From: Micromonospora sp. DSM 45708
GTDB taxonomy: Bacteria > Actinomycetota > Actinomycetes > Mycobacteriales > Micromonosporaceae
Length of the DNA stretch: 64,000 nucleotides
Assembly (NCBI RefSeq): GCF_039566955.1
Contig: NZ_CP154796.1
Location: forward strand, 4,154,001-4,218,000
Direction: 5' to 3'
Positions 1-64,000 of this stretch are shown in pieces (within the stretch, counting starts at the first letter, position 1; every line of letters begins with the position of its first letter). The notes beneath the pieces are model-generated. The model was not told the origin of the DNA. It saw only the letters and a list, made by a program, of their open reading frames with translations, and searched no databases. The position numbers and the translations under genes are program-made.

Positions 1-445
1 GGACCGCGCCACCGGTACGGGCGGCGGCGGCCTTGACCCGCTCCAGCTTGGCGCCGGTGACGGTGCTGTCGACGGAGACGACGACCTGGTTGGTCGCGGC
101 GTCGGTCCACCAGGCGGTGCCCGGGATCTTGGCGGAACGCTCCAGCTCGCTGGTGGCGGCCTTGAGCTGGTTCGCGCCGCGGGTGACGAGCTTCGGCACG
201 GCGCCGGCGGCGTGCACCTGGCGGGCGGCGGCGGCGTCGGTCACGGTGACGACCATCTTGCCGCTGGCGTCGGCGTACGTGCCGGCGGCGCGGTCGCCGA
301 GCTTGGCGACGAGGGAGGCGGCGGCGTCGGGCGAGGCGGGCGAGGGGGCGGCCTGAGCGGGTGCGCCGAGCAGGGAACCGGTGACCAGGGTACCGGCCAC
401 GGCGACGGCGGCGGCACGACGGAGCGTGGACCTCGTGGGTCGCAT
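1..445 (-). CDS. Secreted S1-family (alpha-lytic/streptogrisin-like) serine protease, N-terminal part
   Basis: Only the first 148 codons lie in the window; the catalytic domain is beyond the left edge. The ATG at 445 follows a GGAGG seven bases upstream. Residues 1-32 form a secretion signal: basic MRPTRSTLRR, a hydrophobic Ala/Val/Leu core and an AQA cleavage site. Residues 40-148 resemble the alpha-lytic-protease prodomain that folds and inhibits the protease before export, with the phrase TAWWTDAATNQVVVSVDSTV typical of that region. The assignment rests on the prodomain alone; the catalytic triad cannot be seen. It is expected to be an extracellular endopeptidase. Confidence 0.75.
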   Translation of the reverse strand, partial: MRPTRSTLRRAAAVAVAGTLVTGSLLGAPAQAAPSPASPDAAASLVAKLGDRAAGTYADASGKMVVTVTDAAAARQVHAAGAVPKLVTRGANQLKAATSELERSAKIPGTAWWTDAATNQVVVSVDSTVTGAKLERVKAAAARTGGAV

Positions 446-658
446 GTAACAACCTCCGAACGGGGGTGAACGGGCGCTGTCATGGGAAAACGCCCGAGGA
501 CAACCCGGGCGACCTGGGGAAACCGTCCGGGCTGACCAAAGTATTCACACATTTAAGATCGTAAGCAAGACATGCGTTTGCCCGGATTCGCACCGCCACC
601 ACGTGTAACGCCCAGGCAACAACATCGTCACCAGGTGTCAGACGCGACGCCGGCCTGC

Positions 659-1132
659 TCAGGCGCGACGGCGGGCGCCAGGTCCGGGGCGGGGCAGGAT
701 GTCCCGCGGCTCGGTCACGTCGTGCCCCCCGGCGCAGCGCAGCGCCACCCGCACCTCGCCGCCGCAGTCGCGGTGCGTCACGCTCAGCGGCGGACCCTGC
801 GGGTCGGCCAGGTACCGGTCGCCCCACCCGAGCACCGCCACCAGCACCGGCCACAGGTCCAGCCCCATCTCGGTGAGTCGATACTCGTGCCGCGGCCGGC
901 TGCCCGGCTCACGGTACGGCTCCCGACGCAGCACCCCGCGCTCCACCAGCATCGACAGCCGGTTGGTCAGCACCTGACGCGGAACGCCGGTGCGTACCCG
1001 CATGTCGTCGAAGCGGCGTACGCCGTTGAAGACCTCGCGGAGCACGACCACGGTCCACCGCTCGCCGAGGATCTCCATGGCGCGCGCGATGGTGCAGTTC
1101 TCCACCGACCAGTCCAGTGCCGCGGGTCTCAT
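659..1132 (-). CDS. HxlR-family winged-helix transcriptional regulator
   Basis: A 157-aa protein with the HxlR signature near the N-terminus: a Cys (VENCTIARAMEILGERW), then WTVVVLREVFNGVRRFDDM and the recognition-helix stretch VPRQVLTNRLSMLVERGVL. The family senses small molecules, redox state or aldehydes as dimers and usually controls a divergent neighbour. The frame is open to 1168, but the Met at 1132 gives the normal family length. The gene diverges from the thioesterase at 1189, leaving 56 bp for both promoters, so it probably controls that gene and itself. The ligand is unknown. The Arg/Pro-rich last 15 residues look like a disordered tail. Confidence 0.85.
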   Translation of the reverse strand: MRPAALDWSVENCTIARAMEILGERWTVVVLREVFNGVRRFDDMRVRTGVPRQVLTNRLSMLVERGVLRREPYREPGSRPRHEYRLTEMGLDLWPVLVAVLGWGDRYLADPQGPPLSVTHRDCGGEVRVALRCAGGHDVTEPRDILPRPGPGARRRA

Positions 1133-1188
1133 GTCGACCAGGCTAGGTCTGATTGACAGACTCAGCAACGCGCTGCGAGGCTGGGTCC

Positions 1189-1698
1189 ATGACCCAGACG
1201 CAGGAGCGCAGCCGCACGTTCACCTGGTCCGACCCGGTCGCCGGGGCCGCCCACCTCGGCCGGCGCAGCGGCCTCGACCTGCTGCGCGCGATGATCGCCG
1301 GCGAGCTGGCCGCGCCGCCGGTCATGCACCTGATCGACATGGCGCGGATGACGGCCGACGAGGGCCGCGTGGTCGTCGAGCTGGTGCCGCAGGAGTTCCA
1401 CTACAACCCGCTCGGCACGGTGCACGGCGGCGTCCTCTCCACCCTGCTGGACACCGCCGCCGGCTGCGCCGTGCACACGACGCTGCCGGTCGGCGTCGGC
1501 TACACCTCGCTCGACCTGAACGTGAAGTTCCTCCGCCCGGTCACCGTGGCCAGCGGCAGGCTGCGCTGCGAGGGCACCGTGCTCCAGCGGGGCCGCCGCA
1601 CCGCGCTGGCCGAGGCCCGCCTGACCGACCCGGCCGACCGCCTGGTCGCCCACGCCACCTCCACCTGCCTCCTCTTCCCCCTCGACCCGCCCGCCTGA
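1189..1698 (+). CDS. PaaI-like hotdog-fold thioesterase
   Basis: A 169-aa single-domain hotdog protein. The diagnostic active-site segment is LGTVHGGVLSTLLDTAAGCA (HGG motif, about residue 78), followed by TSLDLNVKFLRPV, the beta-strand typical of PaaI/YigI-type acyl-CoA thioesterases. It is expected to hydrolyse acyl- or aryl-CoA thioesters in the cytoplasm; the chain specificity cannot be told. The frame is open from 1153, but the ATG at 1189 starts a normal-length protein. It is divergent from the HxlR regulator, its probable controller, and convergent with the acyl-ACP desaturase, with a bidirectional terminator between them. Confidence 0.85.
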   Translation: MTQTQERSRTFTWSDPVAGAAHLGRRSGLDLLRAMIAGELAAPPVMHLIDMARMTADEGRVVVELVPQEFHYNPLGTVHGGVLSTLLDTAAGCAVHTTLPVGVGYTSLDLNVKFLRPVTVASGRLRCEGTVLQRGRRTALAEARLTDPADRLVAHATSTCLLFPLDPPA

Positions 1699-1801
1699 CT
1701 CCCCACCCCCGCCGCACCCCCACCTGCGCCCCGCCGCCCCGCACCCCCGACCCGCCCCGCACCCCCGACCCGCGCCGCCGCACCCCGCCCCGCCCCGCAG
1801 T

Positions 1802-1851
1802 TTCACGGAAAGAGTGGCTATCCGGCCGCAAATAGCCACTCTTTCCGTGAA
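1802..1851. terminator. Bidirectional hairpin terminator, family A repeat
   Basis: Perfect 20-bp inverted repeat (1802-1821 and 1832-1851) around a 10-base loop, with the arm TTCACGGAAAGAGTGGCTAT. It lies between two convergent genes (thioesterase and desaturase). The same stem core occurs at 21856-21913 and 56381-56438, so this is one copy of a dispersed terminator-type repeat. Confidence 0.8.
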
Positions 1852-1859
1852 TCAGCGTG

Positions 1860-1927
<68 letters not shown>

Positions 1928-1956
1928 CCCGGGGAGAAGGGAGGGAGGGGCGGGGG

Positions 1957-2892
1957 TCAGCGGGTCGCGGTCAGGCGGGCGGCGCGGGCGGCGCGGCGTT
2001 CCTCGAAGCGGGCCGCCTGGGTCTCCAGCAGGTCGAGTTGGGCGGCGATCTGCTCGCGGGCGGCCTCGCCGTCGCCGTTCAGACCGGTCACCTCGAACAG
2101 GTCCCACTGGCGCAGCACCGGCACCACCACCTCGTCGCGGTGCTGGCGCAGGTCGTAGATGCCGGCCAGCGCGATCGCCACCGACTTGCGCGCGAAACCG
2201 TCGATGCCCACCCCCGGCATCTGGAAGTCGGCGAGCACGTCGGCGACCGCCCGCATGGCCTGACTCGGTGCCAGCTCGAAGGACGCGGCGAGCAGGTTGC
2301 GGTAGAAGACCATGTGCAGGTTCTCGTCCGCCGCCACCCGGGCCAGCAGCGCCTCGCAGACCGGGTCGCCGGTGGCCCGGCCGGTGTTGCGGTGCGAGAT
2401 GCGGGTGGCCAGTTCCTGGAACGACACGTACGCCAGCGAGTGCAGCACCTCGTCGTCGTGGACGTTGCGGTAGCCGGCGGACATGTGCACCATCCGGGCC
2501 CGCTCCAGCGCCACCGGGTCGACCGCCCGGCTCACCGTGAGGTAGTCGCGGATCGCGGTGCCGTGCCGCCCCTCCTCCGCGGTCCACCGGTGCACCCAGG
2601 TGCCCCACGCGCCGTCCCGCCCGAACAGGCTGGCGATCTCGTGGTGGTAGGAGGGCAGGTTGTCCTCGGTGAGCAGGTTGACGATCAGCGCGGTGCGGGC
2701 CGCCTCGGGCAGCGTCGAGTCGGCCTCCGACCACGCCTCGCCGCCGAGCGGGCCGTCGAACGTGCGTCCGTCGCTCCACGGCACGTACTCGTGCGGGAAC
2801 CATTCCTTGGCCAGCGACAGGTGCCGGTCGAGGTTCTTCTCCACGACCGGTTCGAGTTCGGTGAGCAGAGCGGTCTGGCTGAGCACGGTCAC
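1957..2892 (-). CDS. Acyl-ACP desaturase (soluble di-iron, DesA family)
   Basis: A 311-aa protein of the plant/mycobacterial acyl-ACP desaturase family, which introduces a double bond into acyl chains bound to acyl carrier protein using O2 and electrons from ferredoxin. Di-iron ligand motifs are visible: TAEEGRH (about residue 104) and ADENLHM (about residue 189), with a further Glu in LTEDNLPSYHHE. The GTG start at 2892 has GGGAG upstream; a GTG two codons later is possible. A 31-bp palindrome ends 10 bp before the start, pointing to direct repression by a dimeric regulator that senses fatty acids. It is not in an obvious operon. It probably adjusts membrane unsaturation. Confidence 0.9.
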   Translation of the reverse strand: MTVLSQTALLTELEPVVEKNLDRHLSLAKEWFPHEYVPWSDGRTFDGPLGGEAWSEADSTLPEAARTALIVNLLTEDNLPSYHHEIASLFGRDGAWGTWVHRWTAEEGRHGTAIRDYLTVSRAVDPVALERARMVHMSAGYRNVHDDEVLHSLAYVSFQELATRISHRNTGRATGDPVCEALLARVAADENLHMVFYRNLLAASFELAPSQAMRAVADVLADFQMPGVGIDGFARKSVAIALAGIYDLRQHRDEVVVPVLRQWDLFEVTGLNGDGEAAREQIAAQLDLLETQAARFEERRAARAARLTATR

Positions 2893-2901
2893 GACGTTCT
2901 C

Positions 2902-2932
2902 CCTACGGTGGCGTAACTTACGCCACCGTAGG
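2902..2932. promoter_or_regulatory. Palindromic operator in front of acyl-ACP desaturase
   Basis: Perfect inverted repeat: 15-bp arms CCTACGGTGGCGTAA and TTACGCCACCGTAGG around a single C at 2917. It sits 10-40 bp upstream of the desaturase start and 12 bp after the end of hisS (whose stop is at 2944, same strand). Its size and symmetry fit a TetR-type dimer site. No regulator gene is adjacent, so control is probably from elsewhere. Confidence 0.8.
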
Positions 2933-2943
2933 TCGAATCGTCG

Positions 2944-4278
2944 TCAGACGCCAGCGCCACCGACCAGCGGCTTCAGGTCCGCCCGGGGCGGGGTCCACTC
3001 GCCCGCCGCGGCGGGCACCTGCGCGCCGGACCGGATGTCCTTCACCTCGTCGCCGTCCGCGCCGGGGAACCAGACGTACGGGATGCCCCGCCGTTCGGCG
3101 TACCGGATCTGCTTGCCGAACTTCGCCGCGGACGGCGACACCTCGGTCGGGACGCCCCGGGAGCGCAGCGCCGCCGCGACCGCGTCGCTGGCCGCCCGGT
3201 CCTCCTCGGCGGCGACCGCGACCAGCACGCACGTCGGCACGGACCGGGACGCGGTCAACGCCTCGGCGCCGAAGAGCAGGCCGAGCAGCCGGGTCACGCC
3301 GATCGAGATGCCCACCCCGGGGAACCGGACGTTGCCGGCGCTGGCCAGGTTGTCGTACCGGCCACCGGAGCAGATCGAGCCGAACCGTTCGTACCCGATC
3401 ATCTGCGTCTCGTAGACGGTGCCGGTGTAGTAGTCGAGCCCCCGGGCGATGCGCAGGTCGGCGACGCAGAGGCCGGGTGCGTGCGCGGCGGCGGTCTCCA
3501 CCACGGCGGTCAGCTCCGCGATGCCCTCGTCGAGCAGCGGGTCGTCGACGCCGAGGGCCCGCACCGCGTCGGCGAACGAGGCATCCGGCGCGGAGATCTC
3601 GGCCAGCGCGAGGCACGCCTTGGCCTGGGCGTCGCTCGCCCCGGCGGTCTCGGCCAGCAGCGCCGCCACCTTCGCCGGGCCGATCTTGTCGAGCTTGTCG
3701 ACCGCGCGCAGCGCCGCCTCCGGGTCGGTCAGCCCGACGCCGCGGTAGAAGCCCTCGCAGATCTTGCGGTTGTTGACCTGGATGCGGACCGGCGGGATGG
3801 GCAGCGACCGCAGCGCGTCGCCGATGACCAGCGGCATCTCGGCCTCGTAGTGCGCCGGCAGCGTGTCCCGGTCGACGATGTCGATGTCGGCCTGGAGGAA
3901 CTCCCGGTAGCGGCCCTCCTGCGGGCGCTCGCCCCGCCACACCTTCTGGATCTGGTAGCGGCGGAACGGGAAGGCCAGCTTGCCGGCGTTCTCCAGCACG
4001 TAGCGGGCGAACGGCACGGTCAGGTCGAAGTGCAGCCCGAGCGCGTCGTCGCCGGCCGGCCCGTCGGCGTCGGCCTGCAACCGGCGCAGCAGGTAGACCT
4101 CCTTCGAGGTCTCCCCCTTGCGCAGCAACTGGTCGAGCGGCTCGACCGAGCGGGTCTCCAGCGGCGCGAAGCCGTACAGCTCGAACGTGGCGCGGATCCG
4201 GTCCAGCACGAACTGCTCGACCATCCGCTGCGCCGGCGTCCACTCGGGGAAGCCGGAGATGGGCGTGGGCTTGCTCAT
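2944..4278 (-). CDS. hisS: Histidyl-tRNA synthetase
   Basis: A 444-aa class II synthetase that charges tRNA-His in the cytoplasm. Visible motifs: class II motif 2 around YQIQKVWRGERPQEGRYREF (about residues 105-125), the histidine-binding element ARGLDYYTGTVYE (about 280), motif 3 around GVGISIGVTRLLGL, and a C-terminal anticodon-binding domain ending in an Ala/Pro-rich tail. The start MSKPTPISGF matches the family. It follows the MBL hydrolase gene by 42 bp on the same strand, as in other actinobacteria, so the two are probably co-transcribed. Confidence 0.97.
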   Translation of the reverse strand: MSKPTPISGFPEWTPAQRMVEQFVLDRIRATFELYGFAPLETRSVEPLDQLLRKGETSKEVYLLRRLQADADGPAGDDALGLHFDLTVPFARYVLENAGKLAFPFRRYQIQKVWRGERPQEGRYREFLQADIDIVDRDTLPAHYEAEMPLVIGDALRSLPIPPVRIQVNNRKICEGFYRGVGLTDPEAALRAVDKLDKIGPAKVAALLAETAGASDAQAKACLALAEISAPDASFADAVRALGVDDPLLDEGIAELTAVVETAAAHAPGLCVADLRIARGLDYYTGTVYETQMIGYERFGSICSGGRYDNLASAGNVRFPGVGISIGVTRLLGLLFGAEALTASRSVPTCVLVAVAAEEDRAASDAVAAALRSRGVPTEVSPSAAKFGKQIRYAERRGIPYVWFPGADGDEVKDIRSGAQVPAAAGEWTPPRADLKPLVGGAGV

Positions 4279-4320
4279 GGCGTACTCCTTGCGAAACCCG
4301 CGCCGGGCGCGGGCGAGGGT

Positions 4321-5034
4321 CTAGAGGCCTCGGGTGGGCGCGGCCGGGCGCGCGGGCCCGGACACCTCGACGAGGTACGGGTTGCTCGCGCGCTCGCGGC
4401 CGATGGTGGTCGCGGGGCCGTGGCCGGGCAGGACGACGGTGTCGTCGGCCAGCGGGAGGACCTTCTCCCGGAGGCTGGCCAGCATGCGGGGCATGCTGCC
4501 GCCCGGCAGGTCGGTGCGGCCGATCGAGCCGGCGAAGAGCACGTCACCGGAGAGGCAGATCTCGTCGGCCTCCCAGGGCGAGCCGGCGCCGGGCATCCGG
4601 AACAGCACCGACCCGCCGGTATGGCCGGGGGCGTGGTCGACGGTGATCTCCAGCCCGGCCAACGCCAGCGTCGCGCCGTCGGTCAGCTCGGCCACGTCGT
4701 CCGGCTCGGCGTACGGCAGCCGCCCGCCGAAGAGCGCGGTGAGGTCCATGGACAGCGCCTTGGACGGGTCGGCCAGCAACTCGCGGTCCTCGGGGTGGAC
4801 GTAGGCGGCGATGCCGCGCGCCCCGCAGACCGGCGCCACCGAGAAGGTGTGGTCGAGGTGGCCGTGGGTGAGCAGCACGGCGGCCGGGTGCAGGCGGTGC
4901 TCCGCGAGCACGGCGTCGAGCCGGTCGATCACCCCGATGCCGGGATCGACCACCACGCACTGCTCCCCCGGCGCGGTCGCCACCACGTAGCAGTTGGTGC
5001 CGAAGGCGTCCGCGGGAAAGCCGGCCACGAGCAC
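4321..5034 (-). CDS. MBL-fold metallohydrolase (glyoxalase II-like)
   Basis: A 237-aa metallo-beta-lactamase-fold hydrolase. Metal ligands are visible: THGHLDHT (HxHxDH, about residues 56-63), a His in DHAPGHTGGSV (about 137), an Asp in CLSGDVLFAGSIGRTD and a His in VLPGHGP. Relatives hydrolyse hydroxyacyl thioesters of glutathione or mycothiol, but many have unknown substrates. It lies just upstream of hisS on the same strand, a position conserved in actinobacteria. The last 15 residues are Pro/Ala-rich. The exact substrate is not inferable. Confidence 0.9.
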   Translation of the reverse strand: MLVAGFPADAFGTNCYVVATAPGEQCVVVDPGIGVIDRLDAVLAEHRLHPAAVLLTHGHLDHTFSVAPVCGARGIAAYVHPEDRELLADPSKALSMDLTALFGGRLPYAEPDDVAELTDGATLALAGLEITVDHAPGHTGGSVLFRMPGAGSPWEADEICLSGDVLFAGSIGRTDLPGGSMPRMLASLREKVLPLADDTVVLPGHGPATTIGRERASNPYLVEVSGPARPAAPTRGL

Positions 5035-5293
5035 GTCCGTCCCCTCTCCGTCCGGTCGTCGTCCTCGCCCAGCAGCCTAGTCGTACCGACGAGCGGGTTT
5101 CGCCCGCCACCGTGCCCGGACGCCCCACCGGCCCCAGTGACAACGCCCGATAAGGCGAGGCCGGACCTCGTACACCACTTTCCCAGTCGGTAGCCGTACA
5201 CTCTGGCGGGCGTGTGGCGTGGCGCACCCCGACCGAACACGGCGGGCGACGCCCGGACGCCGGCGACGATCAGGCAGAGGAAGGGGAGCACCT

Positions 5294-6145
5294 GTGGCTT
5301 CCAGCAGGGACCGGCAGCGCAAGATGGCGCGGGCCAAGCTCGACCGGCAACTCGCCCGGCGGGCCGCGGCCGCGAAGCGCCGCCGGCAGATCCAGGCCGG
5401 CGTGGGCGCCGCGGTGGTGCTCGCGCTGATCGTGGCCGGCTCGGCCTGGGCGCTCGGCGCGTTCGACTCGGAGCCCAAGAAGCAGGCCGCCGAGGACACG
5501 TGCCTCTGGACCCCGCAGGACGGCGCCGCGAACGCCAACCTCAAGGACGTCGGCACGCCGGCCACCCGGGACCTGCCCACCTCGGGCACGCGACCGATGA
5601 CGGTGACCACCAACCAGGGCGGGCCGATCACCGTCGACCTGGACCTGGCCGCCGCGCCCTGCGGCAGCGCGAGCCTCGCCCACCTGGCGAGCCGGAAGTT
5701 CTACGACACCACCAAGTGCCACGAGATCACCACCGAGGGCGCGCTGCGCTGCGGTGACCCGAGCGGCACCGGGATCGGCGGACCGACCTACTCGTTCTAC
5801 GACGAGAACGTCCCCACCGCGCCCGAGCCGAGCCCGTCGGCCTCGCCCGCGCCGGGTCAGCCCCCGACCTATCCGAAGGGCACCGTCGCCCTGGTCGGCA
5901 ACCCGCCGGGTACCAACGGCAGCCAGTTCCTGATCTTCTTCAAGGACTTCAGCCCGGCCAAGCCGGCCTACAGCGTCGTCGGCAAGGTCACCGGCGGGCT
6001 CGACGTGGTGGAGAAGATCGGCACGCTCCCGACCGTGGACAATGGCAGCGGGGCGAAGGTCAAGCCGAAGACGGACGTGGTGATCCAGAGCCTCACCGTC
6101 GGCGAGCCGAACGCCGCGCCGGCGAGCAGCCCCAGCGCCGGTTGA
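5294..6145 (+). CDS. Membrane-anchored cyclophilin-type peptidyl-prolyl isomerase, paralog 1
   Basis: A 283-aa protein. A GTG at 5294 behind AGGAAGGGGAG is chosen over the open frame from 5219, because it gives VASSRDRQR, matching the start of the second copy. Residues 1-34 are basic, 36-54 form one membrane segment, and about 100-270 form a cyclophilin domain (GTNGSQFLIFFKDF, YSVVGKVTGGLDVVEKIG) that would face outside. Cyclophilins isomerise Xaa-Pro bonds; here the catalytic Arg of the FHR motif is replaced by Glu144 (KCHEIT), so activity may be weak or lost. A Pro/Ser insert (about 178-195) interrupts the domain. Next to relA and its paralog, as in mycobacteria. Confidence 0.88.
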   Translation: MASSRDRQRKMARAKLDRQLARRAAAAKRRRQIQAGVGAAVVLALIVAGSAWALGAFDSEPKKQAAEDTCLWTPQDGAANANLKDVGTPATRDLPTSGTRPMTVTTNQGGPITVDLDLAAAPCGSASLAHLASRKFYDTTKCHEITTEGALRCGDPSGTGIGGPTYSFYDENVPTAPEPSPSASPAPGQPPTYPKGTVALVGNPPGTNGSQFLIFFKDFSPAKPAYSVVGKVTGGLDVVEKIGTLPTVDNGSGAKVKPKTDVVIQSLTVGEPNAAPASSPSAG

Positions 6146-6228
6146 TCCACCTCGGGTCGGCCCTGACCCACCCTTGACGCGACGGCGCGCGACGCCGTCC
6201 CCCGATACACAGCAGGTGAGGAGTGACC

Positions 6229-7068
6229 GTGACGTCCACGAGAGACCGCCAGCGGGCGGCGGCGCGGGCCCGGCTCGAGCGGGAGATGGCCGAGCGGGCC
6301 GGAAAGGCCCGCAAGCGCCGGCAGACGCAGGCGATCGCCGGCGCCGCGGCCGTGCTGGTGCTCGTGGTGGCCGGCACCGTCTGGCTCGCCACGTCGCTGG
6401 GCGGCGACGACGACGACAAGGAGCAGGCCGGCACCGCGGCCGGCTTCGCCCAGTGCACCTACAACGAGGTGCCCAAGGAGGGCCGGCCGGCGCAGATCAA
6501 GGACGTCGGGCTGCCGCCGGGACAGCAGGCGAACAAGGGCAGCCAGACGATGACGATCGACACCAACCTGGGGCCGATCACCGCCCGGCTGGACCGCAGC
6601 GCGGTGCCGTGCACCGCCGGCAGCTTCACGCACCTGGCCAGCAAGGGCTTCTTCGACAACACCAAGTGCCACCGCCTGGTCACCGAGGGCATCAAGGTGC
6701 TCCAGTGCGGTGACCCGAGCGCGACCGGGAAGGGCTGGCGGGACACCGACGGCACCGGTGGGCCGAGCTACAACCTGGCCGAGGAGAACCTGCCCACCAA
6801 CAAGCGTCCGCCGTACCCGGAGGGCGTCATCGCGATGGCCAACTCCGGCCAGCCGGGCAGCACCGGCAGCCAGTTCTTCATCGTGTACGGCGACTCCCCG
6901 CTCGACCCGAACTACACGGTGCTGGGCACCGTCACCGGCGGGATGGACGTGGTGAAGCAGGTCGCCGCGGCCGGCGACGACGGCGCGTTCGCGAAGCAGG
7001 CCGGCGGCGGTCACCCGAAGAAGGAGATCGTCATGACCAAGGTGAGCCTGAGCGACATCCAGGGCTGA
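6229..7068 (+). CDS. Membrane-anchored cyclophilin-type peptidyl-prolyl isomerase, paralog 2
   Basis: A 279-aa protein with the same plan as its upstream neighbour: basic N-terminus, one membrane helix (about 36-54), an Asp-rich linker (GGDDDDK), then a cyclophilin domain. It keeps the catalytic Arg (KCHRLVTEG, Arg149) and the core GSTGSQFFIVYGDS and YTVLGTVTGGMDVVKQVA. The start at 6229 has GAGGAG five bases upstream; a GTG at 6223 is also possible. It is a tandem duplicate lying 83 bp after paralog 1 and probably acts in folding of exported proteins. It ends at a strong terminator shared with relA. Confidence 0.9.
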   Translation: MTSTRDRQRAAARARLEREMAERAGKARKRRQTQAIAGAAAVLVLVVAGTVWLATSLGGDDDDKEQAGTAAGFAQCTYNEVPKEGRPAQIKDVGLPPGQQANKGSQTMTIDTNLGPITARLDRSAVPCTAGSFTHLASKGFFDNTKCHRLVTEGIKVLQCGDPSATGKGWRDTDGTGGPSYNLAEENLPTNKRPPYPEGVIAMANSGQPGSTGSQFFIVYGDSPLDPNYTVLGTVTGGMDVVKQVAAAGDDGAFAKQAGGGHPKKEIVMTKVSLSDIQG

Positions 7069-7079
7069 CCCGCGTCACC

Positions 7080-7114
7080 GAAAACGCCCGCCGGCTCGAC
7101 CGGCGGGCGTTTTC
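7080..7114. terminator. Bidirectional rho-independent terminator
   Basis: 15-bp perfect stem (7080-7094 with 7100-7114) and 5-base loop, with AAAA at one end and TTTT at the other, placed between the convergent cyclophilin and relA genes. It can serve both strands. Confidence 0.9.
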
Positions 7115-7127
7115 CGTGCGTATGTGC

Positions 7128-9590
<2,463 letters not shown>

Positions 9591-9812
9591 CGGCCTCCTC
9601 ACCGTTCGCCGGGATGCGCCGGCCGTCCGGCCGACGTCTGATCCAACCGACCCGGGGGCCGGTGTTGTTCCGCGCCGGTCACCGGGGCTGGGCTCCGCCG
9701 CCTGCGGACGGTCACCCGCCCGGTCAGGCAAAGGGCAATGCTACCCGTAGGCAGGGTGCGCCGCCGCTCCCCCGGACGGTCGGTGCCGGCGAGCTACGCG
9801 GGACGACCAGGG

Positions 9813-10391
9813 TCAAACGGTCAGCAGGGCATGGACCGGGCGCGGCGCGAGCCGCTCCCGACCCTTCAGGAAGCCCAGTTCCAGCAGGATCGTGAAGCCG
9901 GAGACCGTGCCGCCGGCCCGCTCCACCAGGTCGAGCGTGGCCTCGGCGGTGCCGCCGGTGGCCAGCACGTCGTCCAGCACCAGCACCCGGTGGCCGGCGG
10001 TGAACGCGTCCTGGTGCACCTCCAGCGTCGCCTCGCCGTACTCCAGCGCGTAGGAGGCCGAGTGGGTCGCGCGGGGCAGCTTGCCGGCCTTGCGTACCGG
10101 CACCACGCCCACCCCGGTGGCGTACGCGACGGCGGCGGCCAGCACGAACCCGCGCGCCTCGATGCCGGCGACCACGTCGAAGGACTCCGGACCGTGGTAC
10201 GCGATGATCCCGTCGATCACCTCGCGGAACGCCACGCCGTCGGCGAAGAGCGGCATCAGATCCTTGAACATGACCCCCGGCTTGGGGAAGTCCGGCACGT
10301 CCAGCAGCCGGCTGGCGACCAGCCGGGCGACCTCCGGGCCGCTGTCTCCCCGTACCTCGGTGGTGTGCGTCTCCGTCACGGTGCGTCCCAT
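9813..10391 (-). CDS. apt: Adenine phosphoribosyltransferase
   Basis: A 192-aa purine-salvage enzyme converting adenine and PRPP to AMP. The PRPP-binding motif VLVLDDVLATGGTAEATLDL is clear (about residues 142-160), as are DFPKPGVMFKDLMPL and the base-binding region GIEARGFVLAAAVAYATG. The start MGRTVTETHT carries a short extension typical of actinobacterial copies. It sits between secF and relA; a strong hairpin separates it from secF, suggesting apt-relA has its own promoter. Confidence 0.96.
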   Translation of the reverse strand: MGRTVTETHTTEVRGDSGPEVARLVASRLLDVPDFPKPGVMFKDLMPLFADGVAFREVIDGIIAYHGPESFDVVAGIEARGFVLAAAVAYATGVGVVPVRKAGKLPRATHSASYALEYGEATLEVHQDAFTAGHRVLVLDDVLATGGTAEATLDLVERAGGTVSGFTILLELGFLKGRERLAPRPVHALLTV

Positions 10392-10407
10392 GTCCTCTCG
10401 AAACGAC

Positions 10408-10451
10408 GACGGCGTCCGTCATGTCGTGGTAACAGCATGACGGACGCCGTC
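10408..10451. terminator. Hairpin between secF and apt
   Basis: Perfect 16-bp stem (10408-10423 with 10436-10451, arm GACGGCGTCCGTCATG) and 12-base loop, in the 86-bp gap after secF and just upstream of apt. No T-run follows. It is probably a terminator or processing site splitting the yajC-secDF unit from apt-relA. Confidence 0.7.
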
Positions 10452-10477
10452 CGGTCGATTCCCCTTCGGGCCTGCGG

Positions 10478-11665
10478 TCAGCGGCGCTTCGCGCCGCCCG
10501 GCCGGTTACCCCCGCCGCCGCTGGGCCGACCGCCCCGGGCGCCGCTGGGGCGCTTCCCGGCCGGCCGGGAGCCGACCTTCGGGGCGGCGCCGGCCAGCGC
10601 CGCGTCCGCCTCGATCGGCTGGTCGCCGGTCGGCGCGGGGCGCGACGCGCCCTTCGGGGTGATCTCGCCCCGGGCGACGGCTGCCCGGCGGGCGAGCACC
10701 CGCTTGTTGTGCGCGCTGATCCGCGGGTCCTGGTTCTTCAGCAGCACCAGCAGCGGGGTGGCCAGCAGGATCGAGGTGAGGAACGCCACCGCCATGCCGA
10801 CGAAGAGCACCAGGCCCAGGTCCTTCAGGGTGCCGGCGCCGAGCAGGCCGGCGCCGATGAACAGCAGGCCGCCGACCGGGAGCAGCGCCACCACCGACGT
10901 GTTCAGCGAGCGCATGAGGCTCTGGTTGAGCGCCAGGTTCGACGCCTCGCCGTAGGTGAGGTTGTTGTTCGCGGTGATGCCCCGCGTGTTCTCCTGCACC
11001 TTGTCGAAGACCACCACCACGTCGTAGAGCGCGAAGCCCAGGATGGTGAGGAAGCCGATGATCGTCGACGGGGTGACCTCGAAGCCGACGAGCGAGTAGA
11101 TGCCGGAGGTGAGGATCAGGTTGGTGAGCAGCGAGACGATCGCGGCGACCGCCATCCGCCACTCGAAGCGCAGCACCAGGTAGATCGACACCACGGCGAG
11201 GAAGATCAGCAGACCGAGGAACGCGCGGGAGGTGACCTGACTGCCCCAGGCCTCGGAGACCTGGCTGCCGCTGATCTGGTCGGGCTGGATGCCGAACTCC
11301 TGCGCCATCGCGGTCTTGGCCGCGTTGGCCTGCTCCTGGCTGAGCTGCCCGGTGCGCATCTCGTAGGTCTCGCCGCCGGCCCCGCCGACCTTCTGCGCGG
11401 TGACCACCTCGACGCCGGGTGCCTCCTTGGCCAGCACGTCGTCGATGGTGCGCTCGGCCTGGTCGAGCGTGCCGACGCTGGCCGGCACCTGGAACGAGTT
11501 GCCGCCGGCGAACTCGATGCCGAGCTTGAAGCCGTTGAACGCGAAGCTCAGCACCGCGATCAGCACCAGCGCGCCGGCCACGCCGAACCACAGCTTGCGC
11601 TTGCCGACGATGTTGAGATCGGCCTCGCCACGGTAGAGCCGGGCGGCCAGACCACTCTTAGCCAT
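10478..11665 (-). CDS. secF: Protein translocase subunit SecF
   Basis: A 395-aa membrane protein that with SecD and YajC uses the proton gradient to help the SecYEG channel complete protein export. Visible: first membrane helix (about 25-43), FKLGIEFAGGNSFQV (the conserved GGxx element), a periplasmic domain, then five helices including the conserved FALYDVVVVFDKVQEN segment. The last 75 residues form a Pro/Gly/Arg-rich cytoplasmic tail (ends GGAKRR), longer than in E. coli. The ATG starts one base after the secD stop, so the two are translationally linked. Confidence 0.95.
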   Translation of the reverse strand: MAKSGLAARLYRGEADLNIVGKRKLWFGVAGALVLIAVLSFAFNGFKLGIEFAGGNSFQVPASVGTLDQAERTIDDVLAKEAPGVEVVTAQKVGGAGGETYEMRTGQLSQEQANAAKTAMAQEFGIQPDQISGSQVSEAWGSQVTSRAFLGLLIFLAVVSIYLVLRFEWRMAVAAIVSLLTNLILTSGIYSLVGFEVTPSTIIGFLTILGFALYDVVVVFDKVQENTRGITANNNLTYGEASNLALNQSLMRSLNTSVVALLPVGGLLFIGAGLLGAGTLKDLGLVLFVGMAVAFLTSILLATPLLVLLKNQDPRISAHNKRVLARRAAVARGEITPKGASRPAPTGDQPIEADAALAGAAPKVGSRPAGKRPSGARGGRPSGGGGNRPGGAKRR

Positions 11666-11666
11666 C

Positions 11667-13595
11667 TCAGGCCTCCTTGACGCGCGGGTTGCGGGCGGTG
11701 CCCGACTCGGCCGACCGGGCCGGCAGCGCCCGGCCCAGACCGCTGACCCGCGGGGACAGGAACGCCCGGGTACGGGCGAACATCGTCATGATCGGGTGAC
11801 GGAAGAGGAACACGACGACCAGGTCGAGCACGGTCGCCAGGCCGAGCGCGAAGGCGAAGCCCTTCACCGCGCCGACCGACACGATGTAGAGCACCACGGC
11901 CGACATCAACGTGATGGCGTTCGCCGAGATGATCGTCCGGCGGGCCCGGATCCACGCGCGGGGCACCGCGCTGCGGGGGCTGCGGCCCTCGCGGATCTCG
12001 TCCTTGAGGCGTTCGAAGTAGATGACGAACGAGTCCGCCGCCACACCGAGCGAGACGATCATGCCGGCGATGCCGGCGAGCGTGAGCGTGAAGCCGATCG
12101 ACCGGCCGAGCACCACCAGCGCGCCGAAGACCAGCAACGCGGAGAGCACCAGGCTGAGGAAGATGACCGAGCCGAGCAGCCGGTAGTAGAAGAACGAGTA
12201 GATGATGACCAGCAGCATGCCGATGCCGGCCGCCAGCAGACCGGCCTTGAGGTGGCTGTCGCCCAGCGTCGCGGTCACGTTCTGCTGTTCCTGCGGCTCG
12301 AACGTCAGCGGCAGCGCGCCGTAGCGGAGCTGGCTGGCCAGCGCGTTCGCGGACTTGTTGTCGAAGCTGCCGGTGATCTGCGAGTCACCGGTGAGCACGG
12401 CCTGAATCTCCGGCGAGGAGACGATCTCGTTGTCCAGCACCACGGCGACCCGGCACTTGCCGTCCTGGCCGAGCGCGGTCTGGTCGCAGGCCTGACCCTC
12501 GTTGGTGAACGACTCGCGGGTCAGCGCGGTCCACTTCTCCTGGCCCTTGCCGGTGAAGTTCAGGCTGACCACCCAGGCACTGGTCTGGTCGAGCTGGGCG
12601 GAGGCGTTCTTGACGTCGGTGCCCTCCACCTTGGCCACGTCGAGCAGGTACTTGGCGCCCGACTCGCACGCCACCGCCTTCTGCTTCGGGTCCTTGACCG
12701 AGCCGGCCGGCCGCTTGTCGAGCTGGGCACAGGTGATGGTGGGGACGTTGAACTGCATCTCCACCGGCAGCACCGCGATCTCCTGGGGGGAGAGCGTGCC
12801 GAACGGCTTGAGCTTGCCGGCCAGCGACGGATCGGCGGTGAGGTCGGCCGGGGCCTGGAGCCCGGAGGCGGCGGCCCAAGCGGGCGCGCCCACCTTCTGC
12901 TCGACGGCCTTGCGCTGCTGCTCGATGCTCTGCGGCACCGGCTCGGCGCTGGCGCTGGCGCTCGGCGCGGCGCTCGCCGGGGCCGACGGCGTCGGCGTCG
13001 CGCTGGCGCTCGGCGCGGGGGCCATGCCGCCCTGCCCGCCGGCGCTCGGCGACGCGGTGACCTTGGCACTCGCGCTCGGCTTGGGCGACGCGCTGCCGGA
13101 CGGCTTCGGGGAGGCGCTGCCCGAGGGCTTGGCGCTGCCGGACGGGGCCACGGAGGCGCTGGGACTCGGCGCCGGCGCGGTCGCCGCACCGCTGCCGTCG
13201 GTGGCCTTGAGCACCTTGCGGAAGCGCAGCTCGGCTGCCTCACCGACGTCGGTGAGGCTGCGGTTCTGGCCGGGCAGGGAGATGACGATGTTCCGGTTGC
13301 CCTCGGTGACCACCTCCGCCTCGGCCACGCCGTAGGCGTTGACCCGACTCTCGATGATCTGCCGCGCCTCTTCGAGGTTCTCGGCGGTGGGCGGCTTGCC
13401 GTCCACGCTGTTGGTGGCCTCGAGCGTCAGCCGGGTGCCGCCGATGAGGTCCAGGCCGAGCCGGGGCTCCAGCCGGTCCTTCCAGCTACCGCTGGCGCCG
13501 CCCGAGAAGAACACCAAAAGATAGAGGACGACGAAGATGAACCCGAGCACGGCGAGTTGCCGTCCGGGGCGCATCTGTCCCTGAGGTGGTGCCAC
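11667..13595 (-). CDS. secD: Protein translocase subunit SecD
   Basis: A 642-aa partner of SecF. The frame is open to 13772, but a GTG at 13595 with AGGA six bases upstream gives VAPPQGQMRPGRQLAV followed directly by the first membrane helix. LGLDLIGGTRLTLEA and the C-terminal six-helix block (SLGVAADSFVIYFERLKDEI, VLDLVVVFLFRHP) are canonical. An unusual insert of about 85 residues (about 135-220) is almost entirely Ser, Pro, Ala and Lys in PSGSASPK-type repeats; it is predicted to lie outside the membrane and be disordered. Located between yajC and secF. Confidence 0.95.
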   Translation of the reverse strand: MAPPQGQMRPGRQLAVLGFIFVVLYLLVFFSGGASGSWKDRLEPRLGLDLIGGTRLTLEATNSVDGKPPTAENLEEARQIIESRVNAYGVAEAEVVTEGNRNIVISLPGQNRSLTDVGEAAELRFRKVLKATDGSGAATAPAPSPSASVAPSGSAKPSGSASPKPSGSASPKPSASAKVTASPSAGGQGGMAPAPSASATPTPSAPASAAPSASASAEPVPQSIEQQRKAVEQKVGAPAWAAASGLQAPADLTADPSLAGKLKPFGTLSPQEIAVLPVEMQFNVPTITCAQLDKRPAGSVKDPKQKAVACESGAKYLLDVAKVEGTDVKNASAQLDQTSAWVVSLNFTGKGQEKWTALTRESFTNEGQACDQTALGQDGKCRVAVVLDNEIVSSPEIQAVLTGDSQITGSFDNKSANALASQLRYGALPLTFEPQEQQNVTATLGDSHLKAGLLAAGIGMLLVIIYSFFYYRLLGSVIFLSLVLSALLVFGALVVLGRSIGFTLTLAGIAGMIVSLGVAADSFVIYFERLKDEIREGRSPRSAVPRAWIRARRTIISANAITLMSAVVLYIVSVGAVKGFAFALGLATVLDLVVVFLFRHPIMTMFARTRAFLSPRVSGLGRALPARSAESGTARNPRVKEA

Positions 13596-13819
13596 GGCTG
13601 TCCTGTCTCCCTGTACGGTCGCGCCGCTTCCACGGCGGCGACAACTGTCGGGCCGGGGGTGTCCGCCCGACTGCTCCGGCTGGCCGGCGTCGGCGCACGG
13701 CACGCCGACCCGGGCGTGACGCGGGGGCGTCGCGCGGGTCCGGCCGCGTGCCGACGACGGACGCCGACCCAACTATCCACTTATCGGGGTGGTTCCGCTG
13801 CCCCGTCCGGGGCGGCTGG

Positions 13820-14164
13820 TCACTCCTTGACCGGCTCGGCTTCCTCGCTGATGGTCTCGGCCTCGGGCGCCTCGGCCCGCTTGACCACCCGGGCCACGGC
13901 GGGACGCGCGTACCGGGTCTGCACGCCGGGGGCGACCTCGAGCAGGACCGTCTCGTCCTCGACCACGGTGACCGTGCCGTGCAGGCCGCCGATGGTGACC
14001 ACCTCGTCGCCCGGGGCGAGAGCGGACTGCATCTGCTCCGCCTCCCGGCGGCGCTTCTGCTGCGGACGGATCATCATGAAGTACATGACGACGAAGAGCA
14101 GAGCGATCATGAGGATCGGCGTCAGACCGCCGGCTCCCCCGCCACTCGCTGCTGCGTAAAGCAC
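13820..14164 (-). CDS. yajC: Preprotein translocase accessory subunit YajC
   Basis: A 114-aa single-span membrane protein of the SecDF-YajC complex. A GTG at 14164 is chosen (GGAAGG eight bases upstream), giving VLYAAASGGG rather than the longer open frame from 14212. The membrane helix LTPILMIALLFVVMYFMMI is followed by RPQQKRRREAEQMQSALAPG and DEVVTIGGLHGTVTVVEDET, the conserved cytoplasmic domain. The tail is acidic. It sits 224 bp upstream of secD and 138 bp downstream of ruvB, the expected order. Confidence 0.93.
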   Translation of the reverse strand: MLYAAASGGGAGGLTPILMIALLFVVMYFMMIRPQQKRRREAEQMQSALAPGDEVVTIGGLHGTVTVVEDETVLLEVAPGVQTRYARPAVARVVKRAEAPEAETISEEAEPVKE

Positions 14165-14302
14165 GGTGTAGACCTTCCGGTTGGCCCCCGCCGGCCCCGG
14201 GGGGCACCGCAACGGAGGCGGATTCTCACGTCCTGTACAGACCGCGGCGAAGTCTAGTCCCTGCTCCTGAGAAGACCGAATGCGGCACAGATCACGTTAG
14301 GA

Positions 14303-15367
14303 TCACGGCCGGTCGGTCTGCGTCGAGAACAGATCGGGCCCCGGAGGGGCATCCATGCCAAATGTACCATTCGGTGGGTTGCGTCCCAGGTGCCGCCAGG
14401 CGGCCTCGGTCGCCACCCGGCCCCGGGGCGTCCGGGCCAGCAGCCCGGCCCGCACCAGGAACGGCTCGCAGACCTCCTCGACCGTGTCCGGCTGCTCCCC
14501 CACCGCCACCGCGAGGGTGGAGACCCCGACCGGGCCGCCCCGGAACAGGTCCACGAGCGCCTTGAGCACCGCCCGGTCGAGCCGGTCCAGGCCGAGCGCG
14601 TCCACGTCGTAGACGGTCAGCGCGGTCCGCGCGGTCTCCACCGTGACCACCCCGTCGGCGCGGACCTCGGCGTAGTCCCGGACCCGGCGCAGCAGCCGGT
14701 TGGCGATCCGCGGCGTGCCCCGGGACCGGCCGGCGATCTCCGCCGCGCCGTCGGGCGTGATCGGCACGCCGAGGATCCGGGCGGACCGGTGCAGCAGCGT
14801 CTCCAGGTCGGCCGGGGAGTAGAAGTCCAGGTGCGCGACGAAGCCGAACCGGTCACGCATCGGGCCGGTCAGCAGGCCCGACCGGGTGGTGGCGCCGACC
14901 AGCGTGAACGGCTCCACGTCCAGCGGAATGGCGGTCGCGCCGGGACCCTTGCCCACCACCACGTCGACCCGGAAGTCCTCCATGGCGCTGTAGAGCAGCT
15001 CCTCGGCCGGCTTGGCGATCCGGTGGATCTCGTCGATGAACAGCACGTCGCCCTCGGCGAGGCTGGTCAGGATCGCGGCCAGGTCGCCGGACCGCTCGAT
15101 CGCCGGCCCGCTGGTCACCCGGATGCCGGCGCCCAGCTCGGCCGCCACGATGTTGGCCAGGCTGGTCTTCCCGAGCCCGGGCGGGCCCGAGAGCAGGATG
15201 TGGTCCGGCGGGGAGCCGCGCCGCATCGCGCCCTGCAACAGCAGGTCGAGCTGGTCGCGGACCCGGTCCTGGGCGATGAACTCGGCGAGCCGCTTCGGCC
15301 GGACGCTGGCCTCCGCGTCCAGCTCCGCGTCGCTGACGTACGCCGAGACCAGGTTGTCGTTGCTCAT
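14303..15367 (-). CDS. ruvB: Holliday junction branch-migration ATPase RuvB
   Basis: A 354-aa AAA+ motor that, loaded by RuvA, drives branch migration at Holliday junctions. Walker [16 protein letters not shown] (about residues 61-75), Walker [11 protein letters not shown], sensor/arginine-finger segment [17 protein letters not shown] and the C-terminal winged helix ([18 protein letters not shown]) are intact. The last residues carry a short Pro-rich extension. It follows ruvA by 22 bp in the ruvCAB operon. Confidence 0.97.
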
Positions 15368-15389
15368 CCACGCGCTCCCGCCGCGCGCG

Positions 15390-15992
15390 TCATCGGGTGC
15401 GGCCCAGCAGGCGGATGGCCTGCTTCAGCAGGACCGGCACCGGCGGGGTCTCGCCGTCGACGGTCTCCGCGACCGCGACCACCGCCTGCTCCGCCTGGGC
15501 CGCCGACCAGCCGAGCCCGACAAGCGCCTGACGGACCTGCTCCGGCCAGGCGCCGGCGGTCACCCCGCCCGCGCCGTCCGGGCCGATCGCCACCGGGCCG
15601 ACCCGGTCGCGCAGCTCCAGCACGAGCCGTTCGGCGCCCTTCTTGCCGATCCCGGGCACCCGGGTCAGCGCCGCTAGGTCGGCGTTGGCGATGGCCTTGC
15701 GGACCGCGTCCGGGGTGTGCACGGCGAGCACCGCCTGGGCCAGCCGGGGCCCGACGCCGCTGGCGGTCTGGAGCAGCTCGAACAGTTGCTTGGCGTCGTC
15801 GTCGGCGAAGCCGTAGAGGGTGAGCGAGTCCTCCCGGACCACCAGGCTGGTGGCCAGCCGGGCCGGCTGGCCGACCCGCAGGTCGGCGATGGTGCCGGGG
15901 GCGCACTGGACGGCCAGGCCGATGCCGCCCACCTCCACCACCGCGTGGTCCGGACCGGTCGCGGTCACCGTGCCGCGCACACTCGCGATCAT
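15390..15992 (-). CDS. ruvA: Holliday junction-binding protein RuvA
   Basis: A 200-aa tetrameric DNA-binding protein that holds the junction square-planar. N-terminal OB fold ([20 protein letters not shown]), two helix-hairpin-helix motifs ([17 protein letters not shown] and [19 protein letters not shown]) and a C-terminal RuvB-binding domain ([19 protein letters not shown]) are visible. The ATG at 15992 overlaps the ruvC stop by four bases (ATGA), indicating coupled translation. A much longer open frame upstream is only the overlap with ruvC. Confidence 0.96.
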
Positions 15993-16519
15993 CGTCGCGC
16001 CCCTCCTCGTCGGGCCTGGTCGGCGGCGGCGGCCAGCTTGGACCGGGTGCCGCCCCGCCAGACGTGACAGATCGCCAGCGCCAGCGCGTCGGCGGCGTCG
16101 GCCGGTTTCGGCGGCTCCGCCAGCCGCAGCAGGCGGGTGACCATGGTGGTCATCTGCTTCTTGTCCGCCTGACCCGAACCGGTCACCGCCGCCTTCACCT
16201 CGCTCGGGGTGTAGGTCTTCACCGGCAGCCCGGCCCGGGCGCCGGCGAGCACCGCGATGCCGCTCGCCTGGGCGGTGCCCATCACGGTGCGCACGTTGTG
16301 CTGGCTGAACACGCGTTCCACGGCGACCGCGTCGGGCCGGTGCGTGGCGACCAGGTCGGTGAGCGACCGGTCCAGGTGCAGCAGGCGCAGCGGTAGGTCG
16401 TCCCCGGGATCGGTGTGGACGACGTAGTAGGCGACCAGCGTGCAGGGACGCCCGGGCACGCCCTCGACCACGCCGACCCCGCACCGGGTCAGCCCCGGGT
16501 CGACGCCCAGCACGCGCAC
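15989..16519 (-). CDS. ruvC: Crossover junction endodeoxyribonuclease RuvC
   Basis: A 176-aa resolvase that cuts Holliday junctions symmetrically. Catalytic acids are visible in [14 protein letters not shown] (Asp near residue 7), [11 protein letters not shown] (Glu) and [15 protein letters not shown] (Asp pair). The GTG at 16519 is preceded by GGAGGAGG. It is the first gene of ruvCAB. In the ancestral arrangement yebC stands directly upstream; here the neighbour is a divergent dehydrogenase and yebC lies 28 kb away. Confidence 0.96.
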
Positions 16520-16703
16520 GCCGCCTCCTCCCCGAGCCGTCAGCAGTACGTGTGTTCGACACACCCTACTGGCCGGGTCCGACCAGCGGACGGGCGGACA
16601 CGCCGGGGACGGACCGGCGCGGCACGCACCACACACCGAAGCGGTCGAGTATGTGTCGCCGCCCCATGTGCCCGGGGCCACACGGCTCGTAACTTCTTGC
16701 GCC

Positions 16704-17486
16704 ATGACGGCAGAACCCGTGGCGGTCCCCCACGTCGTACACGTCGACCTCTCCGGTCGCAACGCGCTGGTGACCGGTGGTGGCAGCGGCATCGGACGGG
16801 CCTGCGCCCTGCGGCTGGCGGCGGCCGGCGCGGCCGTGCTGGTGCTGGACCGCAACGTGGAGGCGGCCAAGGCGGTCGCCGCCGAGGCCGGCGGCCGGGC
16901 CGAGGGGATCGACCTGGCCGACCCGCAGGCGGTGGACCGGCTCGACGTGGACGCCGACATCGTGGTGAACAACGCCGGGCTGCAACACGTCGCGCCGGTG
17001 CAGGAGTTCCCGGTCGAGCGGTTCGAGTACATCCAGCGGGTGATGGTGGAGGCGCCGTTCCTGCTGATCCGCCGGGCGCTGCCCCGGATGTACGCGAACG
17101 GCTGGGGCCGGATCGTCAACATCTCCTCGGTGCACGGGCTGCGCGCCTCGCCGTTCAAGGCGGCGTACGTCTCGGCCAAGCACGCCCTGGAAGGGCTGTC
17201 CAAGGTGGTCGCGCTGGAGGGCGCCGCGCACGGCGTGACGGCCAACTGCATCAACCCGGCGTACGTGCGGACCGCGCTGGTGGAGAGCCAGATCGCCGAC
17301 CAGGCGGCCAGCCACGGCATCGGCGAGGACGAGGTGATCGAGAAGATCATGCTGGCCCGGGCGGCGATCAAGCGGCTGATCGAGCCGGAGGAGGTGGCCG
17401 AGCTGGTGGCGTACCTGTGCGCGCCGCCGGCCGCGTTCCTCACCGGCGCCTCGATCGCCCTCGACGGGGGCTGGACGGCCAACTAG
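16704..17486 (+). CDS. 3-hydroxybutyrate dehydrogenase (short-chain dehydrogenase)
   Basis: A 260-aa SDR enzyme. NAD-binding motif [10 protein letters not shown] (about 21-30), NNAGLQ, and catalytic Ser/Tyr/Lys in [20 protein letters not shown] followed by KHALEGL. The C-terminal segment with [20 protein letters not shown] is typical of 3-hydroxybutyrate dehydrogenases, which interconvert 3-hydroxybutyrate and acetoacetate. The Met at 16704 is the first sensible start. The downstream regulator begins 15 bp after the stop, so the two are probably co-transcribed and the regulator may respond to ketone-body or polyhydroxybutyrate metabolism. Confidence 0.85.
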
Positions 17487-17500
17487 TGGCGCCGCGCACA

Positions 17501-19420
17501 ATGTCGGTCATGTCGTCGCCGGTGGAGTTCCTGGAGCTGCTGGCGCGCGAGGCCGCCGCGGTCGAGTTCGAGGGCCCGCTGGTCGCCGCGCGCGCCGCCG
17601 GCCTGCCCGCCGACCGGCTGGCCGAGCTGGAGCAGGCGAAGGTGGTGGCGCTGCGGGTCCGGGCGCTGCTGGAGCGTCGCCGTCGCCGGGAGACCGAGCT
17701 GTCCGGCCTGTACGACACCGCCAGCGACCTGGCCGGCCTGCGCGACCTGGACGACGTGCTGCGCGCGATCGTGCACCGGGCCCGGATCCTGCTCGGCACC
17801 GACGTGGCGTACATGACGCTCAACGACGACGAGCGCGGCGACACGTACATGCGGGTCACCGACGGCTCCATCTCGGCCCGGTTCCAGCGGCTGCGGCTGG
17901 AGATGGGCGACGGGCTGGGCGGCCTGGTGGCGCAGACCGGCACCCCGTACGTCACCTCGAACTACCAGGAGGACGAGCGGTTCCGGCACACCGGGGAGAT
18001 CGACGGCGGGGTGGGCGAGGAGGGCCTGGTGGCCATCCTGGGCGTGCCGCTGCGGCTCGGCTCCAGCGTGATCGGCGTGCTGTACGCGGCCAACCGCTCG
18101 GCCCGCCCGTTCGCCCGGGAGGAGGTGTCGCTGCTGGTCTCGCTGGGGGCGCACGCCGCGGTGGCGATCGACACCGCCCGACTGCTGGCCGAGACGCGGG
18201 CCGCGTTGGCGGAGCTGTCGTCGGCGAACGGCACGATCCGGGCGCACAGCAGCTCGGTGGAGCGGGCCGCCGCCGCGCACGACCGGATGACCGCGCTGGT
18301 GGTGCGCGGCGGCGGGATGGAGGACGTGGCGGCGGCGGTGACCGAGGTGCTCGGCGGCGCGCTGCTGGCGCTGGACGCCGAGGGGCGGCGGCTGGCCCGG
18401 GTCGGCGAGATCGACGAGCCGGACCGGGCGGACATCGTGGAGGCGGTCGCCGCGTCGCGCACCGAGGGGCGCAGCGTACGCCGGGGTCCGCTCTGGTACG
18501 CCGCGGTGGTGGCCGGCGCGGAGAACCTGGGCGCGCTGGTGCTGCGTCCGGACGACGAGCTGGTCGACGCCGACCAGCGCATCCTGGAGCGGGCCGCGCT
18601 GGTGACCGCGTTGCTGCTGCTGTTCCGCCGCACGGTGGCCGAGGCGGAGGGGCGGGTCCGGGGCGAGCTGCTCGACGACCTGATCGCCCGGCCGTTGCGG
18701 GACGCCGACGCGCTGCGCAGCCGGGCCCGCCGGATCGGGGTGGACCTGGACGCCCCGCACGTGCTGGTGGCGGTCGGTGACGACGCGTTCGCCGAGACGG
18801 GTTCGGCCCGGCAGCGGGTGCTCTCCTGGGCCACCTCGTACGCCTCGACGCGGGGCGGGCTGGCCGCGGCGCGCGACGGGCGGGTGGTGCTGATGCTGCC
18901 CGGTCGGGACGCCGGCGGGGCGGCCCGCGCGGTGGCCCGGGACCTGTCCCGGGTGACCGGCCGGCCGGTGACCGCCGGGGCGAGCGGGCCGTCGACCGGT
19001 CCGGCGTCGCTGGCGGTCACGTTCGCCGAGGCGGAGCGCTGCCTGACCGCGCTCGGCGCGTTGGGCCGGGCCGGGCAGGGCGCGAGCACCGCGGAGCTGG
19101 GCTTCGTCGGGCTGCTGCTCGGGGCGGTCGGCGACGCCGGTGACCGGGACGTGGCCCGGTTCCTCACCGCCACGGTGGGGCCGGTGGTCGACTACGACGC
19201 CCGGCGGGGCACCGCGCTGGTGAAGACGTTGGAGGCGTACTTCGGGGTGGGCGGCAGCCTGGCGCGGGCGGCCGAGCAGCTACACGTGCACGTCAACACC
19301 GTGACCCAGCGACTGGAGCGGGTCGGGCAGTTGCTCGGCGCCGACTGGCAGAAGCCGGAGCGGGCGCTGGAGGTGCAGCTCGCGCTGCGCCTGCACCGGC
19401 TGCGCAGCCCGGCCGGCTGA
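17501..19420 (+). CDS. PucR/CdaR-type regulator with GAF domain
   Basis: A 639-aa regulator. Residues about 65-215 form a GAF sensor domain (LDDVLRAIVHRARILLGTDV, GEEGLVAILGVPLRLGSSVIGVLYAA); a middle region (about 380-480) resembles the PucR GGDEF-like fold; the C-terminus carries the PucR helix-turn-helix (LVKTLEAYFGVGGSLARAAE, LHVHVNTVTQRLERVGQLLG). Such proteins activate catabolic genes in response to a small ligand. It lies 15 bp after the hydroxybutyrate dehydrogenase gene, its probable target or partner. The ATG at 17501 is used; a second ATG three codons on is possible. Confidence 0.85.
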   Translation: MSVMSSPVEFLELLAREAAAVEFEGPLVAARAAGLPADRLAELEQAKVVALRVRALLERRRRRETELSGLYDTASDLAGLRDLDDVLRAIVHRARILLGTDVAYMTLNDDERGDTYMRVTDGSISARFQRLRLEMGDGLGGLVAQTGTPYVTSNYQEDERFRHTGEIDGGVGEEGLVAILGVPLRLGSSVIGVLYAANRSARPFAREEVSLLVSLGAHAAVAIDTARLLAETRAALAELSSANGTIRAHSSSVERAAAAHDRMTALVVRGGGMEDVAAAVTEVLGGALLALDAEGRRLARVGEIDEPDRADIVEAVAASRTEGRSVRRGPLWYAAVVAGAENLGALVLRPDDELVDADQRILERAALVTALLLLFRRTVAEAEGRVRGELLDDLIARPLRDADALRSRARRIGVDLDAPHVLVAVGDDAFAETGSARQRVLSWATSYASTRGGLAAARDGRVVLMLPGRDAGGAARAVARDLSRVTGRPVTAGASGPSTGPASLAVTFAEAERCLTALGALGRAGQGASTAELGFVGLLLGAVGDAGDRDVARFLTATVGPVVDYDARRGTALVKTLEAYFGVGGSLARAAEQLHVHVNTVTQRLERVGQLLGADWQKPERALEVQLALRLHRLRSPAG

Positions 19421-19464
19421 CATCGACGCGCTCCCGGGCGGCGGGCGCGCGGGCCGGCCGGGCG

Positions 19465-20073
19465 TCAGCGGGCGCGCAGGCCGTCCAGGACGGCGTCCAC
19501 GATCCGCTCGGGCAGGATGCGTTCGTCCAGTTCGGGGTGCCAGTGCAGCATGCGCTGGGTGAGCATCGGCGCGGTGAGCAACGCCATGGCCACCTCGATG
19601 TCGAGGTCGGCGCGCAGCTCGCCGCTGTCCATCGCGCGGCGCAGCACCTCGCGCATCGCCTGTCGCCGGGGCTCGATGATCGCCTCGTAGGCCTGCCGGT
19701 GGGCGGAGCTGCGGCTCACCTCGGGCACCAGGCAGGGCATGATCTTGCGGACGCGGGGGTCGACGTGCTGGCCCACGGCGCCGACCAGCAGCACCAGGTC
19801 GTCCCGGACGGAGCGCCCACCGGGGCGGGGCGGGACGCCCTTGAGGCGGCGCAGCGCATCCAGCAGCAGCGCCTCCTTGCCCGACCAGCGGCGGTAGATG
19901 GTGGCCTTGCCGACCCCGGCCCGGGTCGCGATCGCCTCGATGGAGAGTGCCTCGAGCGTGCTGCCCTCGGCGAGCAGGTCGAGCGCGGCCTCCACGATCG
20001 CCTCGTCGGCGCGGGTGCTCCGCGGTCGACCAGGCGATCGCGGAGCACCCGTCGTGGACGTCATGTCAGACAT
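19465..20073 (-). CDS. TetR-family repressor, probable regulator of the adjacent exporter
   Basis: A 202-aa TetR protein. The N-terminal helix-turn-helix is IVEAALDLLAEGSTLEALSI followed by ATRAGVGKATIYRRWSGKEALLL; the C-terminal half is the TetR_C_11-like ligand domain (MLTQRMLHWHPELDERILPE). It starts 11 bp after the stop of the upstream MFS gene on the same strand, so it forms a two-gene autoregulated operon with the pump. The ATG at 20073 is preferred; 20064 is an alternative. The likely operator is at 21732-21758. Confidence 0.9.
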   Translation of the reverse strand: MSDMTSTTGAPRSPGRPRSTRADEAIVEAALDLLAEGSTLEALSIEAIATRAGVGKATIYRRWSGKEALLLDALRRLKGVPPRPGGRSVRDDLVLLVGAVGQHVDPRVRKIMPCLVPEVSRSSAHRQAYEAIIEPRRQAMREVLRRAMDSGELRADLDIEVAMALLTAPMLTQRMLHWHPELDERILPERIVDAVLDGLRAR

Positions 20074-20084
20074 TGTCCACGAAC

Positions 20085-21650
20085 CTACGCGGTCCCGGCC
20101 AACTCCGGCTCGGTGGCCGGGGCGGAGTCGGGCGCGACGACCGGCCGGCCCGGCATCCACCGCACCACGATCACGACGCCGAGCGCCGCCACCAGCGCGG
20201 AGATGCCGGCGGCCCAGTGCATCGCGGAGACGAAGGAGTCGTTGGCGGCGTCGATCAGCCGCGGCGCGGCCGGGCCGAGCCGGTCGGCGACCGCGTACGC
20301 GCCGGAGACCGACTCCCGGGCCGCGTCGCGGATCGGGGCGGGCAGCGCGGACACCGCGGGCGCGACCTGGTCGCGGTAGACGGCGGAGAGCACCGAGCCG
20401 AGCACCGCCACGCCGAGCGCGCCGGCCACCTGGCGGACCGTGTTGCTGACCGCCGAGCCCACGCCGGCCTTCTCCCGGGGCAGCGCGGACATGATCGACT
20501 CGGTGGCCGGCGGCATGATGTTGGCCATTCCGGCGCCCTGCACGAAGCCCACCGCGGAGAAGATCCAGATGGGCGTGTCCGCGTCGATGAACACGAACGC
20601 GGCGAGCGCGACCGTGGTCAGCAGCAGCCCGACCGCGGCGACCGCCCGGCCGCCGTAGCGGCGGACCATGGCGGCACTGCGCGGCGCGAAGATCAGCTGG
20701 GCGGCGGCGAAGGGCAGGAAGAGCAGGCCGCTCTCCAGCGGGCTGTAGCCGCGGACCAGTTGGAGGTAGAACGCGCCGAAGAACATCACGCCCATGGCGG
20801 CGAAGAAGACCAGCCCGACCAGGGCCACCGGGGCGGCGAACCGGGGCACCCGGAACAGCCGCACGTCCAGCGACGGGTGGTCGCTGCGCAGCTCGTGGGC
20901 GACGAACCAGCCGAGCACCGCGAGCCCGCCGACGATCGCGGCCCAGACCTGCGGCCGGCCGAAGCCGTGCTCGCCGCCGTCGATGATGCCGTAGGTGAGG
21001 GCGACCAGGCCGACCACGGAGAGCAGCACACCGAGCACGTCCACCCGGCCGGGCGCGGGGTCGCGGGACTCGGGGACCAGGAGCGCCACCAGCGCCACGC
21101 CGATCACCACCACCGGCACGTTGATCAGGAAGACCGAGCCCCACCAGAAGTGCTCCAGCAGGGCGCCGCCGAGCACCGGGCCGATGGCCACGGCGAGACC
21201 GACCGCGCCGGCCCAGACGCCGATCGCGCGGGCGCGCTCGCGCGGGTCGAAGACGTTGGAGATGATCGAGAGCGTCACCGGCATGATGGCGGCGCCGCCG
21301 ACGCCCATCAGCGCCCGGGCGCCGATGAGCTGCGCCGGGTCCTGCGCGTACGCGGAGAGCAGCGACGCCAGCCCGAACAGCGCCAGCCCGAGGATCAGGA
21401 AGCGCCGGCGGCCGAACCGGTCGCCGAGCACGCCGAACGTGAAGAGCAGGCCGGCGAAGACGAGGGTGTAGGAGTTGATCGCCCACTCCAGGTCGCCCTG
21501 GCTGGCGCCGAGGCCGTGCACCGGGTCGGCGAGCGTGCGCAGGGCGACGTTGAGGATGGTGTTGTCGAGGACGACCACGAGGAGGCTGATCACCAGCACC
21601 CCCAGGATCGCCCACCTCCTCGGATGTCCGGTGTTTTCGTGCGCTTCCAT
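20085..21650 (-). CDS. MFS drug exporter, DHA2 (14-TM) family
   Basis: A 521-aa integral membrane protein of the EmrB/QacA type, a proton-driven exporter of hydrophobic drugs. About 14 helices are visible from WAILGVLVISLLVVVLDNTI onward. The D-x-T in VVLDNTILNVAL (helix 1) and the loop GVLGDRFGRRRFLILGL are the DHA2 signatures, together with motif C-like GPVLGGALLEHFWWGSVFLI. It is followed by its TetR gene. The promoter region carries palindromic operators, so substrate-induced expression is expected. Confidence 0.92.
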   Translation of the reverse strand: MEAHENTGHPRRWAILGVLVISLLVVVLDNTILNVALRTLADPVHGLGASQGDLEWAINSYTLVFAGLLFTFGVLGDRFGRRRFLILGLALFGLASLLSAYAQDPAQLIGARALMGVGGAAIMPVTLSIISNVFDPRERARAIGVWAGAVGLAVAIGPVLGGALLEHFWWGSVFLINVPVVVIGVALVALLVPESRDPAPGRVDVLGVLLSVVGLVALTYGIIDGGEHGFGRPQVWAAIVGGLAVLGWFVAHELRSDHPSLDVRLFRVPRFAAPVALVGLVFFAAMGVMFFGAFYLQLVRGYSPLESGLLFLPFAAAQLIFAPRSAAMVRRYGGRAVAAVGLLLTTVALAAFVFIDADTPIWIFSAVGFVQGAGMANIMPPATESIMSALPREKAGVGSAVSNTVRQVAGALGVAVLGSVLSAVYRDQVAPAVSALPAPIRDAARESVSGAYAVADRLGPAAPRLIDAANDSFVSAMHWAAGISALVAALGVVIVVRWMPGRPVVAPDSAPATEPELAGTA

Positions 21651-21731
21651 GTGGGTTCTCCCCCCGGCTCACCCGCGTCCGAATACGATACGGGGCAGAC
21701 TCGTAACGCTGCCGAGCGTAAGTGAGCGAGT

Positions 21732-21758
21732 TTCGATACGGAACAGGTCCGTATCGAA
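21732..21758. promoter_or_regulatory. Palindromic operator upstream of the MFS-TetR operon
   Basis: Perfect inverted repeat with 10-bp arms TTCGATACGG / CCGTATCGAA and a 7-base spacer, 82 bp before the exporter start. A related half site CGATACGG occurs nearer the gene at 21686-21693. The geometry suits a TetR dimer, most simply the repressor encoded at 19465-20073. Confidence 0.75.
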
Positions 21759-21855
21759 TGTGCGCCAGGTCACGCCGACGCGGGCTCGCCCCCGAATGCG
21801 GGCCGCACCGGGACCTCAGGCGCCCCGCCCCGCCGCCACGCGCCGCCCCATGCGC

Positions 21856-21913
21856 CTGTTTCACGGAAACAGTGGCCTTCGGGGCCCAGTTAGCCACTAT
21901 TTCCGTGAAACAG
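21856..21913. terminator. Hairpin terminator, family A repeat
   Basis: 21-bp arms (21856-21876 and 21893-21913) with one mismatch, starting CTGTTTCACGGAAA. It lies 44 bp past the end of the FAD monooxygenase gene (minus strand), where it would terminate that transcript. It shares its core with hairpins at 1802 and 56381. Confidence 0.8.
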
Positions 21914-21957
21914 GGCGCCGGGGCGTCGCGGCCCCGGGGGGCGGGGGCGTCGGGACG

Positions 21958-23019
21958 TCAGGCCGGTGGGCCTGCGGCCAGCGCCAGCCGGAGCACCGCG
22001 TCCCGCACCGGCAGCAGCCGCCGGGCCTGGGCGAGCCGCCCCGCCCACCGCGCGCCGGCCGCGATCCGCTGGGTGGGCCGGCGGCGGCGCCTGTCGTACG
22101 CCCGCAGCGCGGCCGGCAGGTCGTCGGCGTCGCGGACGCAGTCGGCCAGCGCGACCGCGTCGATCAGCGCCTGGCAGGCGCCCTGCCCGAGGTCGGGGGT
22201 CATGGCGTGCGCGGCGTCGCCGAGCAGCGCCGTCCGGCCGGCCACGTAGGACGGCAGCGGCGTCAGGTCGCGGATCTCGTGCCGCAGGACGCCGGCCGGG
22301 GTGAGGGCGTCCAGCACCCGGCGCACCGACGGGTGCCAGTCACCGAAGAGGCGGCGCAGCTCGGCGACGTCGTCCACCGGCGCGGGATGCCCTTGCGGGA
22401 GGCGCACCGAGGCGTACCAGTTGGTCCGCCCGTCGCCGATCGGCGTGAGGCCGAACCGGCGGCCCCGCCCCCAGGTCTCACCCCCCTCGGACAGTTCCAC
22501 GTCGACCACCCCGCGCCAGGCCACCGCGCCGGCGTAGCGCAGCGGACAGCGCTGCCCGTGCAGCGCGACGCGGACCACGCTGTTGATCCCGTCCGCGCCG
22601 ACCACCAGGTCGTACGCGTCGACGAGCGCACCCGGGTCGACGACCGGTGCGGCGAACCGCAGCGCCGGTCCGGGCAGCGCGCCGGACAGCACCGCGAGCA
22701 GCGCCGGCCGGGTGATGAGGTGGACCGGCTCGCCGTGGCGCCGCTCCAGCCGGTCGACGTCGATGGTGGCGATGCGGCGTCCGTCCGGTCGCCGGATCGA
22801 CCCGCCGGCCTGCCGGCGGGCCCGCCGACGCACCTCGTCGCCGACGCCGAGCGTGTCCAACGCGCGCATCGCCGTGGGCCAGATGCCGAGGCCGGTCCCG
22901 GTCTCGGGCAGCCCGGCGGACCGCTCCAGGACCGTGACCTCCCAGCCGGCGGCGCATAACCCGATGCCCGCCGCCAGCCCTCCGACGCCGCCACCGACCA
23001 CCGCCGCCCGACCCGCCAT
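21958..23019 (-). CDS. FAD-dependent aromatic-type monooxygenase
   Basis: A 353-aa flavoprotein of the class A hydroxylase family (salicylate/kynurenine monooxygenase type). The FAD-binding Rossmann motif AVVGGGVGGLAAGIGLCAAG is at residues 6-25, the DG motif in DLVVGADGINSVVR, and the GD motif in TALLGDAAHAMTPDLGQGAC. Such enzymes hydroxylate aromatic or polyketide-like substrates with NAD(P)H and O2. The Met at 23019 is selected; the frame continues upstream only across the divergent TetR gene. It is controlled by paired operators shared with that TetR gene. The substrate is unknown. Confidence 0.9.
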   Translation of the reverse strand: MAGRAAVVGGGVGGLAAGIGLCAAGWEVTVLERSAGLPETGTGLGIWPTAMRALDTLGVGDEVRRRARRQAGGSIRRPDGRRIATIDVDRLERRHGEPVHLITRPALLAVLSGALPGPALRFAAPVVDPGALVDAYDLVVGADGINSVVRVALHGQRCPLRYAGAVAWRGVVDVELSEGGETWGRGRRFGLTPIGDGRTNWYASVRLPQGHPAPVDDVAELRRLFGDWHPSVRRVLDALTPAGVLRHEIRDLTPLPSYVAGRTALLGDAAHAMTPDLGQGACQALIDAVALADCVRDADDLPAALRAYDRRRRRPTQRIAAGARWAGRLAQARRLLPVRDAVLRLALAAGPPA

Positions 23020-23031
23020 GCCAGCCACCGT

Positions 23032-23066
23032 ACTACAGATGTAGTCGCATTCACTACACCTGTAGT
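23032..23066. promoter_or_regulatory. Two tandem TetR operators between monooxygenase and tetR
   Basis: Two perfect 14-bp palindromes, ACTACAGATGTAGT (23032-23045) and ACTACACCTGTAGT (23053-23066), 21 bp apart centre to centre, i.e. on the same face of the helix. They fill the 55-bp gap between divergent genes. They are almost certainly the binding sites of the TetR at 23075. Confidence 0.88.
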
Positions 23067-23074
23067 CTGACCCG

Positions 23075-23632
23075 GTGACCGATCGCCGGCAGCTCCTGCT
23101 CGACGCCGCCATCCGGGTGCTCGGCACCCGGGGTCCGCGGCAGCTCACCCACCGGGCGGTGGACGCCGAGGCGGGCCTGCCCGAGGGCTCCGCGTCCAAC
23201 CGGTTCCGCACCCGGGAGGCGCTCGTCGACGGCGTCTTCGCCCGGCTGGTCGAGGTGGAGACGCTGGCCTGGCAGCGGCTCGCCGTCGATCTGCCGCCCG
23301 GGGACGTCGCCGGCTTCACCCGCGTGCTCGGCCGGCTGATCCGCCGGTTCACCGAGGAGGAGCGGGTCGTCACGCTGGCCCGGTACGCGCTGTTCGTGGA
23401 GGCGGCCGTGCGGCCCGAACTGCGGCCCGCCATCGAGGCCGGGCGGGCACGGCTGGCCGAGTGGGGGGTGCCGCTGGTCGCGGCGCTCGGCTCCACCGAT
23501 CCGGCGACCCACTTCCGGAGCCTGCTCGCGCTGGTCGACGGGCTCCTCGGCAACCAGCTCGCCGCCCCCGAGGAGGCGTTCGATCCGGAGTCGGCGGTGG
23601 CCGCCCTGCTGCACGGCTTCCGCGCCGGCTGA
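23075..23632 (+). CDS. TetR-family repressor divergent from monooxygenase
   Basis: A 185-aa TetR protein: helix-turn-helix in LLLDAAIRVLGTRGPRQLTH and RAVDAEAGLPEGSASNRFRT, and an all-helical ligand domain after that (FTEEERVVTLARYALFVEAA). The GTG start at 23075 lies 8 bp after the second palindrome. It diverges from the FAD monooxygenase, the classic repressor/target layout; it probably releases both promoters when the monooxygenase substrate or a related compound binds. Confidence 0.9.
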   Translation: MTDRRQLLLDAAIRVLGTRGPRQLTHRAVDAEAGLPEGSASNRFRTREALVDGVFARLVEVETLAWQRLAVDLPPGDVAGFTRVLGRLIRRFTEEERVVTLARYALFVEAAVRPELRPAIEAGRARLAEWGVPLVAALGSTDPATHFRSLLALVDGLLGNQLAAPEEAFDPESAVAALLHGFRAG

Positions 23633-23670
23633 ACGCCCGCCGACGGCGCGCCCACCGACGATACGCCCGC

Positions 23671-23724
23671 CAAGCGGGGCGCCCACCTCTACGGAGGCGT
23701 CAAGCGGGGGCCCCGCCTCACAGG
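23671..23724. repeat. Paired family C repeat (AAGCGGGGxCCCC type)
   Basis: Two near-identical copies with a 30-bp period: CAAGCGGGGCGCCCACCTCT (from 23671) and CAAGCGGGGGCCCCGCCTCA (from 23701), separated by ACGGAGGCGT. The second overlaps the stop codon of the corrinoid-binding gene (23718). The same architecture recurs at 49526-49580. It is a dispersed extragenic element of unknown role. Confidence 0.65.
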
Positions 23725-24326
23725 CAGGCGGTGGCGGCCTCGGTGAGGCTGGTGAGGCGGTGCGGGGCGGCGGGGCCCGGCGGGAACGGCTCGATCCAGC
23801 CCGGCCCGGCGGCGAGCAGACGGACGTCCGGGACGTCCCGCCGGAGCCGGACCAGGCGGTACGCCCGACCGGTCACGGGGGTCTGCGACCAGACCACCAC
23901 CACCCGGGGCCGGACCCGGGCCACGGCGCTGGCCAGCGCGGACCAGGGCAGCGCCGAGCCGAGATGCAGGCAGCCCCGACCGCGCTCGCGCAGCGCCGCG
24001 GCCAGGGCGTGCAGCCCGAGGCAGTGCGTCTCGTGCTCGGCGCCGGCGAGCAGCACCCCCTGCACGGGCAGCGGTCGCGTCGGTTCCCGACGGAAGACGT
24101 CCAGCCCGACCCGGACGCCTTCGGACAGGGCGTGCTCCACCGCGATCTCGGCGGCGCTGTCCCCGCGCAGCGCGCCCAGCAGCGGCAGGCAGACCTGCTC
24201 CCATACGGGCGCGACCCCGACCTCGGCGGCCAGGTCGAGCACCAGCCCGGCGACCTGGTTGTCGTCCAGGTCCTCGGCGGCGGCGATGAGCCGTTTACGG
24301 GCCGACTCGGCGGCCCCGGCCGGCAT
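23718..24326 (-). CDS. Cobalamin (B12)-binding domain protein without DNA-binding domain
   Basis: A 202-aa protein resembling the C-terminal part of MerR/CarH-type photoreceptor regulators: a four-helix cap (about 5-75, VWEQVCLPLLGALRG, IAVEHALSEGVR) and a Rossmann-like corrinoid-binding domain with ETHCLGLHAL (about 99-108), a Glu variant of the DxHxxG motif whose His ligates cobalt. No helix-turn-helix precedes it; the frame is open only to a TTG at 24341. It may be a stand-alone B12 sensor or carrier. It lies 90 bp downstream of the ABC permease gene, so it may be the last gene of that operon. Confidence 0.72.
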   Translation of the reverse strand: MPAGAAESARKRLIAAAEDLDDNQVAGLVLDLAAEVGVAPVWEQVCLPLLGALRGDSAAEIAVEHALSEGVRVGLDVFRREPTRPLPVQGVLLAGAEHETHCLGLHALAAALRERGRGCLHLGSALPWSALASAVARVRPRVVVVWSQTPVTGRAYRLVRLRRDVPDVRLLAAGPGWIEPFPPGPAAPHRLTSLTEAATACL

Positions 24327-24416
24327 GTTCTCGGTCAGCAACGGTCGTACCCCCGGGTAGCTCTGCTACCTGGGGGTTCGTCCGGGCGACCCGATCCGGA
24401 TGCGCCACCGGGAGAT

Positions 24417-25427
24417 TCATCCGCGCCGGGCGGCTCCCCGACGCCGCAGCAGGTGCGCGACACTGCCCCACAGGCCCCGCCGGAACAGCAGCACGACCAG
24501 CACGAAGATGCCGCCGGTGACCAGCCCGATGGCCTCGAACCCGGAGAACGACAGCCAGTCCTCCAGCCGGACCACCAGCGCCGCGCCGAGCACGCCGCCC
24601 CACAGCGTGCCGATCCCGCCGAGCACCACCACGATGACCGCCTTGCCGGAGGTGGTCCAGTGCAGCACGTCCAGCGAGACGAACCGGTGGCCGACCGCGA
24701 ACAGGCCGCCGCCGAGCCCGGCGAGGAACCCGGAGAGCACGAACGCGGTCAGCTTGTAGCGGTGCACCGGGTAGCCCAGCGCGCGGGCCCGCGCCGGGTT
24801 GTCCCGGATGCCGACCAGCACCCGGCCGAACGGCGAGTGCACGATCCGCCAGGCGGCGAGCAGGCCGAGCAGCACGACCGGCAGGATCGCGTAGTAGAAG
24901 TAGTAGTCGTCGGTGAGGTCGGCGCCGAAGAACGCGCGCGGCACGCCCTGGAGGCCGTTCTCGCCCTGGGTCACCGACCGCCACTCGTTGGCCACGTAGT
25001 AGACCATCTGCGCGAACGCCAGCGTGACCATCGCGAAGTAGATCCCGGTGCGCTTCACCGCGAGGTAGCCGATCGGCAGCGCGAGCAGCGCCGCGGCCAA
25101 CGCCCCGGCCAGCACCGCGGCCGGGAACGGCAGGCCGGCGTGGATCGCGACCAGCCCGGTGACGTACGCCGAGGTGCCCCAGAACGCGGCGTGCCCGAAC
25201 GACATCAGGCCGGTGAAGCCGAGCAGCAGGTCCACCGAGACGGCGAACAGCGCCCAGCAGAGGATGTCCACCGCCACCGCCGGGTAGAGCCCGTTGGGCA
25301 GCCAGAGCGCCACGGCCAGGCCGGCGGCGAGCAGCGCGTACCGGACCCAGCCGGGAGCCCGCGCGACGGCGAGCAGCCCGGACCGCGCTGCCGACTTCGC
25401 GACGGGGGTGTCCACCACACCGGTCAT
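24417..25427 (-). CDS. livM: Branched-chain amino acid-type ABC transporter permease (LivM)
   Basis: A 336-aa membrane permease of the LivM type. After a 25-residue cytoplasmic N-terminus there are about ten helices; SVDLLLGFTGLMSFGHAAFW is the family signature and RDNPARARALGYPVHRYKLT contains the loop contacting the ATPases. The ATG overlaps the livH stop by four bases. It works with LivH and the two ATPases to import a branched-chain amino acid, amide or carboxylate; the solute is uncertain. Confidence 0.93.
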   Translation of the reverse strand: MTGVVDTPVAKSAARSGLLAVARAPGWVRYALLAAGLAVALWLPNGLYPAVAVDILCWALFAVSVDLLLGFTGLMSFGHAAFWGTSAYVTGLVAIHAGLPFPAAVLAGALAAALLALPIGYLAVKRTGIYFAMVTLAFAQMVYYVANEWRSVTQGENGLQGVPRAFFGADLTDDYYFYYAILPVVLLGLLAAWRIVHSPFGRVLVGIRDNPARARALGYPVHRYKLTAFVLSGFLAGLGGGLFAVGHRFVSLDVLHWTTSGKAVIVVVLGGIGTLWGGVLGAALVVRLEDWLSFSGFEAIGLVTGGIFVLVVLLFRRGLWGSVAHLLRRRGAARRG

Positions 25428-26305
25428 GCCGGGGCCTCCTCACGGCCGAACAGGCCGGCCGGGCGCCAGAGCAGCACGGCGGCCATCACCACGAACACGA
25501 CGGTCTGCGACACGAGCGGGTAGTCGGACAGGTACGCCTCGCCCCACGCCTGGATCAGGCCGATGCCGAAGCCGGCGGCGACCGAGCCGAAGATCGAGCC
25601 GAGCCCGCCGATCACCACCACCGCGAAGACCACGATGATCAGGTCGGCGCCCATCAGCGGGTTGACCGCCCGCATCGGGGCGGCGAGCACCCCGGCCAGC
25701 CCTGCGAGCGCGATGCCGAAGCCGAACACCGGGGTGACCCACTTCCCCACGTCGATGCCGAACGCCCGGGTCAGCTCCGGCCGCTCGGTGGCCGCCCGGA
25801 CCACCATGCCGATCCGGGTCCGCCCGAGCACCCACCAGACCGCCACGCAGAGCAGCACGGTGAAGCCGAGGATGAACACCCGGTACGTCGGGAAGTCGAA
25901 GAGCCCGAAGTCGACGGTCCCGCTCAGTTCGGCGGGCGTGGCGTACGGGCTGGACTGCACGCCGTACCGGGACTTGACCAGGTCCTGCAGGATCAGCGTC
26001 AGGCCGAAGGTGAGCAGGAAGTTGTAGAGCGGGTCGAGCCGGGTGAGCCGGTGGATCACCGCCCGCTCCAGCGCCATGCCGAGCAGGCCCAGCGCCAGCG
26101 GCATGATCACCAACGCGGCCCAGAACGGCACGCCCGCCTCGGCCAGCAGCACGTACGCCCCGAACGCGCCGAGCATGTAGAACGCGCCGTGGGCGAAGTT
26201 CACCACCCGGAGCATGCCGAAGATGACCGCGAGCCCGAGGGCGAGCAGGGCGTAGAACGCCCCGCCCACCAGCCCGTTGAACGTGTTCTGCAGGAAGCCG
26301 GACAT
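25424..26305 (-). CDS. livH: Branched-chain amino acid-type ABC transporter permease (LivH)
   Basis: A 293-aa permease with about eight helices. FNGLVGGAFYALLALGLAVI and FGMLRVVNFAHGAFYMLGAF are the LivH signatures; RAATERPELTRAFGIDVGKW is the ATPase-contact loop. It starts one base after the stop of the substrate-binding protein gene and overlaps livM, so the transport genes form one transcript. Confidence 0.93.
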   Translation of the reverse strand: MSGFLQNTFNGLVGGAFYALLALGLAVIFGMLRVVNFAHGAFYMLGAFGAYVLLAEAGVPFWAALVIMPLALGLLGMALERAVIHRLTRLDPLYNFLLTFGLTLILQDLVKSRYGVQSSPYATPAELSGTVDFGLFDFPTYRVFILGFTVLLCVAVWWVLGRTRIGMVVRAATERPELTRAFGIDVGKWVTPVFGFGIALAGLAGVLAAPMRAVNPLMGADLIIVVFAVVVIGGLGSIFGSVAAGFGIGLIQAWGEAYLSDYPLVSQTVVFVVMAAVLLWRPAGLFGREEAPA

Positions 26306-26306
26306 G

Positions 26307-27563
26307 TCAGAGCTTGCAGTCGGCCGACGGGGCGCGGAACGCCTCGGCCGCCGGGATGGTCTTGAGGATCTTCACGTAGTCCCACGGCTCCTTCACCTCG
26401 GCCTGCGGCTTCACCTGGGCCAGGTAGGCGTCGTGCACGACCCGGTGGTCCTCCGCGCGGATCCTGCCGTTGCGCAGGAACAGGTCGTTGACGTCCTTGC
26501 CCTCCAGCTCCTTGACCACGGCGTCGGCGTCGTCGGTGCCGGCGGCCTGCACCGCCTCCAGGTACTGCATGGCGGCGGAGTAGTTCGCCGCGTGCGCGAA
26601 CGACGGCCGGGTGCCGGTCGCGGACTGGAACCGGTCCGCCCACTCCCGGTTCTGCTGGTCGAAGTTCCAGTACCAGGCGTCGGTGTAGGTCGTGCCGGCC
26701 AGCGCGGCCGGGGTGAGCGAGTGGATGTCGGTGATGAACATCAGGCCGACGGCCAGCCCGACGCCCTTCTCCCGCAGCTTGAACTCGTTGTACTGCTTCA
26801 CCACGTTGACCAGCTCGGCGCCGGCCTGCATGGTGCCCAGCACCTGCGGCTTCGGGTTCAACGTCGGCGCCTTGAGCAGGAACGACGAGTAGTCGCCGCT
26901 GGTGTTCGGGAACGGCGCGCCGTCGGAGCCGACGACCTGCCCGCCGGCCGCGGTGATGGCGGCGGTGAAGCTCTTCTGCATGTCCTGCCCGAACGCGTAG
27001 TTCGGGTAGAGGATGTACCAGTTCTTGCCGACCTGCTCGGTGGTCACCGTGCCGGTGCCGTGCGCCAGCATGTACGTGTCGTACGCGTAGTGGAACGTGT
27101 ACTTGTTGCAGCTCTTGCCGGTCAGGTCCGTGGTCGCCGCGCCGATGTTGAAGTAGAGCTTCTTCTTCTCCTTGGCCACGTCGGCGACCTTCAGCGCGGC
27201 CGACGAGGTCGGCACGTCCAGGATCGCGTCGACGCCCTTGCGGTCGACCATCTCCTGGGCCTTGCTGTTGGCCACGTCCGGCTTGTTCTGGTGGTCGGCG
27301 GTCTCCACGCTGATGTTCTTGGTGACCGCGTCGTCGCCGTGCTTGGCCTTGAAGTCGGCGATGGCCATCTCCACGGCCTTGACCGAGTTGCGCCCGGACA
27401 GCTCCGAGTAGGCCCCCGACTGGTCGTTGAGCACGCCCAGCACGATCTTGTCGCCGGTCAGCTTCGAGTCACCGCCGGACTGCGGGCCACCGCCGCCGCA
27501 GCCGGCCACCAGCAGCGCCGCCGCCGAGGCGGCGGCCACACCCACGCTCCTACGCATGGTCAT
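26307..27563 (-). CDS. ABC transporter substrate-binding lipoprotein (type 1)
   Basis: A 418-aa periplasmic-binding-type protein anchored as a lipoprotein: signal MTMRRSVGVAAASAAALLVAGC with lipobox Cys at about residue 22, a Gly/Ser linker, then an ANF/Leu-Ile-Val-type two-lobe fold (IVLGVLNDQSGAYSELSG, LDVPTSSAALKVADVAKEKK, NWYILYPNYAFGQDM). It delivers the solute to LivHM. Comparable proteins next to dehydrogenases often bind short carboxylates or amides rather than leucine, so the ligand remains open. A second Met at 27557 is an alternative start. Confidence 0.92.
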   Translation of the reverse strand: MTMRRSVGVAAASAAALLVAGCGGGGPQSGGDSKLTGDKIVLGVLNDQSGAYSELSGRNSVKAVEMAIADFKAKHGDDAVTKNISVETADHQNKPDVANSKAQEMVDRKGVDAILDVPTSSAALKVADVAKEKKKLYFNIGAATTDLTGKSCNKYTFHYAYDTYMLAHGTGTVTTEQVGKNWYILYPNYAFGQDMQKSFTAAITAAGGQVVGSDGAPFPNTSGDYSSFLLKAPTLNPKPQVLGTMQAGAELVNVVKQYNEFKLREKGVGLAVGLMFITDIHSLTPAALAGTTYTDAWYWNFDQQNREWADRFQSATGTRPSFAHAANYSAAMQYLEAVQAAGTDDADAVVKELEGKDVNDLFLRNGRIRAEDHRVVHDAYLAQVKPQAEVKEPWDYVKILKTIPAAEAFRAPSADCKL

Positions 27564-27607
27564 CCCCTTCGTCGCCGCGCGGTCCGCGCGGGTTCGGCCG
27601 TCGAATG

Positions 27608-28300
27608 TCAGATCCCGAGGTACGCCAGCAGCTCGCGTTCCCGCGAGCGCACCTCGGCGTTCTCCATCGCCTCCGCGATCCGGCCCTCGGCCAGCAGGTA
27701 GTGCCGGTCGGCGACACCGGTGGCGAAGTGCAGGTTCTGTTCCACCAGCAGCACGGTCACGCCGTGCTGCTTGGCCTCCCGCAGCAGGTCGCCGACCTGC
27801 TGCACGAGCAGCGGCGACAGCCCCTCGGTGGGCTCGTCGCAGAGCAGCAGCCGGGCGCCCATGCGCAGCACCCGGGCCAGCGCGAGCATCTGCTGCTCGC
27901 CGCCGGAGAGCATGGTCGCGGCCGAGTCACGCCGGGCGTGCAGCGCGGGGAACGCCTCGTACACCCGCGACAGCGGCCACGGGTCCGGGCCGACCCGGGG
28001 CGGCAGTGTCAGGTTCTCGGTGACCGTGAGCGTGGCGTACGCGCCCCGGTCGTCGGGGACCCAGCCGAGCCCGGCCCGCGCCCGCTTGTACGCCGGCAAG
28101 CGGCTGATGTCCCGCCCGTCGAGGCGCACCGTGCCACGCCGGCCGGGGTGCAGCCCCATCACGGAGCGCAGCAGCGTGGACTTGCCGGCGCCGTTGCGCC
28201 CGACCAGCGTGACCACCTCGCCGGCGGCCACCTCCAGGCTCACGTCGCGCAGCACCTGGGCCTCGCCGTACCAGGCGGACAGGTTCTCAATGCGCAGCAT
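27608..28300 (-). CDS. livF: Branched-chain amino acid-type ABC transporter ATP-binding protein (LivF)
   Basis: A 230-aa ATPase. Walker A LVGRNGAGKSTLLRSVMG (about 32-49), signature LSGGEQQMLALARVL, Walker B RLLLCDEPTEGLSP and switch His in LLVEQNLH are intact. The start overlaps the end of livG by 14 bases. The order livG-livF-binding protein-livH-livM suggests one operon. Confidence 0.94.
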   Translation of the reverse strand: MLRIENLSAWYGEAQVLRDVSLEVAAGEVVTLVGRNGAGKSTLLRSVMGLHPGRRGTVRLDGRDISRLPAYKRARAGLGWVPDDRGAYATLTVTENLTLPPRVGPDPWPLSRVYEAFPALHARRDSAATMLSGGEQQMLALARVLRMGARLLLCDEPTEGLSPLLVQQVGDLLREAKQHGVTVLLVEQNLHFATGVADRHYLLAEGRIAEAMENAEVRSRERELLAYLGI

Positions 28301-29048
28301 CCGTGGCTCCCAGGTAGGCGGTGATGACCCGCTCGTCGGCGCGGACCTGCTCGTACGGCCCCTCGACCAGCACCGTGCCGGCCTGGAGGACGGTGACCGT
28401 GTCGGCGAGCCGGCCCACCACGCTCATGTTGTGCTCGACCATCACCACGGTCCGGCCGGTGCGGACGGTGGCGATCAGCTCGACGGTGCGGTCGACGTCC
28501 TCCAGCCCCATCCCGGCGGTCGGCTCGTCGAGCAGCAGCACCTTCGGGTCCAGGGCCAACGCGATGGCCAGCTCCAGGGCCCGCTTGCGCCCGTACGCGA
28601 GCGCCTCGGCCGGGGCCTCGGCGAGGTCGGCGAGACCGACCATGGCCAGCAGCTCGTCGGCCCGCTCCCGGTAGCGGCGCATCAGCTTCGCCGACCGCCA
28701 GAACCGCCAGCCCAGCCCGCTGCGCGACTGGAGCGCCAACTCGACGTGTTCCCGCGCGCCGAGCTGCGGGAAGAGGCTGGTGATCTGGAACGACCGGGCC
28801 ACGCCGAGCCGGGCGACCCGCTCCGGGGGCAGCCCGGTGACGTCCCGGCCGTCCAGCTCGATCCGTCCGCCGCTGGGCGGCAGGAAGCCGGTGAGCAGGT
28901 TGAACAGCGTGGTCTTGCCGGCGCCGTTCGGGCCCACCAGGGCGTGCACGGTGCCCGCCGCCACGTCCAGGTCGACGCGATCGACGGCCCGGAAACCCCG
29001 GAAGTCCCGGGTCAGCCCACGGGCCGACAGGATCGCTTGCCCGGCCAT
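28287..29048 (-). CDS. livG: Branched-chain amino acid-type ABC transporter ATP-binding protein (LivG)
   Basis: A 253-aa ATPase, first gene of the transport operon. Walker A LVGPNGAGKTTLFNLLTG, the LivG-type signature AEALAYGRKRALELAIALAL, Walker B KVLLLDEPTAGM and the switch His in VVMVEHNMSVV are present. A 286-bp gap upstream (29049-29334) separates it from the alcohol dehydrogenase end and should hold the promoter; I see no strong palindrome there. Confidence 0.94.
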   Translation of the reverse strand: MAGQAILSARGLTRDFRGFRAVDRVDLDVAAGTVHALVGPNGAGKTTLFNLLTGFLPPSGGRIELDGRDVTGLPPERVARLGVARSFQITSLFPQLGAREHVELALQSRSGLGWRFWRSAKLMRRYRERADELLAMVGLADLAEAPAEALAYGRKRALELAIALALDPKVLLLDEPTAGMGLEDVDRTVELIATVRTGRTVVMVEHNMSVVGRLADTVTVLQAGTVLVEGPYEQVRADERVITAYLGATDAAH

Positions 29049-29334
29049 CGCCTCACCCCTCCGCAGGTCCGTCCGCCACGGCCGGGTCGGTGACCGGGGT
29101 CACAGGGCCGTCGCGTGCAGGAAACCTACGGGGCGCCGAACGGGTCGAGCCATGTCGATGCGCCACACATTCCCCCCGCGCGGCACGGGGCGGACCTCCA
29201 CAGGCGCCGGGCCGGTGCCGGCCACTCCCGACCCATCGGCAGCCGTCGACATGTGGCCCGGCACCGTGACCGCGACCGGGGGCGGGCGCACCGGCCGACG
29301 GCGTACGGCGTCGCGGTCCTGGTCGAGGGCGGGC

Positions 29335-30411
29335 TCAGTCCGGGAACGTGACCACCCAGCGGGCGCCCTCGCCCCGGGCCAGCCGGTCCAGCGCCGCGGG
29401 CGCCTCGGCCAGCGACACCGTGCCGCTGACCAGTGGCGCCAGGTCGAGGTCGCCGGCGGCGAGCGCGGCGGCCAGCTCCGGCACCTCGCGGTCCGGGTCG
29501 GTCGAGCCGTAGACCGAGGACCGCAGCGTCCGCGCCGAGTGGAAGATGTCCAGCGCGGAGAGACTGAGCAGGTCGTCCCGGCCGCCCATGCCGACCACGG
29601 TGACCGCTCCCCCGCGCCGGGTCGCCCGCCAGGCGGTACGGATGGTGGCGGCCCGGCCCACGCACTCGAACGCGTGGTCCACCCCGCGCCCGTCGGTGCG
29701 GGCCCGGATCTGCCTGCCGAGCGTGTCGTCGGAGCGCAGGAAGTCGGTCGCGCCGGCGGCCAGCGCCAGCTCCCGTTTGGCCGCCACCACGTCGACGGCG
29801 AGGATCGGCGACGCGCCGGCCCGGCGGGCGGCGGTGAGCACGGCCAGCCCGACGCCGCCCAGCCCGATCACCGCGACCGACTCACCGGCGGCGACCCGGG
29901 CGGTGTTGCGGACCGCGCCGGTGCCGGTGAGCACCGCGCAGCCCAGCAGCGCCGCCTGCGCCAGCGGCAGCCCGGCCGGCACCGGCACGGCCGCCCGTTC
30001 CGGCACCACCACCTCCTCGGCGAGCGCGCCGAGCCCGAGCGTGACCTGCACCGGCTCCCCGGCGGCGGTCTCGCCGCGCGGCACCGAGGGGGCGCTGTTC
30101 GCGACACAGAGCCAGGGCTCGCCGTGCCGGCAGTGCCAGCAGTCACGGCAGGCGGGCGCCCAGTTGAGCACCACCGGCGTGCCCACGGGCAGCGCGGTGC
30201 CCGGCCCGGCCTCGGCCACCACGCCGGTCGCCTCGTGCCCCAGCACCAGCGGGTACCCGGGCGTCAGCGTGCCGTTCACCATGGCCAGATCGGAGTGGCA
30301 GAGGCCGGCGGCGCGGATCCGGACCCGCAGCTCACCCGGGCCGGGTGCGGGCAGGCGCACCTCCTCGACGGCCGGGGTCGCGCCCTGGCCGCGTACCACG
30401 AGCGCCCTCAT
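29335..30411 (-). CDS. Zinc-dependent alcohol dehydrogenase (MDR family)
   Basis: A 358-aa medium-chain dehydrogenase. Catalytic zinc ligands: Cys in AAGLCHSDLAMVNG and His in VLGHEATGVVAEAG; structural zinc site: four Cys in CRDCWHCRHGEPWLC (about 93-107). Rossmann motif VAVIGLGGVGLAVLTAARRA binds NAD(H). The overall plan resembles class III/NDMA-dependent alcohol dehydrogenases of actinomycetes. It diverges from the acyl-CoA dehydrogenase and lies beside the liv operon, suggesting a small catabolic island for an alcohol or short-chain acid. Confidence 0.92.
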   Translation of the reverse strand: MRALVVRGQGATPAVEEVRLPAPGPGELRVRIRAAGLCHSDLAMVNGTLTPGYPLVLGHEATGVVAEAGPGTALPVGTPVVLNWAPACRDCWHCRHGEPWLCVANSAPSVPRGETAAGEPVQVTLGLGALAEEVVVPERAAVPVPAGLPLAQAALLGCAVLTGTGAVRNTARVAAGESVAVIGLGGVGLAVLTAARRAGASPILAVDVVAAKRELALAAGATDFLRSDDTLGRQIRARTDGRGVDHAFECVGRAATIRTAWRATRRGGAVTVVGMGGRDDLLSLSALDIFHSARTLRSSVYGSTDPDREVPELAAALAAGDLDLAPLVSGTVSLAEAPAALDRLARGEGARWVVTFPD

Positions 30412-30549
30412 CGCCGGAGCGCCTTCGGCGACGGCGGGGTGGGCGGCGCGACGGCGGGATACATGGCGTCCTTCGGGGTGGAGACCGGCGGTGGGGTCTC
30501 GACGCTACCCCCGACTAGTTTGGAGCCGACGCCGAGCCGAGGAGGCACC

Positions 30550-31723
30550 GTGGACTTCGCCCTGTCCGACGAGGAACGCGCGATCCGCGACACCGTCCGC
30601 GCGTTCGTCACCCGCGAGGTGATGCCGCTGGAGTCGGAGCTGCTGCGCCGCGAACGCGACCACCGCCCCGGCCTGGACCGCTCCGAGCTGCGCGAACTCC
30701 AGCTCAAGGCGAAGACGTTCGGTTTCTGGGGGCTGGCCACCCCGGAGGAGTACGGCGGGATGGCGCTGCCGGCGGTCATCCAGTCGTTGATCTGGACCGA
30801 GCTGGGACGCAGCTTCGTGCCGTTCCGCTTCGGCGGCGAGGCCGACAACATCCTGTTCCACGCCACCGAGGAGCAGAAGCACGAGTTCCTGCTTCCCACC
30901 ATCGCCGGGGACCGGATCTCCTGCTTCGCCATCACGGAGCCGGGGGCCGGCTCGGACGCGGCGAACATCAAGCTTCGCGCGCGACGCGACGGCGACGACT
31001 GGATCCTCGACGGCGAGAAGACGTTCATCACCAACGGCAACGACGCCGACTTCGCCATCGTGGTGGCGGTGACCGACCCGGAGAAGGGGGCCCGGCGCGG
31101 CGGCGCGACCGCGTTCCTGGTCGACCGCGCGATGGGCTGGCGGTCGGAGTTCATCCAGACGATGGGCGAGGGCGGCCCCGCCTCGCTCGTCTTCGACGGC
31201 GTACGGGTGCCGCACCGCAACATCCTCGGCGAGATCGGGCAGGGCTTCACGCTCGGCATGGAGTGGATCGGCAAGGGCCGCTACACCATCCCCTCGCACG
31301 CGGTCGGCATCGCCGAACGGGCCCTCCAGATGGCGATCGACCATGCCAACACCCGGGAGACGTTCGGCGCCCCGATCGCCACCAACCAGGCCATCCAGTG
31401 GATGATCGCCGACTCGGAGACCGAGTTGGAGGCCGCCCGCTGGCTGATCCTGCGCTCGGCCTGGACGGTCGATGCGGGCCTGGACCCCCGGCACGGCCTC
31501 CTCGATGGGCAAGCTCTACGGCGCCGGCATGGTCAACCGCGTGGTGGACCGGGTGCTCCAGATCCACGGCGGCATGGGTTACACCCGGGAGCTGCCGATC
31601 GAGCGCTGGTACCGGCAGGTGCGGCTGTACCGCATCTTCGAGGGCACCGACGAGATGCAGCGGCTGATCATCGCGCGGGACCTGCTGCGCGGCTACACGA
31701 GGATCGGCGGCCACCTGGCCTGA
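30550..31723 (+). pseudogene. Acyl-CoA dehydrogenase interrupted by a +1 frameshift
   Basis: Starts at a GTG with GAGGAGG upstream. The first about 315 residues are a normal acyl-CoA dehydrogenase (AITEPGAGSDAANIKLRARR, FGAPIATNQAIQWMIAD). After about 31490 the homologous sequence (SSMGKLYGAGMVNRVVDRVL, IHGGMGYTRELPIERWYRQ) continues in the next frame to 31723. One extra base around CCCCCGGCACGG (31485-31496) explains it. The unshifted frame runs to 31983 and loses the C-terminal domain, including the segment IFEGTDEMQ that carries the usual catalytic Glu. It is either an inactivated gene or a sequencing error. Corrected length about 390 aa. Confidence 0.85.
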
Positions 31724-31759
31724 GCCGGAGTGTCCGAACCCTGACGGACGGCAACCGGA

Positions 31760-31983
31760 GACGCGCACGACACGCGCTCGCACCGCAACGTCGTCGTCAT
31801 GTGGCAGATGATCCTGTGGGCCGACGGGTACCTCGCCCGCTCCGGCGTCGACTGCCGGTTCGGGCCGGCGACGACGGCCGCCACCAAGCAGTGGCAGAGC
31901 GCCCGGGGTCTCGTCAGCGAGGCGTCGTCGGCTCCAGGACCCTGCTCTCCTACACGTCCGCGACCTTCAGCATCTGCTCCTGA
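31760..31983 (+). pseudogene. Remnant of a peptidoglycan-binding (PG_binding_1) domain
   Basis: From about 31775 one frame reads RSHRNVVVMWQMILWADGYL and FGPATTAATKQWQSARGL, the hallmark of the three-helix peptidoglycan-binding domain of secreted cell-wall proteins. Near 31920 the expected ending (GVVGSRTLLSYT) continues in another frame and stops at 31983. No signal peptide or start lies upstream; only 37 bp separate it from the acyl-CoA dehydrogenase stop. It is probably a decayed 3' fragment of a secreted protein, left by a rearrangement. Confidence 0.6.
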
Positions 31984-32038
31984 ACACGGGCGGAGCGGCC
32001 GGTGTGCCCGGAGAGGGACGCCGGCCGCTCCGCCCGGG

Positions 32039-33076
32039 TCAGTCGGTCAGCGCCTCGACCGCCCGGTCCACGTCCGCCTCGGTGGTGTAGAGGTGGAACG
32101 AGGCGCGGACCCGGCCGGCCCGCACCGCCGCCCGCACGCCGGCCCGGGCCAGCCTCTCCTGCGCGTCCGGCACCGCGACGGTGACGATCGCGCTGTCGCC
32201 GGGCGGTCGGCCCAGCCCGGCCAGGAACCGGTTGGCCAGCGCCACGTCGTGGTCGCGCACCGCCGCCGGGTCGAGTTCGGCGAGCAGCTCCAGCGCCGGA
32301 GCCGCGCCGGCGTAGCAGAGCCAGGACGGGGAGATGTCGAACCGGCGGGCGTCGTCGGCCAGCCGCAGCGGCAGGCCGTAGAAGGAGGCGCTCGGGTCGC
32401 GGCCGGCGTACCAACCGGCGGCGTCGGCACGCATCCGCTCGCGCAACGCCGGGGCCAGGTAGGCGAAGGCCGTGCCGCGCGGCGCCATCAACCACTTGTA
32501 CGCCCCCACCAGCACCGCGTCCGCCCGGTCCGCCGCGAACGGCAGCCATCCGCAGGCCTGGGTGGCGTCGACCACCACCAGCGCGCCGTGCGCCCGGGCC
32601 GCCGCGACGATCTCGTCGTACGGGGCGACCGTGCCGTCGGCGGACTGCACCAGGCTGAACGCCACCAGGTCGGTGTCCGCGTCGATGGCGTCGACCAGGC
32701 CGTCGAGCGGCACGGTACGCACCCGCACGCCGCGCTCCTCCTGCACCAGCCAGGGGAACAGGATCGAGGTGAACTCGGCCTCGGGCACCACCACCGTGGC
32801 CCCCGGCGGCAACGACGCCGCGATCGGCGCCGCCAACTGGGACACGGCCGCGCCGATGCTCACGTCGGCCGCGTCCACGCCGACCAGCCGGGCGAACGCG
32901 GCCCGGGAACGCCCGACCGACTCGTCCCACACCTCGAACGACACCCGGCCGGTCCGCCAGTCGGCGAGCACCTGCTGCATCGCCGTCCACACCGGATCGG
33001 GCGGCAACCCGTAGGTCGCCGTGTTCAACCAGCCCGGCTCCGGTTGCCACAACTTCCGTGCCTGCTCCAGCTCCAT
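32039..33076 (-). CDS. PLP-dependent aminotransferase class V-like protein
   Basis: A 345-aa fold-type I PLP enzyme. VVVDATQACGWLPF supplies the Asp that pairs with the PLP ring nitrogen and GAYKWLMAPRGTAFAYL the Schiff-base Lys (about residue 205). It resembles cysteine desulfurase/isopenicillin N epimerase-like enzymes, but no catalytic Cys loop is obvious, so an aminotransferase or lyase activity is more likely. The Met at 33076 is preferred over the open frame to 33148, which is Gly-rich and low complexity. It is a monocistronic gene; its substrate is unknown. Confidence 0.82.
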   Translation of the reverse strand: MELEQARKLWQPEPGWLNTATYGLPPDPVWTAMQQVLADWRTGRVSFEVWDESVGRSRAAFARLVGVDAADVSIGAAVSQLAAPIAASLPPGATVVVPEAEFTSILFPWLVQEERGVRVRTVPLDGLVDAIDADTDLVAFSLVQSADGTVAPYDEIVAAARAHGALVVVDATQACGWLPFAADRADAVLVGAYKWLMAPRGTAFAYLAPALRERMRADAAGWYAGRDPSASFYGLPLRLADDARRFDISPSWLCYAGAAPALELLAELDPAAVRDHDVALANRFLAGLGRPPGDSAIVTVAVPDAQERLARAGVRAAVRAGRVRASFHLYTTEADVDRAVEALTD

Positions 33077-33308
33077 GCCACCGACGCTAGCCACCCCCAC
33101 CGCCCATCCGACACCGCCAATCCCACCCCCGTGGCCCACCCCGCTCACTTCCCGCCCACTTCCCGCCCCGCTCCCTCCCCCGGCCCGATCGACGATCTTG
33201 CAGTCCCGGCCCCTTCGGTGCGAGCTTCATCCGTTTCGCCCGGGCGGAAAGTGCATGATCGCGCGAGGGAGACGGCGTCGGTGCCGCAGCGAGGAAGGGT
33301 CGACCGAG

Positions 33309-33354
33309 AGCGATATGCCTCTCGGGCATAAATATGACGGAGAGGCAACTCGCT
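33309..33354. repeat. Family B extragenic palindrome (imperfect)
   Basis: Two 22-bp arms (33309-33330, 33333-33354) around AA, 18 of 22 positions paired, centre CATAAATATG, outer ends AGCGA/TCGCT. Related to 57634-57675 and the perfect copy at 63088-63135. It lies in the 548-bp gap between the aminotransferase start and the DctA end; the rest of that gap holds only simple repeats (33491-33623) and C-rich sequence. Confidence 0.75.
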
Positions 33355-33490
33355 GGGACCTGTCCCGGGCAGGTCTGGCCTCGCCGGGCAGACCGGTCCA
33401 GTCGGGTCGGGCTCTCCAGTCGGTCAGGGCTCCGGTTGGGCCGGGCCGGCCAGATTGCGCTGCGCCGGGTCGCGAGAGGCCGGGCCGGAC

Positions 33491-33623
33491 CAGGTCAGGC
33501 CCAGCCGGACCGGACCAGGTCAGGCCCAGCCGGACCGGACCAGGTCAGGCCCAGCCAGGCCGGGTCAGGCCCAGCCAGGCCGGGTCAGGCCCAGCCAGGC
33601 CGGGTCAGGCCCAGCCAGGCCGG
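33491..33623. repeat. Tandem repeats of 25 and 20 bp downstream of dctA
   Basis: Two full copies of a 25-mer beginning CAGGTCAGGCCCAGCCGGAC (33491, 33516), then four exact copies of the 20-mer GTCAGGCCCAGCCAGGCCGG (33544, 33564, 33584, 33604) and a partial copy touching the dctA stop. The 20-mer looks like a 5-bp-shortened form of the 25-mer. Copy number is likely to vary between strains. Confidence 0.9.
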
Positions 33624-33624
33624 G

Positions 33625-35019
33625 TCAGGCGGTGGAGCCCGCGAGCGGGCGCTCGGCGCCGGGCGGGGCGTCCTCGGCGGGGCGCTCGTCGTCGTCCTCG
33701 TCGAGCATGCTGTTCTCGTCGAACGGGCGGTCGCCGGCCAGCACGGCGCGGGCCTGGTCCCGGTCGAACTCCCCGGTCCAGGTGCCGACCAGCACGGTCG
33801 CCACGGCGTTGCCGGCGAAGTTGGTCAGCGCCCGGGCCTCGGACATGAACCGGTCGATGCCGACGATCAGGCCGACGCCGTCGACCAGGTCCGGCCGGTG
33901 CGACTGGAGGCCGCCGGCCAGCGTGGCCAGCCCGGCGCCGGTCACGCCGGCCGCGCCCTTCGACGCGATCACCATGAACACCAGCAGCGAGATCTGCTCC
34001 CCGACCGCGAGCGGCTTGCCCAACGCGTCGGCCACGAAGAGCGCGGCCATGGTCAGGTAGATGGCGGTGCCGTCGAGGTTGAACGAGTAGCCGGTGGGGA
34101 CCGTGATGCCGACGACCGGCCGGCTGACGCCGACGTGCTCCATCTTCGCGATCAGCCGGGGCAGCGCCGACTCGGACGACGAGGTGGAGAGGATCAGCAG
34201 GAACTCGCGGCCCAGGTAGCGCAGCAGCGAGAAGATCGAGATCCCGGCGATCAGGCGCAGTAGCAGGCCGAGCACCACGATCACGAAGATCAGGCAGGTG
34301 GCGTAGAAGCCGAGCATGATCTGCGCCAGGCTCTTCAGCGCGTCCACGCCGGTGGCGCCGACCACCGCCGCCATCGCGCCGAACGCGCCGATCGGCGCCA
34401 GCCACATGATCATCGCCAGCACCTTGAAGACCAGGCGCTGGAGCACGCCGATCGCCCGCAGCACCGGCTCGCCCCGGCGGCCCATGCCCTGCACCGCGAA
34501 GCCGACCAGCAGCGCCACCAGCAGCGTCTGCAACACCTCGCCCTCGGTCAGCGCGGAGACCAGCGTGGTCGGGATGATCCCGAGCAGGAAGTCGACAGTG
34601 CCGGCGCTCTCGTCACCGGCCGCCGACCGGCCGGCGTCGGCCACGTCCGGGCCCAGGTCCAGGCCGGCGCCGGGGTGGATGAGGTTGCCGACCACGAGGC
34701 CGATCGCCAGCGCCACCGTGGACATGACCAGGAAGTAGCCGAGCGCGAGGCCGCCGACCTTGCCGACCTTGGCCGCCTGCCGGACCGAACCGACGCCGAG
34801 CACGATGGTGCAGAAGATGACCGGGCTGATCATCATCTTGATCAGGTTCACGAAGCCGGTGCCGAGCGGTTTCAGCGCCTTGCCGACGTCCGGTGCGACC
34901 AGGCCGACCACGATGCCGGCGACGACGGCGAGAATGACCGCCAGGTAGAGGTACCGGGTCCGGTCGCGGCGGGCGGGCCGGACGTCCTCGGGGGCGGAGG
35001 TGGTGGTGTCCATCTCCAT
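33625..35019 (-). CDS. dctA: Dicarboxylate/amino acid:cation symporter (DctA type)
   Basis: A 464-aa transporter of the glutamate/C4-dicarboxylate family importing succinate, fumarate, malate or related acids with Na+ or H+. Conserved elements: the serine-rich re-entrant loop LSTSSSESALPRLIAKMEHV, the substrate/cation motif TGYSFNLDGTAIYLTMAALF and the second loop SKGAAGVTGAGLATLAGGL. The last about 45 residues are an acidic cytoplasmic tail (DEDDDERPAEDAPPG). Start MEMDTTTSAP; a second Met two codons on is possible. Monocistronic. Supports use of C4 acids alongside the neighbouring catabolic genes. Confidence 0.92.
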   Translation of the reverse strand: MEMDTTTSAPEDVRPARRDRTRYLYLAVILAVVAGIVVGLVAPDVGKALKPLGTGFVNLIKMMISPVIFCTIVLGVGSVRQAAKVGKVGGLALGYFLVMSTVALAIGLVVGNLIHPGAGLDLGPDVADAGRSAAGDESAGTVDFLLGIIPTTLVSALTEGEVLQTLLVALLVGFAVQGMGRRGEPVLRAIGVLQRLVFKVLAMIMWLAPIGAFGAMAAVVGATGVDALKSLAQIMLGFYATCLIFVIVVLGLLLRLIAGISIFSLLRYLGREFLLILSTSSSESALPRLIAKMEHVGVSRPVVGITVPTGYSFNLDGTAIYLTMAALFVADALGKPLAVGEQISLLVFMVIASKGAAGVTGAGLATLAGGLQSHRPDLVDGVGLIVGIDRFMSEARALTNFAGNAVATVLVGTWTGEFDRDQARAVLAGDRPFDENSMLDEDDDERPAEDAPPGAERPLAGSTA

Positions 35020-35072
35020 ACTGTGAGGCAGGTCTCAGTGAACCGCACGATCACGGCGTGGCCCGGCCGCGG

Positions 35073-36269
35073 TCAACGGATGTTGCCGGTGTGCCCGAGC
35101 GAGTAGCGGCCGGGCTGCGGCCAGACGGTCAAGCCGTGCGGCCCCCTGCCGACCGGTATACGGGCCAGCAGTTGGCCGTTCTCCGTACTCAATACGTACA
35201 CCTCGTCGTGGTACCGCCCGGAGAGCCAGAGGCGCTTCCCGTCTGACGAGAGCCCGCCCATGTCCGGGCTGCCGCCGCCGGGAATCCGCCAGGTCGCGGT
35301 GGATCGCAGACCCGGCAGGTCGAGCACTGTCACACTGCCCTCGTCGCGGTTGGTGACGTAGGCATGCCGGGCGTCGCGACTGAAGTAGATACCGTGCGCG
35401 CCACGCCCGGTGCGGATGAAGCCGGTCTGCCGAGTCGCCCCACCGTCGAAGACGTAGACGCCGTTGGCGCGCATGTCTGCCACGAGGAAGTGCTGCCCGT
35501 CCGGTGTCAGCCGGGTGTCCTGCGGCATGCCGTCACTCGTCTCGGTGAGCCGAAACTCGCGCACCTTGCGGAGCGTGGTGGTGTCGAGCACCAGCATCCG
35601 GTTGGCGAACTCGCAACTGAACAGCATGGTCCTGCCGTCAGCGGAGTAGTCCATGTGGTTGATGCCGCCGCACTCGGGGAACCGGACCGACCGCGCCCGC
35701 TGCCAGGTGGCCACGTCGTAGAAGTCCAGCCGCTGGTACGCCTCGGCCACCACGATCGCCTGCTTGCCGTCCGGGGTGAAGTAGAGGTTGTACACGTCTT
35801 CGAGCTTTCTGAACCGGCCTGGCTCGCCGGTGCGCGCGTCGATCGGCACCAGGCCGCCGTTGGGGATCTGACTGGATGCCACATAGAGCGTGCGCAGGTC
35901 GTAGGAGGGCACGACGTGCTGGGGCTCCGGGCCACCCGGGAACTTCCGCACCACCTGGTAGGTCGCGGGGTCGATCACCCAGACGTCGTTGCTCTTGGTG
36001 TTCGGCACGTAGACCAGGGGTCGGTCGTCGCGCACGCGCGGGACGAGCTTGTCGGGACCGGCGGCGGCATACACGTCGCCGGGCGTCGGGTACGCCGGCA
36101 TGCCGGTCACCAACGGACCGATCGTCCGGGCGGGACCGCCATCGGACGGGCCGGTCAGGGCCTCCTCCCCGGGCGGGCGATCAGTGCACGCCATGAGCCC
36201 CGCCGACAGGAGCAGGGCCGACGAGAGCGCCAGGAGCGACCGAGGCGTCATCTCCCCAATATAGGGCAT
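35073..36269 (-). CDS. YncE-like beta-propeller lipoprotein
   Basis: A 398-aa exported protein. Residues 1-28 form a lipoprotein signal (TPRSLLALSSALLLSAGLMAC, split here at Thr; lipobox Cys about 28). The rest is a seven-bladed propeller of roughly 40-residue units such as RPLVYVPNTKSNDVWVIDP, KQAIVVAEAYQRLDFYDVA and RHAYVTNRDEGSVTVLDLPG. Such proteins bind partners or ligands on the cell surface; no catalytic site is evident. The ATG at 36269 lacks a Shine-Dalgarno but follows an AT-rich stretch, suggesting a leaderless message; an ATG at 36251 is the alternative. Function unknown. Confidence 0.82.
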   Translation of the reverse strand: MPYIGEMTPRSLLALSSALLLSAGLMACTDRPPGEEALTGPSDGGPARTIGPLVTGMPAYPTPGDVYAAAGPDKLVPRVRDDRPLVYVPNTKSNDVWVIDPATYQVVRKFPGGPEPQHVVPSYDLRTLYVASSQIPNGGLVPIDARTGEPGRFRKLEDVYNLYFTPDGKQAIVVAEAYQRLDFYDVATWQRARSVRFPECGGINHMDYSADGRTMLFSCEFANRMLVLDTTTLRKVREFRLTETSDGMPQDTRLTPDGQHFLVADMRANGVYVFDGGATRQTGFIRTGRGAHGIYFSRDARHAYVTNRDEGSVTVLDLPGLRSTATWRIPGGGSPDMGGLSSDGKRLWLSGRYHDEVYVLSTENGQLLARIPVGRGPHGLTVWPQPGRYSLGHTGNIR

Positions 36270-36297
36270 TTACGATTAAATAATCTCGGTGATTCGC

Positions 36298-37194
36298 TCA
36301 GCCGGGTGCGGGCAGGTCCGTGAGCGTGGCCGCCATCTCCGCGCGTACCCGAGGCAGCGGCCAGCCGGCGAGTTCGGCCAGGCCGTGCCGCTCCCGCAGC
36401 CGCCGCACCGCCGCCAGGCCGACCAGGTAGCCGCAGCGCCCGGGCAGGTCGCCACGCAGCGGCGAGTCCCGCTTGAGGAAGTAGGCGGCGTGGTGGTCCG
36501 GGTCGGTGGCGTCCAGGTCGGCCCGGACCCGACCCAGGATCTCCGGCCAGCGGCGGCGACACTCGTCCAGCCAGGCCCGGTGGCCGGGACGACCGAACCA
36601 GAGGTACGCCTCGCTCGGCCGGCCCGGGTCGAGTTCGGCGGTGACCTGGGTGGCCAGCCCCTCGGCGAAGAGATGGGTCGCCACCCCGTGCTCGGGCCAG
36701 CCGCGGATCCCGGCCCGGCGGTCGTGCACCACGTGCGCGGCCTCGTGCCGCACCAGCAGCCCGTCGTCGTCCGGTGGGCCGAGGCGCTCGACGGCGAGGA
36801 AGAGCGCGTAGCGACCGCCCAGGTCGTCAGCCCAGCCGTTGGCCTGGTGCAGCCCGACCAGCACCACGCACTCGACCGGCCCGCCCGCACCGGACCAGCC
36901 CAGCGCCCCGGCCGCGTCCGCGACGCCGGCGGGCAGCAGGTCGCGTACCGCCTCGGCGCGGGCGGCCAGGTCGGCGACCCGGTCGCGGAGCCCGGCCACG
37001 GCGGCGGTCACGGCCGCCGGTGCGGACCAGTCGCCGTCCCGGTCGAGCACCCGGAACACGTCCGGGTGCCGGTCCAGGTAGCTGGACCGCCAATGCCGCG
37101 GCCAGCGGTCGGCCGGCGCCGACCGGCATTCGCGCAGGCAGGTTAGCGCGTCGGGCACCAGGTCACGCACGTGCAGCAAATGATCGGGCGGCAT
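36298..37194 (-). CDS. Putative zinc metallopeptidase-like protein (HExxH)
   Basis: A 298-aa protein I cannot place in a named family. It contains LLVRHEAAHVVHD (HExxH at residues 150-154) and a Glu 24 residues later in FAEGLATQV (E178), the arrangement of gluzincin-type zinc peptidases and of predicted proteases of the DUF2268 kind. No signal peptide or membrane helix, so cytoplasmic. It starts 39 bp downstream of the dnaE stop on the same strand, so it may share the dnaE transcript. A hydrolase role is an inference from the motif only. Confidence 0.7.
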   Translation of the reverse strand: MPPDHLLHVRDLVPDALTCLRECRSAPADRWPRHWRSSYLDRHPDVFRVLDRDGDWSAPAAVTAAVAGLRDRVADLAARAEAVRDLLPAGVADAAGALGWSGAGGPVECVVLVGLHQANGWADDLGGRYALFLAVERLGPPDDDGLLVRHEAAHVVHDRRAGIRGWPEHGVATHLFAEGLATQVTAELDPGRPSEAYLWFGRPGHRAWLDECRRRWPEILGRVRADLDATDPDHHAAYFLKRDSPLRGDLPGRCGYLVGLAAVRRLRERHGLAELAGWPLPRVRAEMAATLTDLPAPG

Positions 37195-37232
37195 CCCTTC
37201 GATGATGCCCGATCACCACCCGGGCCGCCCGG

Positions 37233-40200
37233 TCAGCTCACGTTGGCCGGGCCCAGCACGCTCTTCAGGTCCCCCATCAGCGCGGTGGTCGCGGCGACCC
37301 GGAACGGCCCGAGACGCAACGTGGTGACCTTGCCGCCGTTGAGCAGCTTGACGTGCACCTCGGTGTCGCCGGGGTGCAGCACCAGCGTCTCCTTGAGTCG
37401 CTCGACCAGCGGCGGGGTGCAGCGGTGCACCGGGATGGTCAGCGTGACCGGTTTGTTCGCCGGGTTGCTGGTGACGTCCGGCATGGACATGTCCATCGCC
37501 ATGATCCGGGGGGTGTCGTCCCGACGGTCCACCCGGCCCTTGACCACCACGATGGCGTCCTCGGCGATGTACTGCCCGATCACCTCGTAGGTGTTGGGGA
37601 AGAACAGCGTCTCGACGCCGCCGGCGAGGTCTTCGAGCGTGGCCGAGGCCCAGGCCCGGCCCTGCTTGGTGACCCGGCGCTGGACGCCGGAGAGGATGCC
37701 GGCGAGCGTGACCACCGCGCCGTCGGGCACGGTGCCCTCCTCGGACAACGCGGCGATGGTGGTGTCGGCCGCCGCGCCGAGCACGTGTTCCAGGCCGAAC
37801 AGCGGGTGGTCGGAGACGTACAGGCCGAGCATCTCGCGCTCGAACGCCAGCTTGTCGCGCTTGTCCCACTCGCTGTCGGCGATGACCGGCATGACGGTGG
37901 TGCTGCCGCCGGTGTCCGCGTCGCCGAAGCCGGCGCCGAACAGGTCGTACTGGCCTACCGCCTCCTTGCGCTTGACGTCGGCGTACGCGTCGATGGCGTC
38001 GGCGTGCACGGCGAGCAGGGCCTTGCGCGGGTGGCCGAGCGAGTCGAACGCGCCGGCCTTGATCAGCGATTCGATGGTCTTCTTGTTGCAGGCCACCGCG
38101 TCGACCTTGGACAGGAAGTCGTAGAAGTCGGCGTACTCGCCCTTCTCCTCGCGGCACCGCATGATCGAGGCGACCACGTTCGCGCCGACGTTGCGGACCG
38201 CGCCGAGGCCGAACCGGATCTCCTTGCCGACCGGGGTGAACGGGCCGGCGGAGGTGTTCACGTCCGGCGGCAGGACCTGGATCCGCATCCGGCGGCACTC
38301 GGACAGGTAGAGCGCCATCTTGTCCTTGTCGTCACCGACGGAGGTGAGCAGCGCCGCCATGTATTCCGCCGGGTAGTGCGCCTTGAGGTAGGCGGTCCAG
38401 TACGACACCAGGCCGTACGCGGCGGAGTGGGCCTTGTTGAACGCGTAGCCGGCGAACGGGACCAGCACGTCCCACACCGCCTGGATGGCGTCGTCGGGAT
38501 AGCCGTTCGCGCGGCAGCCGTCCCGGAACGGGACGAACTCCTTGTCCAGGATCTCCTTCTTCTTCTTGCCCATCGCGCGGCGCAACAGGTCGGCCTGGCC
38601 GAGCGTGTAGCCGGCGAGGATCTGCGCGGCGCGCTGCACCTGCTCCTGGTAGACGATCAGGCCGTGGGTGGGGGCGAGGATCTCGCGCAGCGGCTCCTCC
38701 AGCGCCGGGTGGATCGGGGTGATCTCCTGGAGGCCGTTCTTGCGCAGCGCGTAGTTGGTGTGCGAGTCCACACCCATCGGGCCGGGCCGGTAGAGCGCCA
38801 GCACGGCGGAGATGTCCTCGAAGTTGTCCGGCTTCATCATCCGCAGCAGCGAGCGCATCGGCCCGCCGTCGAGCTGGAACACGCCGAGCGTGTCGCCGCG
38901 CGCGAGCAGCTCGTACGCGGCCTTGTCGTCCAGCGGCAGGCCGAGCAGGTCCAGCTCCTTGCCGTGGTTGAGCTGGATGTTCTTCACCGCGTCGTCGATG
39001 ATGGTCAGGTTGCGCAGGCCGAGGAAGTCCATCTTCAGCAGCCCGAGCGACTCGCAGGTCGGGTAGTCGAACTGCGTGATGATGACGCCGTCGGCGTCGC
39101 GTCGCATCAGCGGGATGTGCTCGATGATCGGCTCGGCGGACATGATGACGCCGGCCGCGTGCACACCGGTCTGGCGGATCAGGCCCTCGATGCCCTTCGC
39201 GGTCTCGATGACCTTCTTGACGTCCGGGTCGGTCTCGTAGAGGCCACGGATCTCGCCCGCCTCGGCGTAGCGCGGGTGCTTCGGGTCGAAGATGCCGGAG
39301 AGCGGGATGTCCTTGCCCATGACGGCCGGGGGCATGGCCTTGGTGATCCGGTCGCCGACCGCGTACGGGAAGCCCAGCACCCGGGCCGAGTCCTTGATCG
39401 CGGCCTTCGCCTTGATCGTGCCGAACGTGGCGATCTGCGCGACCTTGTCCTCGCCCCACTTGTCGGTCACGTACTTGATGACCTCGCCGCGTCGGCGCTC
39501 GTCGAAGTCGATGTCGACGTCCGGCATCGAGACGCGCTCCGGGTTGAGGAACCGCTCGAAGATCAGACCGTGCGGGATCGGGTCGAGGTCGGTGATGCCC
39601 AACGCGTACGCGACGAGCGATCCGGCCGCCGAGCCGCGGCCCGGGCCGACCGCGATGCCCTGGTTCTTCGCCCACTGGATGAAGTCGGCGACCACGAGGA
39701 AGTAGGACGGGAAGCCCATCTGGATGATGACGCCCAGCTCGTACTCGGCCTGGACGACGTGGCCCTCCGGGATGCCGTTCGGGAAGCGGCGCTTGAGCCC
39801 GGCGAACGTCTCCTTGCGGAACCAGGACTCCTCGGTCTCGCCGTCCGGGATCGGGAACCGCGGCATCAGGTTGTGGAACGTGAACATGCCGGTCGGATCG
39901 ACCTTCTCGGCCACCAGCAGCGTGTTGCGGCAGCCCTGCTGCCACAGCTCGGACGAGTCGACCGCGCGCATCTGGTCGGCGGACTTGACGAAGTAGCCGC
40001 CGCCCTCGAAGCGGAACCGGTTGGGGTCGGCGACGTTGCTGCCGGTCTGCACGCAGAGCAGCACGTCGTGCGCCTCGGCCTGCGCCTCGTGCGTGTAGTG
40101 CGAGTCGTTGGTGACCACCGGCGGGATGTCGAGCTTGTGGGCGATCTCGGTGAGCCCGTCGCGGACCCGGCGCTCGATGTCGAGGCCGTGGTCCATGATC

Positions 40201-40766
40201 TCCAGGAAGTAGTTCTCCTTGCCGAAGATGTCCTGGTACGCGGCGGCGACCTTGAGCGCCTCGTCGAACTGGCCGAGCCGCAGCCGGGTCTGCACCGCGC
40301 CGGAGGGGCAGCCGGTGGTGGCCATGATGCCCTCGGCGTGCTCGGCGATCAGCTCCATGTCCATCCGGGGCCACTTGACGTAGTGGCCCTCCATCGAGGC
40401 GCGGGAGTTGAGCCGGAACATGTTGTGCAGGCCGGTGCGGTTCGCCGCCCACATGGTCATGTGGGTGATGGCGCCGTTGCCGGAGACGTCGTCGCTCTTC
40501 TGCTCGGGGCGTCCCCACTTGACCCGCGCCTTGTGGAAGCGCGACTCCGGCGCGACGTACGCCTCGACGCCGAGGATGGGCTTGACCCCGGCGGCCATCG
40601 CCTGCTTGTAGAAGTCGTTCGCGCCGTGCATGTTGCCGTGGTCGGTGATCGCCACGGCCGGCATGCCGAGCCTCGCCGCCTCGGCGAACAGGTCCTTGAG
40701 GCGGGCCGCACCGTCGAGCATCGAGTACTCGGTGTGTACGTGCAGATGCGCGAACGAATCGCCCAT
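37233..40766 (-). CDS. dnaE: DNA polymerase III alpha subunit (replicative)
   Basis: A 1177-aa DnaE1-type polymerase, the catalytic subunit of the replisome. N-terminal PHP domain ([31 protein letters not shown]), catalytic aspartates in [20 protein letters not shown], the PolIII finger segment [20 protein letters not shown], the helix-hairpin-helix and OB-fold DNA-binding regions toward the C-terminus ([15 protein letters not shown]). Full length. Its presence inside the ruvC-yebC insert is unusual, since it is normally not part of this cluster. Confidence 0.97.
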
Positions 40767-40900
40767 GCGTGGCGCCCCCCGGGTTGTGGATCAAGCTGCG
40801 TCGGAGTCGACCGACCCACCCTACCGAGGTGATCTCGGCGGCTCCATTGGCCACGCGGGCGGTGGTGGTGGCCGTCTCTCCGGCGACTCCGCACGTACGC

Positions 40901-40951
40901 CACACGATGCTGTATCTGGTTGCCATAGTGTGTGGCACACAGTATCGTGTG
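40901..40951. promoter_or_regulatory. Nested inverted repeats in front of the PadR gene
   Basis: An outer pair CACACGATGCTGTAT (40901-40915) and ACACAGTATCGTGTG (40937-40951) matches at 13 of 15 positions; an inner pair ATAGTGTGT / ACACAGTAT (40925-40945) matches at 8 of 9. They end 4 bp before the PadR ATG and probably form its autoregulatory operator. The rest of the 189-bp gap from dnaE shows nothing else. Confidence 0.7.
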
Positions 40952-40955
40952 ACGC

Positions 40956-41297
40956 ATGGTCAGCGACGAGGTCCTCCGGACCCATCTCCAGGAGCTGCGA
41001 CGCGGCACGGTCGTGGTGGCCAGCCTGGTCGCCCTGCGCCGCCCCGACTACGGCTACGCCCTGCTGCAACGATTGGCCGCGCACGGCTTCGCGGTCGACG
41101 CCAACACGCTCTACCCGCTGCTGCGCCGGCTCGAGGAACAGGGCCTGCTCACCAGCGAGTGGAACACCGAGGAGAGCCGGCCGCGCAAGTTCTACCGCAC
41201 CAGCGACGACGGCGAGACGGTGCTGGGCCGCCTGCTCGACGACCTGACCGCGGTGCGGACGTCCGTCACCCAGTTGATCGAAGGAGTAGGGCGATGA
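40956..41297 (+). CDS. PadR-family transcriptional regulator
   Basis: A 113-aa winged-helix regulator. LVALRRPDYGYALLQRLAAH and NTLYPLLRRLEEQGLLTSEW are the PadR signature, with a short C-terminal dimerisation helix (LGRLLDDLTAVRTSVTQLI). The stop overlaps the ATG of the next gene (ATGA), a typical PadR-HAAS pair in which the regulator controls the membrane protein. Autoregulation through the upstream inverted repeats is likely. Confidence 0.92.
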   Translation: MVSDEVLRTHLQELRRGTVVVASLVALRRPDYGYALLQRLAAHGFAVDANTLYPLLRRLEEQGLLTSEWNTEESRPRKFYRTSDDGETVLGRLLDDLTAVRTSVTQLIEGVGR

Positions 41298-42238
41298 GTT
41301 CCCTGACCGACCGTTACCTGGCGGCCACGCTGCGGACCGTGCCCGCGCCGCGCCGCGCCGAGCTCGCCGAGGAGCTGCGCGCCTCCATCGCCGACATGAT
41401 CGACGACCGGACCGCCGGCGGGCAGGACCACGCCGCCGCCGAGCGCGAGGTGCTCACCGAGATGGGCCGCCCCGAGCAGCTCGCCGCCCGCTACAGCGAC
41501 CGCACGCTCCAGCTCATCGGCCCGCGCTACTACCTGCTCTGGTGGCGGGTGCTGCGCACCCTGCTCACCTGGATCCCGGCGGCGGTCGGCGTGATCACCG
41601 GTCTCGTCACGGCCACCGTCGGCGACGAGCCCGGCCGGGCCATCGGCGCGGCGATCTCGGTCGCGCTCCAGACCGCGGTGCAGGTCGCGTTCTGGGTGAC
41701 GCTGAGCTTCGCCGTCCTGGAACGCACCCGGGCGCCGCTGGGCCTGCCGGAGTGGACCGTCGACCAGCTCCCCGAGGAGAGCCGCGACCGGCAGATCAGC
41801 CAGCCGGACAGCGTGGCCTCGGTGGTCTTCCTGCTCGGCACCGTCGCGGTCCTGGTCGGGCAGCACTTCCAGCGGTGGGCCACCGACGACGGCTCCCGGC
41901 TGCCGGTGCTCGACCCGGCACTGTGGAGCTTCTGGCTCCCCGCCCTGATCGTGGTGCTGCTCGCCACCGTCGGCCTGGAGGTCGCGAAGTACCGGGCCGG
42001 CCGCTGGACCTGGCCGCTGGTGGCGGTCAACGCGCTGCTCAACCTGGCGTTCGCGGGCCCGGTGGTCTGGCTGCTGCTCACCGACCGGCTGCTCAACCCG
42101 GAGCTGGTCGAACGGTTCACCTGGCTGCGCGACGGCGGGGCGGACGACGTGGCCCGCGTCGCCGTCGTGGTCACCGTGGTCATCGCGGCCTGGGACGTGG
42201 TCGACAGCCTGGTCAAGGCCCGGCGCGCCGCCCGCTGA
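41294..42238 (+). CDS. HAAS (permease-prefix) domain membrane protein
   Basis: A 314-aa protein. Residues 1-75 are the HAAS/permease-prefix domain (SLTDRYLAATLRTVPAPRRA, EREVLTEMGRPEQLAARYSD) that couples to PadR regulators. Then about six to seven membrane helices follow (WVTLSFAVLERT, SVASVVFLLGTVAVLVGQHF, LWSFWLPALIVVLLATVGLE, WPLVAVNALLNLAFAGPVVW). Translationally coupled to padR (4-bp overlap, AAGGAG upstream). Its biological role is not established; it probably takes part in envelope-stress or permease regulation. Confidence 0.85.
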   Translation: MSSLTDRYLAATLRTVPAPRRAELAEELRASIADMIDDRTAGGQDHAAAEREVLTEMGRPEQLAARYSDRTLQLIGPRYYLLWWRVLRTLLTWIPAAVGVITGLVTATVGDEPGRAIGAAISVALQTAVQVAFWVTLSFAVLERTRAPLGLPEWTVDQLPEESRDRQISQPDSVASVVFLLGTVAVLVGQHFQRWATDDGSRLPVLDPALWSFWLPALIVVLLATVGLEVAKYRAGRWTWPLVAVNALLNLAFAGPVVWLLLTDRLLNPELVERFTWLRDGGADDVARVAVVVTVVIAAWDVVDSLVKARRAAR

Positions 42239-42247
42239 GACCTCCGC

Positions 42248-42283
42248 CGGCCCGGCGCCGCCCGTCGAGGGTGCGCCGGGCCG
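42248..42283. terminator. Hairpin between convergent HAAS and GNAT genes
   Basis: Perfect 11-bp stem CGGCCCGGCGC / GCGCCGGGCCG (42248-42258, 42273-42283) with a 14-base loop, in the 60-bp gap between convergent stops. A likely bidirectional terminator, without T-runs. Confidence 0.6.
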
Positions 42284-42298
42284 TCCGGTACGCGGCGG

Positions 42299-42859
42299 TC
42301 AGCCCGCCGCCCGCCACTCCCGCGCCAGCAGGGCGTAGACCGCCTCGTCGGTCCACTCGCCCTTGACGAACTCGTTCTCCCGCAGGTGCGCCTCGCGACG
42401 CATGCCCAGCCGTTCCAGCACCCGGGCCGAGGCGGTGTTGCGGGCGTCCAACCGGCCGACGATCCGGTGCAGGCCCAGGCCCTCGAAGCCCAGCCGCAAC
42501 AACTCCCGGGCCGCCTCCGTCACGTAGCCGTGGCCGGTGTGGTCGGGATGGGCCACGTAACCGATCTCGCCCTGCCGGTGCTCCGCGCTGGTCCAGGTAA
42601 GCAGCACGTCCCCGACGAACACGCCGGTGTCGGCAAGCGTCACGGCCAGGTTGAGCACGTCGCCCGGCGCGCGCAGCGCGGTGCGCCGGACCAGCCGGTC
42701 GATCGCCGCCCGGGCGGCGACGTCGTCGTACGGCTGGTGGTAGAGGAACCGGGTGACCTCCGGGCGGCCCCGGTAGTCCCGGACCACGGCGAGGTCGTCG
42801 GCGGTGAAGGCACGCAGCACCAGGCGCGCGGTGCGCAACGGCAGATCGGGTACGAGCAC
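42299..42859 (-). CDS. GNAT-family N-acetyltransferase (RimJ/RimL-like)
   Basis: A 186-aa acetyltransferase. LRTARLVLRAFTADDLAVVR at the N-terminus, IGYVAHPDHTGHGYVTEAAR (acetyl-CoA pyrophosphate loop, about 115-134) and IVGRLDARNTASARVLERLG are the RimJ/RimL-type signatures. It transfers acetyl to an alpha-amino or side-chain amine of a protein or small molecule; the target is unknown. Monocistronic. Confidence 0.9.
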   Translation of the reverse strand: MLVPDLPLRTARLVLRAFTADDLAVVRDYRGRPEVTRFLYHQPYDDVAARAAIDRLVRRTALRAPGDVLNLAVTLADTGVFVGDVLLTWTSAEHRQGEIGYVAHPDHTGHGYVTEAARELLRLGFEGLGLHRIVGRLDARNTASARVLERLGMRREAHLRENEFVKGEWTDEAVYALLAREWRAAG

Positions 42860-42924
42860 CCCGGCAGGCTACGGGCTGCCGGCGCCCCGGTCAGCCCGGT
42901 TTCGGCGGGCGTGACGCCAGCGGG

Positions 42925-43116
42925 TCAGGCGACCGACTTCGCGTGGCAGACGAACGCCTGCCAGGAGCGTGGCGTGAAGGCCAGGACCGGGCCCTGCCGA
43001 TCCTTGCTGTCCCGAACGGCGACCACACCGGGGAGGTTGTCGGCGACCTCGACGCAGTTCCCGCCGTTCGTCCCGGACTTCGTTGACGTACGCCACCGGG
43101 CGTTGGTCAGGTCCAT
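42925..43116 (-). CDS. DUF397 small protein
   Basis: A 63-aa DUF397 protein: WRTSTKSGTNGGNCVEVADN, VAVRDSKDRQGPVLAFTP and a C-terminal WQAF. The family is abundant in streptomycetes and relatives, nearly always paired with an XRE-DUF5753 regulator. Its ATG lies inside the last codons of the upstream XRE gene (10-bp overlap), with GGAGG in front. In studied pairs the small protein acts with the regulator in development or antibiotic control (BldB/WhiJ-like systems), from memory. Confidence 0.9.
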   Translation of the reverse strand: MDLTNARWRTSTKSGTNGGNCVEVADNLPGVVAVRDSKDRQGPVLAFTPRSWQAFVCHAKSVA

Positions 43117-43899
43117 GTCAGTGCCGCCTCCTTGATCAGTGCCAGGGAAAGCTTCCGGGGAAGGGCGTCCCGGACGACGCTCTCCCAGGTGCGTTGAAGC
43201 TCAGCAATCTCGGCCGAACCGCTGACCGTCTCCGATCGGACCTGGTTGTCGGCCGAGGGCGGAATCGTCCGGCATGGTCGCCAGGATGAAGCCGCCTTGC
43301 AGCCCAGGGTAGAGCCCGGTCTCCTCGGGCACGACATGTATCCGGACGTGCGGCAGCTCAGCAGCCGCAGCCAGGTGTTCCGACTGTTCCCGCATGATCA
43401 TTCGGCTGTCATTGACGGTGCGCCGCAGGACGGCCACGTCGAGCACCACCACGAGGCGAGGCGGATTCTCCCGATTCAGGATCGACTGGCGGTCGATACG
43501 GGAGCGAACCCGCTGTTCGATCTGCTCAGGGGTGAGATGGCCTCCCGCGTGCAGGATCGCCCGTGCGTACCCCTCGGTCTGCAGCAGTCCCGGCACGAAC
43601 GCGGGTTCGTACCAGCGCAGGGCCGTTGCCTGCTCCTCGACACTGATCCATTCGCGGAGCCAAGGCGGGGCCAGGTCCAGAACTGACAGCCGATCGAGCA
43701 ACCGTCCGAAGATGCCACCCGTCTGCAGCGCCCTGTCGATAGCCGCCGCATAGTCGGTGGTGGGCGGCCTGCTTCCAGTCTCCACGGCACTGACATGCGT
43801 GCCGGAGTAGCTGATCAGTCGACCGAACTCCTCCTGGTTGAGCCCTCGCGTCGTCCGGAGACGGCGCAGCTCGTCGAGCAGGATCTCCGCCGCAGTCAT
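43107..43899 (-). pseudogene. XRE-family regulator with DUF5753, frameshifted near its C-terminus
   Basis: From the ATG at 43899 (GGGGA upstream): helix-turn-helix LRRLRTTRGLNQEEFGRLIS and ISYSGTHVSAVETGSRPP, then the DUF5753 domain (LREWISVEEQATALRWYEPA, FVPGLLQTEGYARAIL, VVPEETGLYPGLQGGFILAT). After MPDDSAL (about 43255) the expected ADNQVRSETVSGSAEIAELQ lies in another frame that runs to 43107, overlapping DUF397. A short deletion in GGCCGAC, where other members read about GYxDN, would explain it. The unshifted frame ends at 43201, so a protein lacking the last 40 residues could still be made. Confidence 0.8.
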
Positions 43900-44094
43900 G
43901 GTCACGGTCCCCAATCTTTCCCCAATCCCCAGCCCCATCTCCTCAGCGCCTCTCACCAGTGGAGAAGCCTCCCGCCAGCGTCACTCCACAAGCGCCGGAT
44001 TGCTTCCGCGACCGATCTGTCAACACGCAGAGTTTCATACCGAAGACCAACAGTGAAGGCCGGCTCCCGGCTAGCAACCTCATCGGAGGTGGAC

Positions 44095-44283
44095 ATGGGT
44101 CGGTGGAAGTGGTTCCAGCGGCAGGACGAGCCCGTCGACGTGGTGCAGTGCCCGGCGTACGCGCACCGGGGCGGCGCCTACGGCACACACGGTCCGGAGG
44201 CGTCGGCCGACGACCGTCCTTCGGACCGGCCCCGGGACGGACGAGCCGGCCACGACACCAGGCATGCGCGGAGCGCCTCGTGA
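44095..44283 (+). CDS. Small hypothetical protein
   Basis: A 62-aa ORF beginning MGRWKWFQRQDEPVDVVQCP, with CATCGGAGGTGGAC (GGAGG) in front of the ATG. Rich in His/Asp/Arg toward the C-terminus. No known domain recognised. It starts a tightly linked chain with the next ORF (4-bp overlap). Such small ORFs frequently accompany XRE-DUF397 loci; the real function is unknown. Confidence 0.6.
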   Translation: MGRWKWFQRQDEPVDVVQCPAYAHRGGAYGTHGPEASADDRPSDRPRDGRAGHDTRHARSAS

Positions 44284-44456
44284 CGGGGGCGGAGCAGCGG
44301 CTGCCCGAGCCGCCGTTCGCCGTCGTCATGGCCGGCTACGTCGTCGACCTGCACCATCGGGACGTGTGTTCCCGGTGCCGGCCGGACGGCGGCTGCGAAC
44401 GGCTCACCCGGGCCGGGGAGACGCTCCGGGCGTGGCGGGACCGGAAGCGCGGGTGA
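44280..44456 (+). CDS. Small hypothetical protein with CxxC
   Basis: A 58-aa ORF from a GTG overlapping the previous stop (GTGA). It contains the Cys-containing segment DLHHRDVCSRCRPDGGCERL, which could bind zinc, and ends in ETLRAWRDRKRG. Overlap with both neighbours suggests translational coupling. No assigned function. Confidence 0.6.
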   Translation: MTGAEQRLPEPPFAVVMAGYVVDLHHRDVCSRCRPDGGCERLTRAGETLRAWRDRKRG

Positions 44457-44724
44457 CGCCGCGTGCCGGGGAGCTGTTGGAGATCAGCCGGGCGGCCTCG
44501 GTCCAGTTCGTCCGGCCGATCATGTTCCGCGTGATCAGGACGCTGGACTGGACCACGTACGACGGGTGGGCCTGGCTGGAGGGTTACGAGCTGGACGCCA
44601 CCGGCGACGCTATCGCCCGCCGGACCGTCTTCGTCCGGCCGGCGGCCCTGCGCCGACTGTCGCCGACCAGCCCACCAGCCCACCAGCCCACCAGCCCACC
44701 AACCGACGCGGCAACGCACCGGTA
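44453..44724 (+). pseudogene. Small ORF of unknown function lacking a stop before its terminator
   Basis: From the GTG at 44453 (overlapping the previous stop) the frame reads VTPRAGELLEISRAASVQFV, then a protein-like stretch with TYDGWAWLEGYELDATGDAI and ends in RRTVFVRPAALRRL about residue 69. It then enters a CACCAGCC tandem repeat (about 44676-44704) and the terminator hairpin, and stays open antisense to yebC until 45532. The natural stop has probably been lost, perhaps through repeat expansion. End given at the hairpin. Confidence 0.45.
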
Positions 44725-44770
44725 CGGCGTAGTGGCGGTATCCCGGGTCTGGGATACCGCCACTACGCCG
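44725..44770. terminator. Bidirectional hairpin terminator before yebC end
   Basis: Perfect 20-bp stem CGGCGTAGTGGCGGTATCCC (44725-44744) with 44751-44770, six-base loop GGGTCT. It separates the rightward small ORFs from the leftward yebC gene, so it can end both transcripts. Confidence 0.85.
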
Positions 44771-44794
44771 AGCTGGTGTCGATCAAGAAGGGGG

Positions 44795-45544
44795 TCAGCC
44801 GACCGCGGCCATGACCTCGTCGGAGACGTCGAAGTTGGCGTAGACGTTCTGCACGTCGTCGCAGTCCTCCAGCACGTCGATCAGCTTGAAGATCTTGCGG
44901 GCGCCCTCCTCGTCCAGCGGCACGTTCACGCTGGGGATCAGGGAGGACTCGGCCGACTCGTACTCGATGCCGGCGTCCTGCAACGCGGTCCGGACCGCGA
45001 TCAGGTCACCCGGCTCGGAGATCACCTCGAACGCCTCGTCGAGGTCGTTGACCTCCTCGGCGCCGGCGTCGAGGACGGCCATCATCACGTCATCCTCGGA
45101 GGTGCCGGCCTTCGGCACGATCACCACGCCCTTGCGGGAGAACATGTAGGACACCGAGCCGGCGTCGGCCAGCGAACCGCCGTTGCGGGTCAGCGCGGTG
45201 CGGACCTCGGTGGCGGCGCGGTTGCGGTTGTCGGTCAGGCACTCGATCAGCATCGCCACGCCGTTCGGGCCGTAGCCCTCGTACATGATCGTCTGCCAGT
45301 CGGCGCCGCCGGCCTCCAGGCCGGAGCCCCGCTTGACCGCGCGGTCGATGTTGTCGTTCGGGACGGAGTTCTTCTTCGCCTTCTGGATGGCGTCGAAGAG
45401 CGTCGGGTTGCCGGCCGGGTCGCCGCCGCCGGTGCGGGCCGCCACCTCGACGTTCTTGATCAGCTTGGCGAACATCTTGCCGCGCTTGGCGTCGATCACG
45501 GCCTTCTTGTGCTTGGTGGTCGCCCACTTTGAGTGGCCGGACAT
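44795..45544 (-). CDS. yebC: YebC/PmpR-family regulatory protein
   Basis: A 249-aa member of the YebC/TACO1 family. Start [20 protein letters not shown] with [20 protein letters not shown] and [20 protein letters not shown] as hallmarks. Members act as transcription regulators or, in some cases, help ribosomes translate proline stretches (from memory). It is normally directly upstream of ruvC; here the ruv genes are 28 kb away. The frame is open further upstream, but no sensible start lies there. Confidence 0.95.
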
Positions 45545-46028
45545 CTGATACCTCCGTCTGTTGACCCACGCCTGCGTCGACTGCTCGCGCCGGCACCCCA
45601 CCGCCCGGGGACCGGGCGCCGCGAGCCGCAGCACCCCGACGGCTCCGCGTGATGGGCTGGGGCGGTGACGGCCCTGCCGAACCGTCGGCAATCCTACCGA
45701 GGCCGCGCCCCGGGCGTCGCACACCCGCCGGCCGGATGCGGCAACCGGGCCGGAGTCACCGCCGCGCCGGGCGGATGACGGAGATCCGACAATCATTCGG
45801 GTACGCCCCGGGCCGCCGCGCCCGATGGACACCACGCCACCCGTCGGATGGCGATCATGTCGCGTATTGGCGTCGACCTGCGTCTTTGGCTCGGCCGGCG
45901 GCACACGCTCAACCGAACAGCCAACCGGGCCCAACGACGGGCCAGTCTCTCCTGCCTTGTCCGGTCCTACGGAGCCGATTGGCATCCGGCTAGCCTCCAA
46001 ATCTCCGAAAGCGATGAGCGGAGGAAGC
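45545..46028. other. 484-bp non-coding gap between yebC and the VirD4 cassette
   Basis: Divergent promoter region serving yebC (minus) and the unknown cassette gene (plus). GC content appears to fall around 45840-46010 relative to the flanks. I see no convincing gene, palindrome or repeat. Open frames here are extensions of the flanking genes without ribosome-binding sites. Confidence 0.5.
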
Positions 46029-46955
46029 GTGCTCGAGACGTTCGACGAATTCTCCGCCGGAATCGACATGCTGGGGCCCCAGGGCGTGGACGCCCTGAAT
46101 GGTTTCTCCCTCATCGTCGAACTGCCCGCGGCGCGGGACCTCCAAGGACTGGACGCGTTGCGGCGTGAACTGGGCGCGCGACTCTACCGGGCGGTGGCGG
46201 AAGTGCTGGAGGCCAGCGAGCTGCACGAGGTGGACACGCTGCGGCTGGACTGGAGCGACGGGGACGTCGGCGTGGTCTACAAGGAGCCCTCCTTCGGTTT
46301 CCGCATCGACATCCGGCGGGACCTGCGGATCACCCTCAGCCGTTCGGGATCGTCGCTGCGGTTGTTCCACAACTGGTACCGGCTCCTGATGCCGTACATC
46401 CGGGGGCTCGTCTCCCGAATCGCGATCGACCTGTCCGAGGTGCTGCACTCCGACTTCGATCTGCAACCCCTGCGCGCCGCCTACCGCTTCTCGATGATCG
46501 TCTACGACTTCATTCCGGTGCACCGGCAGAAACCGGTCAGCAGCCACGAACTGATCGGACCGCTGCTGTCCCGCCGACCCGACGAGGACGGCCGGTTCCG
46601 TCCGGTGCCGACCGGCCAGGACGCGGCCAGCTCGCTGCGCACCGGTCGGCTCGACATCAAGATCTCCAATTTCCGGGAGGCCTCCCCCGGCGTGCACCTG
46701 CGGGAGGTCTACGACATCCAGGCTCCGGCCAATCAGGGCTACCGGGGCATCTGGCTGGACTTCCACTCCATCGCCGAGACGATCGGCTCGGACAATGCGG
46801 AGCCGGGTGCCCGCATCGCGCCCCGTCCGGATTTCCTGCTGGAGAACTACGAGGTGCCGTACCGCGACTTCTTCCGCGACCGGGTGGTGAAGGGTTTCAT
46901 GGCGGACTTCTTCCGGGAATGGAACTTCTCCTGTGCCGTCGGCACGATGCCATGA
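46029..46955 (+). CDS. Unknown protein, first gene of the VirD4 cassette
   Basis: A 308-aa soluble protein I do not recognise. A GTG at 46029 with GGAGG upstream is chosen over the open frame to 45825. It has alternating hydrophobic/charged segments ([39 protein letters not shown]), a Trp-rich helical stretch ([20 protein letters not shown]) and no membrane helix or signal. It resembles neither conjugation relaxases nor pilins. The stop overlaps the ATG of the next gene (ATGA). It may be a specificity or regulatory subunit for the ATPase; function unknown. Confidence 0.75.
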
Positions 46956-47491
46956 GTCAGGAATCGCTCAACACGCTCCAGGTCGTCGGGTTGGCCGTCA
47001 CGCTCACCCTGAGTGTCGTCGCCCTGATCCTCTCCTGGCAGAACAACCGCGCCACGGCCCGGGAGGCGCGGATCGCCGGCGAACAGCTGGAGGCGTCGGT
47101 GGTGCCGGTCGCCATGATTCAGGACTCCCGGCTCACCTGGCGCGGGCAGGAGCTGGTGGTGCTCTCCGTCCGGCTGCGCAACGTCGGCGCCGGCCCCATG
47201 CTCGGCCTGCGGATCGACCAGATCACGTTGGACCACTCGGCGCTGGAGTTCGTGCCGCTGGGCGAGCCGAAGGCGGACGCGGTGCAACCGATGACGGACA
47301 TCGAACAGCGGCTGCGGTTCAGCGACCCGCCGGGCATCCCCGAGCTGGCCTCGCTGGTGCTCCGGATCCGCTACTACGACGTGCTCGGCAACGAACACGA
47401 CAAACCGCTCAACCTTCGCATCTCGGCCGGGTCCGGCAGCGGCACGATGACCGGCTTCACGCCCGCCCACATCACCCGTCGTCGAGCGTGA
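46952..47491 (+). CDS. Single-span membrane protein, second gene of the VirD4 cassette
   Basis: A 179-aa protein. Residues 8-30 form one membrane helix (LQVVGLAVTLTLSVVALILS), followed by a short coiled-coil-like basic stretch (RATAREARIAGEQLEA) and a beta-rich cytoplasmic or extracellular domain (VVLSVRLRNVGAGPMLGLRI). The starting Met overlaps the stop of gene 1. Since the following VirD4-like ATPase lacks membrane helices, this small protein might anchor it. No family recognised. Confidence 0.75.
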   Translation: MSQESLNTLQVVGLAVTLTLSVVALILSWQNNRATAREARIAGEQLEASVVPVAMIQDSRLTWRGQELVVLSVRLRNVGAGPMLGLRIDQITLDHSALEFVPLGEPKADAVQPMTDIEQRLRFSDPPGIPELASLVLRIRYYDVLGNEHDKPLNLRISAGSGSGTMTGFTPAHITRRRA

Positions 47492-47501
47492 GGGGATCAC
47501 G

Positions 47502-48884
47502 GTGTCCAAGCTGATCATCGGACGCTTCCTGGCCCGCCACCTCGATCCGGAGTCGAAGTCGAGGAGCCAGTTCGCGCCGCGCCGACCGAGCGTCACCGAC
47601 GCCCGGATCCGACTCGGCCTGCGCGAGGAACACATCATCGCGGACGACGCGCTGGGCCCGGTGGTCGCCTCGGACGACGACAGCCATCTCATGACCATCG
47701 CCCCCACCGGCGCCGGCAAGGGCCGCGACGTCATCATCCCGAACCTGCTCAGCTACGAGGGCTCGGTGGTGGTGCTCGACCCGAAGGGGGAGAACTACGA
47801 CGTCACACACGCCCACCGGCGCGACGCGCTGGGCCACGAGATCGTGCTGCTCGATCCCTTCGGCGCCAGCAACGGCAGCCGAGCCGACCGCGGCGCCCTG
47901 AACCCCTTCGACGTGTTCGCCGAACTCGGTCGGGACAACGAGGACGCCGAAGAGCCGGAGGACTTCGGGCGGCTCCTGTCCGACCTGCTGATGGGGGGCG
48001 AGAAGTCGACAGTCGAGCCGTTCTGGGACGAGATGGCCCAGCTCCTGATCGCCGGGCTGACCACCCACCTGATCACCGCGGAGGCGGAGGCCGAACCGAC
48101 GGGCGCCTCCTCGCTGACCCTCCAGAAGCTGCGCAGTCGGCTGTTCCAGAGCGACCTGGTGATGTATCTGGCCGAGGCGTTGGACAACGACCGGGACGGC
48201 CGGATGCCGGCCGGCACCCGGCAGGAGTTCCAGATGCTGCTCGGCGTCGATCAGCAGAAGACCTTCCCCAGCATCGTGGTCACCGCGGCCCAGCAGCTCG
48301 CGCCGTTCAGTTCCCGGCGGACGGTGGAGGCCACCGACCGCACCAGCTTTCCGCTCGCCCACCTGGTGGACCCGGACCGCCGGATCTCGATCTACGTGGT
48401 CGTTCCGCCGCACAAGCTCCGTACCCACCAACGCCTGCTCCGGGCGTGGATCGGTTGCCTGCTCTACTACGTGATGAACAGCCGGACGATCAACCAGTCG
48501 CGCCTGCTCTTCCTCATCGACGAGGCGGCGCAACTGGGCCGGTTCTCCCTGCTCCAGGACGCGATCACCCTGCTGCGCGGCTACGGGCTGCGCACCTGGA
48601 CGTTCTGGCAGGACCTGGCGCAGCTCACCAGCATCTACAAGGGCGTCGGCGAAACGATGATCAACAACTCCGGCGTGCTCCAGGTGTTCAGCCCGGCGAA
48701 CTTCGGCGCCGCCGCCGAGCTGTCCCGACGGCTCGGCGTCAACGTGGGCGAGCTGTTGCAGTTGTCCCCCGGCGAGCAGGTGGTCGCCTTCAAGAGCGAG
48801 CAGCCGACCCGGATACAACGCTTCAACCACCTCACCGACCCGGTGCTCCGGGAGTGGGCCGCACCCAATCCGCGACACCACTGA
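47502..48884 (+). CDS. VirD4/TraG/TraD-type coupling ATPase
   Basis: A 460-aa P-loop ATPase of the type IV coupling protein family. Walker A IAPTGAGKGRDVIIPNLLSY (residues 66-85), VVLDPKGENYDVTH (the VirD4 signature), Walker B RLLFLIDEAAQLGRFSLLQ (about 334-352), and TFWQDLAQLTSIYKG (Arg-finger/Gln loop). It lacks the N-terminal membrane helices of typical VirD4 (usually 500-650 aa). No relaxase, other Mpf gene or integrase is nearby, so it is an orphan. The GTG start is 10 bp after the previous stop. Stand-alone relatives could serve defence or effector transport. Confidence 0.88.
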   Translation: MSKLIIGRFLARHLDPESKSRSQFAPRRPSVTDARIRLGLREEHIIADDALGPVVASDDDSHLMTIAPTGAGKGRDVIIPNLLSYEGSVVVLDPKGENYDVTHAHRRDALGHEIVLLDPFGASNGSRADRGALNPFDVFAELGRDNEDAEEPEDFGRLLSDLLMGGEKSTVEPFWDEMAQLLIAGLTTHLITAEAEAEPTGASSLTLQKLRSRLFQSDLVMYLAEALDNDRDGRMPAGTRQEFQMLLGVDQQKTFPSIVVTAAQQLAPFSSRRTVEATDRTSFPLAHLVDPDRRISIYVVVPPHKLRTHQRLLRAWIGCLLYYVMNSRTINQSRLLFLIDEAAQLGRFSLLQDAITLLRGYGLRTWTFWQDLAQLTSIYKGVGETMINNSGVLQVFSPANFGAAAELSRRLGVNVGELLQLSPGEQVVAFKSEQPTRIQRFNHLTDPVLREWAAPNPRHH

Positions 48885-48902
48885 CCGACGCCGGGTGGCG
48901 CG

Positions 48903-49508
48903 TCAGGAAGCGGCCCGGACGAGGTCCACGAAGAGCCGGTGCAGCCGCAGGTCGCCGGTCAGCTCCGGATGGAACGAGGTGGCCAGCAGGTTTCCCTGGC
49001 GGACCGCGACGATCCGGTCGGCGGCCGGGCCGTCGGTGACCCGGCCGAGCACCTCCACGCCCGCGCCGACGCGCTCCACCCACGGCGCGCGGATGAACAC
49101 CGCGTGGAACGCGTCGCCGTCGACCCCGGCGATCGCCACCGGCGCCTCGAACGAGTCGACCTGACGGCCGAACGCGTTGCGCCGCACGGTCATCTCGATG
49201 CCGGCGAAACCGCGCTGGTCGGGACGGCCGTCCAGCACCTCGGTGGCCAGCATGATCATGCCGGCGCAGGAGCCGTAGACCGGCATGCCGTCGGCGATCC
49301 GCTTGTCGATCGGCTCGCGCATCTCGAAGATGTCCACCAGCTTGCTGATCGTGGTCGACTCGCCGCCGGGCACCACCAGGCCGTCGACCGCGTCCAGCTC
49401 GCCCGGCCGGCGGACCGGCCGGGCGTCGGCGCCCGCGCCGGCCAGCGCCGCGACATGCTCGCGCACGTCGCCCTGGAGGGCCAGCACCCCGATCACGGGT
49501 ACGGTCAC
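48903..49508 (-). CDS. pdxT: Pyridoxal 5'-phosphate synthase glutaminase subunit
   Basis: A 201-aa class I glutamine amidotransferase that supplies ammonia to Pdx[32 protein letters not shown], catalytic Cys in [12 protein letters not shown] (about residue 82) and His in [19 protein letters not shown] are intact. The GTG at 49508 has GGAGG upstream. It is convergent with the VirD4 gene (18 bp apart) and downstream of pdxS. Confidence 0.96.
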
Positions 49509-49525
49509 GTCGCTCCTCCCGCGGT

Positions 49526-49580
49526 GTCGACAAGGGGCCCCGCCTCTACCGGAGGCGTTGACAGGGGGCCCGGCCCTACC
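49526..49580. repeat. Paired family C repeat (GTxGACAxGGGGCCC)
   Basis: Two copies with 31-bp period in the 73-bp gap between pdxS and pdxT: GTCGACAAGGGGCCCCGCCT (from 49526) and GTTGACAGGGGGCCCGGCCC (from 49557), separated by GGAGGC. Resembles 23671-23724. The GGGGCCCC cores can form small hairpins. Role unknown; position inside the pdxST operon could affect the relative expression of the two subunits. Confidence 0.6.
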
Positions 49581-49581
49581 T

Positions 49582-50493
49582 TCACCAGCCGCGCTCGGCC
49601 AGGCGGTGCGGCTGCGGGATCTCGTCGACGTTGATGCCGACCATCGCCTCGCCCAGCCCACGGGACACCTTCGCCAGCACGTCCGGGTCGTCGTGGAACG
49701 TGGTCGCCTTGACGATGGCGGCGGCCCGCTGGGCCGGGTTGCCGGACTTGAAGATGCCCGAGCCGACGAAGACGCCCTCGGCGCCGAGCTGCATCATCAT
49801 GGCCGCGTCCGCCGGAGTGGCGATGCCACCGGCGGTGAACAGCACGACCGGCAGCTTGCCGCGCTCGGCGACCTCCTTGACCAACTCGTACGGGGCCTGG
49901 AGCTCCTTCGCCGCGACGAACAGCTCGTCGGCCGGCAGCGTCTGGAGCCGGCGGATCTCCTGCCGGATCTTCCGCATGTGGGTGGTGGCGTTGGAGACGT
50001 CCCCGGTGCCCGCCTCGCCCTTCGAGCGGATCATGGCGGCGCCCTCGGTGATCCGGCGCAGCGCCTCACCCAGGTTGGTCGCGCCGCACACGAACGGCAC
50101 CGTGAAGGCCCACTTGTCGATGTGGTTGGCGTAGTCGGCCGGGGTCAGCACCTCGGACTCGTCGACGTAGTCCACGCCGAGCGCCTGGAGGACCTGCGCC
50201 TCCACGAAGTGCCCGATCCGGGCCTTGGCCATCACCGGGATCGAGACGGCGGAGATGATGCCGTCGATCATGTCCGGGTCGCTCATCCGGGACACGCCGC
50301 CCTGGGCACGGATGTCCGCCGGCACCCGCTCCAGCGCCATCACGGCCACCGCGCCGGCGTCCTCGGCGATCTTCGCCTGCTCGGGGGTGACCACGTCCAT
50401 GATCACGCCGCCCTTGAGCATCTCGGCCATCCCCCGCTTCACGCGGGCGGTGCCGACGGTGGGGTCAGCGGTCGGTGCGGTGGATTCGGACAC
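49582..50493 (-). CDS. pdxS: Pyridoxal 5'-phosphate synthase subunit PdxS
   Basis: A 303-aa (beta/alpha)8 barrel that assembles vitamin B6 from ribose 5-phosphate, glyceraldehyde 3-phosphate and PdxT-derived ammonia. [20 protein letters not shown], the catalytic Lys in [14 protein letters not shown], and [20 protein letters not shown] are highly conserved. The GTG start at 50493 gives MSESTAPT. It is the upstream gene of the pdxST pair. Confidence 0.97.
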
Positions 50494-50627
50494 GGGTCAT
50501 CGCTCCTCGGCGTGCGGTCGGGGTGGCTGTGCGGAAATGCTACGACCGCCGCCACGCCGCTCCGACAGCCAATCGCACCCCCGGTGGCCTGCCCTGTGGC
50601 CGCCGTCACGACCCCGCCGGCCGCGTC

Positions 50628-51131
50628 TCAGCCGGTGGTGACGTCCGCGCGCGGGACCAGTGTCGGGTCGTCGATGTCGAAGTAGCGGGGCCACTCGCGG
50701 CCCCGCCCCATCCGGAACAGGCGCACCACCGGGCGGCTGCGCGCCGAACGGGCGTCCCGGACCAGATCGGTGTGCACCTGCCGGGCCAACGCCAGCCGCC
50801 GGCTCGCCGCCACCACCGCGCCGCAGGCCGGGTCGTCCGGGTCCAACCGCACCGCGCGCAACTGCCGGGTCAGGTCGTTCTCGGCGGCCTCCCGCTCCTC
50901 CGGGACGGCGTCCAGCGCGATCCGGGCGGCCGCGTACAGCTCCACGCCGTACCGCTGCTCGGCCAGGACCGCGGCGGCGGCGGCGCGCCGCAGCAGATGC
51001 GCGTCCAACGCGCGGGCCGCCGACTCCGCGCGGACCTGGAGCCGCTGCACCCGGCCGGCGGTCCAGATCAGGTACGCCGAGACCAGCCCGAGCACCAGCG
51101 CCGTGCCCACCACCCACCACATGCCCGGCAT
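50628..51131 (-). CDS. Membrane-anchored hypothetical protein
   Basis: A 167-aa protein: one N-terminal helix (MPGMWWVVGTALVLGLVSAYL), then a helical domain (VRAESAARALDAHLLRRAAA, ENDLTRQLRAVRL) and a C-terminal segment (RLFRMGRGREWPRYFDIDD). The topology recalls LemA-like proteins but the LemA signature is absent. The ATG at 51131 has GAGGAG about ten bases upstream. Its place between the pimA-like gene and pdxS suggests co-transcription with the phospholipid genes. Function unknown. Confidence 0.78.
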   Translation of the reverse strand: MPGMWWVVGTALVLGLVSAYLIWTAGRVQRLQVRAESAARALDAHLLRRAAAAAVLAEQRYGVELYAAARIALDAVPEEREAAENDLTRQLRAVRLDPDDPACGAVVAASRRLALARQVHTDLVRDARSARSRPVVRLFRMGRGREWPRYFDIDDPTLVPRADVTTG

Positions 51132-51213
51132 CGTAGTGCTGCTCCTCATCCCGGCCGGCCGGCGTGGGCACCGGTCGACACGCTCGTCACAGCGGCCCCA
51201 CCGGCCACCGTGG

Positions 51214-52374
51214 TCAGCCCAGCCCCGCCCACTCCTGGTCCATGACCCGGCCGTCGGTGGCCTCGATCGCGGCTGCGTATACCTCCAGAACGCGGCGGGC
51301 AACCACGGGCCAGTCGAAATTCGCCACCACCTGGTCGCCGGCGGCGGCCAACCCGGACCGCTGGCCGGCGTCGTCGAGCAGCTCGGTCAGCACGGTCCGC
51401 AGGCCGTCCGCGTCCCCGGTCGGGAACAGCCGCCCGGCCCGCCCGCCGTCGAGCACCCGGCGGAACGCGTCCAGGTCGCTGGCGACCACCGCGGTCCCGG
51501 CGGCGAGCGCCTCGGTGAGGATCATCCCGAACGACTCCCCGCCGGTGTTCGGTGCGACGTAGAGGTGCACGCTGCGCAGCATGCGCGCCTTGTCCGCCTC
51601 GGAGACCAGGCCGAGGAACGTGACCCGGTCGCGCAGCTCGGCCGGGAACCGGCCGAACAGCTCGTCGGCGTCACCCGGCCCGGCCACCAGCAGGCGCAGC
51701 CCCGGGCGGTGCGGGGCGAGCGCCACGAACGCGTCGCGCAGGATCGGGAAGCCCTTGCGCGGCTCGGTGAACCGGCCCAGGAAGCCGAGCGTGCCGCCGG
51801 TGCCCGGCGCGCACTCCCCCGGCCAGCCGGGCAGCGGCTCGACGCCGACGAACTTCGCCACCGCCACACCGTTCGGGATCTCCACCGCGCCGCCGTCCAT
51901 GTGCTCGACCTGCACCTTGCGGGCGAGCGCGCTGACCGCGATCCGGGCGGTGATCCGTTCCAGCAGGATCTGGAGCACGCCCTGCGCCGCGGAGAGCACC
52001 CGGGACCGGGTCATCGCGGTGTGGAACGTGGCCACCACCGGGCCACGGGCGCAGAGCACCGCCAGCATCGACAGGCTCGGGGTGAGCGGCTCGTGCACGT
52101 GCAGCACGTCGAAGTCGCCCCGGTTGATCCAGCGGCGCACCCGGGCGGTGGAGACCGGGCCGAACGCGATCCGCGCCACCGACCCGTTGTACGGCAGCGG
52201 CACCGCCCGCCCCGCCGACACCACGTACGGCGGCAGCGTCGCGTCCTCGTCGGCCGGGGCCAGCACGCTCACCTCGTGGCCCAGCCCGAGCAGCGCCTCG
52301 GCCAGGTCCATGACGTGGTTCTGCACGCCGCCCGGCACGTCGAAGGAGTACGGGCAGACGATGCCGATCCGCAT
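51214..52374 (-). CDS. pimA: PimA-like phosphatidylinositol alpha-mannosyltransferase (GT4)
   Basis: A 386-aa GT4 glycosyltransferase. GIVCPYSFDVPGGVQNHVMD (acceptor-binding start), LHVHEPLTPSLSMLAVL, LGFLGRFTEPRKGFPILRDA and GGESFGMILTEALAAGTAVV (EX7E nucleotide-sugar motif) are seen. In mycobacteria PimA transfers mannose from GDP-mannose to phosphatidylinositol, the first PIM step; position next to the acyltransferase and PgsA supports that. It lies 9 bp downstream of the acyltransferase stop. Confidence 0.92.
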   Translation of the reverse strand: MRIGIVCPYSFDVPGGVQNHVMDLAEALLGLGHEVSVLAPADEDATLPPYVVSAGRAVPLPYNGSVARIAFGPVSTARVRRWINRGDFDVLHVHEPLTPSLSMLAVLCARGPVVATFHTAMTRSRVLSAAQGVLQILLERITARIAVSALARKVQVEHMDGGAVEIPNGVAVAKFVGVEPLPGWPGECAPGTGGTLGFLGRFTEPRKGFPILRDAFVALAPHRPGLRLLVAGPGDADELFGRFPAELRDRVTFLGLVSEADKARMLRSVHLYVAPNTGGESFGMILTEALAAGTAVVASDLDAFRRVLDGGRAGRLFPTGDADGLRTVLTELLDDAGQRSGLAAAGDQVVANFDWPVVARRVLEVYAAAIEATDGRVMDQEWAGLG

Positions 52375-52383
52375 GGCGTCCCC

Positions 52384-53319
52384 CTAGACCGTCCCGGTGG
52401 TGGCCGGCGGCTGCGCCGACGCCGGCGCCCCGGCCGGTCCCTGGTCCAGCCACATCCGCTGCAACATGTGCCAGTCTTGCGGATGCCGGGCGATGCCCGC
52501 CGCCAGACCGTCGGCTATCCGCTGGGTCACCACCCGGACCCGGGCGTCCAGCGGCGCGCTGTCCTCCTCCGGCAGCGCCAGCGGACCCTCGATCGAGGCG
52601 CAGGGGGCGTCCGGCTCGTACCACATCGAGGCCACGTAGAGCGGCGCGCCGGTGCGCAGCGCCAGCAGCGCCGGGCCGGCCGGCATCCGGGTCCGGCCGC
52701 CGAAGAAGTCCACCTCCACGCCCCGGGCGGAGAGGTCCCGGTCGGCGAGCAGCGGCACCACCGCGCCGGCCCGCAGCCGGTCCACCAGGACGTCGAACGC
52801 CGGGCGCGGGCCACCGTGGGTGGGCAGGATCTCCATCCCCAGCCCCTCCCGGAACGCGACGAACCGCTCGTAGACGCCCTCCGGCTTGAGCCGCTCGGCG
52901 ACCGTGGTGATCGGCCAGCCGGTGGCCGCCACCCAGGCGCCGGCGGCGTCCCAGTTGCCGGCGTGCGGCAACGCCACCACCGCGCCCCGCCCGGCCGCCA
53001 CGTCGGCGGCGAGCTTCTCCGCGCCGTCCAGGCGGAACCCGGCGAGGATCTCCGCCCGGCTCAGGCCGGGCAGCCGGAACGCCTCCAGCCAGTAGCGGGC
53101 GTACGAGCGCAGGCCGGCGCGCACCAGCGCGTCCAGCTCCGCGTCGGGCAGCTCCGGACCGACCACCCGGCGCAGGTTGGCGCGCAGTCGACGCGTACCC
53201 CCGCCGTCCTTGCGGTGGGCGCGGTCGGCGCCCGCCCGGAAGGCCGCGGCCGCGACGGGCCGGGGCAGCGCGCGGATCACGCGCCAGCCCGCGACGTAGC
53301 CCGCCTCGGTGAGGTTCAC
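52384..53319 (-). CDS. PatA-like phosphatidylinositol mannoside acyltransferase
   Basis: A 311-aa LpxL/HtrB-superfamily acyltransferase. The catalytic HX4D is VALPHAGNWDAAGAWVAATG (about residues 118-123) and a second motif is RRLRANLRRVVGP. In PIM synthesis PatA adds a fatty acyl chain to the mannose of PIM; the neighbours on both sides support this role. The GTG start overlaps the pgsA stop by four bases (GTGA), so the operon is translationally coupled. The upstream frame to 53505 is only the overlap with pgsA. Confidence 0.92.
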   Translation of the reverse strand: MNLTEAGYVAGWRVIRALPRPVAAAAFRAGADRAHRKDGGGTRRLRANLRRVVGPELPDAELDALVRAGLRSYARYWLEAFRLPGLSRAEILAGFRLDGAEKLAADVAAGRGAVVALPHAGNWDAAGAWVAATGWPITTVAERLKPEGVYERFVAFREGLGMEILPTHGGPRPAFDVLVDRLRAGAVVPLLADRDLSARGVEVDFFGGRTRMPAGPALLALRTGAPLYVASMWYEPDAPCASIEGPLALPEEDSAPLDARVRVVTQRIADGLAAGIARHPQDWHMLQRMWLDQGPAGAPASAQPPATTGTV

Positions 53320-53936
53320 TCCGCGCCGACCCGCTGGGCCTGCCGGTACACGTGCGCCATCCGCTGCCCGACCGTGAAGATCGAGACGGCGGCGAGCAGC
53401 CAGAGCGCGACCTCCAGAGCCCGGTCCAGCCCGACACCGGTGAGCACGCCGCCGACGCCCACGATGAGCAGCCGCTCGGTGCGCTCGGCGATGCCCACGT
53501 TGCACGTCATGCCCAGCCCTTCGGCGCGGGCCTTCACGTAGGAGACCAGGCCGCCGGCGGCCAGGCAGACCAGCGCGGCGGCCACGCCCGAGTACTGCTG
53601 CTGGGTGGCCAGCCAGTAGGCGACCGCGCCGAACACCGCGCTGTCGGCGACCCGGTCCATGCTCGAGTCGAGGAACGCCCCGAACCGGGTGGAGCCGCCG
53701 CTCATCCGCGCCATCGTGCCGTCGAGCAGGTCGGTGAGGGCGAAGACCGTGACGATCAGCGCGCCGGCGACCAGATGGCCGCGCGCGCCGAAGCCGAACG
53801 CGCCGACGAGCACGCCGACGGTGCCGGTCACGGTGACCGCGTTGGGGGACACGCCCGCGCGGAGCAATCCGCGCGCGATCGGCTCCACGACGCGGGTCAT
53901 GCCCGCTCGGGCCGTCACTTGGAAGATCTTCGCCAT
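53316..53936 (-). CDS. pgsA: CDP-alcohol phosphatidyltransferase (phosphatidylinositol phosphate synthase type)
   Basis: A 206-aa membrane enzyme, first gene of the PIM cluster. The CDP-alcohol motif DLLDGTMARMSGGSTRFGAF with LDSSMDRVAD (DGx2ARx8Gx3Dx3D) is intact; about six helices follow. Actinobacterial members join CDP-diacylglycerol to inositol phosphate. The ATG at 53936 is used; the frame beyond is antisense to the next gene. It is immediately upstream of, and coupled to, the acyltransferase. Confidence 0.92.
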   Translation of the reverse strand: MAKIFQVTARAGMTRVVEPIARGLLRAGVSPNAVTVTGTVGVLVGAFGFGARGHLVAGALIVTVFALTDLLDGTMARMSGGSTRFGAFLDSSMDRVADSAVFGAVAYWLATQQQYSGVAAALVCLAAGGLVSYVKARAEGLGMTCNVGIAERTERLLIVGVGGVLTGVGLDRALEVALWLLAAVSIFTVGQRMAHVYRQAQRVGAE

Positions 53937-54188
53937 GGCGGTCCCACGATAACGGCCGGCCGGGACCGGGGACACAGCCGGGCGGACGACCCGCCCGGCG
54001 GACCTTGTGCCGACACCGGCACGGGTGTGAGATCGAGCGTGGGAGGTGAGCCAGTTCACCGGATCACGGTCGGCGTTCCCGCCCCGCAGCAGTCCACCGG
54101 AAGATATCGCCGCGGCGCCCGTCCCGGGGGTCCGCTCCCGTCGCCCGCGGCGGTCGCCACCACCACCGGTTGAGGGAGGTGCGCCGCG

Positions 54189-56351
54189 ATGGCGCAGAAG
54201 AGTCACGAGAAGGGTGTCACCGGCGGCGCGCCGGTGGTGACCGAGCCCGGCAGGGTTCGCAACGTGGTGCTCGTCGGGCACTCCGGCGCGGGCAAGACCA
54301 CGCTGGTCGAGGCGCTGCTCGCGGCCAGCGGCACGATCGGCCGGGCCGGCGCCGTCACCGAGGGCACCACGGTCTGCGACCACGATCCGGCGGCCGTCCG
54401 CCAGCAGCGCTCGGTGAGCCTGGCCTGCGCCCCGCTGACCCACCGCGACGTCAAGGTCAACCTGCTGGACACGCCCGGCTACGGCGACTTCGTCGGCGAG
54501 CTGCGCGCCGGGCTGCGCGCCGCCGACGCCGCACTGTTCGTGGTCTCCGCGGTGGACGGGATGGACGCCGCCACCGCCGCGCTCTGGGAGGAGTGCGCCG
54601 CGGTGGACATGCCGCGCGCCGTGGCGGTCTCCCGGCTGGACCACCCGCGTGCCGACTTCGACGAGGCGGTGGCGCTCTGCCAGCGCGTCTTCGGCGACAA
54701 CGTGCTCCCGCTCTACCTGCCGATGCTGGGTGACGACGGTGAGTCGGTCGCCGGCCTGATGGGCCTGATCACCCGCCGGGTGTTCGACTACTCCGGCGGG
54801 CTGCCGCCGGCGGTGCGCGAGCCGGACCCGGAGCACCTGCCGGCCATCCAGGAGGCCCGCGACGAGCTGATCGAGGGGATCATCGCGGAGAGCGAGGACG
54901 AGACCCTGATGGACCGCTACCTCGGCGGTGAGGAAATCGACCCCGAGGTGCTCATCGCCGACCTGGAGACGGCGGTCGCCCGCGGCCACTTCTACCCGGT
55001 GGTGCCGGTCTGCGCGGAGACCGGCGTCGGCCTGGACGCGCTGCTCGACGGCCTGGTCTCGGCGTTCCCGTCGCCGCTGGAGCACGACCTGCCGGCGGTC
55101 ACCGGGCTGGACGGCTCGCCCCGACCGCCGCTGACCTGCGACCCGGACGGCCCGCTGGTCGCCGAGGTGGTCAAGACGACGGTGGACCGGCACGTCGGGC
55201 GCGTCTCGCTGGTCCGGGTCTTCTCCGGCACGCTCCGCCCCGATCAGGTGGTCCACGTGTCCGGGCACGGCCTGGCCGAGCGCGGCCACCCCGACCACGA
55301 CGCCGACGAGCGGGTCGGGCACGTCTACAGCCCGCTCGGCGCGACGCTGCGCGAGGTCCCGGTGTGCGTGGCCGGCGACCTCTGCGCGATCACCAAGTCG
55401 GGCAGCGCGGAGACCGGCGACACCGTCTCCGCCAAGGACGATCCGCTGCTGATCGCGCCCTGGGACATGCCCGAGCCGCTGCTGCCGGTGGCGATCGCGG
55501 CGCGCAGCCGGGCCGACGAGGACGCGCTGGCCCGCAACCTGTCCCGGCTGGTCGCCGGCGACCCGACGCTGCGCCTGGAACGCAACCCGGAGACCCACCA
55601 GTTGGTGCTCTGGTGCATGGGCGAGGCGCACGCCGACGTGGTGCTCGACCGGCTGCGCGGCGGCGGCGTCGAGCTGGACACCGAGCCGGTCCGGGTGGCG
55701 CTGCGGGAGACGTTCACCGCAGCCTCCCGGGGGCACGGCCGGCACGTCAAGCAGTCCGGCGGCCACGGCCAGTACGCCGTCTGCGACATCGAGGTGGAAC
55801 CGCTGCCCCGGGGCACCGGGTTCGAGTTCGTCGACCGGGTGGTCGGCGGCGCGGTCCCGCACAACTACATCCCGTCGGTGGAGAAGGGCGTCCGGGCGCA
55901 GATGGAACGCGGCCTGCTCGCCGGCTTCCCGGTGGTGGACCTGCGGGTGACGCTCGTCGACGGCAAGGCGCACAGCGTCGACTCGTCCGACGCCGCGTTC
56001 CAGACCGCGGGCGCGCTGGCGCTGCGGGACGCCGCCGAGAAGGGGCGGCCGACGCTGCTGGAACCGGTCGACGAGATCGTCGTCCGGGTGCCCGACTCCT
56101 CGGTCGGCGCGGTCATGGGCGACCTGTCCGGCCGGCGCGGCCGGGTCCTCGGCACCGAGCCCGACCCGGACGCCGAGGGCCGGACGCTGGTGCGCGCCGA
56201 GGTGCCGGCCACCGAACTGCTGCGGTACGCGGTCGAGCTGCGCGCGATGACCGCCGGCACCGGCACGTTCCGCCGCGAGTTCGCCCGCCACGACCCGATG
56301 CCCCCACACCTGGCCGACCAGGCCGTAAAGGAAGCCACCCCCCACCCCTGA
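54189..56351 (+). CDS. Elongation factor G-like protein (EF-G2)
   Basis: A 720-aa translational-GTPase-like protein with EF-G domain order: G domain (GHSGAGKT, residues 30-37), domain II, III (RLERNPETHQLVLWCMGEAH), IV (SGGHGQYAVCDIEVEPLPRG) and V (PDSSVGAVMGDLSGRRGRVL). The catalytic His of the DTPGH motif is Tyr98 (DTPGYGDF) and the NKxD base-specificity motif is SRLD (148-151). Mycobacterial EF-G2 binds nucleotide but reportedly lacks ribosome-dependent GTPase activity, from memory. It lies on the plus strand between pgsA and HIT, where it is not part of the ancestral cluster. Confidence 0.88.
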   Translation: MAQKSHEKGVTGGAPVVTEPGRVRNVVLVGHSGAGKTTLVEALLAASGTIGRAGAVTEGTTVCDHDPAAVRQQRSVSLACAPLTHRDVKVNLLDTPGYGDFVGELRAGLRAADAALFVVSAVDGMDAATAALWEECAAVDMPRAVAVSRLDHPRADFDEAVALCQRVFGDNVLPLYLPMLGDDGESVAGLMGLITRRVFDYSGGLPPAVREPDPEHLPAIQEARDELIEGIIAESEDETLMDRYLGGEEIDPEVLIADLETAVARGHFYPVVPVCAETGVGLDALLDGLVSAFPSPLEHDLPAVTGLDGSPRPPLTCDPDGPLVAEVVKTTVDRHVGRVSLVRVFSGTLRPDQVVHVSGHGLAERGHPDHDADERVGHVYSPLGATLREVPVCVAGDLCAITKSGSAETGDTVSAKDDPLLIAPWDMPEPLLPVAIAARSRADEDALARNLSRLVAGDPTLRLERNPETHQLVLWCMGEAHADVVLDRLRGGGVELDTEPVRVALRETFTAASRGHGRHVKQSGGHGQYAVCDIEVEPLPRGTGFEFVDRVVGGAVPHNYIPSVEKGVRAQMERGLLAGFPVVDLRVTLVDGKAHSVDSSDAAFQTAGALALRDAAEKGRPTLLEPVDEIVVRVPDSSVGAVMGDLSGRRGRVLGTEPDPDAEGRTLVRAEVPATELLRYAVELRAMTAGTGTFRREFARHDPMPPHLADQAVKEATPHP

Positions 56352-56380
56352 CCCACCCGCACCCCTCGGGGGTGCGCGTG

Positions 56381-56438
56381 CTGTTTCACGGAAAGAGTGG
56401 CCATTCTCGACGGGATGGCCACTCTTTCCGTGAAACAG
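56381..56438. terminator. Bidirectional hairpin terminator, family A repeat
   Basis: Perfect 24-bp stem (56381-56404 with 56415-56438) around a 10-base loop, beginning CTGTTTCACGGAAAGAGTGG. It lies between the convergent EF-G2 and aldo/keto reductase genes. The longest of three copies in the window. Confidence 0.85.
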
Positions 56439-56466
56439 CGGGGCGCGGGGGTATGGGGAGGGCGGG

Positions 56467-57525
56467 TCAGGGGCGGACGGTGGGGACGGGGGGCATCGGC
56501 CAGTGGGGGCGGTCGGCGTCCCGGCGGGCGGCCGAGCGTACCGCCGCGAGTTGCCGCTCGACCTCGGCGAAGTGGTCCGGGGCGAGCGGACCCCGGGCCA
56601 GCGCGGCGGCGTTCTCCTGCACCTGGGCGACCGTGCGGGCGCCGGGGATCGGGACCGCCCGGTCGCTGCGCGCCCAGATCCAGCCGAGCGCGCCCTGGGC
56701 CAGCGTGCGGCCGTCGGCGGTGAGCGCGTCCCGGACCGCGCCCACCCGACGCAGCCACTCCGGGGCCGGCCGGCCGCTGCGGAACCACTCCAGCCAGGTC
56801 GACCCGAGGCCGCGCACGTCGTCGCGGGGCAGCGTCGACTCCGGCGTGTACTTGCCGGTGAGCAGCCCCATCCCGAGCGGCCCCCGGGCCAGGCTGGCCA
56901 GGTCGTGCTTGTCGCAGGCGGCCAGCATGGCCGGGGCGTCCCGCAGCACGGACAACGCGTGCTGCACGGCGGCGGCACCGTGGGCGACCTGGGCGAAGGC
57001 TGCGGCCCGGTCGGCCCGGTCGGTGCTCCACCCGTACGCCCGGATCAGGCCGTCGGCCACCAGCTCGTCCAGCGTGCCGACCAGCGCCTCGGCCCGGGGC
57101 AGCGGCAGGTCACCGAGGTGGAGCTGATAGAGGTCGATCCGGTCGGTGTCCAGCCGGCGCAGCGAGTCGACCACCGCCCGGCGCAGGTACTGTGGCGAGG
57201 CGTTCTCCCCGGTGGCCTGCCGGGTGCGCTCGTCGAACGTGTAGCCCCACTTGGTGGCGATCACCGCCTCGTCGCGCCGGCCCGCGAGCGCCCGCCCGAG
57301 CACCCGCTCGCCGTGCCCGGCCCCGTACGTGTCGGCGGTGTCGAAGAGCGTCACCCCGAGGTCGAGCGCACGACGGACCGCCCGCACCGACTCGTCGTCG
57401 TCGACCGCGCCCCAGCCCAACGGGCGCGCGCCCTCGGCCCACGGGCCGCCGATCGCCCAGCACCCCATGCCGAGCGCGCTCACCTCGATGCCGCTGCGGC
57501 CGAGCGACCGCGTGCTGACTGCCAT
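56467..57525 (-). CDS. Aldo/keto reductase
   Basis: A 352-aa (beta/alpha)8 NADPH oxidoreductase. Catalytic set visible: Asp and Tyr in LFDTADTYGAGHGERVLGRA, Lys in AVIATKWGYTFD, and His in IDLYQLHLGDL; the start SRNLGRSGIEV-like TRSLGRSGIEVSALGMGCWA is standard. Reduces aldehydes or sugar-type carbonyls; substrate unknown. It is convergent with EF-G2. The 433-bp region upstream (57526-57958) holds only a family B palindrome and GC-rich tandem repeats. Confidence 0.9.
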   Translation of the reverse strand: MAVSTRSLGRSGIEVSALGMGCWAIGGPWAEGARPLGWGAVDDDESVRAVRRALDLGVTLFDTADTYGAGHGERVLGRALAGRRDEAVIATKWGYTFDERTRQATGENASPQYLRRAVVDSLRRLDTDRIDLYQLHLGDLPLPRAEALVGTLDELVADGLIRAYGWSTDRADRAAAFAQVAHGAAAVQHALSVLRDAPAMLAACDKHDLASLARGPLGMGLLTGKYTPESTLPRDDVRGLGSTWLEWFRSGRPAPEWLRRVGAVRDALTADGRTLAQGALGWIWARSDRAVPIPGARTVAQVQENAAALARGPLAPDHFAEVERQLAAVRSAARRDADRPHWPMPPVPTVRP

Positions 57526-57633
57526 CGCCGAATCCTGTCACCTTCCCGGCCCCCGCGGGCGGGTTCGTCACCGCAGGTATCCGCGGGTCGTCACACTGCG
57601 TGACGTCCTCGGAAGCGAAGGTCGCGGTGCGAC

Positions 57634-57675
57634 CGATATACCGCAGAGTCATAAATATGACTCCTCGTCATATCG
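57634..57675. repeat. Family B extragenic palindrome (imperfect)
   Basis: Arms CGATATACCGCAGAGTCATA (57634-57653) and 57656-57675 around AA; the inner eight bases are perfectly paired (GAGTCATA/TATGACTC) and the outer CGATAT/ATATCG too. Same family as 33309-33354 and 63088-63135. About 110 bp upstream of the aldo/keto reductase start. Confidence 0.75.
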
Positions 57676-57747
57676 CTCCGCAGTGATGTGTTCATCCGAG
57701 CCGGCGGTACCCGGCAGCCGCTCGCGATCCCCGGCCGGCAGCACTCG

Positions 57748-57945
57748 GCGGCAGGCGGGCGAGCGACCGCGGGGCGAGCGACCGCGGGGCGGCGACGGCA
57801 GGCGGGCGCGGGCGAGCAACGGCAGGCGGGCGCGGGCGGGCGGGCGACGGCAGGCGGGCGCGGGCGGGCGGGCGGGCGACGGCGGGCGGGCGCGGGCGGG
57901 CGACGGCGGGCGGGCGCGGGCGAGCAACGGCGGGCGGGGGACGGG
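57748..57945. repeat. GC-rich tandem repeat array
   Basis: About 200 bp of GGCGGGCG/GCGGGCGAC-type units with variations (GGCAGGCGGGCGCGGGCG recurring), ending 14 bp before the stop of the maltokinase-cap-like gene. Strand-asymmetric G-runs could form G-quadruplexes. No convincing coding sequence. Confidence 0.8.
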
Positions 57946-57958
57946 GCGACGCCCGGGT

Positions 57959-58603
57959 TCAGCGGGCGTAGGCCAGCAGCACCGGCGCGTCCCCGCCCGG
58001 CCACGCGCCGACGAGGCGCCCCGCCGCCGACACGTCGGCCGGAACACCGGTCCGCACGTCGGCCGCGGTGGGCCGGCGGACCAGGGCCAGCTCGACCCCG
58101 CCCACGCGGATCACCGTCGGGTCGGCGTCCACCACCTCGTCGGCCGGGCCGGCCGGCAGCGCCCGGTCGGTGCGGCTGCCCGACACGGCCATGCTCGGGG
58201 GCCGCACCTGCCGCTCGCCGTCGGCCTCGAAGTACTCCTCCGCCTGGCCCGCGTCGGCGAACACCGCGGCGGCCAGCGCCGGCGGGTACACCGGGTCGCC
58301 GCAGGCGTCGTACACCCAGCGGCGGCCGAGCACCGAATGCTCCACGATGCCGACCAGGAAGCGGTCCGCGCCGGCCAGCGGGGCGCCGCGGTAGGTGAGC
58401 GGCGCCTGGAGCACCGGCCCTTCACCGGCGCGCACGAGCAGCGTCTCCATGCCCACCTCGCCGGCCGGGTCGTCGAACCGGTAGGCCGCCACCCGGGTGA
58501 CCGGCGCGCCGGCCTCACCGGCGAACCAGGGCCGGCCGGGCAGCCATTCGGCGAGCAACTCCAACTTCGAGGGGCGCAGTTCCGCGCGGTGCAGCAGGGC
58601 CAT
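57959..58603 (-). CDS. Maltokinase N-terminal cap-like domain protein
   Basis: A 214-aa protein starting MALLHRAELRPSKLELLAEW, with LPGRPWFAG following, resembling the N-terminal cap of maltokinases (Mak_N_cap) but without the kinase core. The C-terminal half (VIRVGGVELALVRRPTAADV) looks like a separate small domain. Such stand-alone proteins are common in actinobacteria, and their role is unclear; a link to trehalose or glycogen metabolism is only a guess. The Met at 58603 is chosen; the frame extends to 58753 with Pro-rich sequence. Confidence 0.72.
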   Translation of the reverse strand: MALLHRAELRPSKLELLAEWLPGRPWFAGEAGAPVTRVAAYRFDDPAGEVGMETLLVRAGEGPVLQAPLTYRGAPLAGADRFLVGIVEHSVLGRRWVYDACGDPVYPPALAAAVFADAGQAEEYFEADGERQVRPPSMAVSGSRTDRALPAGPADEVVDADPTVIRVGGVELALVRRPTAADVRTGVPADVSAAGRLVGAWPGGDAPVLLAYAR

Positions 58604-58686
58604 GCGCAAGATCGTAGTGTCGAGGGATGACCGTCGGGGTTTGCCGGGCCCCGGGGGGCGGGCACCACCGGGGCCGGGAGGCGCGG

Positions 58687-59223
58687 ATGGAGACGTCGGT
58701 GGATCAGGTCGACGAGGCGGCGCGGGTACGCCCGGCGCCGCGCTGGGTGGCACCCACGTTCGTGACGCTGGCCGTGCTCACGCTGCCCTGGATCGGCTAC
58801 CTGGCGTTCACCCTGCCCCGGCACCAGGTCACGGTGCACTACCGGGCCGCCTGGGTCGGCTTCGACCTGGGACTGGTGGCGCTGCTCGGGCTGACCGCCT
58901 GGCACGCGTACCGGGGAAACCGGCAGGTGGTGCTCGCCGCCGCCGCCACCGCGACCATGCTCGCGGTGGACGCCTGGTTCGACGTGACGACCACGCCGCC
59001 CGGGCCGGACCTGGTGGTGTCGGTGGTGCTGGCGGTGCTGGTCGAGCTGCCGCTGGCCGGGGTCTGCCTGTGGATCGCGCGGCACGGCGACCGGATGGTG
59101 GAACGTCGGCTGCGTCAGCTCGCGGTCCGCGCGGAACTCGCCGCCGACCGGGCCGCGGCGGCCCAGCGGACCGCCACCGGCGCCCGCCGCCGGCTCGCCC
59201 GGGTACGGGGCCGGCTGCGCTGA
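58687..59223 (+). CDS. Four-helix membrane protein of unknown function
   Basis: A 178-aa protein. The Met at 58687 follows GGGAGG; earlier starts lack one. Helices at about 24-42 (FVTLAVLTLPWIGYLAF), 55-73, 80-97 and 105-130, then a basic coiled tail (RLRQLAVRAELAADRAAAAQ). It diverges from the maltokinase-cap gene (83 bp between) and converges with the HIT gene. No known family. Confidence 0.78.
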   Translation: METSVDQVDEAARVRPAPRWVAPTFVTLAVLTLPWIGYLAFTLPRHQVTVHYRAAWVGFDLGLVALLGLTAWHAYRGNRQVVLAAAATATMLAVDAWFDVTTTPPGPDLVVSVVLAVLVELPLAGVCLWIARHGDRMVERRLRQLAVRAELAADRAAAAQRTATGARRRLARVRGRLR

Positions 59224-59233
59224 ACGACGCCGG

Positions 59234-59782
59234 TCAGGCCGCCGGCCACGCCGCGGCGAGCAGCTCGCGGGTGTCGGCGAGCAACTGCGGCAGCACCTTG
59301 GTGCGGCCGATGACCGGCATGAAGTTGGCGTCACCGCCCCAGCGCGGCACCACGTGCTGGTGCAGGTGAGCGGCGATGCCCGCGCCGGCCACGCCGCCCT
59401 GGTTCATGCCCAGGTTGAACCCGTGCGCGCTGGAGGTGCGCCGGACCACCCGCATGGCGTCCTTGGTGAACGCGGCCAACTCGGTCGTCTCCGGCGCGTC
59501 CAGCTCGGTGTAGTCGGCCACGTGCCGGTAGGGGCAGATCAGCAGGTGGCCCGGGTTGTACGGGTAGAGGTTGAGCACCGCGAAGACGTGCTCGCCCCGG
59601 GCGACCACCAGGCTCTCCTCCGGCGGCCGGCCCGGGGCCAGGCAGAACGGGCAGCCGGTCGGCTTCTCGTACCCGCCCTCGGGCCGGTCGTCGCCGGAGA
59701 TGTAGGTCATCCGGTGCGGCGTCCAGAGCCGGTCCAGCCCGTCCGCCAGGCCACTGTCCGCGTGCCGCTCCACCCCTGTCAC
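59234..59782 (-). CDS. HIT-domain nucleotide hydrolase/transferase
   Basis: A 182-aa histidine-triad protein. Catalytic HLHQHVVPRW (HxHxH, about residues 140-149), zinc-type CPFC near residue 48 and VLNLYPYNPGHLLICPYRHV are characteristic. Homologues are diadenosine tetraphosphate phosphorylase-like. In mycobacteria the gene lies between thrS and pgsA, the same position as here. The GTG at 59782 with AGGA upstream is used. It is 62 bp downstream of thrS. Confidence 0.9.
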   Translation of the reverse strand: MTGVERHADSGLADGLDRLWTPHRMTYISGDDRPEGGYEKPTGCPFCLAPGRPPEESLVVARGEHVFAVLNLYPYNPGHLLICPYRHVADYTELDAPETTELAAFTKDAMRVVRRTSSAHGFNLGMNQGGVAGAGIAAHLHQHVVPRWGGDANFMPVIGRTKVLPQLLADTRELLAAAWPAA

Positions 59783-59844
59783 ACCGGCGATCCTACGATC
59801 CGGGCTGGTCCCCCGCTGAACCCGTGCACCCCGAGAGCCCCGCC

Positions 59845-61863
59845 CTACCCCTCGACCGGAGCGGACGGACCGCTGTTGGTGCGGGACTCCGCCACCTCGC
59901 GGACGTGCGCCACCGCCTCGGCCAGCGGCACGCCGTTGCGCTGCGAGCCGTCCCGGTAGCGGAACGAGACCGTGCCGGCGGCCACGTCGTCGTCGCCGGC
60001 GATCACCATGAACGGGATCTTCTGCTGCTGCGCGTTGCGGATCTTCTTCTGCATCCGGTCGTCGCCCAGGTCCACCTCGGCCCGGATCCCGTGCCGCCGC
60101 AGCGTCGCCGCGAACTCCTCCAGGTAGTCGCCGTGGTCGTCGCGGATCGGGATGCCGACCACCTGCACCGGCGCGAGCCAGGCCGGGAACGCGCCCGCGT
60201 AGTGCTCGGTGAGCACGCCGATGAACCGCTCGATCGAGCCGAACTTCGCGCAGTGGATCATCACCGGCTGCTGCCGGGTGCCGTCGGCGGCCTGGTACTC
60301 CAGACCGAAGCCCTTCGGCTGGTTGAAGTCGTACTGGATCGTCGACATCTGCCAGGTGCGGCCGATGGCGTCCTTGGCCTGCACCGAGATCTTCGGGCCG
60401 TAGAACGCCGCGCCGCCCGGGTCGGGGACCAGGTCCAGGCCGGTCTCCAGCGCGCACCGCTCCAAGACCTCGGTGGCCGTCGCCCAGTCGGAGTCGGTGC
60501 CGACGAACTTGTCCGGCCGGGTGTCGTCGCGGGTGGACAGCTCCAGGTAGAAGTCGTCGATGCCGAAGTCACGCAGCAGGCTGAGCACGAAGCCCAGCAG
60601 GTGCTTGATCTCCGCCGGTGCCTGCTCGCGGGTGCAGTAGGAGTGCGAGTCGTCCTGGGTGAAGCCCCGCACCCGGGTCAGCCCGTGGATCACGCCCGAC
60701 TTCTCGTACCGGTAGACCGACCCGAACTCGAACAACCGGATCGGGAGCTGCCGGTAGGACCGCCCGCGCGACCGGTAGATCAGGTTGTGCATCGGGCAGT
60801 TCATCGCCTTGAGGTAGTAGTCGCTGCCCTCCATCTCCATCGGCGGGAACATCGTGTCCTTGTAGTAGGGCAGGTGTCCCGAGGTGTGGAAGAGACCTTC
60901 CTTGGAGATGTGCGGCGTCCCGACGTACTGGAAGCCCTCCTCGATGTGGCGGGTGCGGACGTAGTCCTCCATCACCCGCTTGAGCACGCCACCCTTGGGG
61001 TGGAAGACGGGCAGGCCGGAGCCGATCTCGTCGGGGAAGCTGAACAGGTCGAGGTCAGCGCCGAGCTTGCGGTGGTCGCGCCGGGCCGCCTCCTCCAACA
61101 GCTTCAGGTACGCCTTCAGCTCGTCGCGGGTCGGCCACGCGGTGCCGTAGACGCGCTGGAGCTGCGGGTTCTTCTCCGAGCCCCGCCAGTACGCGGCGGC
61201 CGAGCGCATCAGCTTGAACGCGCCGATCAGCCGGGTGTTCGGCAGGTGCGGGCCACGGCACAGGTCCGACCAGCAGACCTTCTCCTCGTTCGCGGCGAGG
61301 TTGTCGTAGATGGTCAGCTCGCCGCCGCCCACCTCCATCACCTCGGAGGAGTCCAGTCCTTCGCCCTTGACCTCGATCAGCTCCAGCTTGAACGGCTCGG
61401 CGGCCAGCTCGGCCCGGGCCTCGTCCAGGCTGGCGAAGCGACGCCGGCGGAACCGCTGGCCGGACTTGACGATCTCCTGCATCCGCTTCTCGAGCTTCGC
61501 CAGGTCGTCGGGCTGGAACGGCTTGTCGACGCCGAAGTCGTAGTAGAAGCCGTTTTCGATCGGCGGGCCGATGCCGAGCTTCGCCTCGGGGAAGACGTCC
61601 TGCACGGCCTGCGCGAGCACGTGCGCGGTGGAGTGCCGCAGCACCTCCAGGCCGTCCGGGCTGTTCAGCGCCACCGGCTCGACAGTGGTCTCCTCGGCGG
61701 GCACCCAGTCCAGGTCGCGGAGCTGGCCGCGCGGGTCGCGGACCACCACGACGGCCTTGGGCCCGCTCGTGGGCAGGCCGGCCGCGGCCACCGCGTCGGC
61801 CGCCGTGGTCCCGGCGGCGACGACGACGGGGTCGGCCACGGCGGGGGTACGGGGTGCGGACAC
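59845..61863 (-). CDS. thrS: Threonyl-tRNA synthetase
   Basis: A 672-aa class II synthetase. N-terminal editing/TGS region, [16 protein letters not shown] (editing-domain zinc/His motif), catalytic core with [20 protein letters not shown] and a zinc Cys in [18 protein letters not shown], and a C-terminal anticodon-binding domain ([20 protein letters not shown]). GTG start with AGGAG upstream. First gene of the leftward core cluster here. Confidence 0.97.
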
Positions 61864-62063
61864 GGTGACTCCTGTCGTCGACGGTGCGGATCTGCCGGGG
61901 ACCGGCCCCTGCGATGCTATCGGTCAGCCGGACCACGCCGTCGCCGACGCCGGCCCGCCGGTGACGAGTTCCGCGCCGCGTTGAACCTTTCCGTCGTCCC
62001 GGCCGAACTACCGGGTGGGGGCGGAGCCGGAACCGACCCCCGTCGACGAGGATGGGGACGACG

Positions 62064-63023
62064 ATGAGGATGACCCGTCAGGGCCGGTGGGCGGCGGCGC
62101 TGCTGGCCGCCGCGCTGGCCGGAGCGGTGAGCGGGCCGGGCCCGGCCGCCGCCGCCGGCGTGAGCGTCACGACCTCCCCCGGCGAGGTGCACCAGGGCGA
62201 CGCGATCGAGCTGTCGGTGGTGGTGCCCGCCGACCGGCCCGGCACCCGGACCAGCAAGGTCGAGCTGACCATGCCGGCGGACGCGCCGATCGGCGAGGTC
62301 TACCCGCTGTCCGTGCCGGACTGGGCGCCGACCATCACCACCCGCACGCTCGACCAGCCGGTGGCCGGCATTCACGCCGCCGAACTGAACCAGGTGACCC
62401 ACGCGGTGACGTGGCTACGGGTGCCCGGTGGCGGCACCGGGGCGGCCCGGCTGTCGCTGGGCATGGGGCCGATGCCGGCCACCGACCGGCTGACCTTCAC
62501 CGTGGTGCAGACGTACGCCGACGGCACGGTGGTCCGCTGGGCGGACCCGGCCGGTGGCGCGCACCCGGCGCCGACGGTCGCGTTGCTGCCGCCGCTGCCG
62601 GGCACCGCCCCGCACGGCGGTGGCGCCGGTGCGGTCGGTGGCGCCGGTGCGGTCGGTGGCGCCGGTGCGGTCGGTGGCGCCGGTGCGGTCGGTGGCGCGC
62701 ACGGCGGCCACGGCACGCCGGGCGACCCGGCGCCGGCCGACGTGACCGCCGCGGCGCCGGCAGCCGACGACGGGCCGAGCGCGGACCTGCTGCTCGGCGG
62801 TGGCCTGCTCGCCGGCCTGGCCGGCGGCGGGGTGATCGGCTGGCTGCTCAGCCGCCGCCGAAGCGGCACCATGACCCTGTCGCCCGGAGCCGACTCCCCC
62901 ACCGCCGAGGCACCCCCGGCCGGTACCGCGCACCGGAGCGCGACGGGCGACGGCGACGGCGACGGCGACGGCGTGACCATGGTCGAGCCCGTCCCGGTCG
63001 GCGGCGCGCGCCCGCCCGCGTGA
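62064..63023 (+). CDS. YcnI-like (DUF1775) secreted membrane-anchored protein
   Basis: A 319-aa exported protein: signal peptide MRMTRQGRWAAALLAAALAG with an AAAA cleavage region (about 31), a DUF1775/YcnI-type beta domain (VSVTTSPGEVHQGDAIELSV, RVPGGGTGAARLSLGM), a (GAGAVG)-type repeat linker, one C-terminal helix (LLLGGGLLAGLAGGGVIGWL) and a short tail. In YcnI proteins the mature N-terminus begins with a copper-binding His; here the domain starts A-GVSVTT with no His. Probably an altered or non-metal-binding paralog. The ATG at 62064 is preferred, 62052 possible. Confidence 0.8.
   Translation: MRMTRQGRWAAALLAAALAGAVSGPGPAAAAGVSVTTSPGEVHQGDAIELSVVVPADRPGTRTSKVELTMPADAPIGEVYPLSVPDWAPTITTRTLDQPVAGIHAAELNQVTHAVTWLRVPGGGTGAARLSLGMGPMPATDRLTFTVVQTYADGTVVRWADPAGGAHPAPTVALLPPLPGTAPHGGGAGAVGGAGAVGGAGAVGGAGAVGGAHGGHGTPGDPAPADVTAAAPAADDGPSADLLLGGGLLAGLAGGGVIGWLLSRRRSGTMTLSPGADSPTAEAPPAGTAHRSATGDGDGDGDGVTMVEPVPVGGARPPA
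62619..62690. repeat. 18-bp coding tandem repeat in the YcnI-like gene
   Basis: Four exact copies of GGTGGCGCCGGTGCGGTC (62619, 62637, 62655, 62673) and a partial fifth, coding for (GGAGAV)4. Likely variable in copy number and a flexible linker. Confidence 0.9.
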
Positions 63024-63087
63024 ACGCGCGGGCGTGTCGGGACGGCGATTCGTCGGCGTGTCGCGCCGCGGGGATAGTAAGTCCGCC

Positions 63088-63135
63088 AAGCGATATACCT
63101 CAGCGTCATAATTATGACGCTGAGGTATATCGCTT
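63088..63135. repeat. Perfect 48-bp palindrome, family B
   Basis: Both arms are exactly complementary over 24 bp with no spacer (63088-63111, 63112-63135); the left arm starts AAGCGATATACCTCAGCGTC and the centre is CATAATTATG. It lies in the 296-bp gap between the convergent YcnI-like and ADP-ribosylglycohydrolase genes, where no other feature is seen. Imperfect relatives occur at 33309 and 57634. Confidence 0.9.
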
Positions 63136-63319
63136 CGTCGCACCATGCCCCACCGGCCCGTCACTGACGGTGATGGTAGGGCTGGCGGCAGCCGCCGGCG
63201 GCACCACGCGCGGGCGGCACAGCGGACGTGACGGGCGCGGGCGGCACATTGGGTGCGAGGAGCGTGACGGGCGCGGATCGGCGCCGGGCGCGCCTCGCCG
63301 GAGCGCCGACGGGGCGGGG

Positions 63320-64000
63320 TCAGGCCGGGGCGGTGAGCCAGCCGGGCAGCGGCTCGCGCGCCGTCAGCCAGCCCTCCGGGACGCCGCCGGGCGTGCCGAC
63401 CCCGGTGTACGCGGCGACGACGCCGCCGACGATCGCGGCCGTGGTGTCCACGTCGCCGCCCGCCTCGACGCAGACGCGGATCGCGGCCGGGTAGTCGGCC
63501 AGCAGCGTGGCGGCGACCCAGAGCGTGAACGGGACGGTGTCCTGCGCGGTCGTCCGCGAGCCGTTGCCCACCGCGTCGACCACGTCGGCGACCGGGTGAC
63601 CGAGCAGCGCGGCGGCCCGGCGGACGCCCCGGTGCACCTCGCCGGCCGGGTCGAGCGCGCCGGCCACGGCGGTGAGCAGGCGGGCCGGCTCGGGCCGGTC
63701 GCCGTCGAGGCGGGCCCGGGCGGCCAGCGAGGCGGCCACCGCCACCGCCACCGCGCCGGCGACGCCCTCCGGGTGGGCGTGGGTCACCTCGGCGCAGGCG
63801 CGGGCCTGGTCGGCGGCGCGTCGGGTGGAGTCGGCGTGCCAGGCGCCGAGCGGGGCCACCCGCATGGCCGCGCCGTTGCCGCAGGAGCCCTGCCCGTCGA
63901 ACGCCGACGCGGCGGCCACCGGCCACGGCGTGCCGGTGCGGATCAGCCGCAGGACGGTCACCGCGCCCGGTCCGTAACCCCGGTACGGCTCGCAGCGCTC
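63320..64000 (-). CDS. ADP-ribosylglycohydrolase family protein (5' truncated by window)
   Basis: At least 227 codons, continuing beyond the right edge. GYGPGAVTVL at the window edge and QGSCGNGAAMRVAPLGAWHA, THAHPEGVAGAVAVAVAASL and VEAGGDVDTTAAIVGGVVAA (the C-terminal magnesium-binding D-x-D-T) are the family signatures. It removes ADP-ribose from proteins or small molecules. Convergent with the YcnI-like gene across the perfect palindrome. Confidence 0.9.
   Translation of the reverse strand, partial: ERCEPYRGYGPGAVTVLRLIRTGTPWPVAAASAFDGQGSCGNGAAMRVAPLGAWHADSTRRAADQARACAEVTHAHPEGVAGAVAVAVAASLAARARLDGDRPEPARLLTAVAGALDPAGEVHRGVRRAAALLGHPVADVVDAVGNGSRTTAQDTVPFTLWVAATLLADYPAAIRVCVEAGGDVDTTAAIVGGVVAAYTGVGTPGGVPEGWLTAREPLPGWLTAPA

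Follow-up and report, generated by a model that had tools for sequence, protein, structure and literature searches.

Three genes, here termed A, B, and C, form one tight unit on the plus strand at positions 46029-48884 of the window, the 64,000-nucleotide stretch of Micromonospora sp. DSM 45708 DNA that was analyzed, between yebC and pdxT (Table 1). The coding score was positive for all three genes, and their open reading frames lie where the initial annotation had placed them, with the overlapping genes A and B leading into an ATPase gene. In that annotation, the unit was also described as interrupting pdxT-yebC. The opposite-strand flanks were confirmed and the site was the same in five genomes, but the interruption itself was not borne out, as no empty pdxT-yebC site was found in 800 kb of sequence from G086.

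TABLE 1 Features of the A-B-C unit and its flanking genes
Feature	Position	Strand	Remarks
yebC flank	44795..45544	-	Divergent from A; 469 bp to ATG at 46014; name from the initial annotation
Gene A	46029..46955	+	308 aa, GTG start; alternative in-frame ATG at 46014 gives 313 aa
Gene B	46952..47491	+	179 aa; 4-bp overlap with the stop of A (ATGA)
Predicted TM helix of B	46976..47032	+	Hydropathy peak, residues 9-27; helix 3-49
Gene C	47502..48884	+	460 aa, TM-less VirD4/TraG-type ATPase; start 10 bp past B
Walker A of C	47700..47723	+	Residues 67-74, APTGAGKG
Walker B of C	48507..48524	+	Residues 336-341, LFLIDE
pdxT flank	48903..49496	-	Convergent with C, 18-bp gap; name from the initial annotation

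The Pfam profile search of the window covered A, B, and C, while the neighboring genes were judged by eye. Among the genes called between 30 and 64 kb, no relaxase, Mpf, integrase, or transposase gene was evident, as had been noted before, nor was any secretion gene. Relaxase and Mpf genes were likewise absent among the called genes, judged by eye, at four orthologous sites. With Pfam, NCBIfam, and PADLOC profiles, neither an NTPase sensor nor an effector such as a nuclease or protease was recognizable in A, B, and C.

The product of gene C is an ATPase of the VirD4/TraG family that has both Walker motifs (A and B) intact and no membrane helices. It matched PF02534 (E value of 8.3e-52) over profile positions 43 to 385, and the matches to TraG-D_C and TrwB_AAD_bind were also above the cut-off. 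As the maximum 19-residue hydropathy of C was just 0.90, the protein has no TM helix. Its stop-to-stop frame comprises 477 codons, only about 17 more than the annotated gene, and hence no TM segment was overlooked. The proposed comparison with TraG/TraD, HerA, and FtsK profiles singled out the TraG type. DUF87 (13.2 bits versus a cut-off of 23.2) and HerA_Thermprot (9.4 bits versus 800) remained below threshold and no FtsK profile was among the matches, which argues against C being a HerA/FtsK pump proper. No PADLOC profile matched C or B.

The product of gene B has one N-terminal TM helix (hydropathy peak of 2.41 at residue 9), followed by a predicted Ig-like beta-sandwich at about residues 54 to 158. 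The charge pattern suggests that the sandwich lies on the cytosolic side. The hydropathy of B and C agrees with the earlier description of an ATPase without membrane helices of its own beside a single-span and a soluble protein.

Protein A matched nothing in Pfam, NCBIfam, or PADLOC up to an E value of 10. Its AlphaFold model has two halves, each with a roughly beta-alpha-beta4-alpha layout. Guanidino kinases (phosphagen/protein arginine kinase catalytic-domain fold) and TBP were considered as candidate relatives. Membership in the TIGR04255 family was considered and rejected, as there was no NCBIfam match up to the same E value and the hhalign probability to one member was 0.1. No relative of A was found among 72,556 plasmid records or in IMG/VR contigs. 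In the three L005-L007 genomes, no A-type protein was detected, in a search whose empty answer proves nothing alone. A distant homologue (A'; E value of 8.1e-17) is encoded in another genus (G244), again beside a VirD4-like gene (E value of 6.2e-9 to C), and the upstream gene matches AAA_2 (E value of 1.1e-14). The TM protein near this VirD4-like gene was rejected as a relative of B (hhalign probability of 0.7, not alignable). In G039, an A-type protein lies beside an AAA_2 gene alone. The AAA+ neighbors of these two distant A-type proteins thus match AAA_2, and they are ClpX-like in appearance.

Among 160 genomes from the genus, close copies of A and C occurred together in the same five, with gene order kept, in answer to the question of co-occurrence raised in the initial annotation. 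A "cassette" in the sense of varied sites was rejected as a description, since all five carriers have the unit at one chromosomal site, yebC/pdxT. Many defense genes vary in site, unlike the unit described here. The presence of close copies in just 5 of 160 genomes indicates that the unit is dispensable. The genes are under purifying selection: all frames were open in the five orthologous sets, no decay was seen, and dN/dS was <1 in every pair computed (0.05 to 0.37 for A, 0.26 to 0.64 for B, and 0.08 to 0.31 for C in pairs with the window unit).

The ATPase, described in the initial annotation as an orphan, has kin in a wider lineage. In the phylogenetic tree, C falls within a supported group of TM-less, mostly orphan VirD4 ATPases (clade I). 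A branch with support of 98/97 separates ten orphan rows, of which four are Micromonospora orthologues, from four TraG proteins of MOBQ-typed plasmids, the Ti VirD4, and a Ti-type TraG. The TraG proteins of MOBQ-typed plasmids were the nearest sampled conjugative relatives of C. The tree omitted conj_G233, G319 (a match in three pieces), and L057/L071, and G295, G318, and G233 were classed as "conjugative" from neighbors judged by eye. Members of the group were found in Actinobacteria, Proteobacteria, Planctomycetes, and Bacteroidota. Of the 23 clade I loci analyzed, 22 had no hydropathy peak above 0.96 in the region preceding Walker A; in the remaining locus (L137), Walker A was missed by the pattern and the peak of the whole protein was 1.19.

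NACHT/STAND-like or caspase genes were present near 6 of 13 representative clade I sites, with domain matches above curated cut-offs at three and below them at three; the stretch examined at the other seven sites contained none. Matches above the cut-off were to NACHT in G140, where the C relative has lost its catalytic motifs, to nSTAND1-ankyrin in S. meliloti, where a patatin-like gene is also annotated, and to caspase in Runella. A gammaproteobacterial MAG site had NACHT below and an FGE domain above the cut-off, and the G815 and G812 sites had AAA_16 below it. At the Hirschia-family sites L007, L125, L127, and L132, the neighbors were housekeeping-like in appearance. The L139 and L140 sites were ambiguous. 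Alphaproteobacterial C relatives are accompanied by a partner protein of 245 to 254 aa; kinship of this protein with A was not supported (hhalign probability of 1.4).

A second lineage contains a 1678-aa protein that matches PF02534 above the cut-off and Trypsin_2, AAA_16/nSTAND5, and TPR below it. Its neighbors include a Trypco2 match above the cut-off and an upstream TM protein of B-like layout, and a 1710-aa protein in G055 is 86% identical to the fusion. The upstream TM proteins in G116 and G055 resemble B in layout only, as judged by eye.

A scan of the neighbors of 16 loci did not reveal clear enrichment of conflict families in near over far genes among the 25 families listed. AAA_22 and AAA_16 each occurred in 4 of 94 near genes; in the far genes, AAA_22 occurred in 2 of 104 and AAA_16 was absent among the families listed, where PADLOC matches were also no commoner near than far. 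The test is weak, as the far genes come from the same islands and include the NACHT-FGE gene of the gammaproteobacterial MAG, and each scan listed 25 families only. The scan omitted G918 (a 3.5-kb contig), same-site replicates, broken loci or those conjugative by eye, and near copies (G172 with G197). Of the uses proposed in the initial annotation for a DNA- or protein-handling system, defense gained support from the C relatives near NACHT/STAND-like or caspase genes or fused to trypsin/STAND-like regions, while mobilization in trans and effector export gained no positive evidence.

The explanation that we tentatively prefer, at slightly less than an even chance, is that A-B-C is built around a coupling-type motor that has been domesticated, has B as its tether and A as its partner, and acts within the cell, perhaps as part of an immune-type response. 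The sandwich of B would face the cytosol, and B would hold C at the inner side of the membrane, a role like that proposed for the small membrane partners of TMD-less coupling proteins; C would probably form a ring there. A may be a soluble adaptor that either gates the motor or brings it a client. Because no Mpf or relaxase gene is at hand, the motor would be expected to pull or remodel DNA or protein within the cell and to export nothing. The likeliest use, and the least certain step, could be a cell-intrinsic conflict response to nucleic acid that enters the cell or to protein that is foreign or damaged. This is proposed because C relatives are found repeatedly next to or inside proteins of the NACHT/STAND-like, caspase, and trypsin-like types and because two distant A-type proteins adjoin ClpX-like AAA+ ATPases.

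The fixed site and purifying selection would also suit a domesticated motor that serves the chromosome, the envelope, or protein quality and has no part in defense. Several Hirschia-family clade I genes are indeed single among housekeeping-like genes at recurring positions, and the AAA_2-matching, ClpX-like neighbors of the distant A-type proteins point the same way. However, we consider such a housekeeping function somewhat unlikely, as a unit with close copies in so few genomes is dispensable and several C relatives occur with NACHT/STAND-like, caspase, or trypsin-like proteins.

Coupling proteins have been studied as gatekeepers of conjugation and effector secretion. With the conjugative VirD4/TraG proteins (PF02534), C shares the ATPase core, Walker A and B, and the TraG-D_C region; it differs in that it lacks an N-terminal TM domain, has neither a relaxase nor an Mpf gene evident nearby, and belongs to a separate supported group. 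Coupling proteins that lack a TMD and have a small membrane partner do exist: passages of PMC7434980 and PMC12857230 describe TraJ of pIP501 and its partner TraI, which has two predicted TM segments, as acting in conjugation. C and B are likewise a TM-less ATPase and an adjoining small membrane protein. However, B has one TM helix and an Ig-like domain, and C lies outside any conjugative transfer operon (called genes at 30 to 64 kb, by eye), whereas TraJ belongs to a conjugation cluster. We know of no counterpart of A in the pIP501 TraJ/TraI cluster. The family of C and its nearest sampled conjugative relatives, the existence of such TMD-less pairs, and the presence in the genome of a T4SS-like cluster at a distance of about 1.8 Mb could be taken to mean that C is a B-anchored coupling protein that acts in trans for an element or remains from one that was lost. 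This appears improbable, as the T4SS-like cluster owns a coupling protein with a hydrophobic N terminus (hydropathy of 2.27), clade I stands apart from the conjugative coupling proteins that were sampled, the neighborhood shows no relaxase or Mpf gene by eye, A has no match among the 72,556 plasmid records, and the five orthologous units are free of decay. Still more doubtful is that C is a substrate receptor for export via another secretion system (e.g., type VII) and that A is its cargo or chaperone: T4CPs can recruit proteins, B is a membrane protein, and A lies directly upstream, but no secretion gene is evident nearby by eye.

Of the systems compared, those of an immune type are the NTP-dependent conflict systems of Kaur et al. 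2020 (PMC7159879), in which passages name FtsK ATPase domains as parts and predict them to be inactive; passages of a 2021 follow-up (PMC8195603) include active and inactive ones. Some C relatives similarly occur with or in STAND-like, trypsin-like, and Trypco2 proteins, and the G140 motor is without catalytic motifs. In contrast, these systems have a STAND/NACHT or MoxR-vWA core together with an effector in the operon, and A-B-C has no such domain. The terms TraG, T4SS, type IV secretion, and VirD4 are absent from the main texts of both papers, and related terms are absent from PMC12799240 and from the main text of PMC13092281. In the titles and abstract openings surveyed, orphan VirD4 ATPases were not described from immune-type loci.

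A broader and, on balance, unlikely extension of the preferred explanation is that the TM-less orphan VirD4 ATPases are an undescribed motor class repeatedly recruited to cell-intrinsic immunity. Such motors would combine with exchangeable small membrane anchors, such as B, and exchangeable soluble partners (A or the 245- to 254-aa alphaproteobacterial protein) or with fused trypsin/STAND-like sensors, grip incoming DNA or protein at or near the membrane, and trigger or execute a response, with A-B-C as the simplest, effector-free form. If true, the coupling-type motor would have a second career in the cell, with neither secretion apparatus nor membrane domain, in a lineage whose chromosomal sites are fixed in some groups, whereas in others it lies beside or inside immune-type NTPase or protease proteins. 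Micromonospora offers a compact three-gene test case and, in the same genus, a fused trypsin/STAND-like-VirD4 protein.

Viral contigs gave five matches to the clade I alignment. Four have frames of 554 to 599 aa with N termini that are hydrophobic by eye, and the fifth is 464 aa long.

The genes A, B and C are arranged head to tail on the + strand and are flanked by genes of the - strand, with yebC upstream and pdxT downstream (table below), in a host genome that is a single contig of 7,016,307 bases. C matches PF02534 (8.3e-52, profile positions 43-385) and additionally TrwB_AAD_bind and TraG-D_C in Pfam, and it contains Walker A (APTGAGKG, residue 67) and Walker B (LFLIDE, residue 336) motifs. 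No transmembrane (TM) helix was detected in C by hydropathy. The nearest sequences of solved structure were Cag5 (2.7e-8) and, weakly, TrwB (0.0017). A had no Pfam, NCBIfam or PADLOC match in searches up to an E value of 10, and the same profile collections yielded nothing above cut-off for B.

Open reading frames of the three-gene unit (window coordinates)
Gene	Position	Strand	Product	Remark
A	46029-46955	+	308 aa	possible ATG at 46014
B	46952-47491	+	179 aa	shares ATGA overlap with A
C	47502-48884	+	460 aa	starts 10 bp past B

A search of 5.8 billion proteins, which depends on shared 5-residue words, returned seven clusters for A at E values up to 1e-3, including the window's own, and five for B; a wider A profile added one cluster, named as Catellatospora coxensis. 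A was detected in 6/160 genomes of the genus (five close copies and a distant one in G039), in 7/354 of the family and in 1/396 of the phylum, the last being the window's own. C was found in nine of the 160 genomes of the genus at E values up to 1e-3, and its five close copies occurred in the same five genomes as those of A. The order yebC, A, B, C, pdxT was constant in all five carriers, the frames of all three genes were open in all five orthologous sets, and dN/dS was below 1 for each gene in all six pairs computed. The unit therefore has a long history in part of the genus, evolves under purifying selection and occupies one site. No unoccupied pdxT-yebC site was seen in the 800 kb of genome G086 inspected. 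Judged by eye, gene content beyond yebC varies among carriers (window 42386-45500, L031-L034) and includes XRE-type regulators, toxin-antitoxin-like genes and ABC transporter genes; the order of A, B and C stays the same.

The pairing of A with a VirD4-type ATPase occurs more than once. Such an ATPase lies directly after the A-type gene or one gene on in six of the seven genomes with an A-type gene, five of the six representing one orthologous locus. In G244, from another genus of the family, an AAA+ gene (AAA_2, 1.1e-14; ClpX-like by eye) is followed by A' (22% identity to A), then by a VirD4-like ATPase with a PF02534 match of 7.6e-27 and peak hydropathy of 1.29, and finally by a 281-aa gene; a TM protein is encoded convergently. 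In G039, A' comes after an AAA_2 gene, and an adjacent VirD4-like gene is absent.

In a midpoint-rooted tree of 23 core sequences, C fell within clade I (support 98/97), together with three orthologues and the orphan ATPases of a gammaproteobacterial MAG, Hirschia, Sinorhizobium meliloti, a planctomycete MAG, Runella and Micromonospora G140. MOBQ-typed plasmids contributed four TraG proteins, which grouped on their own (88/93); Ti VirD4 and a Ti-type TraG fell outside. The opposite side of the tree contained a second orphan set, comprising G244 with G116/G055 (99/96) and G197/G172, together with G295 and G318, labelled conjugative by eye. Counted by score alone, with both centre genomes included in the counts and in the query alignment, full-length clade-I-type matches were present in 16/101 genomes of Hirschia's family (at least 445.8 bits; next, 310.9) and 4/97 Planctomycetales (at least 432.1 bits; next, 241.4). 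Of 23 clade-I loci from outside the window's family, 22 had hydropathy peaks of at most 0.96 in the stretch preceding Walker A; at L137, where the search pattern missed Walker A, the whole-protein peak was 1.19. Peaks of up to 1.94 occurred inside the core of some clade-I proteins. Unlike the clade-I orphans, conjugative controls had a relaxase gene (L072, L073, L074, L076 and L077) or a VirD2 endonuclease (L075) annotated near the coupling-protein gene. At L132-L137, from six genomes of Hirschia's family, the orphan gene lies at most three called genes from a gene resembling fumarate hydratase, and no immune-type neighbor was seen, a pattern read as vertical inheritance of a lone TM-less VirD4. 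A Lyase_1 match occurs among the genes near the orphan ATPases.

NACHT/STAND-like or caspase genes were found within the stretch examined at 6 of 13 representative clade-I sites (trio excluded), above curated cut-offs at three (G140, S. meliloti and Runella) and below at the other three. In G140, of the same genus, a 2079-aa NACHT protein (L036:2958-9197) is encoded convergently and overlapping with the VirD4-like gene (L036:9164-10390). The product of the latter has arginine in place of the Walker A lysine and histidine in place of the glutamate after Walker B, and judging from these residues it is likely a pseudo-ATPase in an immune-type locus. The S. meliloti site encodes an nSTAND1-ankyrin protein (above cut-off), a protein annotated as patatin and a TPR protein whose NB-ARC match is below cut-off; at the Runella site, one of two annotated caspases was scanned and exceeded the cut-off. 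The gammaproteobacterial MAG has a NACHT match (25.4 versus 26.7 bits) about 4 kb on, in a protein with FGE above cut-off, and large proteins directly downstream in G815 and G812 match AAA_16 at 28.8 and 18.8 bits (cut-off, 32.6). In G812 (L124:14321-18501), the VirD4/STAND-like pair adjoins two further genes, one of 961 aa carrying a GPPGTGKT P-loop and one of 447 aa; these are the probable source of the McrBC and AAA_5 matches among genes near the orphan ATPases, in which case the site would be a restriction-type island.

The remaining seven sites (L006, L007, L125, L127, L132, L139 and L140) had no NACHT/STAND-like or caspase gene in the stretch examined, L139 and L140 being ambiguous. At L139, a gene 2.6 kb on resembles the S. 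meliloti NB-ARC/TPR protein (31% over 105 aa, 3e-5). At L140 (G872, Planctomycetales), the helicase motif DEMGLGKT occurs in a 777-aa gene (L140:5638-7971) lying two genes away from the orphan VirD4; this gene probably explains the DrmD/DpdE match among the near genes. As homologues of ~245-254 aa (E values as low as 3e-12 across the two groups) directly precede the ATPase at L127-L131, from five genomes of Hirschia's family (191-aa frame at L129), and in S. meliloti (L055:5041-5805), a soluble partner plus an orphan ATPase is a recurring plan.

Among the second set, G116 (same genus; L050:5320-10356) encodes a single 1678-aa protein ending in a VirD4-type ATPase (PF02534 above cut-off), preceded by sub-cut-off matches to Trypsin_2 (22.8 versus 27.6 bits), AAA_16, nSTAND5 and TPR. 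Its neighbors are an adjoining Trypco2 gene (74 bits) and, upstream, the gene of a TM protein whose layout resembles that of B. The 1710-aa protein of G055 (same genus; L051:9142-14274) likewise ends in a VirD4-type ATPase and is 86% identical over 1669 residues. The G197 gene adjoins vWA, PP2C and (by eye) kinase-like genes, and that of G172 lies near a JAB-ThiF gene.

In a Pfam count across 16 sites, AAA_22 and AAA_16 each occurred in 4 of 94 near genes, possibly the same ones, while among 104 far genes AAA_22 occurred in two and AAA_16 was not among the 25 families listed. PADLOC matches, among the 25 listed, were no more frequent near than far. Given these counts, the conflict-gene association consists of individual striking cases, and enrichment is unproven. 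FtsK ATPase domains were named in conflict systems by Kaur et al. (PMC7159879) and in a follow-up (PMC8195603); TraG, T4SS and type IV secretion are absent from both main texts. A search of open-licence papers found no description of orphan VirD4 ATPases in conflict-type loci.

A described subfamily of coupling proteins lacks a TM domain, and some of its members interact with small membrane proteins, as for TraJ/TraI of pIP501 (PMC7434980, PMC12857230). By analogy, B would tether C to the membrane and A may act as an adaptor. As no Mpf or relaxase gene is evident by eye among the called genes of 30-64 kb, the motor C should work inside the cell. Defence-type use is our leading guess for the purpose of A-B-C, closely followed by a housekeeping use. 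A separate T4SS-like cluster ~1.8 Mb away in the same genome (L181:1764-11271; G000 C1, ~2.40 Mb) makes a helper role in conjugation less likely. This cluster includes a TrbC/VirB2-like match below cut-off, a GH19/SLT-like protein, DUF4913 and a PF02534 protein whose N-terminus is hydrophobic (hydropathy, 2.27); no relaxase was noticed in it by eye. A weak DUF4913 match (E 0.049) was also obtained for the 281-aa gene after the G244 ATPase (L037:11490-12335), whose two halves look alike by eye.
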